Notes under the pieces: model-generated
Told to the model about the DNA's origin: nothing
Database searches by the model: none
Seen by the model: the letters and a program-made list of their open reading frames with translations, nothing else
Program-made: the position numbers and the translations under genes
From: Bacteroidales bacterium
GTDB lineage: Bacteria > Bacteroidota > Bacteroidia > Bacteroidales > JAHJDW01
DNA length: 46,795 nucleotides
Reading direction: 5' to 3'
Assembly: GCA_029004185.1 (NCBI GenBank)
Contig: JAQUPB010000005.1
Coordinates: 1 to 46,795 of the forward strand
Shown: piece after piece, positions 1-46,795 of the stretch
Position numbering within the stretch: the first letter of the stretch is position 1
How the letters are laid out: the number at the start of each line of letters is the position of its first letter

Positions 1-690
1 TTAGGTCCATACACATATCTCTGGGATAACGGAGCAACAACGAAAACAATAACCGATCTTGCTCAGGGTTCTTATTGTGTAACTGCATCATATGGAACAT
101 GCAAAACATCAGGGTGTGCAACAGTAATAGAAAAACTTGGTCCTAACGCCGATTTCACATTCACACCGGCGGTACTCGACATTCTTGAAAACACAACGGC
201 ACTCTTTGATGATCTTTCCACTCCGGGCGGACAGCCTATTGTTCAATGGCACTGGGATTTTGATGATGAAGAAAACCCAACTTCCGATATACAAAACCCA
301 ACGCACACATTCAAAAGTGTGGGTACATATACGATTTGTCTGAGAGTTACCGACTCTCAAAATTGTGTGGATTCAATATGTAAACCTATTATTGTTAAGG
401 ATATCTTTACTGTTTACATACCGAATGCATTTTCTCCGAATGAAGACATACTCAATGAAGGCTTTATTCCCCAGGGATATCGAATCGACCCTGATCACTT
501 TACAATGATGATATTCAACCGCTGGGGCGAAATGATATATAAAACAAACGACTTTAGCAAATCCTGGAATGGAAGGTATATGAACACAGGCGATGTGGTA
601 CAAATCGGGGTTTATGTTTACAGGGTAATTGTAAGAGAAATGGAAGGACCTGATCACGAATTTATTGGCAGAGTGAGCGTGATTCGATAA
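1..690 (+). CDS. T9SS cargo protein, 3' part (PKD domain and gliding-motility-associated C-terminal domain)
   Basis: Frame 1 is open from the first base to the TAA at 688-690, so the gene starts outside the window. About 229 residues are visible. A PKD-like domain covers roughly positions 150-400 (Trp-x-Trp-Asp-Phe-Asp-Asp core, then a GTYTICLRVTD strand). The CHU_C domain covers about 410-690, with the hallmarks YIPNAFSPN and FNRWGEMIY and a C-terminal VYVYRVIV strand. Proteins with this domain (TIGR04131, type B sorting domain) are exported by the type IX system and stay on the cell surface or are released. The function of the missing N-terminal part cannot be judged. A hairpin terminator follows the stop. 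The PorP/SprF homologue at 15513 belongs to the family that often serves such type B cargo, but pairing the two is inference. Confidence 0.9.
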   Translation, partial: LGPYTYLWDNGATTKTITDLAQGSYCVTASYGTCKTSGCATVIEKLGPNADFTFTPAVLDILENTTALFDDLSTPGGQPIVQWHWDFDDEENPTSDIQNPTHTFKSVGTYTICLRVTDSQNCVDSICKPIIVKDIFTVYIPNAFSPNEDILNEGFIPQGYRIDPDHFTMMIFNRWGEMIYKTNDFSKSWNGRYMNTGDVVQIGVYVYRVIVREMEGPDHEFIGRVSVIR

Positions 691-708
691 AATACAGAAA
701 TTATTATG

Positions 709-745
709 AAAACCCTGCAGGTGAAAATTTGCAGGGTTTTATTTT
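709..745 (+). terminator. Rho-independent terminator
   Basis: An 11-bp perfect inverted repeat (AAAACCCTGCA at 709-719, TGCAGGGTTTT at 730-740) with a 10-nt loop is followed by T-rich sequence. It lies 19 nt after the CHU_C gene stop and fits its transcription end. It also separates that gene from the tRNA on the other strand. Confidence 0.8.
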
Positions 746-757
746 TAAATGCTTCCG

Positions 758-831
758 TGGAGTATAGGGGGGTCGAACCCCTGACCTCTAGACTGCCAGT
801 CTAACGCTCTAGCCAACTGAGCTAATACCCC
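758..831 (-). tRNA. tRNA-Ala (anticodon GGC)
   Basis: A 74-nt cloverleaf read on the minus strand. The acceptor arm GGGGTAT pairs with ATACTCC and contains the G3-U70 wobble that is the identity element for alanyl-tRNA synthetase. The D arm holds TTAGCTCAGTTGGCTAGAGC. The anticodon stem TTAGA/TCTAG encloses the loop CTGGCAG, giving anticodon GGC. The T arm is GGGGTTCGAACCCC. The discriminator is A. CCA is not encoded, since the next bases are CGG. Confidence 0.96.
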
Positions 832-906
832 TTAATTGGAAAAGTAAAAATATAAAAATTCTATTGAGAAAAATAATATTTTTTACAATTAATCAATGCA
901 AAACGA

Positions 907-934
907 GTTTGTAGTTTGTTGTTTATTGTTAAAA
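907..934. repeat. Heptamer-period tandem repeat (GTTNNNN x4)
   Basis: Four consecutive 7-bp units: GTTTGTA, GTTTGTT, GTTTATT, GTTAAAA. It lies in the spacer between the tRNA gene and the porin promoter. It is one of a window-wide set of spacers with a 7-bp period. Confidence 0.75.
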
Positions 935-1002
935 TTAAAATAATAAAAATTACAAATAAAATCTCATCCAAATATGTAATTCTTTCTTAAGCTGTTTTTT
1001 TA

Positions 1003-1010
1003 TACTTTTG
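1003..1010 (+). promoter_or_regulatory. Promoter -7 element of the porin gene
   Basis: TACTTTTG matches the Bacteroidota -7 consensus TAnnTTTG exactly and lies 26 nt upstream of the ATG at 1037. The expected -33 TTTG is only partly present (TTTC near 983). Confidence 0.6.
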
Positions 1011-1036
1011 GGTGGTTTTTAATTATAGAAAAAACG

Positions 1037-2962
1037 ATGAATTCTTTTTTGCTGAAAAAAATATTTTTAATACAATTCGCTTTCACCTTATCTGCAGGGG
1101 TTCTGTTTGGTGTTGAGAAAAAAGATTCCGTAAAAACAAAAAATGATTCCATAAAAACACGGTTCTTTAACGAAAGTTTTCTGAAGTTTAAAAAAGCAGA
1201 TTTAAAACTGGTTGACACGGGTTTGACAAATGTTCAAATCTTTGACCCCGTTTATAAGACCGATAATTTTTACAGAAGTTTGGGAAATCTCGGCTCTCCT
1301 TATTTCCCTTTAAGTTTTTCTTTTGACTATTTCGATTATTCTGATTTCGGCAGAAATCCTTATTCGATATACTGCATCAAGAACGATAGTATAAGATATT
1401 TTAATACCGATAAGGCATTTACCGAATTATTTTATGTTAACGGATTAAAAAAAGAAAATATTTTTCATGTTTTTCATACCCAGAACATAAGCAGAAATTT
1501 TAATATCGGAATCAATTGTCAGATTATTAATGCTCCCGGATATTTCTTTCGGCAGAGAAATGATTATACGGATTTCCTGCTGTTCGGGCATTTTATTTCA
1601 AAAAATATGCGGTATCAGGTTTTATTCAGTGGTATGCTTGATAAAATTAAAATTCAGGAAAACGGAGGCATCCAAAATGATACTACGTTTGAAGAAGGTT
1701 TAAATAAGGACTTGCTGCTTTATGCAGTTAATCTTAGCGACGTTCAGAATTTAATCAGGAGAAAGAGTTTTTATCTGAAACAATTTTATGACATATCGGT
1801 TGAAAAAAAATATAAAATCATTAATGATTCGACCAAAAAAACGTACATAATTCCAAAGCAAAGAATTTTACATTCCGTATTTCTTGAAGAAAAATCTTTT
1901 GTTTATTCCGACAAAGCTGATTCAAGCAATACATTTTATGAAAATTATTTTGTGAATCAGAGCTCTGCATTCGATTCAATAAACATTCTCAAACTCGAGA
2001 ATTCTCTGAACTGGAATATTTTTGAAAAGGATTCAGCAAAAAATATTCTCGGGAAAATAAATATTAATATTGGCTGTAAACATCAATTAATTAAACTCTT
2101 TCAGACATACACTGGCATTGATACGGTTTTTCAGAATGTCTTTTCCGAGTTGGCTGTTTATTCTGAAAATGGAAAAAAATCATTCTGGGAAATAAAAGGG
2201 GAATACGGAATCAATGGTTATAATACCGGCGATTATAAAGCGGAATTTACTATTGCAAAATATTTTAACAAGGATTCTTCAAATTGCTCGGCTTTAATTT
2301 TAAACGGCGGTATTTCAAATTCTACGCCCGAATATTTCCTGCAACATTACAAGTCAAATCATTTTGTTTGGAACAATGATTTCGGAAAATACAGCAAGGT
2401 ATATTCGGGTTTGTCATTTTTATATAAAAGTCTGACGTTGAAAGTTGATTATTACATGCTGGATAAAATTATTTGTTTTAATGCATTTGCTTCTCCTTAT
2501 CAGCTGAACTTGCCCGTAAATGTTGTTAAAGGAGAGGTCGTTAAAAATTTCAAACTCGGCAAATTTCATCTCGACAATCATCTCGTTTATCAATATTCCG
2601 ATGCCGAAAATATTATAAGAATACCTGAATTTATTACAAAAAATTCATTTTATGTAAATTTTAAAATGTTTAGAAAAGCATTGCAGTCTTCTTTGGGATT
2701 TGATGTTTTGTATTATTCGGAATATTATGCAAACGCTTATATGCCTGCAACTTCAACATTTTATCCCCAGTACAAAAAAGAAACAGGTAATTATCCCTAT
2801 GTTGATTTTTTCTTTATTGCAAAAATTAAACGTGCAAGGATCTTTTTAAAATCAGAACATCTGAATGCGGGATTTACCGGGTATGATTTTTATAATTTCT
2901 TTCATTATCCATCGTCGGCGCGAACATTCAAATTCGGCATTTCATGGATAATGCTGAATTAA
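1037..2962 (+). CDS. Putative outer-membrane porin (Porin_10 family)
   Basis: A 641-residue protein with a signal peptide (about residues 1-25: basic start, hydrophobic stretch, then GVLFG). The body is rich in alternating aromatic and polar strands typical of a beta-barrel and ends in an aromatic-hydrophobic strand (FKFGISWIML). Near the N-terminus are NLGSPYFP and an FHTQNISRNFN-like stretch, which I recognise from the Bacteroidota Porin_10 family (PF14121). The substrate is unknown, and the family label comes from motif memory rather than a search. The gene stands alone, with its own promoter, and is followed by two heptamer-period repeats. Confidence 0.75.
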   Translation: MNSFLLKKIFLIQFAFTLSAGVLFGVEKKDSVKTKNDSIKTRFFNESFLKFKKADLKLVDTGLTNVQIFDPVYKTDNFYRSLGNLGSPYFPLSFSFDYFDYSDFGRNPYSIYCIKNDSIRYFNTDKAFTELFYVNGLKKENIFHVFHTQNISRNFNIGINCQIINAPGYFFRQRNDYTDFLLFGHFISKNMRYQVLFSGMLDKIKIQENGGIQNDTTFEEGLNKDLLLYAVNLSDVQNLIRRKSFYLKQFYDISVEKKYKIINDSTKKTYIIPKQRILHSVFLEEKSFVYSDKADSSNTFYENYFVNQSSAFDSINILKLENSLNWNIFEKDSAKNILGKININIGCKHQLIKLFQTYTGIDTVFQNVFSELAVYSENGKKSFWEIKGEYGINGYNTGDYKAEFTIAKYFNKDSSNCSALILNGGISNSTPEYFLQHYKSNHFVWNNDFGKYSKVYSGLSFLYKSLTLKVDYYMLDKIICFNAFASPYQLNLPVNVVKGEVVKNFKLGKFHLDNHLVYQYSDAENIIRIPEFITKNSFYVNFKMFRKALQSSLGFDVLYYSEYYANAYMPATSTFYPQYKKETGNYPYVDFFFIAKIKRARIFLKSEHLNAGFTGYDFYNFFHYPSSARTFKFGISWIMLN

Positions 2963-2972
2963 TATTCAGATG

Positions 2973-3045
2973 GTTAATTGTTAATGGTTATTGGTTAATT
3001 GTAAAAAAATCTTGAATCCCAAATCCTAAATCCCGAATCCTAAAT
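2973..3045. repeat. Two adjacent heptamer-period repeats
   Basis: 2973-3000 holds GTTAATT, GTTAATG, GTTATTG, GTTAATT. 3015-3045 holds AATCCCA, AATCCTA, AATCCCG, AATCCTA and AAT. The two tracts use different units but both have a strict 7-bp period. They fill the spacer between the porin stop and the next ATG at 3052. Confidence 0.85.
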
Positions 3046-3051
3046 AGAATT

Positions 3052-4284
3052 ATGTATTCGAAATTTATCATAGCGTTTTTGGTAATTGTGGGCATTCTTT
3101 TTTTGCTTGATTTATATATTTATTTTGCTCTCCGTATTTTTTTTGTAATGTCATCACAAAAATCAAAGAAATTATTTAAAAAAACATTCTGGTCTATATC
3201 TGCTTTTTGTCTTGTTTTAAATGTTGTTGCTGTTCTTTCAAATCACGCTTTAGGCAGGAATTTCAGCAATTTCATTCTTGTCTTTTTCATCCTTGTTTAC
3301 ATACCGAAAATGTTTATGCTCATTCCTTTACTTCTTGATGATTTAAGAAGATTGGCAGTTTTTATTTTAAGAAAATTCGGGTTTGAAAAAATAAGCAGGT
3401 GGAAATTTCTTTTAAAAATATCTTTATATACCGGTATTTTGGTTTTTGTGTTGATAGGCTATTCTGTTTTTTTAGGAAATGATAATTTAAAAATAAGAAG
3501 ACAGACAATTTATTTTAAAAATCTTCCTCCTTCTTTTAATGGTAAGAAAATAGCATTGTTTTCCGATATTCATTGTTCTAATGTGGTTATGAAAGGTACC
3601 GTGAACCGTGTAGTTGAAGCAATGATGAAAGAAAATCCCGATATAATATTTTTCCTTGGCGATCTGGTTGTTTATAAAACTTCGGAAACTGAAGAGTTTC
3701 TTGATATTTTTAAAAAAGTAAAAGCGCCGCTCGGTGTTTATACTGTTTTAGGAAATCATGATTATGGAGATTATTCATACTGGAAATCAAAAAATGAAAA
3801 AGAAAAAAATCTTGAGGATTTAAAAAAAATAATTAAAGATGTTAGCTGGGATTTATTATTAAATGAAAACAGGTTGATAGGAATTGAAGGAGATACAATA
3901 GCTGTCATAGGAATTGAGAACTGGGGGCATATTCACAGATTTCCAAAGAGGGGTGACATAAAAATTGCAAGCAAAGGAGCCGAAAATATACCTTTTAAAA
4001 TTTTATTATCACACGACCCGAGTTTCTGGAAAGCAGAAATACTGACAAAATACAAAGACATTAACATAACTTTTTCCGGTCATACTCATGCTTTTCAGTT
4101 CGGATATAAAACCGGAAAATGTAAATGGAGTCCTTCGGAATATTTATATGAATTCTGGGACGGATTATATAATGTGGGAGAACAATACCTTTACGTAAAC
4201 AGGGGAATGGGAAATGTGGGAATACCTGGGCGGTTTGGAATGTTTCCGGAAATAACAATAATTGAGTTAAGAGTAAAAAAATAG
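3052..4284 (+). CDS. Membrane-anchored metallophosphoesterase (YkuE-like)
   Basis: 410 residues. The N-terminal 145 residues contain about four hydrophobic segments (near 5-30, 45-63, 75-95 and 123-142). A calcineurin-like phosphoesterase domain follows with its metal-ligand motifs in order: SDIH (D172, H174), GDLV (D204), GNHD (N235, H236), SHDPSF, and SGHTHA. The final motif carries the C-terminal His ligands. The layout resembles YkuE-type enzymes, some of which cleave UDP-2,3-diacylglucosamine or other phosphodiesters. The substrate cannot be read from sequence. The stop codon TAG is also the start of a 35-bp heptamer repeat, and the gene converges on truB. Confidence 0.85.
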   Translation: MYSKFIIAFLVIVGILFLLDLYIYFALRIFFVMSSQKSKKLFKKTFWSISAFCLVLNVVAVLSNHALGRNFSNFILVFFILVYIPKMFMLIPLLLDDLRRLAVFILRKFGFEKISRWKFLLKISLYTGILVFVLIGYSVFLGNDNLKIRRQTIYFKNLPPSFNGKKIALFSDIHCSNVVMKGTVNRVVEAMMKENPDIIFFLGDLVVYKTSETEEFLDIFKKVKAPLGVYTVLGNHDYGDYSYWKSKNEKEKNLEDLKKIIKDVSWDLLLNENRLIGIEGDTIAVIGIENWGHIHRFPKRGDIKIASKGAENIPFKILLSHDPSFWKAEILTKYKDINITFSGHTHAFQFGYKTGKCKWSPSEYLYEFWDGLYNVGEQYLYVNRGMGNVGIPGRFGMFPEITIIELRVKK

Positions 4285-4318
4285 TTCTCGGTTTTTAGTT
4301 CTCAGTTTTCAGTTGTTC
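4284..4318. repeat. Heptamer-period repeat (5 units) overlapping the truB 3' end
   Basis: Units are GTTCTCG, GTTTTTA, GTTCTCA, GTTTTCA, GTTGTTC, exactly 35 bp. It begins at the G of the metallophosphoesterase stop codon (TAG, 4282-4284). On the other strand it supplies the last codons and the TAA stop of truB. Confidence 0.9.
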
Positions 4319-5008
4319 ACATGTATCGGAAAGAATAAGTTTTTCAATATCTTCAGTTTCGTAAGCATCCTCGATTTTATGATTTCCAATTCTTGTTCTG
4401 CGGAGGGCAGAAAGGTAAGCTCCGCTTTCGAGGGCAATGCCGAAGTCGCGTGCGAGTGAACGTATGTAAGTTCCCTTGCTGCAAACAACTTTAAATTCAA
4501 CTTCAGGCATTGAAATTTTTGTAATTGTAAATTCGGAAATTGTAATAAGCTGTGATTTCATTTCTTTTTCTTCACCTCTTCTTGCATATTCATAAGCTCT
4601 TTGTCCGTCGATTTGTTTTGCGGAAAATATAGGAGGAACCTGTTCGTATGTTCCGGTAAGTTTTTTTGAAACCAGAAAAATCTGCTCTTTGGTAATATGA
4701 TTTACAGGAAAAGTTTTATCAACGGGTTTTTCCATGTCGTAGCAGGGAGTGGTGGCGCCAAGTGTGAATGTTCCCGTATATTCTTTCTCGAGATTCTGAA
4801 ATTCAGATATTTTTTTTGTGAATTTTCCGGTGCAGATAATCAGGAGTCCTGTGGCTAGCGGGTCAAGAGTTCCGGCATGTCCGACTTTTATTTTCTTATT
4901 ATATTTATGTCGTAATTTTTTTTTAACTAAACCCACAACATCGAAGGATGTCCATCTGTATGGCTTGTTTATTAAAAGAAATTCTCCTTCTTCAAAATTG
5001 AAATCCAT
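4295..5008 (-). CDS. truB: tRNA pseudouridine-55 synthase TruB
   Basis: 237 residues from the ATG at 5008. It isomerises U55 to pseudouridine in the T-loop of tRNAs. The catalytic aspartate is D49 in the motif GHAGTLDPLATG. Other family marks are the N-terminal NKPYRWTSFDVV and the later CSKGTYIRSLARDFG. A TTG three bases upstream is also in frame, but the ATG is preferred because it overlaps the uppP stop as TGATG, a classic coupling arrangement. The gene is the last of the ftsX-DUF3098-uppP-truB run. Its C-terminal residues (about EQLKTEN) are encoded by a heptamer-period repeat, so the true C-terminus is probably recently acquired or variable. Confidence 0.96.
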   Translation of the reverse strand: MDFNFEEGEFLLINKPYRWTSFDVVGLVKKKLRHKYNKKIKVGHAGTLDPLATGLLIICTGKFTKKISEFQNLEKEYTGTFTLGATTPCYDMEKPVDKTFPVNHITKEQIFLVSKKLTGTYEQVPPIFSAKQIDGQRAYEYARRGEEKEMKSQLITISEFTITKISMPEVEFKVVCSKGTYIRSLARDFGIALESGAYLSALRRTRIGNHKIEDAYETEDIEKLILSDTCEQLKTEN

Positions 5009-5799
5009 CAACCGAGGATATTTAATTTATAACCGAGCGAGAGTAAAATTAAAATTATGGTTCCGACAATTATCCTGTAATATCCGAAAAATCTGAAACC
5101 ATATTTTACGAGAATTGAAATAAAGAATTTTATGGCGAGCATTGCAACAATGAATGCAACGATATTTCCTATGGCAAGAATGAGGATGTCTTTTTGTCTT
5201 ATGTTTTCATAAACTCCGAAAAGTTCCAGTACCGTTGCCGCAAACATAGTAGGCACTGCAAGAAAAAAAGAAAACTCGGCGGCATTTTTTCTGTTAAGCT
5301 TTTGGGTAAGTCCGCCGATGATTGTTGCTGCAGAGCGCGAAACGCCCGGAATCATTGAGATTGACTGAAATATGCCTATTATAAAAGCAGATAAAAAAGA
5401 AATTTTTTGTTCTTCTTCTTCTTCTTCTTCGTTTCTCAACAAATTATCAATGAAGAGAAAGATTATTCCTCCGATAAGTAATGAAAAAGCAACAACTACA
5501 ACATTTCCGAGAAGCGATTCAATATAACCTTTGAGAAAAAAACCTATGACAGCCGCAGGAATAAGAGCTATAAATAATTTGTAATAAAAATCAAATGTCT
5601 GAAAAAATCTTTTCCAGTATAAAATTACAACCGATAATATTGAGCCAAACTGTATGCTAACCGTAAATACTTTTACAAACGAAGTGCTTGGAATTCCAAG
5701 TAATGATTGGGTTATAATCATGTGTCCGGTGGATGAAACGGGAAGAAACTCGGTAAGTCCCTGTACTATGGCAACAATCACGGCCTGAAAAAACGACAT
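5008..5799 (-). CDS. uppP: Undecaprenyl-diphosphatase UppP (BacA)
   Basis: 263 residues, highly hydrophobic with about eight membrane segments. It removes phosphate from undecaprenyl pyrophosphate to recycle the lipid carrier for cell-wall and surface-glycan synthesis, and can give bacitracin resistance. The two family motifs are present: [14 protein letters not shown] near residue 14 and [13 protein letters not shown] near residue 150. A Glu-rich run (EEEEEEE) lies in a loop near residues 122-129. It lies in the ftsX-DUF3098-uppP-truB run and overlaps truB by one base. Confidence 0.96.
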
Positions 5800-5830
5800 T
5801 GAAATTATCTTTAAGTATAAAACTGGCTTT

Positions 5831-6121
5831 CTACTCCTCTTTTTTTCTGTTAAATCGTTTCATTATTGCAAAAACTTCAATAACAAAACCGGCTACGATA
5901 AGTACAGGAGCAAGTGTAATTCTTCTGAAACTAAAAACTTCGGGATTAAAAACATTGGGGTCGCTTACTGCACCGCCCGTCATAAGCAAATAACCAACTG
6001 CCAGAAATGCAATACCGATAAGCATCAGAATGTAATTTTCTTTTGAAAAAACAAAAGAATCGTTCTGAGTTTCTTTAATAGTCTTGTTTTCCTTTATGTT
6101 TTTATTTTCTTTTTGTTTCAT
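5831..6121 (-). CDS. DUF3098 family small membrane protein
   Basis: 96 residues. The Lys/Glu/Asn-rich cytoplasmic N-terminus (1-27) is followed by two membrane segments (about 31-48 and 69-88), with a short loop between and a basic C-terminus. The position between ftsX and uppP is the usual one for DUF3098 proteins in Bacteroidota. The function is not known. Conserved placement hints at a role in wall synthesis or division, but that is inference. Confidence 0.8.
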
Positions 6122-6166
6122 ATTGTTTTCTGATTTTTAAAAGATGACAAAATTGCAAAAATAAAT

Positions 6167-7048
6167 TTAAAAATAATATAAATCATCGGTTTTAAGCCGT
6201 ACATATTTTCTGACTGCAAAAATTGTTGAAATGTATGATATGATCAAACCCAGCAAAACCACTATTCCGAATACTTCGGCAAAAACATTTATTTCGTTCA
6301 TGTCCATTAATTCGGGTATCTCATTTACAATTAAATAAATTGTTCCGGAAAAAAGAAGAATTGCAATCAATGCTCCGTAAAGTCCCTGAGTTATGCCTTT
6401 CAGCACAAATGGTTTTCGCACAAAATGCTGTGTGGCTCCGACCAGCATCATGCTTCTGATAAGGAAACGTTTGGAATACACCGAAAGCCTGATGGTATTA
6501 TTTATTAAAGCTATGGAAATTATAAGCAGGATAATGCTGAAAAATATCAGAACGATACTTATCTTTCGTATCTTATCGTTTACGAGATTAATAATGGATT
6601 TCTGATAAAAAACTTCTTTTATGTTTTCATTTTCAAGTAATTTTTTTTCAATAACAGAAATACTTGCGTTATTGGCAAATTCAGCTTTAAGTCGTATGTC
6701 AATAGAAGGGAGCAAGGGATTATATCCGAGTGTTTTAATGAAATCTTCGCCAAGGTCTTCTTTTAATTGCATTGCGGCTTCTTCTTTTGTAACATATTTG
6801 CTTGAACGCACAAAATATGAAGAATCAAGATGGGCTTTGAATTTAAGAATGTCGCTTTCGCTGACATTATCTTTAAAAATAAGGGAAACATTAACATTTT
6901 CTTTTACATAATCGGATAATTTTTTTGCATTAAGCAGTATTAATCCCAATAATCCGAGCATGAAAAGAACAAGAGCTATACTAATAACCGACGATAAATA
7001 AGTTGTACGTAATCTTCGTCTGGCAAATTTTTCTTCTGATGACAACAT
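6167..7048 (-). CDS. ftsX: Cell-division permease FtsX
   Basis: 293 residues with the FtsX layout: one N-terminal membrane helix (about 22-43), an extracytoplasmic domain (about 45-165), then three helices (about 170-190, 220-245, 262-280). The N-terminal RRLRTTYLSSVISIALVLF is typical of the Bacteroidota protein. FtsX partners the ATPase FtsE to control peptidoglycan hydrolases at the division site. ftsE is not in the window, which is usual for this phylum. It is the first gene of the four-gene minus-strand run and has a well-matched promoter upstream. Confidence 0.93.
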   Translation of the reverse strand: MLSSEEKFARRRLRTTYLSSVISIALVLFMLGLLGLILLNAKKLSDYVKENVNVSLIFKDNVSESDILKFKAHLDSSYFVRSSKYVTKEEAAMQLKEDLGEDFIKTLGYNPLLPSIDIRLKAEFANNASISVIEKKLLENENIKEVFYQKSIINLVNDKIRKISIVLIFFSIILLIISIALINNTIRLSVYSKRFLIRSMMLVGATQHFVRKPFVLKGITQGLYGALIAILLFSGTIYLIVNEIPELMDMNEINVFAEVFGIVVLLGLIISYISTIFAVRKYVRLKTDDLYYF

Positions 7049-7070
7049 TGGGAAAAAAGTTTTTCGGTTT

Positions 7071-7102
7071 CAAAATTAAATGAACGTACAAACATACTCA
7101 AA
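7071..7102 (-). promoter_or_regulatory. Promoter of the ftsX-DUF3098-uppP-truB operon
   Basis: Read on the minus strand, TTTG (complement of 7099-7102) and TAATTTTG (complement of 7071-7078) are separated by 20 nt, a full match to the Bacteroidota TTTG/TAnnTTTG promoter. The ftsX ATG is at 7048, giving a very short leader. Confidence 0.75.
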
Positions 7103-7131
7103 TATTTCGGAAAATAAATTATATAAATAAC

Positions 7132-7164
7132 TTTAACGGCATATTTTTTATTTAACTAAATTTG
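7132..7164 (+). promoter_or_regulatory. Promoter of the TamL-like gene
   Basis: TAAATTTG at 7157-7164 matches the -7 consensus exactly. TTTA at 7132-7135, 21 nt upstream, is a one-mismatch -33 box. Transcription would start near 7171, just before the TTG/GTG start codons. Confidence 0.7.
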
Positions 7165-7188
7165 TAAAATTTTAAAAAATAAAGAGTT

Positions 7189-9549
7189 TTGAAAGTGAAG
7201 GTCGGATATTTAACATTATTGCTGGCGTTTTTATTTGGTTGTCAGGTAAGTAAAAAACTTGAGTATGACCAGTATTTGCTTACAAAAAATATAATCCGTA
7301 ATAATAATAAAGAAATTTCAAATGATGAATTGCTGAAAGTTGTTAAGCAAAAGCCAAACAGAAAAATACTCTGGTTTGTACGTTTTCATCTGACAGTTTA
7401 CAACATGTTTAATCGCGGAGAAGAAACAAAAGTAAAAGAATGGTGGAAAACAACAATAGGAGAGGAGCCGGCAATTTTCGATTCTTTATCAATGGTTACT
7501 TCTTCAAAACAAATTACAAAATATCTTCAGGCAAAAGGATATTTTAATGCAGCAGTCAAAGATTCGGTTCAGCACAGGAAAAACGTAAAAAAGAAAAGAG
7601 TTTGGGTACATTATATTATTAAAGCCAATGAGCCTTATAAAATAAGGAATGTAAAATATGTAACTGATGATGAATATATCAAAAATATAATTTTGAACGA
7701 CGCTATAAATTCAGTAATAAAAAAAGAAAGTAATTATGATGTTGATGCATTTTCAAGGGAAAGAGACAGGATTACAACACTGCTGAAAAATAACGGGTAT
7801 TTTTATTTTTCGAGAGAATACATTTATTTTAAAATTGACAGTTCTTTGCAAAGCCATCAGCTGGATGTTACTGTTGATATAAAAAATATAAGTATTAAAT
7901 CCCCGAAAAATGCCGATTCGGCGGTTTCCGAAAAACACAATCAGTATTATATAAATAAAATAGAAATACAGACTTCTGCTTCACTTTCGGTTGTTGATAC
8001 CGTGAAATATGATACACTGCAAACAGGTGATTATACATTTATATTTAAAAATAAACTGAGATATAATCCTCAGGCAATTACTCAATGTCTTTTTGTTAAG
8101 AAGGAGCAATTGTTTCACATTAACACGACTGAACAAACATATAATAAACTCTCGAATACACGGGCATTTAAGTTTATAAATATTCAGTTTAATGAACCGG
8201 TTTACGATTCTATTAAAAACAATCAGGACAAACATTATCTGGATTGCAGGATTCAGCTTGTACCTTCAAAAGCGCAGTCGTACTCAATAGAAGCGCTTGG
8301 GACAAACTCCGCGGGTAACCTTGGAATAGCAGGCAACTTAATATATCAGCATAAGAATATTTTCAGGAATTTTGAAATTTTTAATTTTAAAATAAAGGGA
8401 GGAATGGAATTTCAGAATTTGAATTTAGCTGAAAAAAGTGAATTGATAAATCAATACCTTCCTTTCAATACATATGAATACGGCTCGGAAATGAGTTTAA
8501 GCATTCCCGGATTTCTTCTGCCCGTTAGTTCCGATAAATTTTCAAAATCATCATATCCCAAAACCCTTCTGAGCATAGGATATAACTTTCAGCAGCGTCC
8601 TCATTTCTGGCGTTCAATTACAAATGCGGTTTTCGGTTACGAATGGAAAGAAACGGAATTTAAAAAACACATAATTAACCCTGCCGAATTGAATATCGTC
8701 AATATTTTCAAAGATGATTATTTCAATAAACAGATAAGTGACACAAGAGATTTGTTGATTATTAACAGCTATCAGAATCACCTGACAACCGCCACAAATT
8801 ACAGTTTCATTTTCAATAATCAGGATATTAATAAAGAGAGAAATTTTACTTACTTCAGGGGAAACATTGAAGTTGCGGGGAATTTACTGAGAGGTATAAA
8901 TAATATCGGAGATAAGTTTTCATTAAATAAATTTCTTGAAACAAAAGAAGACAGCACGGGAGTATATAGTATATTCGGAATAAATTATGCTCAATACATT
9001 AGAACCGATGTGGATTACAGGTATTATAATATTATAAATAAAACATCGCTTGTTTTTCGCTTGTACTCGGGAGTTGGAGTTACTTATGGAAATTCAAGTG
9101 TTATGCCGTTCGAAAAAAGTTTCTGGCTTGGCGGAGCAAATAGTTTAAGGGCATGGCACATGAAAGGAGTTGGTCCGGGTTCATATTACGACAGCCTGGG
9201 AACAGGTTATGACAAAACAGCCGACATGGCCCTGGAAGGAAATCTTGAATACAGATTTAAAATTTACCGCATTCTTGAAGGAGCTGTTTTTGCCGATGCC
9301 GGAAATATATGGCTTTTGAAAAAAGACAGTTTGCGTGTTGGAAGCGATTTTGAATTTAATCGTTTTTATAAAGAAATTGCACTCGGTACAGGTCTCGGAT
9401 TTCGTTTAAACTTTTCTTATTTCATAATTCGTTTCGATGGTGCAATACCTTTGAGAGATCCCAAATTACCCGAATATAAAAGATGGATAGGAAAAAACCT
9501 GACTACGAAATATATAATTTTTAACTTCGCAATAGGATATCCGTTCTGA
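7189..9549 (+). CDS. TamA/BamA-like outer-membrane lipoprotein (TamL type)
   Basis: 786 residues with a lipoprotein signal (hydrophobic stretch then LFGC, Cys at about residue 18). The N-terminal half (to about 370) is mixed alpha/beta with POTRA-like segments. The C-terminal half is a 16-strand-type Omp85 barrel with the signature SFWLGGANSLRAW at about 644-656 and a final GAVFADAGNIW...FNFAIGYPF. Lipidated Omp85 proteins of this kind are the TamA counterparts of Bacteroidota (TamL), working with TamB in outer-membrane assembly. tamB is not adjacent in this window. The start is TTG at 7189 or GTG at 7195. No ATG gives a sensible signal peptide. Confidence 0.85.
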   Translation: MKVKVGYLTLLLAFLFGCQVSKKLEYDQYLLTKNIIRNNNKEISNDELLKVVKQKPNRKILWFVRFHLTVYNMFNRGEETKVKEWWKTTIGEEPAIFDSLSMVTSSKQITKYLQAKGYFNAAVKDSVQHRKNVKKKRVWVHYIIKANEPYKIRNVKYVTDDEYIKNIILNDAINSVIKKESNYDVDAFSRERDRITTLLKNNGYFYFSREYIYFKIDSSLQSHQLDVTVDIKNISIKSPKNADSAVSEKHNQYYINKIEIQTSASLSVVDTVKYDTLQTGDYTFIFKNKLRYNPQAITQCLFVKKEQLFHINTTEQTYNKLSNTRAFKFINIQFNEPVYDSIKNNQDKHYLDCRIQLVPSKAQSYSIEALGTNSAGNLGIAGNLIYQHKNIFRNFEIFNFKIKGGMEFQNLNLAEKSELINQYLPFNTYEYGSEMSLSIPGFLLPVSSDKFSKSSYPKTLLSIGYNFQQRPHFWRSITNAVFGYEWKETEFKKHIINPAELNIVNIFKDDYFNKQISDTRDLLIINSYQNHLTTATNYSFIFNNQDINKERNFTYFRGNIEVAGNLLRGINNIGDKFSLNKFLETKEDSTGVYSIFGINYAQYIRTDVDYRYYNIINKTSLVFRLYSGVGVTYGNSSVMPFEKSFWLGGANSLRAWHMKGVGPGSYYDSLGTGYDKTADMALEGNLEYRFKIYRILEGAVFADAGNIWLLKKDSLRVGSDFEFNRFYKEIALGTGLGFRLNFSYFIIRFDGAIPLRDPKLPEYKRWIGKNLTTKYIIFNFAIGYPF

Positions 9550-9555
9550 TAAACC

Positions 9556-9589
9556 AAACCTGACAGAGTCGTCAGACCTGTCAGGGTTT
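9556..9589. terminator. Hairpin, possible bidirectional terminator
   Basis: AAACCTGACAG (9556-9566) is inverted as CTGTCAGGGTTT (9578-9589) with an 11-nt loop and one mismatch. It lies 7 nt after the TamL-like stop and before the convergent ispF end. No strong T-tract follows directly, so termination is uncertain. Confidence 0.5.
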
Positions 9590-9594
9590 AAAAA

Positions 9595-9665
9595 GATAGC
9601 AGATAGCAAAAAGCAAAGAGTTTTTTTATTTTTTTTTATTTTTTCTATTTGCTTTTTGCTGTTAA
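9595..9665. repeat. Paired heptamer tracts forming an inverted repeat
   Basis: GATAGCA, GATAGCA, AAAAGCA at 9595-9615 and CTATTTG, CTTTTTG, CTGTTAA at 9645-9665 both have a 7-bp period. They contain a perfect 13-bp inverted repeat (9605-9617 and 9648-9660) around a T-rich centre. It could form a long hairpin between the convergent TamL-like and ispF genes. Confidence 0.8.
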
Positions 9666-9684
9666 AATTTATGTCTCGTAAATT

Positions 9685-10167
9685 TTATTTCACCACTTCA
9701 CAAATTACTACCGCATACGCAGCAACTCCTTCTTCGCGTCCTATGTATCCTAATTTCTCGGTAGTAGTGGCTTTTATTGAAATATCACCTTCGGGAATTC
9801 CGATAACTTCAGACAATGCTTTTTTCATTTGAGGAATATATTCGCTGATTTTGGGTTTTTGCAAACAAATTGTAGAGTCAATATTTCCGATTTTATATTT
9901 TTTTTCTTTGAGAAGTTTTACAACTTTTTTCAAAAGAATTTTACTGTCAATATTTTTATATTTTGCAGAGTTGTCGGGAAAATGGAAGCCTATGTCGCGG
10001 AGGTTTGAGGCACCGAGAAGAGCATCGCAGATTGAATGAATCAGAACATCGGCATCGGAATGACCAAGAGCTCCTTTTGAATGTTTGATTTTTATTCCGC
10101 CTAAATAAAAATCTCTTTTTTCAACTAATTTGTGAACATCAAATCCAAAGCCTATTCTGACTTTCAT
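9685..10167 (-). CDS. ispF: 2-C-methyl-D-erythritol 2,4-cyclodiphosphate synthase IspF
   Basis: 160 residues, the usual length. It makes the cyclic diphosphate in the MEP isoprenoid pathway as a zinc-dependent homotrimer. Metal ligands D10 and H12 (GFDVHKL) and H44 (VLIHS) correspond to D8, H10 and H42 of the E. coli enzyme. GHSDADVLIHSICDALLGA and the C-terminal TTTEKLGYIGREEGVAAYA are diagnostic. It lies 36 nt after porV. The order porU-porV-ispF is also found in Porphyromonas gingivalis, where it is PG0026-PG0028. Confidence 0.97.
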   Translation of the reverse strand: MKVRIGFGFDVHKLVEKRDFYLGGIKIKHSKGALGHSDADVLIHSICDALLGASNLRDIGFHFPDNSAKYKNIDSKILLKKVVKLLKEKKYKIGNIDSTICLQKPKISEYIPQMKKALSEVIGIPEGDISIKATTTEKLGYIGREEGVAAYAVVICEVVK

Positions 10168-10203
10168 TACAAACGGGTTTTAAAAGGGATAAGAAAGAAT
10201 AAC

Positions 10204-11385
10204 TTATTTATTTTCGTTATTATTTTGTTCTTTAAATGCTTCAAAGTCGAATGTCAGGGAGAACCTGAGAGTGTTGGCAAGAGGACTTTTAACGTCTGAA
10301 GAAGCAGGAATTAAGTATGCGAAATCCAAACCGAAAACACTGTACTTTATGCCTGCGCCGAGTGTGAAAAACTGACGGTTTCCTTTTGTGGGATGTTCGT
10401 AAAAATAACCTCCTCTGATTGCAAACTGCTTGTCGTACCAATATTCAAGACCAACAGAATAAATTATTTCGTGTAATTCTTCCTTACCTCCTCCGGGTGC
10501 ATCGGAAAATGAATTGAACATTCCATTTACGATAGATACATCGGGCAGCCTATGTGTAATAGAATCAGGGTTTGGAGTAGGTACTAATAATTTGTTCACA
10601 TCGAAAAGAAAGCTTATTGTATTGTAATCGTCTAGGTTCATTAAAAGTGAAGGTCCTAGTTTAAGATTAATCGGGATAAAATCTCTTTCAGCTGATTCTG
10701 TATATGATATTTTTGCCCCGATATTTGAAATATTTATTCCTGCAGCAAAAACCGCATCCTGGTTTCCGATAGTAATTTCTTTATGATAATATGATGAAAT
10801 ATCAGCTGCAACTGATTGTCCGGCGTGAGTTGACTGGCTTCCCACAAATTGTCCGCTTGTTAAATTCGAGTAAATATAACGAAATGTGATTCCGCCTGAT
10901 AAATCTTCAGATAGTTTTCTTGAATAAGCTATGTCAACTGCAAACTCATTAGGTCTGTATTGTCCTGTAACATTTCCTACAACATCGGTAAAAGTTATAT
11001 CGCCAAGTGAAAAGTATAGCAATGATGCACTTAGTGTTTGCATTTTATCCAATCGTTTATAGACCGATAAATAAGCAAGATTGATATCGGGAACCAATGC
11101 TCTGAGCCATGGACTGTAAGAAATTCCAAAGCCCATGTTTTTTTCTATAAATGCAAATTTTGAAGCGTTCCAGTGATTTGAAAATACATCGGGAAGAGAA
11201 GAAACTCCGCCATCGCCCATTCCTCCGGCTCTTGCATCGGGAGCAATAAGCAAAAAAGGTACTGCTGTTGTAATAGTATTAACCTGTCCGGCTAATTCAC
11301 TTGTTGAAATTTGAGTGAATCCCCTTTCTGCAATTATTGTCAGCAGGAATAAAAATAAGAGATTTATTTTCAGAAGTAATTTCAT
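10204..11385 (-). CDS. porV: T9SS outer-membrane protein PorV (LptO)
   Basis: 393 residues with a signal peptide (about 1-24). The PorV hallmark follows: TAVPFLLIAPDARAGGMGD near residues 40-58, then SNHWNASKFAF. The rest is a FadL-like beta-barrel ending LRFSLTFDFEAF. PorV carries cargo from the SprA translocon to the PorU sortase by binding C-terminal sorting domains. It lies 33 nt downstream of porU and is followed by ispF, so the three genes are probably co-transcribed. Confidence 0.95.
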   Translation of the reverse strand: MKLLLKINLLFLFLLTIIAERGFTQISTSELAGQVNTITTAVPFLLIAPDARAGGMGDGGVSSLPDVFSNHWNASKFAFIEKNMGFGISYSPWLRALVPDINLAYLSVYKRLDKMQTLSASLLYFSLGDITFTDVVGNVTGQYRPNEFAVDIAYSRKLSEDLSGGITFRYIYSNLTSGQFVGSQSTHAGQSVAADISSYYHKEITIGNQDAVFAAGINISNIGAKISYTESAERDFIPINLKLGPSLLMNLDDYNTISFLFDVNKLLVPTPNPDSITHRLPDVSIVNGMFNSFSDAPGGGKEELHEIIYSVGLEYWYDKQFAIRGGYFYEHPTKGNRQFFTLGAGIKYSVFGLDFAYLIPASSDVKSPLANTLRFSLTFDFEAFKEQNNNENK

Positions 11386-11418
11386 ATTTTAATTAAACGC
11401 AAATATATAAAAAATATT

Positions 11419-14400
11419 TTATAATATAACTAATTTTTCATATTTCTCGGCAACAGAGCCATTATTTGAACGGACTTTCAAATGGTAAATATAAACTCCT
11501 CTTCCGATCTTATCACCATAGTCATCTGTTCCATCCCATACAATCTGGTCGAAGTCAACTCTGAAGCCCGCCGTTTCAACGGTTTTGTCAATTGTTTTGA
11601 TTAATTTACCTGAAACCGTAAATATTTTTACCTGTACGTTTAATGAGCAGCAGGGTTGATTATGCTCAAAATAAAATGAAGTATGAGTTGTAAACGGATT
11701 GGGATAATTCAGTACATGCTCGAGTTTTATTTCTGCCGACTTTGCTACAACAAATTCAGTATATGCTTCAGATGAATTGTTATATGTGTCCCATACTTTT
11801 AACTTGAGTTTGTGTTTCCCTTCAGGCAGATCGCTGAACTGATAACGGACTTTGCCTTTCTGATAACTGTTGAGGTCGGCTTCATAAAAATCGTTCAAAA
11901 CAAATGAGTTTTCTGCATCATCGTCGAGGGTTGCCACAACATCATGTCCTATGCCGTTACCAACAGTGTTTATTCCATTTGAATCACACAGGAAAGCAAG
12001 CAAAATGGGATTCTCATTTGTAATACCCCCTAAAACAAATTTATCATTATTAAGAAATAAGTTTATGTTTGGTCCTGCATTATCCGGCGGAGCATTATTA
12101 TTTGAGCCGCCTACAATTATATCTTTATTATATCCTTTGGCATCGTCGTTTTGTGAAGCGGCATAATAGCTTAGCTTTCCGTTTCCATATTGATAAGATA
12201 TGTCTTTAGGAACAACAAAAGTAAATTTATAATGTCCGTTTGTTACAGAAGCTTTTCCTTTATATAATACATTTTTCTGGAGCTTGAAACTTGTAATTAA
12301 ACTGTGTTCATCTTGTCCAAGTGTTGAAATTGTTGAGTATTTATCATATACGGTAGGGTAAATAATGCCGTTGAAATTGTTCAGGGGTTGCCCTAATGTG
12401 TCAGTCAAATCACCCTGAATGGTAACTTTTGAAAGTGCTTTTAGAGTATCAGAAAAAGAAGCAGTAGTTATTTCATATTTAGGCATTGCTAATTCCAGTG
12501 AAGGGTCCCCGAGTATTGTAAATACTTTATTATTAATACTTATCCCTGACAGTCCTTTTGCTAACCTCACTGCATCACCAAGCCGCGGATATCTGCCATC
12601 GTTCATTTTAGCGAAAACATTTCTATAAAAATTCATATTCAGCACATAGTTTGACTGAGAATAAGCCAGGCGGGTTGTTGTAAAAAGCGCTACCCCGCCT
12701 CCTGCAGGATTTAAAAATACAAATTCTCCTGCTGATACCTGATCAGGGTTGTCATAATAACTGAACTCACATGTGGCAGTTATGAACACAGGCATATTAT
12801 AAAAATTTTTCCAACTGTTTACATCCGAAATTTCCACAACACGTTCATGCGACAAGCCAATTGGACCTCCATGTCCAACATAATTCAATATTAAAGCTCC
12901 TTTTTCAACTCTCTGGTTTATGGCATTTGTAACTTCAGGGTAACGCTGTCCTCCCGGAGTTGATTCCTGTTTATAAGAATCAAAATATATTTTTTCAATG
13001 TTGAAATTTTTATAAGCGGTATCTACGTATTTGGCCATTAGCTCTGTCTGAGTTAAATGTATATTGTCGTCATCGTCATCAGCTACAAAGCATAATATGT
13101 TTCTCCATTCTGCATAATTTGATATGCCGTTTGATGAAGAGCAATCGGTACCTGCGGTTTGAAGCTCATTGTATTTTACCGAATATCTGATGGTTTTGTC
13201 AACTGCATTTTTTGCTTCATCAGAAGAAGTAACAGGAAAACGTCCTACTCCTACATCAATATAACCATATGCATCCATTCCTTCGCTGTCATCCATTAAA
13301 GCGTAAAAATCATCTGAAACATAAGAAGTGGTTGTTATGAGCGAACTTGCTGCTTCGTATGCAGGAACGTAGTTTGTATTATTTTTCAGACGGCTTTTAT
13401 AATCGTATGATCCGTCACCGAACAATAATAGATATTTTGGGAGTTCCTCTGGTGATAAAGCTTTGTCATATAACATTTTTACAAAATCTCTAATTGCTGA
13501 AACATCCTGCGAACCTGATGAAAACTCATTATATATCTGCTGAGTGGTCACTGTAGCTACACTGAAGTTGTCATTACTTCTGCGAAAATCAGCCAGCCTG
13601 TTGGCCTCACCAATAAATAACTGAGGTGCTACAATTACCAAATCAATTTTGCTTAATGAATGTAAATTCTGATTTGGTACTGAACCATAAAAGCTTGCCA
13701 TATAATAAAATGTACCGTCGAAAGAAATGAATTCTTTAAGAGAATCGTTTGCAACCCTGAAAGTTAGAGCTCCCGAATTATAAGTTGTTTCCTGCGCTTT
13801 AGGTTCAAGAGGATTTGTAATATCCCATACAATAAGGTTGGGATTTGAAGCAGATAAATGAAATTCGGAAATATTACCTGCACCGGCAGATAAGGCATCT
13901 CTGAAAGAAAGCTGATTTCCTGACATCATAAGATTTCTTCTTGTATTAATCTCAATATAATCGAGCCAGCCAGTTGTGCCCGAACTTGTCATGGCGATGT
14001 TGACATAAATTATGGATGATGAGGGTTTGAAAAATATTTCCGAAAAACCTTCTTTAGCAGCTTCACTATCACTACATATTCCTGTTGTTATCACATCTGT
14101 GTTTCCGTTTGCATTTACTTCAAAAACTGTATTTCCGCTGAAAGTTTTTCCTGCAACTTTTGTATAAACCTTAATGTTTGAATTTGCATCAATGTTAGGA
14201 AAAGAAAAGGAAAAGAGATATGAATTTATCTGTTCAAAATATTCTCCAAACCATTGCTTGCCAGATTTCCATAGGTTTAGTGAATCTTTTTCATGATATA
14301 AAAAATCATTAAAAGTGGTTACGGTATTTGTTGGCGCTGAAGTGTTTGAAGTTTGCACCGAAACTCTTTTCCCCGCTCCAAGGTCAGTTGTAAGAAAATA

Positions 14401-15243
14401 ATAAACTTCATTTGAATAAATATTGTTGGAATGATTGAAATACCCAGATGATTTGTCGTATGACCATTTGTTCGGTGACTGTCCGTAAAATAAAATGTAA
14501 TCACCTGCATCGAATTTACCGTCGCTTTCACCGCTTACAAATATTGCATTTTCAGCCAAATCATCAGGACGGGAATATGAATTGGCTTCGGGAAGCATTC
14601 TGCCTCCGTTGCCATAAATTCTTATGTTTCTTGGGTCAATTGAAGCAACTTCAATTCCGAGCTTTGCTAATTCGTCGTATGTTATTTTGTATATGCCATT
14701 ATAATAGGTTCCTATTTTATACCATTTGCCTGTGGCAAGAACAGAATTCTGGGCATAGGTATGTCTCATTTTACCTGCTATGGCAGAATAGCTTGGTGTT
14801 ATTTCTACCGATAATTCAAATGAAACCAGCTTTTCTAATTTATTTGTGGTTGGATTTTTTCTAATGGGAACAAAGGAAACAAGCACATAAGGAATTTTTC
14901 TTTCAATTAAAACATCCGATTTTATTAATATGTTACCAATTATTTTATCGAGGTTGTTTATTTGTTTCAGCTCTGCATCGGTAAAAGGAACATATGTTTC
15001 ATTTATGAATTTTGTCTTTATGCTGACATCCGGGCTTTCGGCAGATATTCTCTCGTTAAAGACAGGCAGGTCAAACTCATTGTAAGTCGCATCATTAAAG
15101 GAGAGAAGGATTACCTTGTAGTCATCTGAAAATTTTTCCTGGTGTATACTCCAACTTAATTCTTTTTTTATTAGTTTTGTAAAAGCATACGTATGCCCCA
15201 AAAAAAACAGCGTTAATATATAAATGTATAACCTTTTTCTCAT
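11419..15243 (-). CDS. porU: T9SS sortase PorU (gingipain-like C25 family)
   Basis: 1274 residues with a signal peptide. It cleaves the sorting domain of secreted proteins and attaches them to a surface lipopolysaccharide. The C25 peptidase domain spans about 535-900. The catalytic pair is visible as H791 in NYVGHGG and C825 in ITATCEF. An Asp-rich DDDDDN stretch near 723-728 may bind calcium. The C-terminus has a FlgD-like Ig fold (LNYPNPFTTHTSFYFEH) that resembles a sorting domain, as in characterised PorU. Upstream is a 269-bp AT-rich divergent region shared with porP/sprF. No frame breaks are seen. Confidence 0.95.
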   Translation of the reverse strand: MRKRLYIYILTLFFLGHTYAFTKLIKKELSWSIHQEKFSDDYKVILLSFNDATYNEFDLPVFNERISAESPDVSIKTKFINETYVPFTDAELKQINNLDKIIGNILIKSDVLIERKIPYVLVSFVPIRKNPTTNKLEKLVSFELSVEITPSYSAIAGKMRHTYAQNSVLATGKWYKIGTYYNGIYKITYDELAKLGIEVASIDPRNIRIYGNGGRMLPEANSYSRPDDLAENAIFVSGESDGKFDAGDYILFYGQSPNKWSYDKSSGYFNHSNNIYSNEVYYFLTTDLGAGKRVSVQTSNTSAPTNTVTTFNDFLYHEKDSLNLWKSGKQWFGEYFEQINSYLFSFSFPNIDANSNIKVYTKVAGKTFSGNTVFEVNANGNTDVITTGICSDSEAAKEGFSEIFFKPSSSIIYVNIAMTSSGTTGWLDYIEINTRRNLMMSGNQLSFRDALSAGAGNISEFHLSASNPNLIVWDITNPLEPKAQETTYNSGALTFRVANDSLKEFISFDGTFYYMASFYGSVPNQNLHSLSKIDLVIVAPQLFIGEANRLADFRRSNDNFSVATVTTQQIYNEFSSGSQDVSAIRDFVKMLYDKALSPEELPKYLLLFGDGSYDYKSRLKNNTNYVPAYEAASSLITTTSYVSDDFYALMDDSEGMDAYGYIDVGVGRFPVTSSDEAKNAVDKTIRYSVKYNELQTAGTDCSSSNGISNYAEWRNILCFVADDDDDNIHLTQTELMAKYVDTAYKNFNIEKIYFDSYKQESTPGGQRYPEVTNAINQRVEKGALILNYVGHGGPIGLSHERVVEISDVNSWKNFYNMPVFITATCEFSYYDNPDQVSAGEFVFLNPAGGGVALFTTTRLAYSQSNYVLNMNFYRNVFAKMNDGRYPRLGDAVRLAKGLSGISINNKVFTILGDPSLELAMPKYEITTASFSDTLKALSKVTIQGDLTDTLGQPLNNFNGIIYPTVYDKYSTISTLGQDEHSLITSFKLQKNVLYKGKASVTNGHYKFTFVVPKDISYQYGNGKLSYYAASQNDDAKGYNKDIIVGGSNNNAPPDNAGPNINLFLNNDKFVLGGITNENPILLAFLCDSNGINTVGNGIGHDVVATLDDDAENSFVLNDFYEADLNSYQKGKVRYQFSDLPEGKHKLKLKVWDTYNNSSEAYTEFVVAKSAEIKLEHVLNYPNPFTTHTSFYFEHNQPCCSLNVQVKIFTVSGKLIKTIDKTVETAGFRVDFDQIVWDGTDDYGDKIGRGVYIYHLKVRSNNGSVAEKYEKLVIL

Positions 15244-15512
15244 AAATAATTAAAAATATTTGTTAAAACACTTGTTTTTTGGATAAATTATTATTATATT
15301 TGAATTGTTGTTTAATTTTTGATTTTCGAAAAATGTTTTTTTATAAAATTATTCATTATATAATGTAACAAAAAAAATTAGAACAAGTAAAAGAGACAAT
15401 AATTTGTTTAGCATTTTTAAAACGACTTTTTACTTTTATTATTGTTTTTATTTAAAAATTTGTTTTTTTAATATTTTATTTTGTATTATTGTATTCTGAA
15501 ATAAAAAAAAAT
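15244..15512. other. Divergent regulatory region between porU and porP/sprF
   Basis: 269 bp, extremely AT-rich with long T and A runs, and no open reading frame of note. The promoters of both T9SS transcription units must lie here. I found only imperfect boxes: TTTG at 15459-15462 and TATTTTG at 15477-15483, with a short spacer. The exact promoters are not assigned. Confidence 0.5.
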
Positions 15513-16514
15513 ATGTTTAAGCGAACTTCATACATAATTTTAACGATATTTTTTCTTGCATTAGGCACGAAAACGAGTTTTTCACAAGATCCTGAATTCA
15601 CTCAGTATTATGCCAACCCGTTGTATTTAAATCCTGCCTTTGCCGGCTCGATTATGTGCCCGAGGTTGGTTTTTAATTTTCGCGACCAATGGCCTAATAT
15701 TCCAGGAACTTTTGTAACATATAGCACTTCGTACGACCAGCATGTAAATAGTTTGTTCGGCGGAATAGGTATTATGATATATAACGACAGAGCAGGCGAA
15801 GGAACAATTAACACTACTTCTGCAAGTTTTATGTATTCGTACAGAGGAGAAGTCTCAAAAAACTTTTCAATTAAAGCGGCATTACAGGCAACTTACGTGC
15901 AAAAAACCCTCGACTGGGATAAGCTTACATGGCCCGACATGATTAATCCAAAATATGGATTTATAAATTTAACTACCGAAAAGAAAATTGATACCAGAGT
16001 TTCTTATCCTGATTTTTCAGCAGGATTACTCGGATACTCCGATATGTTTTATGGAGGAGTTGCTGTTCATCATCTTACACAACCAAACGAAACATTCTTC
16101 AAACAAAAAAGTAATCTGCCCCGAAAATATACTGTGCATATAGGAACTATCGTTCCGATGGAAGGCAGAAGAAGAAAACACAGAAAAAGACTGAAGCCCG
16201 AAGATCCTGTGTTTTCACCCAACATTTTATATCAGCGCCAGGGCGAGTTCAGCCAGTTCAATTATGGTTTTTACTGTACAAAATATCCCGCAGTTGGCGG
16301 AGTATGGTTCAGACAATGCCCCAATAATGCAGACGCATTTATTGTTATGGTTGGTTTTATTCAGAACAGTTTTAAATTCGGATACAGTTATGATTTGACT
16401 ATTTCTTCTTTAACTACTGCAACAGCAGGAGCACACGAAATTTCCCTGTCAATGATGTTCCCATGCAGCCCTAGGAGGAAAAGAGCAAGAGTAATTATGT
16501 GTCCTTCATTCTAA
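15513..16514 (+). CDS. PorP/SprF family T9SS outer-membrane protein
   Basis: 333 residues from the ATG at 15513. An upstream in-frame TTG at 15489 would put a charged stretch before the signal peptide, so it is rejected. The signal peptide ends near TSFSQ. The mature N-terminus QDPEFTQYYANPLYLNPAFAGS is the family hallmark, followed by FRDQWPNIPG and TYSTSYDQ. The barrel ends with EISLSMMFPC and a basic Cys-containing tail. PorP is needed for secretion in P. gingivalis. SprF-like paralogues help individual type B cargo to the surface. Its place between porU and gldJ is unusual, and gldJ follows after 25 nt. Confidence 0.92.
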   Translation: MFKRTSYIILTIFFLALGTKTSFSQDPEFTQYYANPLYLNPAFAGSIMCPRLVFNFRDQWPNIPGTFVTYSTSYDQHVNSLFGGIGIMIYNDRAGEGTINTTSASFMYSYRGEVSKNFSIKAALQATYVQKTLDWDKLTWPDMINPKYGFINLTTEKKIDTRVSYPDFSAGLLGYSDMFYGGVAVHHLTQPNETFFKQKSNLPRKYTVHIGTIVPMEGRRRKHRKRLKPEDPVFSPNILYQRQGEFSQFNYGFYCTKYPAVGGVWFRQCPNNADAFIVMVGFIQNSFKFGYSYDLTISSLTTATAGAHEISLSMMFPCSPRRKRARVIMCPSF

Positions 16515-16539
16515 TCGTTAATACTAAAATTCTATAATC

Positions 16540-18012
16540 ATGAAAAGAAAGTATTATAATTTATTTGTTTTGCTGGTGATAGTGTTTTCTGCAATGATTT
16601 ATACATCATGCAGAAAATCTGTTTCTAATACTACCGGCTGGGAATACAATAATCCAAAAAATGGCGGATTTGAAGTGGTTCCTTACGAAGAACAGGAAAC
16701 AGGTCCTGGTCTTATTCTTATTGAAGGCGGTACATTTGCAATGGGCAGAACCGAACAGGATGTGCTTTATGACTGGAACAACATTCCAAGAAGAATTACC
16801 GTATCTTCATTTTATCTGGACGAAACCGAAGTTACAAACCTCGATTATCTCGAATATTTATATTGGCTGGGAAGAGTTTTTGGTGCCGATTATCCTGAAG
16901 TAATTAAAAAATCAAGACCCGATACTCTTGTATGGAGAGATAAACTTGCGTACAACGAACCCTATGTTGACTATTATTTACGCCATCCTGCATACCGCGA
17001 ATATCCGGTTGTTGGTGTTAGCTGGCAGCAGGCAAGTGATTATTGCCAGTGGAGAACCGACAGGGTAAATGAAATGATTCTTATAAGAGAAGGTATCTTG
17101 AAATTTGACCCTAACCAGCAAAATGAAGAAAATTTTAATACCGAAGCATACCTTGCCGGTCAATATGAAGGATTGGTAAAAAGCGACCTTATAGACCTTA
17201 ACCCTAATGGTACAGGAACAAGAAAAGTAAGAATGGAAGACGGAATATTTTTACCTAAGTACCGTTTGCCAACCGAAGCCGAATGGGAATTTGCTGCATT
17301 AGGACTTATCGGAAATACAATATATGAACGTATTACAGAACGAAGATTGTATCCATGGAACGGGCACGGAGCCAGAAACCCTGATGATAAATACATAGGT
17401 GAATTTTTTGCCAATACAATGCGCGGCAGAGGTGACTATATGGGTGTTGCAGGACATCTTAACGACAATGCCGATGTTACTTCCCCGGTTACCGCTTATT
17501 GGCCGAATGATTACGGATTATACGGAATGGGTGGAAATGTTTCCGAATGGGTAATGGATGTTTTTCGTCCTCTTTCCCCCGAAGATTTTTCTGATTTCCG
17601 CTCTTTCAGAGGAACCAGATTTCAAACTCAGGTTAGAGATGAAGAAGGAAATATAGCTGAAAAAGACAGTCTGGGAAGAATTAAATGGAGAGATGTTGAT
17701 TCATCTGAAACAAATGAAAGAAGAAATTATAAAAAAGCAGATAATATAAATTATCTCGACGGAGATTATAATTCAAGTATATTCTTTAATAACGAAGAGA
17801 AAAAAGAAGAACCACAGGAAAAATGGATGTATGATTATGGCATAACTTCTTTAGTTAATGATAAAGCAAGAGTTTACAAGGGTGCAAGCTGGAGAGACAG
17901 GATATACTGGATATCACCTGGAACAAGAAGATACCTTGATGAAAAATTATCTACTGACTATATAGGATTCCGATGTGCAATGACAAGAGTAGGAAGCCCT
18001 ACAGGTTTTTAA
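16540..18012 (+). CDS. gldJ: Gliding/T9SS lipoprotein GldJ
   Basis: 490 residues with a lipoprotein signal (YTSC, Cys about 24). After GWEYNNPKNGGFEVV comes a formylglycine-generating-enzyme-like (FGE-sulfatase) fold with IEGGTFAMGRTEQDV, DETEVTNLDYLEYLYWLGRVFG, YRLPTEAEWEFAALG, GGNVSEWVMDVFRP and a C-terminal GFRCAMTRV. These match GldJ rather than GldK. GldJ stabilises other gliding and T9SS proteins in Flavobacterium. Known neighbours there are porV-porU-gldJ, and murF downstream, and here murF also follows. A strong terminator separates it from murF. Confidence 0.93.
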   Translation: MKRKYYNLFVLLVIVFSAMIYTSCRKSVSNTTGWEYNNPKNGGFEVVPYEEQETGPGLILIEGGTFAMGRTEQDVLYDWNNIPRRITVSSFYLDETEVTNLDYLEYLYWLGRVFGADYPEVIKKSRPDTLVWRDKLAYNEPYVDYYLRHPAYREYPVVGVSWQQASDYCQWRTDRVNEMILIREGILKFDPNQQNEENFNTEAYLAGQYEGLVKSDLIDLNPNGTGTRKVRMEDGIFLPKYRLPTEAEWEFAALGLIGNTIYERITERRLYPWNGHGARNPDDKYIGEFFANTMRGRGDYMGVAGHLNDNADVTSPVTAYWPNDYGLYGMGGNVSEWVMDVFRPLSPEDFSDFRSFRGTRFQTQVRDEEGNIAEKDSLGRIKWRDVDSSETNERRNYKKADNINYLDGDYNSSIFFNNEEKKEEPQEKWMYDYGITSLVNDKARVYKGASWRDRIYWISPGTRRYLDEKLSTDYIGFRCAMTRVGSPTGF

Positions 18013-18032
18013 ATAAATAACTTTTAAAATTC

Positions 18033-18068
18033 AACCCCGGATGTTATCTTTGTCCGGGGTTTTTTTTT
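18033..18068 (+). terminator. Rho-independent terminator after gldJ
   Basis: AACCCCGGA (18033-18041) pairs with TCCGGGGTT (18053-18061) around an 11-nt loop and is followed by a run of T. It ends the porP/sprF-gldJ unit. Confidence 0.9.
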
Positions 18069-18080
18069 AAATACCCGATT

Positions 18081-19370
18081 ATGGAAATAAAAGAATTATA
18101 TTCTCTTTACCAGGCTTATTCTGCAGTATGCACGGATAGCCGCAGTATCGTTGAAAATTCAATATTCTTTGCTCTGAAAGGAGGAAATTTTAACGGAAAT
18201 GAATTTGCTGAAACCGCATTGGAAAAGGGATGTAAATATGCAGTGATTGATGAGGAGATTTATAGAAAAGATGAAAGATATATTCTGGTTGATGATACAT
18301 TGAAAACCCTTCAGGAGCTTGCAAAATATCACAGAAAAAATATTGACATTCCTGTTATCGGAATTACGGGCACAAACGGTAAAACAACAACCAAAGAACT
18401 TATCAGCGCTGTACTCGCCGAAAAATATAAAGTCGTGGCTACGGTTGGAAATTTAAATAATCATATAGGCGTGCCGTTGACAATACTATCGGTAAAAGAA
18501 GAGCATGAAATTGCAATTGTTGAAATGGGCGCTAACCATATTTCCGAAATAGAAGGTTTGTGCGAAATATCTCAACCCGAATACGGAATAATAACAAATA
18601 TCGGAAAAGCACATCTCGAAGGATTCGGAAGTCTTGAAAATATTATTAAAGCAAAAACCGAGCTTTACGAATTCCTGAAAAATAATGACGGAATTGCATT
18701 TGTTAATGCTGATAATCCATTGCTTGTTACTGCTTCGGAAAATGTTCCGAGAAAAGTTCTCTACGGAAAAGATACGGCGGAATTTAAAGGAGAATTAATT
18801 GGTGCGGAACCATTCGTCAGCATTGCAATTGAAACAGAAAATAAAAAACAGGAAATTAAAACAAAACTTGCAGGTGAATATAATTTTGAAAATATTTTAG
18901 CTGCTGCATTTATTGGTAATTATTTCGACGTGGGAATAAAAAGAATAAAAGAAGCAATTGAAAAATATGAACCGCAGAATAACCGTTCGCAGATTTTAAA
19001 AACAAAAAATAATTTACTTGTTCTCGATGCATACAACGCAAACCCTTCAAGCCTGAAGGCCGCCCTGGAAAATTTTATTAAGATGAAATATGAAAATAAG
19101 GTTTTTATAATAGGCGATATGCTCGAACTTGGTAAGTACAGCGAAGAAGAACACAATAAAATAATTTCTTTTTTAAATGAAAACAATGTTAAGAATGTTC
19201 TTTTTGTTGGAAATGTTTTTTCGAAAATCAATAAAGTACCCGAATATAAAACTTTTGAAAACGTTGATACGGCATTAAATTGGTTTAAAACAAACAAAAT
19301 CGAAAATTCTTCAATCTTCATAAAAGGTTCAAGAGGAATAAAACTTGAAAAACTTATTGATGCTTTTTGA
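18081..19370 (+). CDS. murF: UDP-N-acetylmuramoyl-tripeptide--D-alanyl-D-alanine ligase MurF
   Basis: 429 residues. It adds D-Ala-D-Ala to UDP-MurNAc-tripeptide in the cytoplasm, the last cytoplasmic step of stem-peptide assembly. The ATP-binding loop GTNGKTT is at residues 97-103. EMGANHISEIEGL, NIGKAHLEGFGS and DAYNANPSS are MurF marks. DSRSIVENSIFFALKG at the N-terminus is the uridine-binding domain. It is a little shorter than E. coli MurF. It starts only 12 nt after the gldJ terminator, so its own promoter is not obvious. Confidence 0.95.
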   Translation: MEIKELYSLYQAYSAVCTDSRSIVENSIFFALKGGNFNGNEFAETALEKGCKYAVIDEEIYRKDERYILVDDTLKTLQELAKYHRKNIDIPVIGITGTNGKTTTKELISAVLAEKYKVVATVGNLNNHIGVPLTILSVKEEHEIAIVEMGANHISEIEGLCEISQPEYGIITNIGKAHLEGFGSLENIIKAKTELYEFLKNNDGIAFVNADNPLLVTASENVPRKVLYGKDTAEFKGELIGAEPFVSIAIETENKKQEIKTKLAGEYNFENILAAAFIGNYFDVGIKRIKEAIEKYEPQNNRSQILKTKNNLLVLDAYNANPSSLKAALENFIKMKYENKVFIIGDMLELGKYSEEEHNKIISFLNENNVKNVLFVGNVFSKINKVPEYKTFENVDTALNWFKTNKIENSSIFIKGSRGIKLEKLIDAF

Positions 19371-19375
19371 AAAGC

Positions 19376-19438
19376 GATGTATGAAAAATCATACATTTTG
19401 TATGACATTTCAAACATTTTGTATGATGTTTCAGACAT
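19376..19438. repeat. Heptamer-period repeat with a 21-bp superperiod
   Basis: Nine consecutive 7-bp units run from GATGTAT at 19376 to CAGACAT ending at 19438. A 21-bp unit (3 x 7) is nearly repeated: TTTGTATGACATTTCAAACAT and TTTGTATGATGTTTCAGACAT. It lies between the murF stop and the anmK start. Confidence 0.85.
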
Positions 19439-19454
19439 TAATATTTAAGCAACA

Positions 19455-20516
19455 ATGAAATCCGGATACAAAGTCATCGGTCTTATGTCGGGAACCTCGC
19501 TTGACGGAGTGGATCTGGCTTTTTGTGATTTTATTTATGAAAATAATCTGTGGACGTTTAAAATTCTTAATGCTGAAACGATTAAATATTCTTCAGAATG
19601 GAGAGAAAAACTCAGGGGTTTAAACAAAAGAAATTCTTTTGAATTTATTCAGGCTCATGCTGAGTATGGAAAATATCTGGGAGAGCTTGCTAAAAGATTT
19701 ATAAAAAAGAATAAAATTAAACCAGGTTTTGTTTCTTCTCACGGACATACGATTTTTCATCAACCCCAAAAAAAACTTACTTTCCAGCTTGGCAACGGTG
19801 CCGCAATAGCTGCAGAATGCGGATTAACAGTAGTCTGCGATTTCAGAACGCTTGATGTGGCTCTCGGCGGACAAGGCGCTCCGCTTGTTCCCATTGGCGA
19901 TAAATTGCTTTTTCATGAATATGGTTTTTGCCTTAACATTGGCGGAATATCAAATATTTCTTTCGATAAAAACGGAAAAAGAATTGCCTTTGATGTTTGT
20001 CCTGCAAATATTGTGTTAAATAATCTTTCATTGCAATTGAACAAGGAATTTGATAAAAACGGTGAAATTGCAGCAAAAGGAAAAATAAATGAAAAATTAT
20101 TATATGAACTGAACCGCCTTGCATATTATAAAATGCCGCCTCCAAAATCGCTCGGAATCGAATGGATTGAAAAAAATATTTTTCCGCTGTTGAAAAAAAC
20201 AAATATTCCCGTTGAAGATAAACTTAAAACTTTTTGCGAACATATTGCAGTTCAAATTGCAGGTGTTACAAATTCAGTTAAAAAATCAACTTTATTGATT
20301 ACAGGCGGCGGCGCTCATAACAAATACTTAATAAACAGAATAAAAAAATTATCAGAATCAGAAATAATTATTCCCGAAAAAAATATTATTGATTTTAAAG
20401 AAGCATTAATCTTTGCTTTTCTCGGAGTTCTTCGCATGCGCAATGAAGTAAACTGTCTCAAATCAGTTACGGGCGCCGAAAGAAATAATACCGGCGGAAC
20501 GGTGTTTTTAATGTAG
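19455..20516 (+). CDS. anmK: Anhydro-N-acetylmuramic acid kinase AnmK
   Basis: 353 residues, usual length. It phosphorylates and opens 1,6-anhydroMurNAc released during wall turnover, giving MurNAc-6-phosphate for recycling. The ATP-binding GLMSGTSLDGVDLAF is at about residues 9-23. The catalytic-site motif VVCDFRTLDVALGGQGAPLVPIGD and INRIKKLS after TGGGAHN agree. It lies 84 nt after murF, separated by a heptamer repeat, and both genes serve peptidoglycan metabolism. Confidence 0.95.
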   Translation: MKSGYKVIGLMSGTSLDGVDLAFCDFIYENNLWTFKILNAETIKYSSEWREKLRGLNKRNSFEFIQAHAEYGKYLGELAKRFIKKNKIKPGFVSSHGHTIFHQPQKKLTFQLGNGAAIAAECGLTVVCDFRTLDVALGGQGAPLVPIGDKLLFHEYGFCLNIGGISNISFDKNGKRIAFDVCPANIVLNNLSLQLNKEFDKNGEIAAKGKINEKLLYELNRLAYYKMPPPKSLGIEWIEKNIFPLLKKTNIPVEDKLKTFCEHIAVQIAGVTNSVKKSTLLITGGGAHNKYLINRIKKLSESEIIIPEKNIIDFKEALIFAFLGVLRMRNEVNCLKSVTGAERNNTGGTVFLM

Positions 20517-20519
20517 AAC

Positions 20520-20543
20520 AATCGAACATTCGAATAATCGAAT
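20520..20543. repeat. Octamer-period repeat (3 units) after anmK
   Basis: AATCGAAC, ATTCGAAT, AATCGAAT are consecutive 8-bp units starting 4 nt after the anmK stop. Together with the following ATATGTTTG they can also fold into an imperfect hairpin. Confidence 0.7.
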
Positions 20544-20663
20544 ATGTTTGCCGGCAGGCAGTGTCCCACAAAGAAAAATCTCAAAAACAGCTAATACAAC
20601 TTAGTGCAACTTAGAGTCCTTGTTGTGTCTTTGTGGCAATATTTTTTTTAAGAATAATAATAT

Positions 20664-20957
20664 ACGCAAATCAAGGGTTGAAATATAAAATTGCAATAAG
20701 TTCCGAAGGAACGAAATATAAAAACGCAGGAGGCAGTCCTGCGAAAAATACAAATACATTATTAAGGGCTGAAAGCCCGAAATGTAGAATCAATGAATTT
20801 ATTAAATGGCTTAACATTTCGCCCTTTCAGGGCTTTGCTCTGTTTTTTGATTTTCACACATGACTTCGTCACGTGTTGAAACATTTCGGGGCTTTGCCCC
20901 TCCCATCTGATATATCATTAATCCGATAAAAACAAAAAATCAACTCTTGATTCGCAT
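20664..20957. repeat. MITE-like hairpin element, copy 1 (about 294 bp)
   Basis: This element shares a block of about 175 bp, at near identity, with the copy at 34597-34828, in the same orientation. The ends are inverted: left CGCAAATCAAGGGTTGA, right TCAACTCTTGATTCGCA. Internal hairpins include GTTCC-GAA-GGAAC (20700-20712), CGCAGGA/TCCTGCG (20725-20743), GGGCT-GAA-AGCCC (20766-20778) and CCCT-TTC-AGGG (20822-20832). Relative to copy 2 it carries about 60 extra bp near 20838-20897. It encodes no convincing protein. The rest of the 20517-21243 spacer holds short repeated phrases and the mscS promoter. Confidence 0.85.
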
Positions 20958-21209
20958 AATTTATTATTGATTAAAACCTTCTATAAAGTTTAAAACTCAC
21001 GGAAAGTGCATTAAAGAGAATAATTTCATAATCTGTGAACTAAGCGAAGCGATATCATGAGCTCCTTTTTAATGAGATTATCTTTGCGAATAATCTGTGG
21101 CAAATTTAACTGCCTGTGGCGTTTCTTATAAAACATAGTTATGCGTGTGGTATTAATAAAAAGTTAATAAATAATCCTTCCTGCACCGACTTTCAACTTT
21201 TATAATAAC

Positions 21210-21217
21210 TAATTTTG
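21210..21217 (+). promoter_or_regulatory. Promoter -7 element of mscS
   Basis: TAATTTTG matches TAnnTTTG exactly and lies 26 nt upstream of the ATG at 21244. A TTTC at 21191-21194 is a poor -33 box with a short spacer. Confidence 0.55.
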
Positions 21218-21243
21218 TTTATAACTGCAATCAGCAGATTAAA

Positions 21244-22356
21244 ATGGATGAATTTATTGCCACATTCCGCAGATTACTTGATTTGAATTTTTTTGAAAAT
21301 CCTACTCTTGATTGTTTGATTTTTTTTCTGGTCATTTTTTTCGGAATAATTTTCAGGAAACTTATTTCAAAGTTATTAAGCTCCGTACTTTACAGGATTT
21401 TTAAAAAATATTCACCCGACAATACAATCGGCAAATTTACTGCATTACTGCTGAGACCGCTGGAATTATTTACTTTGCTGATTTTTGTTTACATAGCATT
21501 TTCATTTATTAAATTTCCGTCATACTGGCATCTTGCTCCGCAAAGCGAATTCGGAATAAAAATGATTTTGTTGAAAGGATACCAGATTTTGCTGATTTAT
21601 TCGATAATTGTCATTTCCCTTAGAATGGTAGATGCAGTAGGAGTTATAATGAGACACAGGGCTGCAAAAACCGAAACGAAATTAGACGACCAGATAGTGC
21701 CTTTTGTTGTCGACAGTTTGAAAGTTATTGCGGTGATCTTCGGCATATTTATTATTCTCGGTTCTGTATTTAATCTTAACATAACTTCATTGATTGCAGG
21801 TTTGGGGATCGGCGGACTCGCTGTCGCTCTTGCCGCTAAAGAATCAATAGAAAATTTACTTGGCTCTTTTACGATTTTTCTTGATAAACCTTTTCTGGTA
21901 GGTGATTTAATTACTGTCGGCAATGTTACCGGATTTGTTGAAAAAATAGGATTTCGCAGCACAAGAATCCGTACTCTCGATAAAAGCTATCTTACAATTC
22001 CCAATAAAAAAATGGTTGATTCGGAGCTGGAAAATATTTCAATGAGAACTTTTCGAAGGGTGATTTATAGAATTACTTTGACATTCGACTCAAAAACTGA
22101 ACAGATTAATAATATTGTGAAAGAAATCCAGAAACTTATTGATGAACATAAAGAAACAAATGATGAGGGTTTGGCGAGATTTGAGGGATTCAGTGAAAAT
22201 GGCATGGTTTTCAGAATTGAATATTTTATTGATACGAGAGAATGGACATATTATCTGAAAATCAGAGAGGAAATTAATTTAAAAATAATGGAAATAATAT
22301 ATAAAAATAATTGCAGATTTGCTCATACATCAAGAGAAGTATATTTACATAAATAA
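21244..22356 (+). CDS. Small-conductance mechanosensitive channel, MscS family
   Basis: 370 residues with about four membrane segments (near 22-42, 68-90, 112-133 and 160-182), followed by the pore-lining TM3. That helix carries GLGIGGLAVALAAKESIENL at about residues 186-205, then LDKPFLVGD and the beta domain VGFRSTRIRTLD-type sequence (here IGFRSTRIRTLD). MscS-type channels open under membrane tension and release solutes after osmotic downshock. The four-helix form is longer than E. coli MscS and closer to YbdG- or YnaI-like members. It stands alone, with element B and exbB downstream. Confidence 0.93.
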   Translation: MDEFIATFRRLLDLNFFENPTLDCLIFFLVIFFGIIFRKLISKLLSSVLYRIFKKYSPDNTIGKFTALLLRPLELFTLLIFVYIAFSFIKFPSYWHLAPQSEFGIKMILLKGYQILLIYSIIVISLRMVDAVGVIMRHRAAKTETKLDDQIVPFVVDSLKVIAVIFGIFIILGSVFNLNITSLIAGLGIGGLAVALAAKESIENLLGSFTIFLDKPFLVGDLITVGNVTGFVEKIGFRSTRIRTLDKSYLTIPNKKMVDSELENISMRTFRRVIYRITLTFDSKTEQINNIVKEIQKLIDEHKETNDEGLARFEGFSENGMVFRIEYFIDTREWTYYLKIREEINLKIMEIIYKNNCRFAHTSREVYLHK

Positions 22357-22388
22357 AAAAATAAAAGATTAAAAATTTATAAAAATTG

Positions 22389-22518
22389 GTTAATTCATTA
22401 ATATATAATTCAGGACTAAAGTCCTTAATTTATGATGTGTTTGTATAACCCCAGACTTAAGTCTGGGGTTAATGGAAACCAGGCGGTATCGGGCTTTAGC
22501 CCTGATTTGTGAATTAAC
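22389..22518. repeat. Hairpin element B with terminal inverted repeats
   Basis: 9-bp inverted ends (GTTAATTCA at 22389-22397, TGAATTAAC at 22510-22518) flank three palindromes: AGGACT-AA-AGTCCT (22412-22425), a perfect 24-bp palindrome at 22447-22470 (centre CTTAAG, arms AACCCCAGA/TCTGGGGTT), and GGGCT-TT-AGCCC (22491-22502). It lies between mscS and exbB, ending 43 nt before the exbB start. It could act as terminator or mobile element. Confidence 0.8.
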
Positions 22519-22561
22519 TAAAAAAAAGAAAAGTATTTACTAATTATAAACCAAAAAGAAA

Positions 22562-23272
22562 ATGAGCTTAAATTTTTTATTACAGATTAACACGGTAACA
22601 GATACTGTCGTTAAATCGGTTCCGCAGCAGATTGTAACTGCCCCTAAAGTTGACGAACTAACCTTGCTTACCTTGATTATGAAGGGCGGTCCTATTATGA
22701 TTCCGATATTCTTACTGCTTATAATCGGAATATATGTTTTTATTGAAAGATATATAACTATCAAAAAAGCTTTAAGGGTTGAATCTAATTTCATGAATAA
22801 CATACGTGATTTTATTCACGAAGGAAAAATTGATGCCGCCAGAGCCCTTTGTAAAGGCTCAACAAGCTCAATTTCGAAAATGATAGAAAAAGGAATTTCA
22901 CGCATCGGCAGACCTCTGAAAGAAATTGAGGAGGCAATTGAAAATGTGGGAAAATTTGAAATTTATCAGCTTGAAAAGAATCTTGCAATACTTTCAATCG
23001 TTGCGGGTATAGCGCCAATGTTCGGATTTATCGGTACAATCATAGGTGTTATTAAAATATTTTATGATATTTCTCTTTCAAGCGACGTGAGCATAGGAAC
23101 TGTTTCTGCCGGTTTATATACAAAAATGGTGTCAAGCGCTGCCGGTCTGATGGTTGGCATTTTGGCATTCGTTTGTTACCACTGGCTGAACATAATGCTT
23201 GATAAAATGATTCACAGGTTGGAAAAAAATGCAATTGAATTTATTGACCTTTTGCAGGAACCTACAAAATAG
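22562..23272 (+). CDS. exbB: ExbB/TolQ-family proton channel subunit
   Basis: 236 residues, MotA/TolQ/ExbB family, with three membrane segments (about 44-62, 138-160 and 182-202). FGFIGTIIGVIKIFYDIS and GLYTKMVSSAAGLMVGILAFVCYHW are the conserved pore helices. With ExbD it uses the proton gradient to energise TonB at the outer membrane. It has a longer periplasmic N-terminus (about 40 residues) than E. coli ExbB, as is common in this phylum. exbD, tonB and folC follow on the same strand. The stop codon is the start of a heptamer repeat. Confidence 0.92.
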   Translation: MSLNFLLQINTVTDTVVKSVPQQIVTAPKVDELTLLTLIMKGGPIMIPIFLLLIIGIYVFIERYITIKKALRVESNFMNNIRDFIHEGKIDAARALCKGSTSSISKMIEKGISRIGRPLKEIEEAIENVGKFEIYQLEKNLAILSIVAGIAPMFGFIGTIIGVIKIFYDISLSSDVSIGTVSAGLYTKMVSSAAGLMVGILAFVCYHWLNIMLDKMIHRLEKNAIEFIDLLQEPTK

Positions 23273-23299
23273 TTTTCAGTTTAGAGTTTTCAGTTAAAA
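23272..23299. repeat. Heptamer-period repeat at the exbB stop
   Basis: GTTTTCA, GTTTAGA, GTTTTCA, GTTAAAA. It begins at the G of the exbB TAG stop and fills most of the 40-nt gap before exbD. The 10-mer GTTTTCAGTT recurs at 4305 and 35517, and inverted at 24605 and 24619. Confidence 0.9.
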
Positions 23300-23312
23300 A
23301 AACAAAATAAAA

Positions 23313-23714
23313 ATGAAACTAAGAAAAAAATCCAGATACAGCGTTGAAGTAAGCACTTCATCCATGAATGACATAATGTTCTTCCTGATGCTGTTTTTCC
23401 TTATTATGTCAACGCTTTTAAATCCGAGCATTGTAAACCTCACTCTCCCGAATGCAAAAAACGTTGAAAAGAAATATAAAAAAGAAATCACCATTTCTGT
23501 AACCAAAGACCTTAAGTATTACGTAAACAATACTGAAATAGGGTTCGGAAATCTTGAAAGTGTTTTGGCGGCAGAGTTGAAGAAAACACAGGATGCAACG
23601 GTTGTTTTGAGAGTCGATAATGTGCTTACAGTTCAGGACCTGGTTAACATCCTGCAAATAGGAAATAAGTTAAAAGTGAAAATGATTTTAGCAACAAAAG
23701 GAACAGATGGCTGA
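23313..23714 (+). CDS. exbD: ExbD/TolR-family protein
   Basis: 133 residues: short basic N-terminus, one membrane helix (about 17-37, MNDIMFFLMLFFLIMSTLL) with the conserved Asp D19 that carries protons, then a periplasmic domain. It partners ExbB. Its last codons overlap the tonB-like start by 8 bp, so the two are translationally coupled. Confidence 0.92.
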   Translation: MKLRKKSRYSVEVSTSSMNDIMFFLMLFFLIMSTLLNPSIVNLTLPNAKNVEKKYKKEITISVTKDLKYYVNNTEIGFGNLESVLAAELKKTQDATVVLRVDNVLTVQDLVNILQIGNKLKVKMILATKGTDG

Positions 23715-24597
23715 AAAATATGATTTCATATTAAAAAACAGGAAGGTTATTGCCGCAATAGGTACAATGTTTTTTTGCCTGTTGTTGCTTTGGATTTTCA
23801 TATTTGTTGTTTTCCGCACTACCATACCTCCGTTTCCTGATGATGGGGGCGGCGGCGGCGGACTCGGGATTGAAGTCAACCTCGGAAATTCTGAAGAAGG
23901 AATGGGAATTATCCAGTCCGACCAGATAAACACTCCCGAATTCAGCAAACCTGTGGCTACTGAATCGTCAAAAAATGAAAAAATTTTAACTCAGGAAAGT
24001 GATGATGAATCTGCAAACATAAAAAATGATAATAATAAAAATCCCGATAAGGGTGCTGTAATTGCCAAGAACGATAACAAAAACGAAAAAAATGAAAATA
24101 AAGAACCCGAATTAAATCCGAGCGCCGACTTTTCGAAATGGAAAAAGAATAAAGGGACTAATCAGGGTGAAACCGGAAAACCTGGCGATCAGGGAAAACC
24201 GGGAGGAACAATTTATTCGAAAAATTATAAAGGTGATGGCGGCGGCGGTGATGGAACCGGTCCTGGTAAAGGCGGAGGTAAAGGACCCGGCGAAGGTTCC
24301 GGTGTTGGTCCCGGAAAAGGTCCCGGCGTTTCATACAAACTCGAAGGTCGTACAAAAAAAATCATGCCCGAACCGAAATATGATATCCAGGAAGCAGGAG
24401 TGGTGGTTGTAAATATTGTTGTTAACAGAGAGGGTAAAGTAATAAGAGCAACCGCAGGCGGTAAAAACACCACTACGACAAATGCAACACTTTGGAAAAG
24501 TGCGGTGGAAGCAGCTTTTAAAACCATGTTCTCTTCGAAACCCGATGCACCCGAAGAACAAAAAGGTTCAATAACTTATCATTTCATTCTGAATTAA
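23707..24597 (+). CDS. TonB-like energy transducer with a Gly/Pro-rich linker
   Basis: 296 residues. One N-terminal membrane helix (about 14-36) is followed by a Gly run (47-53), an Asn/Lys/Glu-rich spacer, and a collagen-like linker of GxP/GxG triplets (about 154-207). The C-terminal domain (about 210-296) has the TonB fold sequence VVVNIVVNREGKVIRATAGG and ends in YHFILN. It should transmit energy from ExbB-ExbD across the periplasm to outer-membrane receptors. The linker probably spans the peptidoglycan. The gene is coupled to exbD by an 8-bp overlap. TonB is the likely label, but the domain is divergent and a TolA role is not excluded. Confidence 0.82.
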   Translation: MAEKYDFILKNRKVIAAIGTMFFCLLLLWIFIFVVFRTTIPPFPDDGGGGGGLGIEVNLGNSEEGMGIIQSDQINTPEFSKPVATESSKNEKILTQESDDESANIKNDNNKNPDKGAVIAKNDNKNEKNENKEPELNPSADFSKWKKNKGTNQGETGKPGDQGKPGGTIYSKNYKGDGGGGDGTGPGKGGGKGPGEGSGVGPGKGPGVSYKLEGRTKKIMPEPKYDIQEAGVVVVNIVVNREGKVIRATAGGKNTTTTNATLWKSAVEAAFKTMFSSKPDAPEEQKGSITYHFILN

Positions 24598-24600
24598 TTT

Positions 24601-24635
24601 TTATAACTGAAAACTGTGAACTGAAAACAGAAAAC
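24601..24635. repeat. Heptamer-period repeat (5 units) after the tonB-like gene
   Basis: TTATAAC, TGAAAAC, TGTGAAC, TGAAAAC, AGAAAAC, exactly 35 bp, starting 4 nt after the stop. On the other strand this is the same GTTTTCA family seen at 4284, 23272 and 35496, here inverted. It ends 5 nt before the folC ATG. Confidence 0.9.
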
Positions 24636-24639
24636 TCAG

Positions 24640-25926
24640 ATGAATTACAGTCAAACCCTCCAGTATCTTTACGAGAAATTTCCGATGTTTCACAGGGTTG
24701 GCATTAATGCCTATAAAACTGATTTGAATAACACGATTGATATCTGCAACTTCTTTGGAAATCCGCAGGACAATTTTAAATCGGTTCATACTGCCGGAAC
24801 AAATGGCAAAGGCTCGGTATCTCATTTTCTTGCTTCGGTTTTGCAGGAAGCTGGAGTAAAAACAGGTTTATTTACTTCACCTCATTTAAAAGATTTTCGC
24901 GAAAGAATTAAAATTAACGGAAAAGAAATACCCGAGAAATATGCTATTGATTTTATAGAAAAAAATAAAACCGAATTTGAAAAAATAAAACCATCGTTCT
25001 TCGAGATGACATTCGGGCTGGCTTCAAAATATTTTAATGATGAAAAAGTTGATGTTGCAGTAATAGAAACCGGCCTGGGCGGACGTCTCGACTCAACAAA
25101 TATTATAACTCCGGTTTTATCGGTAATTACAAATATCAGCATCGACCATACAAATCTTCTTGGAACTACAATTGAAAGAATTGCAATGGAAAAAGCGGGA
25201 ATCATAAAGCCATCTGTTCCCGTTGTTATAGGCGAAACACAGGAAGAGATTGAAGATATCTTTACAAATAAAGCTGAATCTCAAAATTCTCCGATTTTCT
25301 TTGCAGATGAGGAATTTGAAATAAAAAATCTGAGTTACAAAAATCAGAAACTTGTGATGGATGTGTTGAAAGATGAAGAACTAATATTTAATAGTCTGCA
25401 ATCAGAACTCCTTGGATTTTATCAGGCAAAGAATATTGTGACAGCTTTAAAAGCAATAGACATATTAAATGAAAATGGATTAAATATTTCCGGTAATAAT
25501 ATTAATTCGGGAATTTCCGGCGTTATTAAAAATACGGGTTTGCTTGGCAGATGGCAGATGATTTCCGAAAAGCCGCTCACTATTTGCGATGTTGCCCACA
25601 ATGCCGACGGAATAAGAGAAGTAGTTAAACAAATAGAACAAACAACTTACAACAAACTTCATATGGTTTTTGGAATGGTTGACGATAAAGAAACCGAAAA
25701 TATCATGAATTTATTACCGAATGAAGCAACCTATTATTTCTGCAAAGCAAATATTCCAAGAGCTTTGAATGAAAGAGAATTGTTATTTAAAGCAAAAGAA
25801 ATTGGGCTCAAGGGGTTGTCTTATTCTACAGTAAAACTTGCATTGGAAAGAGCTCGTCAGAACGCCGCTCCCGATGATCTGATTTTTATCTGCGGAAGTA
25901 GTTTTGTGGTTGCGGAAGTAGTTTAG
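24640..25926 (+). CDS. folC: Dihydrofolate/folylpolyglutamate synthase FolC
   Basis: 428 residues. It adds glutamate to dihydropteroate and then to folates. The ATP loop AGTNGKGSVSH is at about 52-62. GLFTSPHLKDFRERIKING, ETGLGGRLDSTN, SIDHTNLLGTTIERIAMEKAGI and CDVAHNADGIRE are FolC signatures. It closes the exbB-exbD-tonB-folC cluster, an order I have seen in other Bacteroidota. The stop codon falls inside the first unit of a heptamer repeat. Confidence 0.95.
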   Translation: MNYSQTLQYLYEKFPMFHRVGINAYKTDLNNTIDICNFFGNPQDNFKSVHTAGTNGKGSVSHFLASVLQEAGVKTGLFTSPHLKDFRERIKINGKEIPEKYAIDFIEKNKTEFEKIKPSFFEMTFGLASKYFNDEKVDVAVIETGLGGRLDSTNIITPVLSVITNISIDHTNLLGTTIERIAMEKAGIIKPSVPVVIGETQEEIEDIFTNKAESQNSPIFFADEEFEIKNLSYKNQKLVMDVLKDEELIFNSLQSELLGFYQAKNIVTALKAIDILNENGLNISGNNINSGISGVIKNTGLLGRWQMISEKPLTICDVAHNADGIREVVKQIEQTTYNKLHMVFGMVDDKETENIMNLLPNEATYYFCKANIPRALNERELLFKAKEIGLKGLSYSTVKLALERARQNAAPDDLIFICGSSFVVAEVV

Positions 25927-25955
25927 AGTTTCCTGTTTTTAGTTTCCGGTTAAAT
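25921..25955. repeat. Heptamer-period repeat (5 units) at the folC stop
   Basis: GTTTAGA, GTTTCCT, GTTTTTA, GTTTCCG, GTTAAAT, exactly 35 bp. The folC TAG (25924-25926) lies in the first unit, so the last Val codon and the stop belong to the repeat. Confidence 0.9.
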
Positions 25956-26079
25956 GACACACTCCTGTTGTCCCCTCTCTGAGAGGGGACTCTGACTCAC
26001 TTGCTTCGCTTTTTTATACTTTTGTTATTTATAGCACTGTCCGAAAGCCCTCTCTTGAGAGAGGGTTTGGGTGTGTGTC
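25956..26079. repeat. Hairpin element E (folC / GT51 gap)
   Basis: Outer inverted ends GACACAC (25956-25962) and GTGTGTC (26073-26079) enclose two strong palindromes. One at 25970-25990 has 10-bp arms (GTCCCCTCTC/GAGAGGGGAC) around one base. The other at 26049-26066 has arms CCCTCTCT/AGAGAGGG. It lies between convergent genes and may terminate both. Confidence 0.75.
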
Positions 26080-26095
26080 TTTTTATTATTCATTA

Positions 26096-28075
26096 TTATT
26101 TGTTCAACTGCATGAACTCAAAATCACTTTTAAACACCGAATCGAGCGGAATGGAGTCGGGTTGCATAAGTTCGAATTTCGCGGGACCTTTAAGCTGAAC
26201 ATCGGGAACCAAGTTGTCGGCTTCTTCTTGTGAGATTTTCTCTTTTCTTAAAAGTATTTGCGCGATTATTCTGTAATACTCGGCAAGCCATTCAAGCAGG
26301 TGTTTATCCTTGTCAAAACTATATTTGAATAATCTCGGACGAGGGATAATGCTTGCCAGGTAAATATCTTCAGAAAGGGTAAGTTTCGAAACATCTTTGT
26401 TGAAATAATAATGAGCTGCTTCATTTGCTCCGTAAACCATAGGTCCCCATTCGATAATATTAAAATAAATTTCCAGCATTCTGTTTTTTGAAATAAGATT
26501 GTTGTTCTCAATAAGCCATACAATAAGCATTTCCTCGAGCTTGCGGGAAATTGTTTTTTTGCGGGTAAGAAAAAGATTTTTAACAAGTTGCATCGAAATT
26601 GTACTTCCTCCCCTTGCAAAGCGTCCTTCCTTTATGTTTGCAGCAATTGATTTCTTTATTGATTCTATTGCAAAACCTTTGTGCCATATAAAACCGCCGT
26701 CTTCATTTGTCATTACCACTTCTCTCAATAATTCCGGTATCTGCTCAAGTGTCCTGAAATTAGGATTTGCGGGACTTACTTCAAAAATTCTTACCGGTTC
26801 ATCTTTGTTATAAGCAGTGTATGTGAATGGTTCATTAACGTATCTGAAATCAACTTTTCCGAATTGTATTATTTTAAAATCCTTCCTTTTAAGCTCCGAT
26901 TGAAGTTTTACGGAATCCGGCAATGCTGTGTCAACAAAGAAGTTAAGATGGTATGATAATGTGCCTTTTACTTTTATCCCGTCGAGCTTTGAAAACAATT
27001 CTGCCGGCAATGAATCGAAAAAATCCTGCGCATTGAAATCTTTTTTATTTAAAATCAGAGTTATCTGTTTTGATGGCTTGGGTTTGTATTTTATATACGG
27101 ATTAAAATTTATTTTATTGAAAACAACCGAAGTTGCGCTGTCAACTTCGTAATAATCACTACCTATATTTAAAAAATAATTGATTGAGACTTTTGTAAGA
27201 TAAACATTATCGGAAGAAATTCGGGGGTGCTTTATAATTAAACCATTTGCGGAAAGTGTTCCGTCTAAGTTTAAAACTTTATTTGAAATACCGTTGTTCG
27301 AAAAGTTGAACTGAATGGTATCAAATGATACTTTCATATCGTATTTATTTTCAACAAAAGGAAATTTGACTTTATGCAAAAATGAACTTGAATATAATTT
27401 GAAAAAACATTGTTTTTTGCGGTTGTTCAGTTTGCCTTCTACAAGCCATTCGTAGTTTTCACCGGCATCTTTTATTTTTATTATTGTTTTAAAAGTGTTA
27501 TCCGATATATTGAGATTATCAATGTAAAAGCCAAGACTTTTCTTATTTATAACAGTGTTTACGGTAAAATCATGAATTTTTATTTTATCGGGAACAAAAC
27601 CGAAAATTGCATTCAGAAAGTCTTCTGTTTTTTCGGAGTAATTATAATTATCAGCAGTGGAAATTTCTTTTTTTACATTGGTTTTATTTACTAAAAAGGA
27701 ATAATTGTCGGAAATGCTGTCGGCAACAATTTTTACGTAAGATTTATCAAGTTCAATGTCGCTGAAAGTAAGCTTGCCTAAAAGCATTTTCCATATATTT
27801 ATTTTTGCAGCAGCGGATTCTACATTTATTAAAGTATCTTTATTTAAGGGCTTCAGGAAAATGTTATTAAGCACAATAGTATTGATTCCTCTGAACTTTA
27901 CTTTTCCTATATTCAGTTCGGCATTGTATTTTGCCTTAAACTGATTTATTTTTTTGTTTACATATAAATTCAGAAAAAAGTTGCGGAATAGAAATGAAAG
28001 AAATAATACAAATATAAAAACAGCAACCGGCAGGTAAACTCTATAGATTAGCTTTTTGGAAAAAAAATTAATCAT
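26096..28075 (-). CDS. GT51 peptidoglycan glycosyltransferase with AsmA-like N-terminal region
   Basis: 659 residues: an N-terminal membrane helix (about 12-35), a long region (about 40-420) of beta-rich repeats resembling AsmA-type periplasmic proteins, then a GT51 domain (about 430-620). GT51 motifs are NEDGGFIWHKGF with catalytic E458, RGGSTISMQLVKNLFLTRKKT, KLEEMLIVWLIE and RMLEIYFNIIEWG. No transpeptidase domain follows, so it resembles MtgA in activity, polymerising glycan strands from lipid II. The AsmA-like N-terminus is an assignment from appearance only. It is monocistronic and convergent with folC. Confidence 0.88.
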   Translation of the reverse strand: MINFFSKKLIYRVYLPVAVFIFVLFLSFLFRNFFLNLYVNKKINQFKAKYNAELNIGKVKFRGINTIVLNNIFLKPLNKDTLINVESAAAKINIWKMLLGKLTFSDIELDKSYVKIVADSISDNYSFLVNKTNVKKEISTADNYNYSEKTEDFLNAIFGFVPDKIKIHDFTVNTVINKKSLGFYIDNLNISDNTFKTIIKIKDAGENYEWLVEGKLNNRKKQCFFKLYSSSFLHKVKFPFVENKYDMKVSFDTIQFNFSNNGISNKVLNLDGTLSANGLIIKHPRISSDNVYLTKVSINYFLNIGSDYYEVDSATSVVFNKINFNPYIKYKPKPSKQITLILNKKDFNAQDFFDSLPAELFSKLDGIKVKGTLSYHLNFFVDTALPDSVKLQSELKRKDFKIIQFGKVDFRYVNEPFTYTAYNKDEPVRIFEVSPANPNFRTLEQIPELLREVVMTNEDGGFIWHKGFAIESIKKSIAANIKEGRFARGGSTISMQLVKNLFLTRKKTISRKLEEMLIVWLIENNNLISKNRMLEIYFNIIEWGPMVYGANEAAHYYFNKDVSKLTLSEDIYLASIIPRPRLFKYSFDKDKHLLEWLAEYYRIIAQILLRKEKISQEEADNLVPDVQLKGPAKFELMQPDSIPLDSVFKSDFEFMQLNK

Positions 28076-28113
28076 TGCAGGTGTAATTTAACTTATTTAA
28101 CAATCACAGCATA

Positions 28114-28180
28114 GAGCTACTAGCCCCGAGCTACGAGAAAGCAAAAATTAACAACAAACAACAAACTACAAACAACAAAC
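28114..28180. repeat. Two heptamer-period repeats upstream of GT51
   Basis: 28114-28141 holds GAGCTAC, TAGCCCC, GAGCTAC, GAGAAAG. 28151-28180 holds ACAACAA, ACAACAA, ACTACAA, ACAACAA, AC. They use different units but have the same 7-bp period. They lie between the stop of the GT/amidotransferase gene and the start of GT51, both on the minus strand. Confidence 0.85.
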
Positions 28181-28184
28181 TTTT

Positions 28185-30509
28185 TTAAACATAATTAGTT
28201 CTTCCTCTCAGTCCGAAATATTTTTTCAGTGGTTTTGACACGGGCTTGAGTTTTTCGAGTATCATGAGCTCATATTTGTAATGTATTTTTGCATACGAAG
28301 GAAAATCGGTATGTTGTTTTATAGGCGTATTCATTATCTTTTCGAATTCCTCATCAGTCAGGTCGAACTTTTTAATGATGTATTTTTTATCTTCTGAAAT
28401 TTCATCTTCAATATAAGGAGGCTTTTTCATTTCGGCAAGTGCGTTTTCCCTTGTCGTTTGCCCTGAGCATATTAAAGTTGACAAATGTGCTTTCCTTTTA
28501 TCGATATTGAATTTTTTAGGTAAAATATACGACTGATAAAACTTCGTAAAAAGTGATTCGTTATGTTTGCCGCCGTAATCACGCCATCCGAGTTCATTTG
28601 TAACAATGGTCTTGGATTCATCTTTATTATAATTCACATAATTTAAAATGGGGAAAGTTCTTATACCAAGTAGGTTTATATAAGCGGCTTTTCTGAAATA
28701 CCCCATTTGCGGAAAAGTTGAAATTCTTTCTTTTCCATAACAGCTGTGAATGGATGTTATATTGAGCAAATCACTTTTCCAGTGCACCCAGTTCATGGGC
28801 ATGATTCCTTCTGTGGCGAAATTATGCCCGGTAATTATATAATCAACTTTATGTTTGGCTGCCAGCAAGTACAATGAAGCAACTATAGCATAGTCGGTAA
28901 CGAGCTCAATATCCACTACCGATGCTTTAAGGAATGAAAGTTGTATATCTTTAAATTCCTCCCAGTTAATAACCCATGTATGCAAATCAAATCCAAGTTT
29001 ACTTACAACGTATTCTATATTGCTCATTGCAAGTTCGGAATTCCATCCGTTGTCGAGGTGAACCAGCAAAGGCCGTAATCCGTATTGCTTTGCCAGATAA
29101 GCCGTATAAGTGCTATCAACACCTCCGCTTACACCAAGTATGGAATCATATTTTTTATTTTTGCCTTTATCTTTAATTTTCTTTATTATTTCGAGCATTT
29201 GTTTTTTGCCCAAGCTGTCACGGTGTATGATTTCTTTTGAGAATCTTTCGTACATTTTGCAGTAACTGCAAACACCGTCTTCATCAAATGTAATATCAGG
29301 ATCATCGTTTGTATCCATTATGCAATGACTGCACATTTGATATTGACGGACTGCATGAACGGACAATGTTTTCCTGTAAATTTCGTAAATTAATTTTCCG
29401 ACAACTTCAGGGTAAAATAAATTCCGGGCTTTGATTGAAATATCCTCCAGGTCATATTTGTCAATGTTCTCAATTGTCCTGCAAATGTTTTTCGAAAATG
29501 CTTCAACATCGCGCGGCGCCGACATCAGACCATTTGTTTCATTAATCAATTCCACAACGCCGTTGACGCTGTTGCTAACAACCGGACGGCCGCAGCAAAA
29601 ACTTTCAATAATGATGCAGGGAAGATTTTCGGCATTTGAAGGGTGAACAAGAAAATCGGCTTCCTGAAGATAATCTGCTATTTCCTTTTTTGTCCTTTTG
29701 CCAAGAAATTCTATTTTGATATCAAAATCGTTTTTTTTCAGATATTCCTGTACTTCTTCAACATATTTTCCTATCCCGACAAATTTTACTTCAATTCTTT
29801 TCCTGTAATTTTCGGGCAATAGCTTATAAGCATCAAAAAACAAAACAGGATTTTTCGGACCATCCCAAACGGCGGCCATCAGAATCCTGATTTTATCGTC
29901 TCTTTTGTTCCTTGGAGAGTACTTGAATACTTCGTTTGCTACATTCGGAATCGGAATAATTTTATCTTTGTCAACGTGGTATTCATTTACAAGAACGCTT
30001 CCAAGTTGCTTTGAAACCGGCATTACATACTTTATTTCGGTTTTTTTAAACCATTCCCGTATTTCATTTTTTTCCTGAATTATCTGCTTTTCGGGCAGGT
30101 TATATATTCCTGTATGATAAAATGAACTGTGTTCGGTAACTACAAAAGGAATTCCTTTAAGCTGTTTCAGTTCGAACATGTCTTTTGTGGTGTTGGTATG
30201 AACGTTAAGGTGGCAAATGTCGATGCGGGCGGTATTTTTTATTTTCGCAATTAAAATATTATATGCAAGTTTTATTGATTTCTCGTAAATGCCGAATCTT
30301 CGCAAGGGGCAATAAATTATGGCATTATAAACAGTTAAGTTGCGTTTTTCTTCTTTTACGATTTTTATGCTGAAAGGAAAATGCTTCCAGCTTTTTCTGA
30401 AATCAACCCTTACATCAAAAACATTGGAATATAATGCAGCGGCTTCTGCATGCTCACGCATGAAGTTTCCGCATTCAAGCCACCATCCCTCAACAAAGAG
30501 TATGTTCAT
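28185..30509 (-). CDS. Fusion: GT4 glycosyltransferase + N-acetyl-sugar amidotransferase (WbpG/PseA type)
   Basis: 774 residues. Residues 1 to about 385 form a GT-B glycosyltransferase of family 4, with the EX7E motif at E294/E302 (NAENLPCIIIE) and GRPVV after it. Residues about 388-774 are a PP-loop ATPase of the N-acetyl sugar amidotransferase family (TIGR03573). They begin with RQYQMCSHCIMDT, carry two CxxC pairs (C393/C396 and C414/C417), and have the PP-loop SGGVDS at 461-466. GHNFATEG and GWRDYGGKHNESLFTKFYQ follow. WbpG/PseA-type enzymes amidate acetamido sugars and usually need HisH/HisF-like partners to supply ammonia. None is nearby. Both halves look intact and in one frame. Its product is presumably a surface glycan. 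Confidence 0.9.
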   Translation of the reverse strand: MNILFVEGWWLECGNFMREHAEAAALYSNVFDVRVDFRKSWKHFPFSIKIVKEEKRNLTVYNAIIYCPLRRFGIYEKSIKLAYNILIAKIKNTARIDICHLNVHTNTTKDMFELKQLKGIPFVVTEHSSFYHTGIYNLPEKQIIQEKNEIREWFKKTEIKYVMPVSKQLGSVLVNEYHVDKDKIIPIPNVANEVFKYSPRNKRDDKIRILMAAVWDGPKNPVLFFDAYKLLPENYRKRIEVKFVGIGKYVEEVQEYLKKNDFDIKIEFLGKRTKKEIADYLQEADFLVHPSNAENLPCIIIESFCCGRPVVSNSVNGVVELINETNGLMSAPRDVEAFSKNICRTIENIDKYDLEDISIKARNLFYPEVVGKLIYEIYRKTLSVHAVRQYQMCSHCIMDTNDDPDITFDEDGVCSYCKMYERFSKEIIHRDSLGKKQMLEIIKKIKDKGKNKKYDSILGVSGGVDSTYTAYLAKQYGLRPLLVHLDNGWNSELAMSNIEYVVSKLGFDLHTWVINWEEFKDIQLSFLKASVVDIELVTDYAIVASLYLLAAKHKVDYIITGHNFATEGIMPMNWVHWKSDLLNITSIHSCYGKERISTFPQMGYFRKAAYINLLGIRTFPILNYVNYNKDESKTIVTNELGWRDYGGKHNESLFTKFYQSYILPKKFNIDKRKAHLSTLICSGQTTRENALAEMKKPPYIEDEISEDKKYIIKKFDLTDEEFEKIMNTPIKQHTDFPSYAKIHYKYELMILEKLKPVSKPLKKYFGLRGRTNYV

Positions 30510-30535
30510 GTTTTATGAATTTGAAAATTAACAAA

Positions 30536-30543
30536 CAAAAATA
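30536..30543 (-). promoter_or_regulatory. Promoter -7 element of the GT/amidotransferase gene
   Basis: On the minus strand the sequence reads TATTTTTG, an exact TAnnTTTG, 26 nt upstream of the ATG at 30509. The -33 box is weak. Confidence 0.55.
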
Positions 30544-30554
30544 GGTATAATTTG

Positions 30555-30586
30555 CCAATTTGAAAATTTGAAAATGTGACAATTAA
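30555..30586. repeat. Octamer-period repeat
   Basis: CCAATTTG, AAAATTTG, AAAATGTG, ACAATTAA are consecutive 8-bp units upstream of the GT/amidotransferase gene. Confidence 0.65.
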
Positions 30587-30654
30587 AAACAATTAATAAT
30601 TTGTAAGCATAGTTGGCAATAGTAAAAACTCAAAGCAAAATAAAAAACTTTATG

Positions 30655-30686
30655 TTTTCACATTCACAAATTCACCATTTCACAAA
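30655..30686. repeat. Octamer-period repeat at the 3' end of the Rieske-like gene
   Basis: TTTTCACA, TTCACAAA, TTCACCAT, TTCACAAA are consecutive 8-bp units ending next to the stop of the minus-strand lipoprotein gene. Confidence 0.7.
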
Positions 30687-31121
30687 TTAATTAAAGATGT
30701 GCAGTATCGTGCCGCTCAGAGAATTATTGTATTCTTTCAATGGAGCAGTAGCAGGTTTCTGGTTTACCGAACCATCTGTTAAAATAAATTTTGAACCGCA
30801 GCAACTGTCAACGGCAATTATTCCGGATGATTCAACAGTAACCCTGCAACTGCCTGAAGGTTTGTAAGTACACGTTCTGTCATATGCCTTGAATTCGTCA
30901 ATAGATCTTCTGTAAACAATAATTCCGTTTTGGTATGCTCCGCAATTACCTAAATATACCCATCCCCCAATATTATTAAGAACTGAAAAATCAACCGAAT
31001 TCAAATCTATAACCACATCAACAGATACATTCGGAACTGTATTGTCTTTTTTGCAGTTTGTTGAAAACAATATAAAAATCAGGGTTATTAAAACAATTCT
31101 GAAAAATTGAAATGATCGCAT
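30687..31121 (-). CDS. Small lipoprotein with a Rieske-like domain lacking standard ligands
   Basis: 144 residues with a lipoprotein-like signal (hydrophobic 8-20, Cys23). The rest resembles the Rieske fold: residues 67-80 (IIVYRRSIDEFKAY), then DRTCTYKPSGSC, then AVDSCCGSKFILTDG and PLKEYNN. In a true Rieske protein the two ligand motifs are C-x-H and C-x-x-H. Here they read C84-T-Y86 and D105-S-C-C108, so both His and one Cys are replaced. Four Cys remain near the site (84, 92, 107, 108). The family match is from memory of similar Bacteroidota proteins, and metal binding is unproven. It is divergent from the PurF-like gene. Confidence 0.7.
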   Translation of the reverse strand: MRSFQFFRIVLITLIFILFSTNCKKDNTVPNVSVDVVIDLNSVDFSVLNNIGGWVYLGNCGAYQNGIIVYRRSIDEFKAYDRTCTYKPSGSCRVTVESSGIIAVDSCCGSKFILTDGSVNQKPATAPLKEYNNSLSGTILHIFN

Positions 31122-31143
31122 TGATAAAATGTTTTCTATTTCC

Positions 31144-31151
31144 CAAAATTA
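31144..31151 (-). promoter_or_regulatory. Promoter -7 element of the Rieske-like lipoprotein gene
   Basis: On the minus strand it reads TAATTTTG, an exact TAnnTTTG, 22 nt upstream of the ATG at 31121. Confidence 0.55.
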
Positions 31152-31196
31152 AGAAAAATTCCAAGATATACGGATGTGTTTTATTTATAATTTCAT

Positions 31197-31204
31197 TAAC
31201 TTTG
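31197..31204 (+). promoter_or_regulatory. Promoter -7 element of the PurF-family gene
   Basis: TAACTTTG matches TAnnTTTG exactly and lies 21 nt before the ATG at 31226. It fixes that start codon, because an upstream in-frame ATG at 31112 would precede the promoter. Confidence 0.65.
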
Positions 31205-31225
31205 CAACGTACTTCAGAAATAAAC

Positions 31226-33127
31226 ATGAGTGAGCAGATAAAACATGAATGCGGCATAGCCTTAGTAAGACTGCTGAAACCGCTTGAATATTATCAGAAA
31301 AAATACGAAACTGCTCTTTACGGTTTGAACAAAATGTATCTCCTTATGGAAAAGCAGCACAACAGAGGCCAGGATGGCGCCGGTGTTGCCTGCATAAAAT
31401 TCGACGCTGAGCCGGGGAGCGAATACATTAACCGCCTTCGTTCAAATTCTTCTTCTTCCATTAAAGAAATTTTTGATAAAATATATTCCGGTTTTGAACA
31501 GGTAAAGAACGAGTCGCCTGAATTATTGAGTAATGTAAACTGGCTTAAAAAAAATGTTCCTTTTACAGCCGAACTTTACCTTGGTCACCTTCGATACGGA
31601 ACATTCGGAAAGAACAGCATCAAATATTGTCATCCTTTGCTGAGGCAGAACAACTGGATAACCCGAAACCTTGTCATTGCAGGAAATTTCAACCTTACAA
31701 ATGTTGATGAACTTTTTGATATTCTTGTTCAGAAAGGACAGCACCCTTTTGAAAAATCAGATACAACTACAATACTTGAGAAAATTGGTCATTTCCTTGA
31801 TAAGGAAGTTGAAAAAACATTCAGAAAACACAAAGACAAAGGACTTGACAATATTACAATCACAAAGAAAGTTTCTGAAAATCTTGATATTTTAAACGTT
31901 TTAAAAGAATCGTGCAAGAAATGGGATGGAGGATATGTAATCGCTGGAATGCTTGGACATGGTGATGCGTTTGTTGTCCGCGACCCTTCAGGCATCCGCC
32001 CTGCATTTTATTATCATGACGATGAAGTTGTGGTTGTAACTTCGGAACGACCCGCAATACAAACTGCATTTGATGTTCATTTTAAAAATGTAAAAGAATT
32101 AAATCCCGGAAATGCTTTAATTATTAAAAAAGACGGGCGTATAATAAAACAAGTATATAAAGAGCCCACTGAAAGAAAAGGATGTTCATTTGAACGCATA
32201 TATTTTTCGAGAGGTACGGATGCACATGTTTATCAGGAAAGAAAAATGCTTGGCAAGTTGCTGAGCAGATATGTTCTTAAAGCTATTAATAATGATCTCG
32301 AAAATACCGTATTTTCATTTATTCCCAATACCGCCGAAGTGGCTTTTTATGGCCTGGTTGAGGGTATTGAAGATTTTTGTAATGAAATAAAAAAAGAAGA
32401 AATTCTAAAAGCAGGAAACAATTTAACGAAAAACAAACTTAATGAATTGCTGAAAATTCATCCGAGAGTTGAGAAGATTGCAGTGAAAGATGTTAAACTG
32501 AGAACTTTTATAACACAGGATAGTCAGCGCGAAGATCTTGTCGCCCACGTTTATGATGTTACATACGGAATAGTACGCGACCATATTGATACGCTTGTTG
32601 TTATTGATGATTCAATTGTTCGCGGTACAACATTAAAACAAAGTATCATAAGGATTCTTGACAGGCTGAACCCAAAAAAAATAATTATTGTTTCATCGGC
32701 TCCGCAAATCCGCTATCCTGATTGTTACGGAATTGATATGGCTAAACTCGGCGATTTCGTTGCTTTCCAGGCTGCAATTATGCTGCTTAAAGAAAGAAAT
32801 CAGGAAAAAATAATTGATGAAGTTTATAAAAAAGCAAAATCACAGGAGAAATTTCCGAAAGAGAAAATAAAAAATGCTGTAAAACAAATTTATGAACCGT
32901 TTACTGCTGAAGAAATTTCACAAAAAATTACAGAAATAGTAAAACCCGAAAATCTGAAAGCCGAATTGCAGATTATTTACCAGTCTATAGAAAATTTGCA
33001 TCTGGCTTCACCCAACAATCAGGGCGACTGGTATTTTACGGGTGAGTATCCTACACCCGGCGGTAATAAAGTTGTAAACCGTTCTTTTATAAATTATATT
33101 GAAGGTAGAAATGAAAGAGCGTATTAA
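31226..33127 (+). CDS. Amidophosphoribosyltransferase-family protein (PurF-like, long form)
   Basis: 633 residues from ATG 31226. PurF makes phosphoribosylamine from PRPP and glutamine, the first step of purine synthesis. The N-terminal HECGI places C9 as the Ntn-hydrolase nucleophile, exposed after removal of a short propeptide. RGQDGAGVACIK and YLGHLRYGTFG are glutaminase marks. The PRPP loop is VVIDDSIVRGTTLKQS. It is about 130-150 residues longer than E. coli PurF, with inserts and a helical C-terminus. Bacteroidota commonly carry this long paralogue besides ordinary PurF. Its in vivo role is less certain, so no symbol is given. Confidence 0.88.
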   Translation: MSEQIKHECGIALVRLLKPLEYYQKKYETALYGLNKMYLLMEKQHNRGQDGAGVACIKFDAEPGSEYINRLRSNSSSSIKEIFDKIYSGFEQVKNESPELLSNVNWLKKNVPFTAELYLGHLRYGTFGKNSIKYCHPLLRQNNWITRNLVIAGNFNLTNVDELFDILVQKGQHPFEKSDTTTILEKIGHFLDKEVEKTFRKHKDKGLDNITITKKVSENLDILNVLKESCKKWDGGYVIAGMLGHGDAFVVRDPSGIRPAFYYHDDEVVVVTSERPAIQTAFDVHFKNVKELNPGNALIIKKDGRIIKQVYKEPTERKGCSFERIYFSRGTDAHVYQERKMLGKLLSRYVLKAINNDLENTVFSFIPNTAEVAFYGLVEGIEDFCNEIKKEEILKAGNNLTKNKLNELLKIHPRVEKIAVKDVKLRTFITQDSQREDLVAHVYDVTYGIVRDHIDTLVVIDDSIVRGTTLKQSIIRILDRLNPKKIIIVSSAPQIRYPDCYGIDMAKLGDFVAFQAAIMLLKERNQEKIIDEVYKKAKSQEKFPKEKIKNAVKQIYEPFTAEEISQKITEIVKPENLKAELQIIYQSIENLHLASPNNQGDWYFTGEYPTPGGNKVVNRSFINYIEGRNERAY

Positions 33128-33129
33128 AT

Positions 33130-33157
33130 TAATAACTAATAATGAATAATTAATAAT
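33130..33157. repeat. Heptamer-period repeat after the PurF-like gene
   Basis: TAATAAC, TAATGAA, TAATTAA, TAATTTG: four consecutive 7-bp units starting 3 nt after the stop. Confidence 0.8.
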
Positions 33158-33301
33158 TTGTGATTTCCTATGACTACAATGGTTAATTATTCGATGGTGT
33201 CTTTTCGTCTTGGTGGCATAAAAAATGTAGGCAAATAGAAAATTTATCAACTGTTTTTTTAATACAATATCTAAAAAAACATATAAAGAAATCCATATGT
33301 G

Positions 33302-34537
33302 TTATTTGGGCTGCTGCTTGTTTTTTGCTGATTGCTGAGCTTTCCTGAACACTCTCATGAAATTTCCTCCCCATATTTTTTCAATATCTTTTTCGGTATA
33401 GCCGCGTCTTAATAATTCCATTGTGATATTTTTCATTTCACTAACATCGTAACAGTTTTCAACACCGCCGCCACCGTCAAAGTCAGTGCCTATGCCCACA
33501 TAATCCACACCTACAAGTTTTACAACATGGTCAATATGGTCAACAACATCTGAAACTCTTGCCATTTTAACAGGGTACTTTTTATTTATTTCGCATTGTT
33601 CCTTCAGCATTTTCCTTTTTTCAACATCCGGCATATCAATAAAATCTTCATATTTTTTTCTCAGCAATGCTCTCATGCTGTCTCTTAATTTGTTTGGTTC
33701 TGATTTTTTCAGAAAGGAACTTAAAATGCAAATTTGAATAACACCGCCTTTTTCGGCAAGCTTCTTTATCATCTCATCGCTCAAATTTCTGGGATGGTCA
33801 CAAATTGCTTTTGCGCAGGAATGTGAAGCAAAAACAGGTGCACCGGAACATTCCAATACATCGTATAAACTTTTATCCGACATATGCGAAACGTCTATCA
33901 GCATTCCCAAACGATTCATTTCTCTCACAACTTCTTTTCCGAATTCCGTCAAACCTGTATCTTCGGTTGTATCGGTTGAAGAACTGCATATGTCGTTATT
34001 GGAACCATGACATAATGTAATATATCTTGCCCCGAGGTCATAAAACTTTTTTATCAGCGATAAATCGTTACCAACCGGATAGCCGTTTTCCATTCCGATG
34101 TAAACAGCACGCTTTCCATCTTTCTTGATTCTGTATGCATCATCGGGAGTATATGCAAGCTCCGCAACATCGGAATGTTTTTTTATTGCATTGTGAATTG
34201 ATTCAAATTCTTTTATGGCTTTTTGTAACGCTTTTTTATTGGCTTCCGGATTTCTATCGCCCTGCCCTACAAATACACCCAAAAATACTGCGTCTAATCC
34301 ACCTTCTTTCATTCTCGGGAAATCGACTTTACCTTCGCAATTTCTCGAATTATGCCGCTCGCCAATATCAAATTCGGGCAGTAATAGCCAGAAAGGAGTA
34401 TCCGTGTGCGTGTCAATAGTTAAAATTCTTTCGTGGATTTCTGCTGCTTTTTTCTTTAATCTGTATTCATTGCATGAACTTGTAAGAATAATGCCACACA
34501 GAATAAATAATGAAATTTCCAGAATGTTTTTTCGCAT
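33302..34537 (-). CDS. Membrane dipeptidase (M19 family) lipoprotein
   Basis: 411 residues with a lipoprotein signal (LTSSC, Cys22). The zinc-binding motif D-T-H44-T-D46-T-P is followed by MENGYPVGNDLSLI (bridging Glu), DVSHMSDKSLYDVLE, FASHSCAKAICDHPRNLSDEMI and VGIGTDFDGGGGVENC. These define the renal-dipeptidase family, which hydrolyses dipeptides. It probably sits in the outer membrane facing the periplasm. It has a TAnnTTTG promoter and is divergent from the TlpA-like gene across MITE-like copy 2. Confidence 0.93.
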   Translation of the reverse strand: MRKNILEISLFILCGIILTSSCNEYRLKKKAAEIHERILTIDTHTDTPFWLLLPEFDIGERHNSRNCEGKVDFPRMKEGGLDAVFLGVFVGQGDRNPEANKKALQKAIKEFESIHNAIKKHSDVAELAYTPDDAYRIKKDGKRAVYIGMENGYPVGNDLSLIKKFYDLGARYITLCHGSNNDICSSSTDTTEDTGLTEFGKEVVREMNRLGMLIDVSHMSDKSLYDVLECSGAPVFASHSCAKAICDHPRNLSDEMIKKLAEKGGVIQICILSSFLKKSEPNKLRDSMRALLRKKYEDFIDMPDVEKRKMLKEQCEINKKYPVKMARVSDVVDHIDHVVKLVGVDYVGIGTDFDGGGGVENCYDVSEMKNITMELLRRGYTEKDIEKIWGGNFMRVFRKAQQSAKNKQQPK

Positions 34538-34553
34538 TTTAAATTTTCTTTAA

Positions 34554-34561
34554 CAAAATTA
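34554..34561 (-). promoter_or_regulatory. Promoter -7 element of the dipeptidase gene
   Basis: On the minus strand it reads TAATTTTG, an exact TAnnTTTG, 16 nt upstream of the ATG at 34537. Confidence 0.55.
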
Positions 34562-34596
34562 TACGCTGATAAATTTACATATAATTTAATAAATTA

Positions 34597-34828
34597 TGCG
34601 AATCAAGGGTTGAAATATAAAATTGCAATAAGTTCCGAAGGAACGAAATGTAAAAACACAGGACGCAGTCCTGCGAAAAATACAAATACATTATTAAGGG
34701 CTGAAAGCCCGAAATGTAGAATCAATGAATTTATTAAATGGCTTAACATTTCACCCTTTCAGGGCTTTGCCCCTCCCATCTGAATTAATCCGATAAAAAT
34801 AAATAAAAAAATCAACTCTTGGTTCGCA
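34597..34828. repeat. MITE-like hairpin element, copy 2 (232 bp)
   Basis: Ends are 17-bp imperfect inverted repeats: TGCGAATCAAGGGTTGA at the left, TCAACTCTTGGTTCGCA at the right (15 of 17 paired). The flanks offer TTA on both sides as a possible short target duplication, but this is weak. The inside matches copy 1 at 20664-20957 almost base for base for about 175 bp, with the same hairpins. It occupies the 405-bp divergent region between the dipeptidase and TlpA-like genes, upstream of both promoters. Confidence 0.88.
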
Positions 34829-34893
34829 TTAATTTTATAAAACACAGCCGTATTTAATAAATTTTATTGTAAAACTATGGCATAAAGCTTGTA

Positions 34894-34925
34894 GTTGACT
34901 ATTTTAAAAGAATTATTTATCTTTG
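34894..34925 (+). promoter_or_regulatory. Promoter of the TlpA-like gene
   Basis: GTTG (34894-34897, one mismatch to TTTG), a 20-nt spacer, then TATCTTTG (34918-34925, exact TAnnTTTG). The ATG is at 34943. Confidence 0.7.
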
Positions 34926-34942
34926 GAAAAAATATTTAACAT

Positions 34943-35494
34943 ATGAATAAACTTAAATCAGGCAAATTAATTGCAACAGTTCTTATTATTTTTTCGGGTA
35001 TTGTTTTCAGCAGTTTTCTCAATTACCCGTCAACCGATAAACCCAAAACAGGAACCGAAATAGGTAACATGGCGCCCGAGTTAAAATTTGCAGGAGTCGA
35101 CGGAAAAATATTATCTCTTTATTCATTAAAGGGAAAAATAGTACTGGTCGATTTCTGGGCATCGTGGTGCAGACCTTGTCGTATGGAAAATCCCTCTTTA
35201 GTTGAAGCATACAACAAATACAAAGGCAAGAAATATAAAAACGCCAAAGGTTTTGAAATATTCAGCGTTTCACTTGACCAGGATAAAAATGCATGGATTG
35301 CAACTATTAAAAGTGATGGACTTGTTTGGCAGTATCATGTTAGCGATTTAAAAGGCTGGTATTCCGAAGCAGCAAGAATTTATGGGGTAGGCTCAATTCC
35401 TATGAATTTCCTTCTAAATGAAAAAGGAATAATTATTGCAAAAGGCTTGCGCGGCGGGGCTTTGGAATATGAACTAAGCAAACTTGTTAAATAA
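34943..35494 (+). CDS. TlpA-like periplasmic thioredoxin-fold protein
   Basis: 183 residues: signal peptide or anchor (about 1-27), then a thioredoxin domain with DFWASWCRPCRMENP, active-site C76 and C79. GSIPMNFLLNEKGIIIAKGLRG contains the cis-Pro loop. Such proteins reduce or isomerise disulfides, or serve cytochrome maturation. The partner cannot be named. It has its own promoter, and the stop is followed within 2 nt by a heptamer repeat. Confidence 0.9.
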   Translation: MNKLKSGKLIATVLIIFSGIVFSSFLNYPSTDKPKTGTEIGNMAPELKFAGVDGKILSLYSLKGKIVLVDFWASWCRPCRMENPSLVEAYNKYKGKKYKNAKGFEIFSVSLDQDKNAWIATIKSDGLVWQYHVSDLKGWYSEAARIYGVGSIPMNFLLNEKGIIIAKGLRGGALEYELSKLVK

Positions 35495-35495
35495 A

Positions 35496-35530
35496 GTTTA
35501 GAGTTTAGAGTTTAGAGTTTTCAGTTGAAA
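35496..35530. repeat. Heptamer-period repeat (5 units) after the TlpA-like gene
   Basis: GTTTAGA three times, then GTTTTCA, GTTGAAA, exactly 35 bp. Confidence 0.92.
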
Positions 35531-35567
35531 ATCTGGATCAGCCTATAAAGTAAATTAATTTGAAATA

Positions 35568-35683
35568 AAACCCGTTAGGGTTTAAATATTGGTAGCCCCG
35601 TGCTTCAGCACGGGGTGAAAAAATCAACGTATTAAGCGTCGCAACCAAAAAATTACTAATTGTTAAAATGGTTAATGCGACGC
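35568..35683. repeat. Hairpin element C
   Basis: Three hairpins in a row: AAACCC-GTTA-GGGTTT (35568-35583), CCCCGTGC-TTCA-GCACGGGG (35596-35615), and GCGTCGCA (35636-35643) pairing with TGCGACGC (35676-35683) around 32 nt. It lies just before the M28 peptidase. The last hairpin contains an ATG that is in frame with that gene but is unlikely to be its start. Confidence 0.75.
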
Positions 35684-35730
35684 GAAGTGGAAAGTTTCTT
35701 AAACAGATAATAATTATAATTAAACATATT

Positions 35731-37014
35731 ATGATATTAAGATTTTTCATTATTCTGATTTTTTTAATTTCCTCTGTATTTGGTGCAATTGCCCAGGATA
35801 TTGATTTTGCGAAAAAGATAATTGACACTCTTTGCTCCCCTTCAATGTATGGCAGAGGCTTCATAAATGAAGGCGATAAAATTGCCGCAAATTATATCAA
35901 AGACAGATATAACGAAATTAAATTAAAACCTTTTAATGATGACTATTTTCAATACTTCAATGTTTCACTTAATGTTCTGCCAAAAAGAGTGTATTTTAGA
36001 ATAAACAATAAAGAACTTGTTCCTGCTGTTGATTATCTTGTTTCATCGGCTTCGGCGACAACAAAAGGAACATTTAAAGCTGTTTTATTAAATAAAGATG
36101 TGATTTCAAACGAACAGGAATTTGAAAAATTCAGGAATAATAATTTTTATGACAAGGTTTTGATTATTGACAGAAAAGACGTTAAAGACACCATTCAAAT
36201 GGAACTTTTTGATGCTTTGAAATATTATAATATTTTTAAAGCAAAAGGAATTGTAAACATAGTTGATGGCAGGTTATCCTGGCGGCTTTCCGATGCAATT
36301 CAGGAAAATAATTATTTTATAATAAATCTATCGAGAGAAAAATATAACGATACAATTAAAGAAGTTACCGTTGATATTAACGGCAGCTTTTACAAAAATT
36401 ATAAAACACAAAACCTGATCGGCTATATTCCAGGAAAGTCAAAACCCGATTCATTCGTTGTATTTACAGCTCATTATGACCATCTGGGGCAAATGGGCGA
36501 AAAAATATATTTTCCCGGTGCCAACGATAATGCTTGCGGAGTTGCATTATTGCTCGATCTGGCAAAGTTTTATTCAAAACCAGAAAATCAACAGGAATTT
36601 TCCGTTGCCTTTATAATGGCAGGAAGCGAAGAAAGCGGATTGTTAGGTTCAAAATATTTTTGCGAAAACCCTTTGTTCCCGCTTGATAAAATAAAATTCC
36701 TGATTAATCTTGATGTTATTGGAACAGGCGAAGATGGAATGACAGTTGTTAACGGAACAAAATTTGAAAATGAATTTAATAAATTTGTTAAAATTAATGA
36801 TGAAAAGAAATATTTTAAAGTCATCAATAAACGCGGAGAATCACAAAACAGCGACCATCATTATTTTTATAAAAAAGGAGTAAAAGCAATATTTATTTAT
36901 ACGACGGGCGGAAAAGTTGAAGGGCACAGCATTAACGACACTCCCAAGAATCTGCCTATGACTAAATATAATGAGCTTTTTAAAATTGTAACCGAAGTCG
37001 TTTCTACTTTCTGA
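35731..37014 (+). CDS. M28 family zinc aminopeptidase
   Basis: 427 residues from the ATG at 35731, which begins a clean signal peptide (ILRFFIILIFLISSVFGAIAQ). An in-frame ATG at 35668 lies inside a hairpin repeat and is rejected. After a PA-like middle domain the M28 motifs appear in order: TAHYDHLG, GANDNACGVALLLD, GSEESGLLGSKYF, INLDVIG and NSDHHYF, giving the two-zinc ligands His, Asp, Glu, Asp, His. It is likely periplasmic or exported. rsmI starts 12 nt after its stop, so the two are probably co-transcribed. Confidence 0.92.
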   Translation: MILRFFIILIFLISSVFGAIAQDIDFAKKIIDTLCSPSMYGRGFINEGDKIAANYIKDRYNEIKLKPFNDDYFQYFNVSLNVLPKRVYFRINNKELVPAVDYLVSSASATTKGTFKAVLLNKDVISNEQEFEKFRNNNFYDKVLIIDRKDVKDTIQMELFDALKYYNIFKAKGIVNIVDGRLSWRLSDAIQENNYFIINLSREKYNDTIKEVTVDINGSFYKNYKTQNLIGYIPGKSKPDSFVVFTAHYDHLGQMGEKIYFPGANDNACGVALLLDLAKFYSKPENQQEFSVAFIMAGSEESGLLGSKYFCENPLFPLDKIKFLINLDVIGTGEDGMTVVNGTKFENEFNKFVKINDEKKYFKVINKRGESQNSDHHYFYKKGVKAIFIYTTGGKVEGHSINDTPKNLPMTKYNELFKIVTEVVSTF

Positions 37015-37025
37015 TAATTTTTTTT

Positions 37026-37703
37026 ATGCCAAAGCTATTTATAGTTCCCACACCTATCGGAAACCTCGAAGATATAACCCTAAGGGCAATACGTATCCTG
37101 AAGGAAACGGACTTGATACTGGCCGAAGATACAAGAAATACAGGCAAATTACTTAAACATTATAATATTGAAACAAAACTTTTTTCACATCATAAATTCA
37201 ATGAACATAAAACCGTAAAATCAATTGCAGAAAGAATTTTAAACGGAGAAAATATTGCTTTGGTAACCGATGCGGGAACACCTTCAATTTCTGACCCTGG
37301 TTTTTTGCTAATAAGAGAATGCATAAGATTAGGAATTGATGTGGAATGTTTGCCCGGGGCAACTGCTTTTGTCCCTGCACTCGTAAATTCCGGCTTGCCT
37401 TCCGATAATTTTTGCTTCGAAGGGTTTTTACCTCATAAAAAGGGTAGACAAACCAAATTGCAAAGTCTTGTAAATGAAAGCCGTACAATGATTTTTTATG
37501 AATCTCCTTTCCGTATTATTAAAACATTGGAGGACTTCAGTAAATACTTTGGCGGCGAACGTAAAGCGTCGGTTTCCAGGGAGTTAACCAAGGTTTATGA
37601 GGAAACTACAAGGGGAACAATTCTGCAACTCATTGATTACTACAAAAATAAGTCATCAATTAAGGGTGAAATAGTTGTTATTGTTGAAGGCAACAAAGAA
37701 TGA
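37026..37703 (+). CDS. rsmI: 16S rRNA (cytidine-1402 2'-O)-methyltransferase RsmI
   Basis: 225 residues of the tetrapyrrole methylase fold. FIVPTPIGNLEDITLRAIRIL at the N-terminus, LAEDTRNTGKLL, TDAGTPSISDPG and FYESPFRI are RsmI signatures. It methylates C1402 of 16S rRNA with S-adenosylmethionine. It is a little shorter than E. coli RsmI, missing the usual C-terminal extension. Confidence 0.96.
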   Translation: MPKLFIVPTPIGNLEDITLRAIRILKETDLILAEDTRNTGKLLKHYNIETKLFSHHKFNEHKTVKSIAERILNGENIALVTDAGTPSISDPGFLLIRECIRLGIDVECLPGATAFVPALVNSGLPSDNFCFEGFLPHKKGRQTKLQSLVNESRTMIFYESPFRIIKTLEDFSKYFGGERKASVSRELTKVYEETTRGTILQLIDYYKNKSSIKGEIVVIVEGNKE

Positions 37704-38138
37704 ATTTTTTTTATTCCAAAACCTTTCATACTTTTGAGTAACAAGTTCAGGGGACTTTAAAGGATTTTTCTAACTCAAAAATAAATTTTGGAAAATCTTC
37801 CGTGCAGTAATCTTGTGAAATAATTTATAGTGGTCAAACCGGCTTCAGATAAAAAGAAAGAAAATTATAGCTGCAGTAACAGGCATCTTAGAATTTGTTT
37901 AAAAATTTAATCCATATTTTATTAATTAATTTATTTTTATCGGATATGTTTCACGCAAAGACCGCTGAGTTAAATTCCGCAGAGACCGCAAAGTATATCT
38001 TTTCTTTGCGTCTCCTTGGCGTTATCTCTTTGCGAACTTTGCGAGAAATATTTTTTAATGAATTTTAAACATTCTCTTAAATTTTTCTGAGCTCTATCAG
38101 GTAATTAGTGAATAAGAAAAACAATAAAATTAAAATAT
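37704..38138. other. Intergenic region with CGCAAAG-rich inverted repeats (element D)
   Basis: 435 bp without a convincing gene. Between 37954 and 38053 the word CGCAAAG occurs twice (37954, 37987) and its complement CTTTGCG three times (38004, 38038, 38047). A short stem joins the copies at 37987-37993 and 38004-38010. An exact TAnnTTTG (TACTTTTG, 37729-37736) occurs near the rsmI end with nothing recognisable downstream. No terminator with a clear T-tract was found. Confidence 0.65.
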
Positions 38139-39917
38139 ATGAGTGGTAAAACATTTGCCGAAAAAATTCTCGGTGCAGATAAAGGAAGCATCGTTTTTAA
38201 AAAACCTGATATTGTGCTGTCGCACGACAACACAGCAAGCATTAAAGCAACATTTGCCAAAATGGGAGGCGACAAAATTGCTAATCCCGACCAGCTGTTG
38301 ATAGTTCTCGACCATAATGCACCTCCCACAAATGCAAAACTTGCAAATGATTATCAGAAAATCAGAGAAATTGTAAAATCGCAGGGAATAAAAAAGTTTT
38401 ATGATGCCGGAAAAGGAATTTGCCATCAGATAATGGCAAATCATGCAAAGCCGAAAATGCTAATTGTTGGCAGTGACAGTCATACATGCACTGCCGGAGC
38501 TTTTAATGCTTTTGCTGCTGGCATTGACCGTACCGAAACTGCAGGACTATGGAAGCAGGGAGAAACATGGTTCAGGGTTCCCGAATCAATTAAAATAACT
38601 TTAAAAGGAAGATTAAGCAAAAACGTCTTCGCAAAAGACCTTGCATTATGGATAATCGGAATGCTTGGTGCAAGCGGCGCCGATTACATGTCGGTAGAAT
38701 ACCACGGCGATGGCGTAAGATCGCTTTCCATTTCCGACAGGATGACAATTGCAAATCTTGCTTCCGAAATGGGAGCCAAGAATGCCGTCTTTCCTGCTGA
38801 TGAAGTGCTTTTTAAATTTTATGGAAAAAAACTTGAAGGAATATGGGCTGACGATGATGCCGAATATTTTAAAGAATATGAAATAAATCTTAATGAAATA
38901 TTTCCTGTGGTTTCTGCTCCTCACAATGTTGATAATGTTAAAGCTGTATCGCAGGTTGAAGGAACAAAAATACAGCAGGCAGTTATCGGAACCTGCACAA
39001 ACGGAAGAATTGAAGACATAAGAATAGCATCAAGAATACTAGGAACTAAAAAGATTCCGGAAGGATTACAATTACTCGTTATTCCTGCTTCGCAGAAAAT
39101 ATACAGGCAGGCAATGGAAGAGGGCTTGCTTCAGAAACTTGCAAAAGCGGGAGCAAACATACTCACTCCTTCCTGCGGTCCATGTCTTGGTACAGGACAA
39201 GGAATTCCTGCCGATGGTTTTAATGTTATTTCTACTGCCAACCGTAATTTCCTCGGCAGAATGGGAAATGACAAAGCAAATATTTTTCTTGCATCACCGG
39301 CAACGGTTGCTTTTTCGGTATTGAAAGGCGAAATCACCGACCCGCGTGGAATTAAAGCGAAAGATAAATTTCCATTTTCACACGAACAAAGCAAAACAAT
39401 TTCAATTAAAAAGGGTGAAAACCGAAAAACAGGAAACGTATGGAATTATGCCGACATTAATGATCTCAACACCGACCAGATGTTTGCGGGAAATCTCACA
39501 TACAATATAAACAGTTCCGAAGGCGATAAAATAATGCCTTATTTATTCAAAGGATTTGATGATGGTTTTTCTGATAATCTTAAAAAAGATGATATCATCA
39601 TTGCAGGTGCTAACTTTGGCTGTGGAAGTTCACGCGAACATCCTTCCGTAGGTTTGGCTTTTGCAGGAGTGAAAGCTGTAATATGCAAATCCGTGAACAG
39701 AATATTTTACCGTTCTTCCGTAAATCAGGGACTTCCCATTATTGTTTTACCCGAAGCGGTTAGCAGTTACAAACAAAACGATATTGTTGATGTTGATTTT
39801 TCAAAAGGCATTGTGAAAATTAATGATAAGGAATTCAAATTTACTCCTCTCCCTTCAAAACTTGTAGGTATCTTCAAAGCAAAAGGATTGGTGAATTGGG
39901 TGAAGAATAATGCCTGA
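38139..39917 (+). CDS. Single-chain aconitase-family hydro-lyase (LeuC-type + LeuD-type domains)
   Basis: 592 residues. Residues 1 to about 425 resemble the large subunit of isopropylmalate/homoaconitate dehydratases: GSDSHTCTAGAFNAFAAGIDRTE, GTCTNGRIEDI (C286), and SCGPCLG (C346, C349), three Cys that hold the 4Fe-4S cluster. Residues about 435-592 are a small-subunit swivel domain with NFGCGSSREH (496-501 being GSSREH) and RIFYRSSVNQGLP. LeuC and LeuD are usually separate chains, while true aconitases are much longer. The substrate could be aconitate, isopropylmalate, homocitrate or methylcitrate. No leucine, lysine or TCA gene is nearby to decide. Confidence 0.85.
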   Translation: MSGKTFAEKILGADKGSIVFKKPDIVLSHDNTASIKATFAKMGGDKIANPDQLLIVLDHNAPPTNAKLANDYQKIREIVKSQGIKKFYDAGKGICHQIMANHAKPKMLIVGSDSHTCTAGAFNAFAAGIDRTETAGLWKQGETWFRVPESIKITLKGRLSKNVFAKDLALWIIGMLGASGADYMSVEYHGDGVRSLSISDRMTIANLASEMGAKNAVFPADEVLFKFYGKKLEGIWADDDAEYFKEYEINLNEIFPVVSAPHNVDNVKAVSQVEGTKIQQAVIGTCTNGRIEDIRIASRILGTKKIPEGLQLLVIPASQKIYRQAMEEGLLQKLAKAGANILTPSCGPCLGTGQGIPADGFNVISTANRNFLGRMGNDKANIFLASPATVAFSVLKGEITDPRGIKAKDKFPFSHEQSKTISIKKGENRKTGNVWNYADINDLNTDQMFAGNLTYNINSSEGDKIMPYLFKGFDDGFSDNLKKDDIIIAGANFGCGSSREHPSVGLAFAGVKAVICKSVNRIFYRSSVNQGLPIIVLPEAVSSYKQNDIVDVDFSKGIVKINDKEFKFTPLPSKLVGIFKAKGLVNWVKNNA

Positions 39918-39957
39918 TTAGTTGCAGCTTTTGTAGTAGTTGGAATATAAAAAACTT

Positions 39958-39992
39958 CATTATTCGACATTCGATATTCATTATTCATTATT
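39958..39992. repeat. Heptamer-period repeat (5 units) after the hydro-lyase gene
   Basis: CATTATT, CGACATT, CGATATT, CATTATT, CATTATT, exactly 35 bp, 40 nt after the stop. Confidence 0.88.
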
Positions 39993-40037
39993 TTTTCAAC
40001 CGAATACTTAAAAGTTACTGCCGTATTCTAAAAAGAA

Positions 40038-40069
40038 GTTGACTTTCAGTGATTTTTTTACTAAATTTA
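40038..40069 (+). promoter_or_regulatory. Promoter of the Ycf48-repeat gene
   Basis: GTTG (40038-40041), a 20-nt spacer, then TAAATTTA (40062-40069, one mismatch to TAnnTTTG). Layout and GTTGAC context match the TlpA-like promoter at 34894. The ATG is at 40102. Confidence 0.55.
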
Positions 40070-40101
40070 TGGTATATTAAATAAACAATAATTAAAGAAC
40101 T

Positions 40102-41277
40102 ATGAAAAAAATAACTTATACTCTCATATGCCTTCTGTTTTTAAATGCAACATTAGTTGCCCAGTGGACAAAGCAAACAACCGGAGTAACATGCAAATTG
40201 AATTCCGTGTGCTTTACCAATGCAAATACAGGCTATGCCGTGGGTGATTACGGAACAATTCTAAAAACTACAAATGGAGGTAATAATTGGACAATTCAAA
40301 CAGTAGGTGATAGTACATCTTCTTTACAGTCTGTCTGTTTCCCAAGTTCCAATATTGGTTTTATTGTTGGATGGGGATGTAACGAAAGAATATTTAAAAC
40401 TACTAATGGGGGAGCAAGCTGGATATCTATAAGTAATAATTGTGCTCTTCTTGCTGAGCATTTTGTAAATACAAATGTTGGTTATATTGTAGGTAATGGT
40501 GTATTCAAAACTACTGATGGAGGAAATAACTGGATACAAAAAGGAGGTAATCAAATAAGTGTAACATCATTCGCTGTCTTCTTTACAAATTCAAATTGTG
40601 GCTATGTGGCTGCACAGGGTCCTGGAATATACAAAACCACTGATGGAGGGGACAATTGGTATCATAATAATTTAACGGGTTGGTTTTTTTCATTTTACTT
40701 TACCGATGAAAATACAGGATATGCTGTTGGTGATGGAGGAGAAATTGTTAAAACTACAAACGGAGGTATCAACTGGATAAATCAAACAAGCGGAACAACC
40801 ATTCCCTTGAGATCTGTTTGCTTTATCGATGCCAATATTGGATACGTTATTGGCTGGGATGGAATAATTATTAAAACAACTAATGGTGGAGTGAACTGGA
40901 CTACACAAATAAGCGGAATAATGGATAAATTACATTCTGTTTTCTTTGTTGATGCAAACACAGGGTACACTGTTGGGGATGGTGGTGTAATTTTGAAAAC
41001 TACAAACGGTGGGCAATGGGTAGAAGAAAAAAACAAAGAAGATATTTTTAGTGTTTTTCCAAACCCTGCAACAAATAATTTAACAATAGAAATTCCGCAG
41101 TCAACAACTGAAAACACAGTTATAATTTTTAATATAAACGGACAGGAACAGATAAAACAAAAAATTACTGAAAGCAAAACACAAATAGATGTAGGCAACC
41201 TGACAAACGGAGTTTATTTCATAAAAGTTACTAATGAAAAAGGAGTGAGCGTGAAAAAAATTATAAAAAATGAATAA
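40102..41277 (+). CDS. Secreted Ycf48/BNR-repeat protein with T9SS type A sorting domain
   Basis: 391 residues with a signal peptide (about 1-20, ending VAQ). Seven repeats of the form (N/D)xNxGYxVGxxGxIxKTTxGGxxW, each about 40-45 residues, span 25-310 and should form a beta-propeller like the plant/cyanobacterial assembly factor Ycf48. The C-terminal about 80 residues are a type A sorting domain (VFPNPATNNLTIEIP, then YFIKVTNEKGVSVKKIIKNE), so the protein is T9SS cargo, processed by a PorU-type sortase. The ligand is unknown. Confidence 0.92.
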   Translation: MKKITYTLICLLFLNATLVAQWTKQTTGVTCKLNSVCFTNANTGYAVGDYGTILKTTNGGNNWTIQTVGDSTSSLQSVCFPSSNIGFIVGWGCNERIFKTTNGGASWISISNNCALLAEHFVNTNVGYIVGNGVFKTTDGGNNWIQKGGNQISVTSFAVFFTNSNCGYVAAQGPGIYKTTDGGDNWYHNNLTGWFFSFYFTDENTGYAVGDGGEIVKTTNGGINWINQTSGTTIPLRSVCFIDANIGYVIGWDGIIIKTTNGGVNWTTQISGIMDKLHSVFFVDANTGYTVGDGGVILKTTNGGQWVEEKNKEDIFSVFPNPATNNLTIEIPQSTTENTVIIFNINGQEQIKQKITESKTQIDVGNLTNGVYFIKVTNEKGVSVKKIIKNE

Positions 41278-41384
41278 TAAACGAAAAACATTCCGACGAA
41301 CTTCACTATCCCAACAGGTTCAGCAATAAAATATCCAATTCTTCCTAATGTCAAATTACCAATGACTATTGGCTTCAAAATGAG

Positions 41385-41415
41385 TTTGCAGTTTCCAAAA
41401 ATAATCTTAACTTTG
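41385..41415 (+). promoter_or_regulatory. Promoter of prs (full consensus)
   Basis: TTTG (41385-41388), a 19-nt spacer, then TAACTTTG (41408-41415). Both boxes are exact and the spacing is the textbook one. The ATG is at 41454. Confidence 0.82.
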
Positions 41416-41453
41416 CAGCCCATTTAGTTTAAAAGAATAAAAACAATTCGGTC

Positions 41454-42386
41454 ATGTTAAACAATGTAAAAATATTTTCCTGCAGATCCTCAAAAGTTTT
41501 AGGTGAAAAAATTTCTTTGTGTTTTGGGCAGAACCCTGGAAATATAGATTTTCAGGAGTTTAAAGATGGAGAATGCCGGCCGGCTTTTGAAGAAACGGTA
41601 AGAGGCAAAAAGTTGTATATAGTTCAATCAACTAATCCGCCTGCCGATAATCTTTTTGAACTTCTGCTTGTTGTTGATGCAGCGAAAAGAGCGTCTGCCG
41701 TGGAAATCGTGGCGGTTATTCCTTATTTCGGTTATGCAAGGCAGGACAGAAAAGACAGACCGAGAGTGCCGATTAGTTCAAAACTTGTTACGAATTTACT
41801 CACAGCAGCAGGTGTTACTAGAGTCATCACAATGGATTTACACGCCGACCAGATACAAGGATTTTTTGATGTACCGGTTGACCATTTATATGCATCGGCA
41901 ATATTTTTGCCCGATATAATAAAACTTAATTTACCGAACCCGACAATGGCATCGCCCGATGTTGGCGGAACAAGAAGAGCCGTTGCTTATGCAAAAGTGC
42001 TGAAAGTTGATTTTGCATTGATATATAAGCAAAGAGCAAAGCCTAATGTTATCGAGAAAATGATACCAATTGGTGAAATAGAAGGAAAAGATATAATAAT
42101 GATTGATGATATTATTGATACCGGCGGAACAATAACCAAAGCTACTGAAGTATTTTTTGATCATGGAGCAAGATCAGTGAGAGCTTATTGCACTCATCCG
42201 GTACTTTCGGGAGATGCTTATGAGAAAATCCAGAGTTCAAAACTTACAGAAATGGTGGTTTGCGATACATTGCCTTTGAAGGGGAAATGCAGTAAAATAA
42301 GAGTTTTATCCGTTGCCAACCTTTTTGCCGATGTAATTAAGAACATTGAAAAAAATGAATCTATAAGTGCGCATTTTGCATTTTAA
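41454..42386 (+). CDS. prs: Ribose-phosphate pyrophosphokinase (PRPP synthase)
   Basis: 310 residues, usual length. It converts ribose-5-phosphate and ATP to PRPP for purine, pyrimidine, NAD, His and Trp synthesis. DGECRPAFEETVRGKKLYIVQ, YFGYARQDRKDRPRVPISSKL, MDLHADQIQGFFDVPVDHL and the PRPP loop MIDDIIDTGGTI are all present. rplY follows after 48 nt, the order usual in Bacteroidota. Confidence 0.97.
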   Translation: MLNNVKIFSCRSSKVLGEKISLCFGQNPGNIDFQEFKDGECRPAFEETVRGKKLYIVQSTNPPADNLFELLLVVDAAKRASAVEIVAVIPYFGYARQDRKDRPRVPISSKLVTNLLTAAGVTRVITMDLHADQIQGFFDVPVDHLYASAIFLPDIIKLNLPNPTMASPDVGGTRRAVAYAKVLKVDFALIYKQRAKPNVIEKMIPIGEIEGKDIIMIDDIIDTGGTITKATEVFFDHGARSVRAYCTHPVLSGDAYEKIQSSKLTEMVVCDTLPLKGKCSKIRVLSVANLFADVIKNIEKNESISAHFAF

Positions 42387-42434
42387 AACGAGTATTAATT
42401 TTTAATTATTTATAAATCTAAAACTTAAAAAACA

Positions 42435-43217
42435 ATGAAATCAGTATCTATTAGCGGTTCTCCTCGTGAGAACGTAGGGAAAAAAGATGCTAAGGCATTA
42501 AGAAATCAGGGAAGTATCCCTTGTGTATTGTATGGAGGCAAAGAACAGGTTCATTTTTCAGCAGATGAAAAAGAACTAAAGAAAATTGTTTATAATCCAA
42601 ATACATACTCAGTTGATTTAAATATCGGCGGAAATAAATACAATGCAATAATGCAGGATATACAATTCCATCCTGTTTCCGATAAAATGCTACATGTCGA
42701 CTTTAAGGAAATCATTCCGGGAAAACCTCTCATAACATATTTGCCGGTGAGAAACCACGGTGTTCCTAAAGGTGTATTAAGTGGAGGGCGGCTTATTACA
42801 AATTACAGAAAAGTAAAAGTTAAAGCACTACCCGAACATATGCCCGACGGCATTGACTTGGAAATTGAAGACCTTGACATAGGCGATTCCATAAAAGTTT
42901 CGGATTTGAAAGTAGAAAATGTTACTTTTCTTGACACTAAAACTGACCTTGTGACAGGTGTGAGAGTTACACGAATTGTTGTTGAAGAAACACCTGTTGA
43001 AGCAGTTGTTGAAGGTGCTGTTGAAGGTGCTGTTCCCGGTGCTCCCGGTGCTCCCGGCGCTCCCGGTGTTCCAATCACTCCCGGTGCTCCAGGTGCTGCT
43101 GCTCCCGGTGCTCGCGGTGCTGCTCCCGGTGCCCCCGGCGCTGCTCCCGGCGCTGCCACACCACCACCCGCAGCCGATAAGGATAAAGGCAAAGACAAAG
43201 GAAAAGGAAAGAAATAA
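42435..43217 (+). CDS. rplY: 50S ribosomal protein L25/CTC with a collagen-like C-terminal tail
   Basis: 260 residues. Residues 1 to about 185 are the normal L25 plus CTC-type beta domain (GSPRENVGKKDAKALRNQG, then IPCVLYGG, then VDFKEI), which binds 5S rRNA. From about 190 the protein becomes a low-complexity tail: PGAPGAPGAPG and similar Gly-Ala-Pro triplets to about 240, a Pro run, then KDKGKDKGKGKK. Acidic/Ala tails are common in the phylum, but this collagen-like one is GC-rich in an AT-rich gene and looks like slippage growth. A strong terminator follows. pth, often next in Bacteroidota, is absent here. Confidence 0.92.
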   Translation: MKSVSISGSPRENVGKKDAKALRNQGSIPCVLYGGKEQVHFSADEKELKKIVYNPNTYSVDLNIGGNKYNAIMQDIQFHPVSDKMLHVDFKEIIPGKPLITYLPVRNHGVPKGVLSGGRLITNYRKVKVKALPEHMPDGIDLEIEDLDIGDSIKVSDLKVENVTFLDTKTDLVTGVRVTRIVVEETPVEAVVEGAVEGAVPGAPGAPGAPGVPITPGAPGAAAPGARGAAPGAPGAAPGAATPPPAADKDKGKDKGKGKK

Positions 43218-43236
43218 ATGTAAAATAATATATTTT

Positions 43237-43273
43237 AAAAAGCTGCCGGAAAAATATTTTGGCAGCTTTTTTT
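43237..43273 (+). terminator. Rho-independent terminator after rplY
   Basis: AAAAAGCTGCC (43237-43247) pairs with GGCAGCTTTTT (43261-43271), followed by more T. Ends the prs-rplY unit. Confidence 0.92.
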
Positions 43274-43326
43274 GTTAGAAGATTTTTTAAAAAATTCTTT
43301 AATAAAAAAATAATTGTCGTAAATTG

Positions 43327-43360
43327 AAAAGATTCCATTTTTTTAAAAGATGGAATCTTT
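43327..43360 (-). terminator. Likely terminator of the minus-strand T9SS cargo gene
   Basis: AAAGATTCCAT (43328-43338) pairs with ATGGAATCTTT (43350-43360). On the minus strand the hairpin is followed by a short TTT only. It lies 40 nt past the stop of the convergent gene. Confidence 0.6.
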
Positions 43361-43399
43361 CGTTCTAATGAAACAATTCTTTTTATTAGAGTTTTCTCT

Positions 43400-45178
43400 T
43401 TAATCCAACTTCACTAACCTTTTCGAAAATACTTTGTTTCCTGATGTTATCTTTACAAAATATATTCCACTTACGAAATTTTTTATACTTATTATATTTT
43501 TACTGCCATTGATTTGTTTTGTTAAAACCAACTTTCCTGAGCAATCATAAATGCTTATCAAATCACTTTTTTCTGCATCTTTCAGTTCAACGGTTATTTC
43601 ATTATCAGCAGGATTTGGATAAAGTGAAAAATTTTCTTTTGAAAATTTATTTTTAATTTCTTTCACACCTGCATTACTTTGGCATGGTGAAACCAATGAA
43701 TCGGAAAAATGTTTTCTCAGGGTATCTATTCGTTGCTTTACAGTTATTACCGAAGCATAATTATCGGTATCGTTAAAGTTTCTTGCAAAAACATAAGCTA
43801 AATCCACTTGTTGAACCGAGTTTGACTGAAAAGTAAACGGACCCATACTTCCTAAACCTCTTCTGTCGTAAGGCACATTGCCTAAAGTTTCTTCATACCA
43901 ATCATTAGGGTTACAATTGGGAGTTTTGCCTCCTGTCCCCCAATGGTATGGATCGGAATCACAGGGATATATAAAATTAGTTTCCGGTCCGCAAGTGCCA
44001 TCGTGTCCGTCGCCTCCATATTGCATTCTAATACTCTCTCTCCAGTATCCTTTTAAATAATTATAATACTCGGCAGCATTTACAGGATCACCTATAGGAG
44101 CTGATGTATTATTAAAACTAAAAAATCCGCATAAACCTAATCTTTCGTTATCAATAATACTATCACCAAAACCATTACCATTAATGCCATTCCATGCGGG
44201 ATCGCTGATTGAAGGTAAATTATTATAATCCCATTTATCATCTTTACCGTTAGGATCCATATAAGGACCTGCTAAAACAACTACTGCTTCTGCTGGTGGT
44301 GGTTTATCGTATGCTAATTGCCCGCCTGCTGGAGTATCCTGATTATCGCCATTATAACCAAAAAAACTTCCTCTTTGAACATCGCAGCCTATATAGTCGT
44401 CATAAGCTCCCCCAATATCAAAGTCAACCCAATGCCCGATATAAGTATCATGGTAAGTATTTGAAGAACGGTTAAATATTTTGTAATTAAGAAAAATTGT
44501 ATTGTGGTAAACGGAATCCAAACAACTGTATGCATAAGCCATACAATGAATTTCAATTCTAAGCTTATTCCCTTTGCTTTCGGAATGAACCTTTCTATCA
44601 TCATTAATGATATAAAATATTGCCTGGTCGCCCAATATTAAAGGATAATCGCCAGCCATAGGATTATAATATCCATCGCCATCAAAATCAAAATAAGGTG
44701 CAAGATCTTGCGCCTGTCCGAGTATTGTATTGCCATTTCCGGGCCATGTGGCAATTGCATCAATGGGAATATAACCCGGCTTACCATAGTTTGCTTTGTG
44801 GTAATCAATATCTGTAATATTTAATTTCCATGCTTTATTCCATGTAACATCATAGGCAGAATCGTAAGTATCCGAAACTGGTCCCTGAAAAAAATCACCT
44901 CCAACTTGCCGATACCTTTCTGCGGCACAATGAAGAGTATCCACACTATCAAGTCCTGCAAGCCATAGAGTAGATGTAAAGACAGTATGATGATTGCTGC
45001 CTTTTGGAACTTCAAATCTCGGATGTCCTATGAAATCCCAGAACAAATTATTATTTGAATTTATTCTTGCATTAACATTATTAATGTCTAAATTTTCAAA
45101 AGCCACATTCTGCGACATCGAGGGGCTTGCAGTAATCATCAAATACAGTAAACAAAGTTTGAGTATAATTTTTTTCAT
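43400..45178 (-). CDS. Secreted protein with T9SS type A sorting domain
   Basis: 592 residues with a signal peptide (about 1-22, ending SMSQ). The body (about 25-500) has VFTSTLWLAGLD, a Ca-binding-like DFDGDGYYNPMAGDYP motif, HWVDFDIGG and many Asp/Asn/Gly loops. It has no enzyme motif I recognise. Large secreted proteins of this kind, with the phrase leading to WLAGLD, are common in uncultured Bacteroidota but have no known function. The C-terminal about 75 residues are a type A sorting domain (SLYPNPADNEITVEL to IYFVKITSGNKVFSKRLVKLD). It is therefore T9SS cargo, probably anchored by PorU. Confidence 0.88.
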   Translation of the reverse strand: MKKIILKLCLLYLMITASPSMSQNVAFENLDINNVNARINSNNNLFWDFIGHPRFEVPKGSNHHTVFTSTLWLAGLDSVDTLHCAAERYRQVGGDFFQGPVSDTYDSAYDVTWNKAWKLNITDIDYHKANYGKPGYIPIDAIATWPGNGNTILGQAQDLAPYFDFDGDGYYNPMAGDYPLILGDQAIFYIINDDRKVHSESKGNKLRIEIHCMAYAYSCLDSVYHNTIFLNYKIFNRSSNTYHDTYIGHWVDFDIGGAYDDYIGCDVQRGSFFGYNGDNQDTPAGGQLAYDKPPPAEAVVVLAGPYMDPNGKDDKWDYNNLPSISDPAWNGINGNGFGDSIIDNERLGLCGFFSFNNTSAPIGDPVNAAEYYNYLKGYWRESIRMQYGGDGHDGTCGPETNFIYPCDSDPYHWGTGGKTPNCNPNDWYEETLGNVPYDRRGLGSMGPFTFQSNSVQQVDLAYVFARNFNDTDNYASVITVKQRIDTLRKHFSDSLVSPCQSNAGVKEIKNKFSKENFSLYPNPADNEITVELKDAEKSDLISIYDCSGKLVLTKQINGSKNIISIKNFVSGIYFVKITSGNKVFSKRLVKLD

Positions 45179-45454
45179 ATATTTATTTTTTAAAGATTAG
45201 TTTTTCATTTATATAAAAATAATTAATGAAAACCCCGATTAAAAGCGCAAATCAGTTTTCGGCAGTGGAGAATAAGTTAACGGGAAATGAATAAAATTTA
45301 AAATTGGCGGTAAATAATCATTGATTTTTTGTAATTTTATATTTTCAGAGACGCTGATTTGTTATGAAAATTATGAAAAGACATAGGTTAAAATCATAAA
45401 TAATCATTAGTTTTCTGCGATAATCCGCGTCTGTTTTTAATGAAGCAATAAAAA
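45179..45454. other. Divergent intergenic region upstream of rarA
   Basis: 276 bp, AT-rich, without an open reading frame of note. A near-consensus TAGTTTTC at 45408-45415 is a possible -7 box for rarA. No clear promoter for the minus-strand cargo gene is seen. Confidence 0.4.
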
Positions 45455-46720
45455 ATGGATAATCTTCCACCCCTTGCCGAACGTTTGCGTCCCGATACTC
45501 TTGAAAAATTTATCGGACAAAAGCATATTGTCGGCGAAGGAGCTATTTTGCAGAAATCAATACTGTCGGGCAATATTCCTTCAATGATTTTCTGGGGACC
45601 TCCGGGTGTCGGCAAAACTACACTCGCTTATATTATTTCTAAAATGTTGAGTCGTCCTTTTCATACTTTAAGTGCAATAAGTTCCGGTGTTAAAGATATT
45701 CGTGAAGTCATTGAAACGGCAAAGACAGATAAAAACTCAATTTTATTTATTGATGAAATACATCGCTTTAATAAAGCACAACAGGATTCATTGCTCGGAG
45801 CTGTTGAAAAAGGTATAATTACCCTGATAGGTGCAACAACCGAAAATCCTTCTTTTGAAGTGATATCGCCACTTTTATCGCGCTGCCAGGTTTATATTCT
45901 TAAATCTCTTGAAAAAGATGATTTGCTGAAATTACTCGAAACTGGGATTACCGAAGAGGAAGAAAAAAAGAATAAGAAAATAAAGATTGAAGAACACGAA
46001 GCATTATTGCGCCTTTCAGGAGGTGATGCCAGAAAACTTTTAAATGCTCTTGAACTTGTTGTTAATTCCGAAAATGCAAAAGAAATTATTGTTACAAATG
46101 AAAAGGTATTGAAATATGTTCAGCAGAATATTGCATTGTACGATAAAGGTGGCGAACAACATTACGATATTATTTCGGCATTCATAAAATCAATGAGAGG
46201 CAGCGACCCCAATGCTGCGGTTTATTATCTTGCAAGGATGATTGAGGGTGGGGAAGACCCGAAATTTATTGCACGCAGAATGCTGATACTTGCTTCGGAA
46301 GATATAGGAAACGCAAACCCTAATGCACTTTTACTTGCAAATAATTGCTTTCAGGCAGTTGATGTAATCGGTTATCCAGAATGCGAACTCATACTTTCGC
46401 AAACGGCAATTTATCTTGCCTCTTCACCGAAGAGCAACGCTTCATATCTGGCAATTCTCGAAGCAAAAAGAGCATGCAATGAAACCGGCGATTTGCCTGT
46501 GCCTCTTCATATCCGCAATGCTCCCACAAACCTAATGAAAGATATCGGTTACGGAAAAAATTATAAATATGCCCACGATTTTGACAACAACTTTGCAACT
46601 CAGGAATTTCTGCCCGAAAAAATAAAAGGAAAGAAATTTTATGATCCTCAGAAAAATCCGCGCGAAAATGAAATCAGAGAGAGATTAAAGAAACTGTGGA
46701 AAGAGAAATACGGATATTAA
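45455..46720 (+). CDS. rarA: Replication-associated recombination protein A (RarA/MgsA AAA+ ATPase)
   Basis: 421 residues. [23 protein letters not shown] opens the protein. Walker A is GPPGVGKTT at about 49-57, Walker [16 protein letters not shown], and sensor 1 [12 protein letters not shown]-terminal [38 protein letters not shown] is the family tetramerisation region. RarA acts at stalled replication forks. The stop is followed in 6 nt by a heptamer repeat. Confidence 0.96.
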
Positions 46721-46726
46721 AAAAAA

Positions 46727-46761
46727 GCTTCGAGCTGATAGCTCCGAGCCATGAGCAAAGA
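46727..46761. repeat. Heptamer-period repeat (5 units) after rarA
   Basis: GCTTCGA, GCTGATA, GCTCCGA, GCCATGA, GCAAAGA, exactly 35 bp, GCTNNNA pattern. Confidence 0.88.
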
Positions 46762-46795
46762 AAGTAGGTATAAGCGAAAAACGTATAACTCTGAA

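Follow-up and report, generated by a model that had tools for sequence, protein, structure and literature searches.

N-acetyl sugar amidotransferases (NASATs) of the WbuX/WbpG type, with LpNASAT (PDB 8wex) as a described member, are believed to convert an N-acetyl group into an acetamidino group at the expense of ATP and ammonia, and the PP-loop SGGXDS and the zinc tetracysteine CXXC..[GN]XCXXC are stated features of the family (PMC10607449). The AglZ/HisF2 acetamidino system (NF038364), which includes HisH, is encoded as a three-gene cassette. Retaining GT4 glycosyltransferases are characterised by a GT-B fold, an EX7E motif and conserved donor-side residues. Here we describe a gene in a 46,795-nucleotide stretch of DNA from a Bacteroidales bacterium (the window) that joins a GT4 glycosyltransferase to a NASAT in a single polypeptide. 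The full-length TIGR03573 domain, the PP-loop and the zinc tetracysteine are common to LpNASAT and the window protein, and the window genome encodes HisH and HisF2 homologues as expected for a WbuX/WbpG-type NASAT. Unlike LpNASAT-type enzymes, the window NASAT has an N-terminal glycosyltransferase, is not located in a polysaccharide cluster and has unlinked partners. The HisF2 homologue passes the NF038364 cut-off and by similarity the HisH homologue belongs to the amidation type, whereas both are lone genes on separate contigs and not part of a cassette. The glycosyltransferase half shares the fold, the EX7E motif and the conserved donor-side residues with GT4 enzymes and differs from known ones in being joined to a NASAT. 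The window gene is a variant of known enzymes.

The fusion gene and its junction

The gene starts with ATG, contains no internal stop codon and encodes a complete GT4 domain arranged head to tail with a complete NASAT domain (Table 1). An intact EX7E motif in the glycosyltransferase and a complete PP-loop amidotransferase in the same chain had been proposed in a first-pass annotation, and both are borne out by our data. The GT4 domain scores above cut-off for PF00534 (81.6 bits), PF13692 (76.6 bits) and PF13439 (34 bits). Aligned with 14 unfused GT4 homologues of 25-30% identity, it carries all 23 of the 23 invariant positions; H127, K219 and N220 are invariant in the 15 sequences as are E294 and E302. 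The AlphaFold2 model of the isolated domain (pLDDT 84, pTM 0.86) has a GT-B fold, and Foldseek returned GT4 enzymes including MshA, BshA and PglA, most of them with TM scores of 0.70-0.77 and with MshA as the top match (TM about 0.75). By fold the domain is nearest to MshA (3c4q), by sequence it is near PglA (8dqd), HepE (4xso) and GT4s that occur unfused in related genomes. As the closest unfused relatives are only 25-30% identical, donor and acceptor cannot be read from this comparison.

The NASAT domain matches TIGR03573 (WbuX) with 281.8 bits against a cut-off of 203.2, covering profile positions 2-344 of 344. In an alignment of the window sequence with 36 further NASATs (37 rows), S461, G462, G463, D465 and S466 of the PP-loop are invariant, and the window NASAT retains the four zinc cysteines and all remaining invariant positions. 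In a model of the full-length protein the NASAT half is confident, while the N-terminal domain of the glycosyltransferase stays below a pLDDT of 50 to about residue 138, owing to the small number of alignment rows covering that part, and the model is therefore no guide to how the domains are placed relative to each other.

Table 1. Features of the fusion gene in the window (minus strand throughout)
Feature	Positions	Strand	Basis
GT4-NASAT fusion gene, single open frame, 774 aa	28185..30509	-	Pfam and NCBIfam
GT4 domain, residues 1-384, GT-B fold	29358..30509	-	PF00534/PF13692/PF13439; 14 unfused homologues; AlphaFold2/Foldseek
EX7E motif, E294-E302	29604..29630	-	invariant in 15/15 aligned GTs
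Junction, residues 379-392	29334..29375	-	unfused homologues (length of tail and head); other frames
NASAT (WbuX/WbpG) domain, residues 391-727	28329..29339	-	TIGR03573; pLDDT about 90-98 for most of the domain in the full-length model
First zinc CXXC, C393/C396	29322..29333	-	motif definition from PMC10607449
Second zinc CXXC, C414/C417, within GVCSYC	29259..29270	-	alignment
PP-loop SGGVDS, residues 461-466	29112..29129	-	alignment

Only 14 residues separate the last conserved residue of the glycosyltransferase, Y378, from the first zinc cysteine, C393. The native tail following the equivalent tyrosine comprises 4-10 residues in the 14 unfused glycosyltransferases, and the native head preceding the first cysteine mostly 5-12 residues in unfused NASATs. 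The junction equals the sum of both and consists of a native tail and a native head, with neither linker nor truncation. The same precision, together with the origin of the sequence from one draft assembly of 273 contigs, would be compatible with two adjacent genes joined by a sequencing or assembly error, for which a single wrong base in a stop codon might suffice. We regard this as highly improbable. A one-base indel would shift the stop of the glycosyltransferase to codon 397 or 402 and imply a tail of 19-24 residues, longer than that of every homologue, GC content and codon use are constant across the junction, and in the NASAT clade to which the window belongs nine of ten members are fused. 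Our analyses confirm the observation of one open frame with two complete domains, and the fusion is very probably genuine.

NASAT fusions in related genomes

The exact pairing of the window's GT4 (type A) with a NASAT was found in no other genome among those searched, while its architecture was. Within the order, 38 of 393 genomes encode a NASAT above cut-off, five of them, including that of the window, in an open reading frame of more than 700 residues. In four genomes of the order, not counting the window, the fusion partner is a different GT4, type B (B, PPYVSVGGLRPY), which also occurs unfused beside a NASAT (G065). Within the class, 129 of 395 genomes pass the cut-off, and NASAT reading frames over 600 residues are present in at least 16 genomes apart from that of the window. 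A third GT4, type C, is the partner in five f176 and two f198 genomes, types B and C together being fused to NASATs in 11 genomes. Further N-terminal partners are a GT2 (G944), a hexapeptide acetyltransferase (G1078), AsnB (G1106) and a class-II glutaminase; the N-terminal domains of five fusions (G966, G1017, G906, G928, G932) have no Pfam match. These fusions have in common with the window protein a NASAT near the C-terminal side and a partner from sugar or ammonia metabolism, and differ from it in partner lineage. The expectation that these amidotransferases are separate chains thus does not hold as a rule in this class, in which NASAT fusions are frequent and their partners varied.

A phylum sample contained no above-cut-off NASAT reading frame of this length besides the window, GTDB r220 contigs queried with the fusion protein returned only unfused NASATs, one 660-residue acetyltransferase fusion and one distant glycosyltransferase, no plasmid or phage record covered 80% of the query and matches in viral contigs were NASAT homologues only. 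In the literature searched, the coverage of which is incomplete, we found no description of such fusions.

Several unusual loci were seen on the way. Among unfused NASATs, the one closest to that of the window (G305) is followed directly downstream by locus L110 (5735-8314), which encodes an 859-residue tandem of two type-B-like glycosyltransferase domains. At L174 (2022-6041; G595), a NASAT-like PP-loop domain forms part of an NRPS-like protein, which also has condensation, AMP-binding and carrier domains. In G047 an intact type B fusion is closely preceded by broken HisH, HisF and NASAT pieces (L047, 1609-3363), which look as if an older cassette had decayed.

In a tree of 60 NASATs the fused state needs eight changes, and well-supported branches force at least five gains or losses. 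Constraining the window and type B fusions to one clade was rejected (p-AU 0.0007), and with it a common origin of the two. The window NASAT is sister to that of L167 (99/85) within the ten-member, largely fused clade (98/97). Its glycosyltransferase scores 110 bits against unfused GT4s and at most 39 against those of type C fusions, so that the partners differ and a glycosyltransferase origin shared with the latter was rejected. As it is nearer to unfused GT4s than to the type C glycosyltransferases of its own NASAT clade, either the partner was exchanged or the fusions arose independently.

This recurrence bears on whether the domains cooperate at all. A neutral fusion, in which loss of a stop codon between two adjacent envelope-glycan genes left two independent domains acting on unrelated sugars, would fit the complete lack of a linker, the restriction of the exact pairing to one genome, the wide variation among partners and the frequent glycosyltransferase neighbours of NASAT genes, which directly adjoin unfused NASATs at L071, L073 and L066. 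We judge it rather improbable, since the fusions have several origins, since most of the partners are glycosyltransferases or enzymes of the same sugar pathways, and since one fusion type has been kept in five species belonging to one genus and in two from a different family. The repeated, independent NASAT-glycosyltransferase fusions suggest instead that amidation and transfer are linked, as the first-pass annotation had proposed.

Partner genes and the order of amidation and transfer

A search for unlinked hisH and hisF paralogues, which had been advised for this gene, was successful. HisH-type genes lie on contigs C99 and C87 and HisF/HisA-type genes on C16, C64 and C87 of the window genome. 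The C16 HisF reaches 362 bits against NF038364 (AglZ/HisF2; cut-off 310) and is the sole AglZ/HisF2 above cut-off in the genome, the C64 copy being a canonical HisF cut by the contig end. The C99 HisH is 54% identical to HisH of an amidation cassette, compared to 37% for the HisH of the his operon (C87). The fusion, the amidation-type HisH and HisF2 are each a lone gene on three separate contigs. On C99 nine bases separate the HisH gene from the Kdo-transferase-like gene that follows it on the same strand (L116, 2-1117), which may hint at the LPS core or may be due to chance. Co-evolution of the C16 HisF2 with the window NASAT is not seen in the trees; in the HisF2 tree the C16 gene is not placed with the partners of the window NASAT clade. 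HisH and HisF2 genes are also present in most other genomes with GT4-NASAT fusions: in G320, five species of f176 and two of f198 they generally lie elsewhere than the fusion, and in G260 they follow it directly as a pair. G305, which encodes an unfused close relative of the window NASAT, has them too. HisF2 above cut-off is absent in G295 and G1072, and that of f198 is below cut-off.

WbpE-, WbpD-, WbpB- and WbpA-like genes are grouped on contig C39 of the window genome, as they are in G305 and, apart from WbpE, in two f176 genomes. A 2,3-diacetamido uronic acid, the kind of sugar modified by WbpG, is accordingly a plausible substrate. In Porphyromonas, Wbp genes serve the synthesis of the sugar linking type IX cargo to LPS (PMC7468200), so that the presence of such genes by itself does not name a substrate.

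We show both domains being intact, the partner and Wbp genes being present and the fusion type being recurrent; the activities, the substrate, the order of the steps and the supply of ammonia in trans are what we infer from these sequences. The gene product may be a bifunctional envelope-glycan enzyme that amidates a nucleotide sugar and then transfers it, a reading to which we give about even chances. In the NASAT domain, ATP and the PP-loop would serve to activate the acetamido carbonyl group; the N-acetylated sugar concerned is most plausibly the 2,3-diacetamido uronic acid made by the C39 Wbp enzymes. Glutamine-derived ammonia, supplied in trans by the unlinked HisH and AglZ/HisF2 homologues, would convert the activated carbonyl into an acetamidino group, and the fused retaining GT4 would transfer the amidinated sugar to its acceptor. 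Amidation would most likely take place on the nucleotide sugar just before transfer, and the fusion would therefore join two consecutive steps.

The fusion partners can be sorted by the step they would serve: acetyltransferases would act before amidation, the glutaminase type would supply ammonia and glycosyltransferases would act afterwards. With partners on both sides of amidation, the simplest reading places the NASAT between acetylation and transfer, and a nucleotide-sugar substrate is favoured over a lipid-bound one. Two acetyltransferase-NASAT fusions, L009 and L168, bear on this point, the partner acting on a nucleotide sugar at least in L009. In this protein, from an Oscillospiraceae genome of another phylum, the domain joined to the NASAT has its closest match in the acetyltransferase of 3mqg (E 9e-61), WlbB, which 3-N-acetylates a nucleotide sugar, and the neighbouring genes encode a nucleotide-sugar dehydrogenase, an aminotransferase and an oxidoreductase. 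A WlbB/WbpD-type fusion within a nucleotide-sugar cluster suggests that the lipid-bound sugar considered in the first-pass annotation is the less favoured substrate.

The same bifunctional enzyme might nevertheless work in the reverse order, the glycosyltransferase acting first and the NASAT amidating the sugar on a lipid carrier or a growing glycan. Glycosyltransferase fusions as such leave the order of the two steps unset, the acetamidino group has been placed on the first sugar of the O-unit (PMC10607449), and L167 (3002-4780; G1072) consists of a NASAT and only the N-terminal, acceptor-side half of a GT4, as expected if this half brings a lipid-linked substrate. Given the acetyltransferase fusions, we consider this order improbable, if still to be reckoned with. 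Further points count against amidation followed by transfer with ammonia supplied in trans. L167, the sister of the window NASAT, lacks the donor half of the glycosyltransferase and its genome has no HisH or HisF2 match, and the G295 fusion occurs without an above-cut-off HisF2. The window genome contains five NASAT or NASAT-like genes and one fragment, and HisH and HisF2 could mainly serve other NASATs among these (C124, C30). On C30, a 682-residue protein (L005, 1468-3516) combines a class-II glutamine amidotransferase with a PP-loop domain resembling that of NASATs, which at 130 bits stays below the cut-off, and may carry its own glutaminase in place of HisH; several further Bacteroidota genomes contain reading frames of comparable size and score.

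Genomic setting and significance

The gene had been described as standing alone among housekeeping genes. We find it apart from any O-antigen cluster, surrounded by unrelated housekeeping and type IX genes. The window contains no polysaccharide cluster and no hisH and hisF beside the gene; a place within such a cluster is habitual for NASATs but does not define the enzyme. The neighbours of the gene encode a DUF748-like/transglycosylase protein, a short unassigned protein, a protein that matches class-II glutamine amidotransferases and an M19 dipeptidase. Farther off are genes for Mur-ligase-type and FolC-like ligases, AnmK, an MscS-like channel and ribosomal protein L25. The first of the neighbours (26096-28075; 659 residues) has a peptidoglycan transglycosylase domain behind a weak DUF748 (AsmA-like) match. 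The window also carries type IX secretion genes (10204-16514) for PorV, a PorU-like C25 peptidase and PorP/SprF, and type IX sorting domains are present in the proteins encoded at 319-690, 40102-41277 and 43400-45178.

A role of the window fusion in a type IX glycan is speculation, prompted by the type IX genes of the genome. In a wider and decidedly unlikely scenario, glycosyltransferase-NASAT fusions would form, together with dispersed HisH and HisF2 genes, a core pathway that is conserved in Bacteroidota and scattered over the chromosome. Its acetamidino sugar would go onto an envelope glycan that is constant, e.g. the lipid-anchored glycan of type IX cargo, and not onto a variable O-antigen. 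With NASATs fused both to an enzyme acting before amidation, the acetyltransferase, and to enzymes acting after it, the glycosyltransferases, the stage at which the acetamidino group is installed on bacterial glycans, nucleotide sugar or lipid-linked unit, becomes directly testable with single proteins, and NASAT fusions could possibly be used as one-pot catalysts for amidino sugars.

Follow-up and report, generated by a model that had tools for sequence, protein, structure and literature searches.

The window, by which we mean the whole 46,795-nucleotide stretch analysed here, carries on its reverse strand, between positions 30687 and 31121, a gene for a lipoprotein of 144 amino acids. The product consists of a signal peptide with the lipobox STNC (31053–31121, reverse strand) and a single domain carrying C60, C84, C92, C107 and C108. 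By the lipobox rule, C23 is the predicted lipid-anchored cysteine; it is present in 155 of the 156 aligned family rows, which agrees with the initial annotation, where the product had been called a lipoprotein. The residues C84, Y86, C92, D105, C107 and C108 are also found in the reading frame exactly as they had been described there. A fifth mature cysteine, C60 (30942–30944, reverse strand), was absent from that description. It lies in an insertion that is rare among relatives: in its alignment column, 145 of the 156 show a gap and only the protein of this window has a cysteine.

On the same strand, positions 28185–30509 hold an apparent fusion of 774 amino acids, the first part of which matches group 1 glycosyltransferases and the second part of which (CSHCIMDTNDDPDI...) resembles an N-acetyl sugar amidotransferase in its sequence. 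On the forward strand, an open reading frame of 671 amino acids (31112–33127) gave a weak glutamine amidotransferase match. The ATG listed for this frame and the start of the lipoprotein gene overlap; an inner ATG near 31226 looks likelier and would leave about 100 bases between the two divergent genes. A few genes away, at 34943–35494 (forward strand), lies a thioredoxin-like protein with a CRPC motif. Among 170 loci of the family, the commonest neighbour clusters were S-adenosylhomocysteine hydrolase (53), an outer-membrane-receptor-like protein (42), a two-component sensor (26), GreA (22) and HIT (16), counts that are rough, as many loci span just 1.5 kb per side and some overlap. The names come from Pfam searches with one representative each, and the outer-membrane-receptor-like protein was read from its sequence. 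No operon partner was found in the 170 loci, and the commonest neighbours almost always lie on the opposite strand. The lipoprotein gene seems to stand alone, and we read its neighbours as synteny, not as function.

That the reading frame is a real gene and not a chance one follows from its homologues, from profile matches across the order and from low dN/dS. Homologues were obtained at E ≤ 1e-3 in 49 of the 60 genomes searched, its own counted, and a family profile of 57 rows matched 341 of the 393 genomes of the order at E ≤ 1e-6, with two matches in 13 of the 341. Values of dN/dS ranged from 0 to 0.29 across ten close pairs of relatives, dS being saturated in two of them. As the profile also matches canonical Rieske proteins, we read 30 matches from its weakest end individually (27 judged weaker than the strongest canonical match, plus three others; the remainder of the 341 was partly read) and found 28 family members, one protein cut by the contig end (L248) and one canonical Rieske protein (L234, genome G330). 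The residue counts given below refer, unless stated otherwise, to a set of 156 rows, obtained from 171 matches that were reduced to 157 by removing C-terminus duplicates, after which the canonical Rieske protein L056 was excluded. This set includes the incomplete L006 and L034 and, being drawn from the better-scoring matches, under-represents diverged members. The column aligned with the chain end (residue 144) is unusually conserved, with Asn in 145 of the 156 members, the 28 diverged rows standing outside this count. In the order, the lipoprotein appears to be very common, usually present as a single match and uncharacterised, and dN/dS was low in all ten pairs compared. Our search of the open PMC literature found no paper on a family of Rieske-fold lipoproteins devoid of the ligands; the papers that came up seemed, from their titles and the opening of their abstracts, to be unrelated.

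The initial annotation had recognized a Rieske fold in this protein, and the predicted structure confirms it, together with structure comparison and a match between the family profile and PDB sequences. The AlphaFold2 model, computed from the 57-row alignment, reached a pLDDT of 93.1 and a pTM of 0.80. When it was compared with the PDB using Foldseek, the best rows were Rieske proteins, with a probability of 1.00 and E values of about 1e-4; the model aligns with PetC3 (5cxm) with a Z of 12.2 and 2.5 Å over 98 residues, and with kuste4569 (9rk4) with a Z of 11.7. Moreover, the model of a diverged member with three cysteines, L057, computed from a separate 23-row alignment, has the same fold (Z of 11.5 to PetC3). 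The family profile found 5cxm among PDB sequences at 1.5e-6, and a family profile built without L056 matched this canonical protein at 5.8e-14. Pfam Rieske matches were obtained at E ≤ 1 for 20 of the 57 family members, and one relative, L028, lies above the PF00355 cut-off (25.4 vs. 20.3 bits). Searched alone, the 144-residue sequence gave nothing significant in Pfam, with PF00355 and PF13806 unlisted at E ≤ 10, and nothing significant among PDB sequences, while its best NCBIfam match stood at 0.077. The lipoprotein shares with the Rieske proteins of PF00355 (PetC3, 5cxm; kuste4569, 9rk4; AioB, 1g8j) the domain fold, a proline loop of the form GPA..PL..Y, a Ser and a Phe/Tyr close to the cluster site and a cysteine pair at the disulfide positions, but it differs from them in a longer loop 1, in the absence of both His ligands and in an Asp in place of the second Cys ligand. 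It does not differ from the canonical L056 in its lipid anchor, since L056 also seems to have a lipobox. No PF00355 match was found in the lipoprotein's own genome at E ≤ 0.01.

Aligned with L056, the canonical CTHAGC ... CPCHGS becomes CTYKPSGSC ... DSCCGS, so that instead of the ligand set C-x-H ... C-x-x-H the lipoprotein has C-T-Y ... D-S-C-C. C84 (30870–30872, reverse strand, as are all codons given here) is the former cluster cysteine of loop 1, Y86 (30864–30866) occupies the position of the first His ligand, D105 (30807–30809) that of the second Cys ligand and C108 (30798–30800) that of the second His. Position 86 is Tyr in 99 of the 156 members, His in 23, Phe in 18, Asn in 6 and another residue in 10, and position 105 is Asp in 94, Cys in 58 and another residue in 4. 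At position 108, His was found in none of 187 altered relatives, a set defined as not having both His. The loss of the cluster site that had been proposed for this protein is thus borne out: both His ligands are gone, and the whole family is altered there. The same proposal had counted C92 (30846–30848) and C107 (30801–30803) as remnants of the cluster site, which proved wrong. Usual Rieske proteins carry a loop disulfide between two cysteines, as described in passages of PMC3758308 and PMC12954380, and C92 and C107 hold the loop-1 and loop-2 positions of this pair, a feature common but not universal in Rieske proteins. Because they stand at these positions and, as judged from the alignment and the tree, are mostly gained and lost jointly, they are not cluster remnants. 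Also retained near the site are S110 (144 of 156) and F/Y112 (156 of 156), whose positions tune the cluster in Rieske proteins according to a portion of PMC12954380. We can say much more safely that the lipoprotein is no ordinary Rieske electron carrier than how its site is used at present.

The four cysteines, whose conservation the initial annotation had proposed as a check, fall into two co-varying pairs. C84 and C108 are broadly conserved (148 and 147 of the 156), but a cysteine in the region of C92 was found in 98 and C107 in 87. C84 and C108 are both present in 147 members and both absent from 8, C84 occurs alone in one and C108 alone in none; the sole exception, L008, has C105 and D108. 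The C92-region cysteine and C107 agree in 141 of 156 (both in 85, neither in 56), with 13 + 2 discordant members. Fisher p values for these cysteine counts ignore relatedness. On a tree built without the columns in question, the fewest changes required were 4 for C84, 5 for C108, 31 for C92, 30 for C107 and 20 for position 105; both trees used in this work comprise few columns (117) and contain many open forks. Supported independent pairs agree for 84 and 108 in 3 of 3 cases, too few for significance; for 92 and 107 the mean agreement is 6.1 out of 7, with a median p of 0.03. Position 105 goes with other differences as well: the number of mature cysteines is even in 76 of the 94 members with D105 and odd in 45 of the 58 with C105, and position 106 is Ser or Thr in 81 of the former and Pro in 34 of the latter. 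D105 is kept in all 8 members that lack both C84 and C108. The family seems able to persist without this pair, as the mature part of L163 has no cysteine and five proteins from outside the order (L171, L173, L175, L176 and L181) carry Ser in place of both C84 and C108. With Cys at position 105 in 58 of the 156 and two CxxC pairs in some distant members, the site has several forms.

To place the family in a wider frame, a search of the phylum at 1e-6 gave a match in 82 of 198 genomes, its own counted. Reading 49 further sequences revealed 31 altered ones and 18 that keep both His positions, and the 206 sequences combined comprise 19 with both His positions (18 with the full ligand set) and the 187 without. 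Two tree changes separate the His-keeping from the altered state among these 206. In the 187, the residues at 84, 105 and 108 are C,D,C in 90, C,C,C in 57 and C,C,D/E in 14, and D105 is kept without Cys at 84 and 108 in 14; rarer combinations are A,C,D (3), D,C,D/E (2), D,S,D (1) and others (6). The position of the acid therefore differs between groups, being 105 in one and 108 in another. The 28 diverged members read from the weak end of the profile have C,C,C in 27 cases, C,C,D in one and D105 in none. C107 is absent from all of them, and a loop cysteine is present in 13. At the former cluster site, 11 of the 28 have the arrangement CxxC...CxxC (positions 84, 87, 105 and 108) and 2 more CxxxC...CxxC, and 16 of the 28 have Glu at 87. 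Among the other 156, CxxC...CxxC was found in L048 only and CxxxC...CxxC in L059 only. For this diverged branch, a metal site is the likelier reading of the cysteine arrangement.

For the protein of the window, we lean tentatively, at close to an even chance, toward a cluster-free, redox-silent Rieske domain whose loops are pinned by two putative disulfides. It would be a lipid-anchored envelope protein whose only domain, of Rieske fold, has given up the Rieske [2Fe-2S] cluster. C92-C107 would be the inherited loop disulfide and C84-C108 a new, second one across the emptied cavity, which would tie loops 1 and 2 together where the cluster used to sit. The Asp-105 form would act as a rigid module of the cell envelope, redox-silent and with a binding or structural role. 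The even cysteine number in D105 members is what would be expected if the cysteines were paired. The arsenite oxidase of NT-26, naturally without the usual Rieske disulfide, lacks both cysteines together, as noted in a section of PMC3758308. Against the disulfides count the odd cysteine number of C105 members, which leaves one thiol unpaired, the five mature cysteines of the protein itself, odd in number with C60 as the extra one, the 15 of 156 members that break the C92/C107 rule, and five sequences outside the order that have C105 without C84. Joint loss of C84 and C108 would also be expected if both were metal ligands. The absence of C107 from all 28 diverged members, 13 of them with a loop cysteine, also counts against the disulfides. 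The CxxC...CxxC arrangement in 11 of the 28 suggests metal in that branch; this, together with the absence of D105 from all 28, lowers the disulfide reading and raises its metal-binding rival. This rival, a real possibility that we nevertheless hold to be on the doubtful side, is a mononuclear site (e.g., for zinc, iron or copper) formed by CxxC...CxxC in distant members and by Cys2Asp (84, 105, 108) here, with C92-C107 still a disulfide. Asp and Cys both bind metals and their codons differ at two bases, and position 105 is one or the other in 152 of 156 members and, on the tree, changed state at least 20 times. The distribution of acids between 105 and 108, the four-cysteine arrangements (3 members with CxxxC...CxxC besides the 12 with CxxC...CxxC) and the unpaired thiol of most C105 members also fit such a site. 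However, the retention of D105 where C84 and C108 are lost argues for a role independent of both, and its association with Ser/Thr106, and of C105 with Pro106, would fit a loop cap. There is no constant fourth ligand, given the variety at position 86; an acid at 87 is found in 61 of 94 D105 and 34 of 58 C105 members (p of 0.49), and the protein of the window has Lys there. When two four-cysteine members were searched against Pfam, zinc-ribbon and zinc-finger models matched weakly, below the cut-off.

We consider it very unlikely that a [2Fe-2S] cluster is still bound through a different set of ligands, such as three or four Cys. The four-cysteine members could accommodate one, 9 of the 58 C105 members have H86, and S110 and F/Y112 are retained throughout most or all of the family, but S110 and F/Y112 may be structural, many members have Phe or some other residue unable to act as a ligand at position 86, and the protein of the window offers two Cys and one Asp. 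Equally little credence is given to a redox-active thiol-disulfide centre of the CPxC type, with C84 as third cysteine, which would make the protein an oxidoreductase or a sensor. It would be suited by the odd cysteine number of the C105 members, 34 of 58 of which have CP at 105-106, but position 105 is Asp in most of the family, the protein of the window included. Moreover, the residue at 105 does not track oxygen respiration: the haem-copper oxidase gene COX1 was found in 27 of 56 C105 and 50 of 84 D105 genomes (p of 0.23), a comparison from which 12 named loci were excluded, as were the 4 rows that have neither Cys nor Asp at 105. No COX1 match was found in the lipoprotein's own genome. For the family as a whole, it is plausible, if rather short of probable, that this widespread Bacteroidia lipoprotein rebuilt the Rieske cavity into a zinc-ribbon-like four-cysteine site in one branch, while other branches came to have a Cys3 site, a Cys2Asp site or simply a disulfide. 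If so, one fold would show a path leading from an iron-sulfur carrier either to another metal site or to the loss of any metal.

The Rieske cluster subdomain resembles folds of the zinc-ribbon and rubredoxin type, and the 11 diverged members have the same four-cysteine spacing as these, whereas the protein of the window lacks two of the four Cys (K87, D105). A fold famous for electron transfer is here detached from its cofactor, and the cysteine patterns predict either two disulfides or a metal. The family is one of Rieske-fold lipoproteins that have lost the cluster ligands, although Pfam still assigns some of them to Rieske, and calling its members Rieske [2Fe-2S] proteins, as the Pfam match of L028 would have it, would mislead. 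Regarding its place in the envelope, a surface-lipoprotein rule given in part of PMC12578637 calls for two or more acidic residues among the six positions that follow the lipid-bearing Cys. The six residues after C23 are KKDNTV, with one acidic residue, and 97 of 155 family rows have at least two, the family alone being counted; judging from its sequence, surface exposure of this copy is possible but not supported. The same portion of PMC12578637 names the BAM complex subunits BamG-K, and the family profile listed no chain of that name at E ≤ 1 among PDB sequences, a set that may lack those structures.

A Rieske-fold subunit without cluster ligands is known in NirD (Rieske_2, PF13806, TIGR02378), a cytoplasmic enzyme subunit, from which the family differs in that its members are lipoproteins and have a distinct arrangement of cysteines. 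Profile matches to NirD/Rieske_2 were weak, in 12 of 57 family members at E ≤ 1, and L028 stays below the PF13806 cut-off (25.3 vs. 27). TIGR02378 matched 4 of 23 family members at E ≤ 0.01, the best at 1.2e-4, and the nitrite reductase small subunit 4aiv appears at rank 27 in the Foldseek list of the lipoprotein model.
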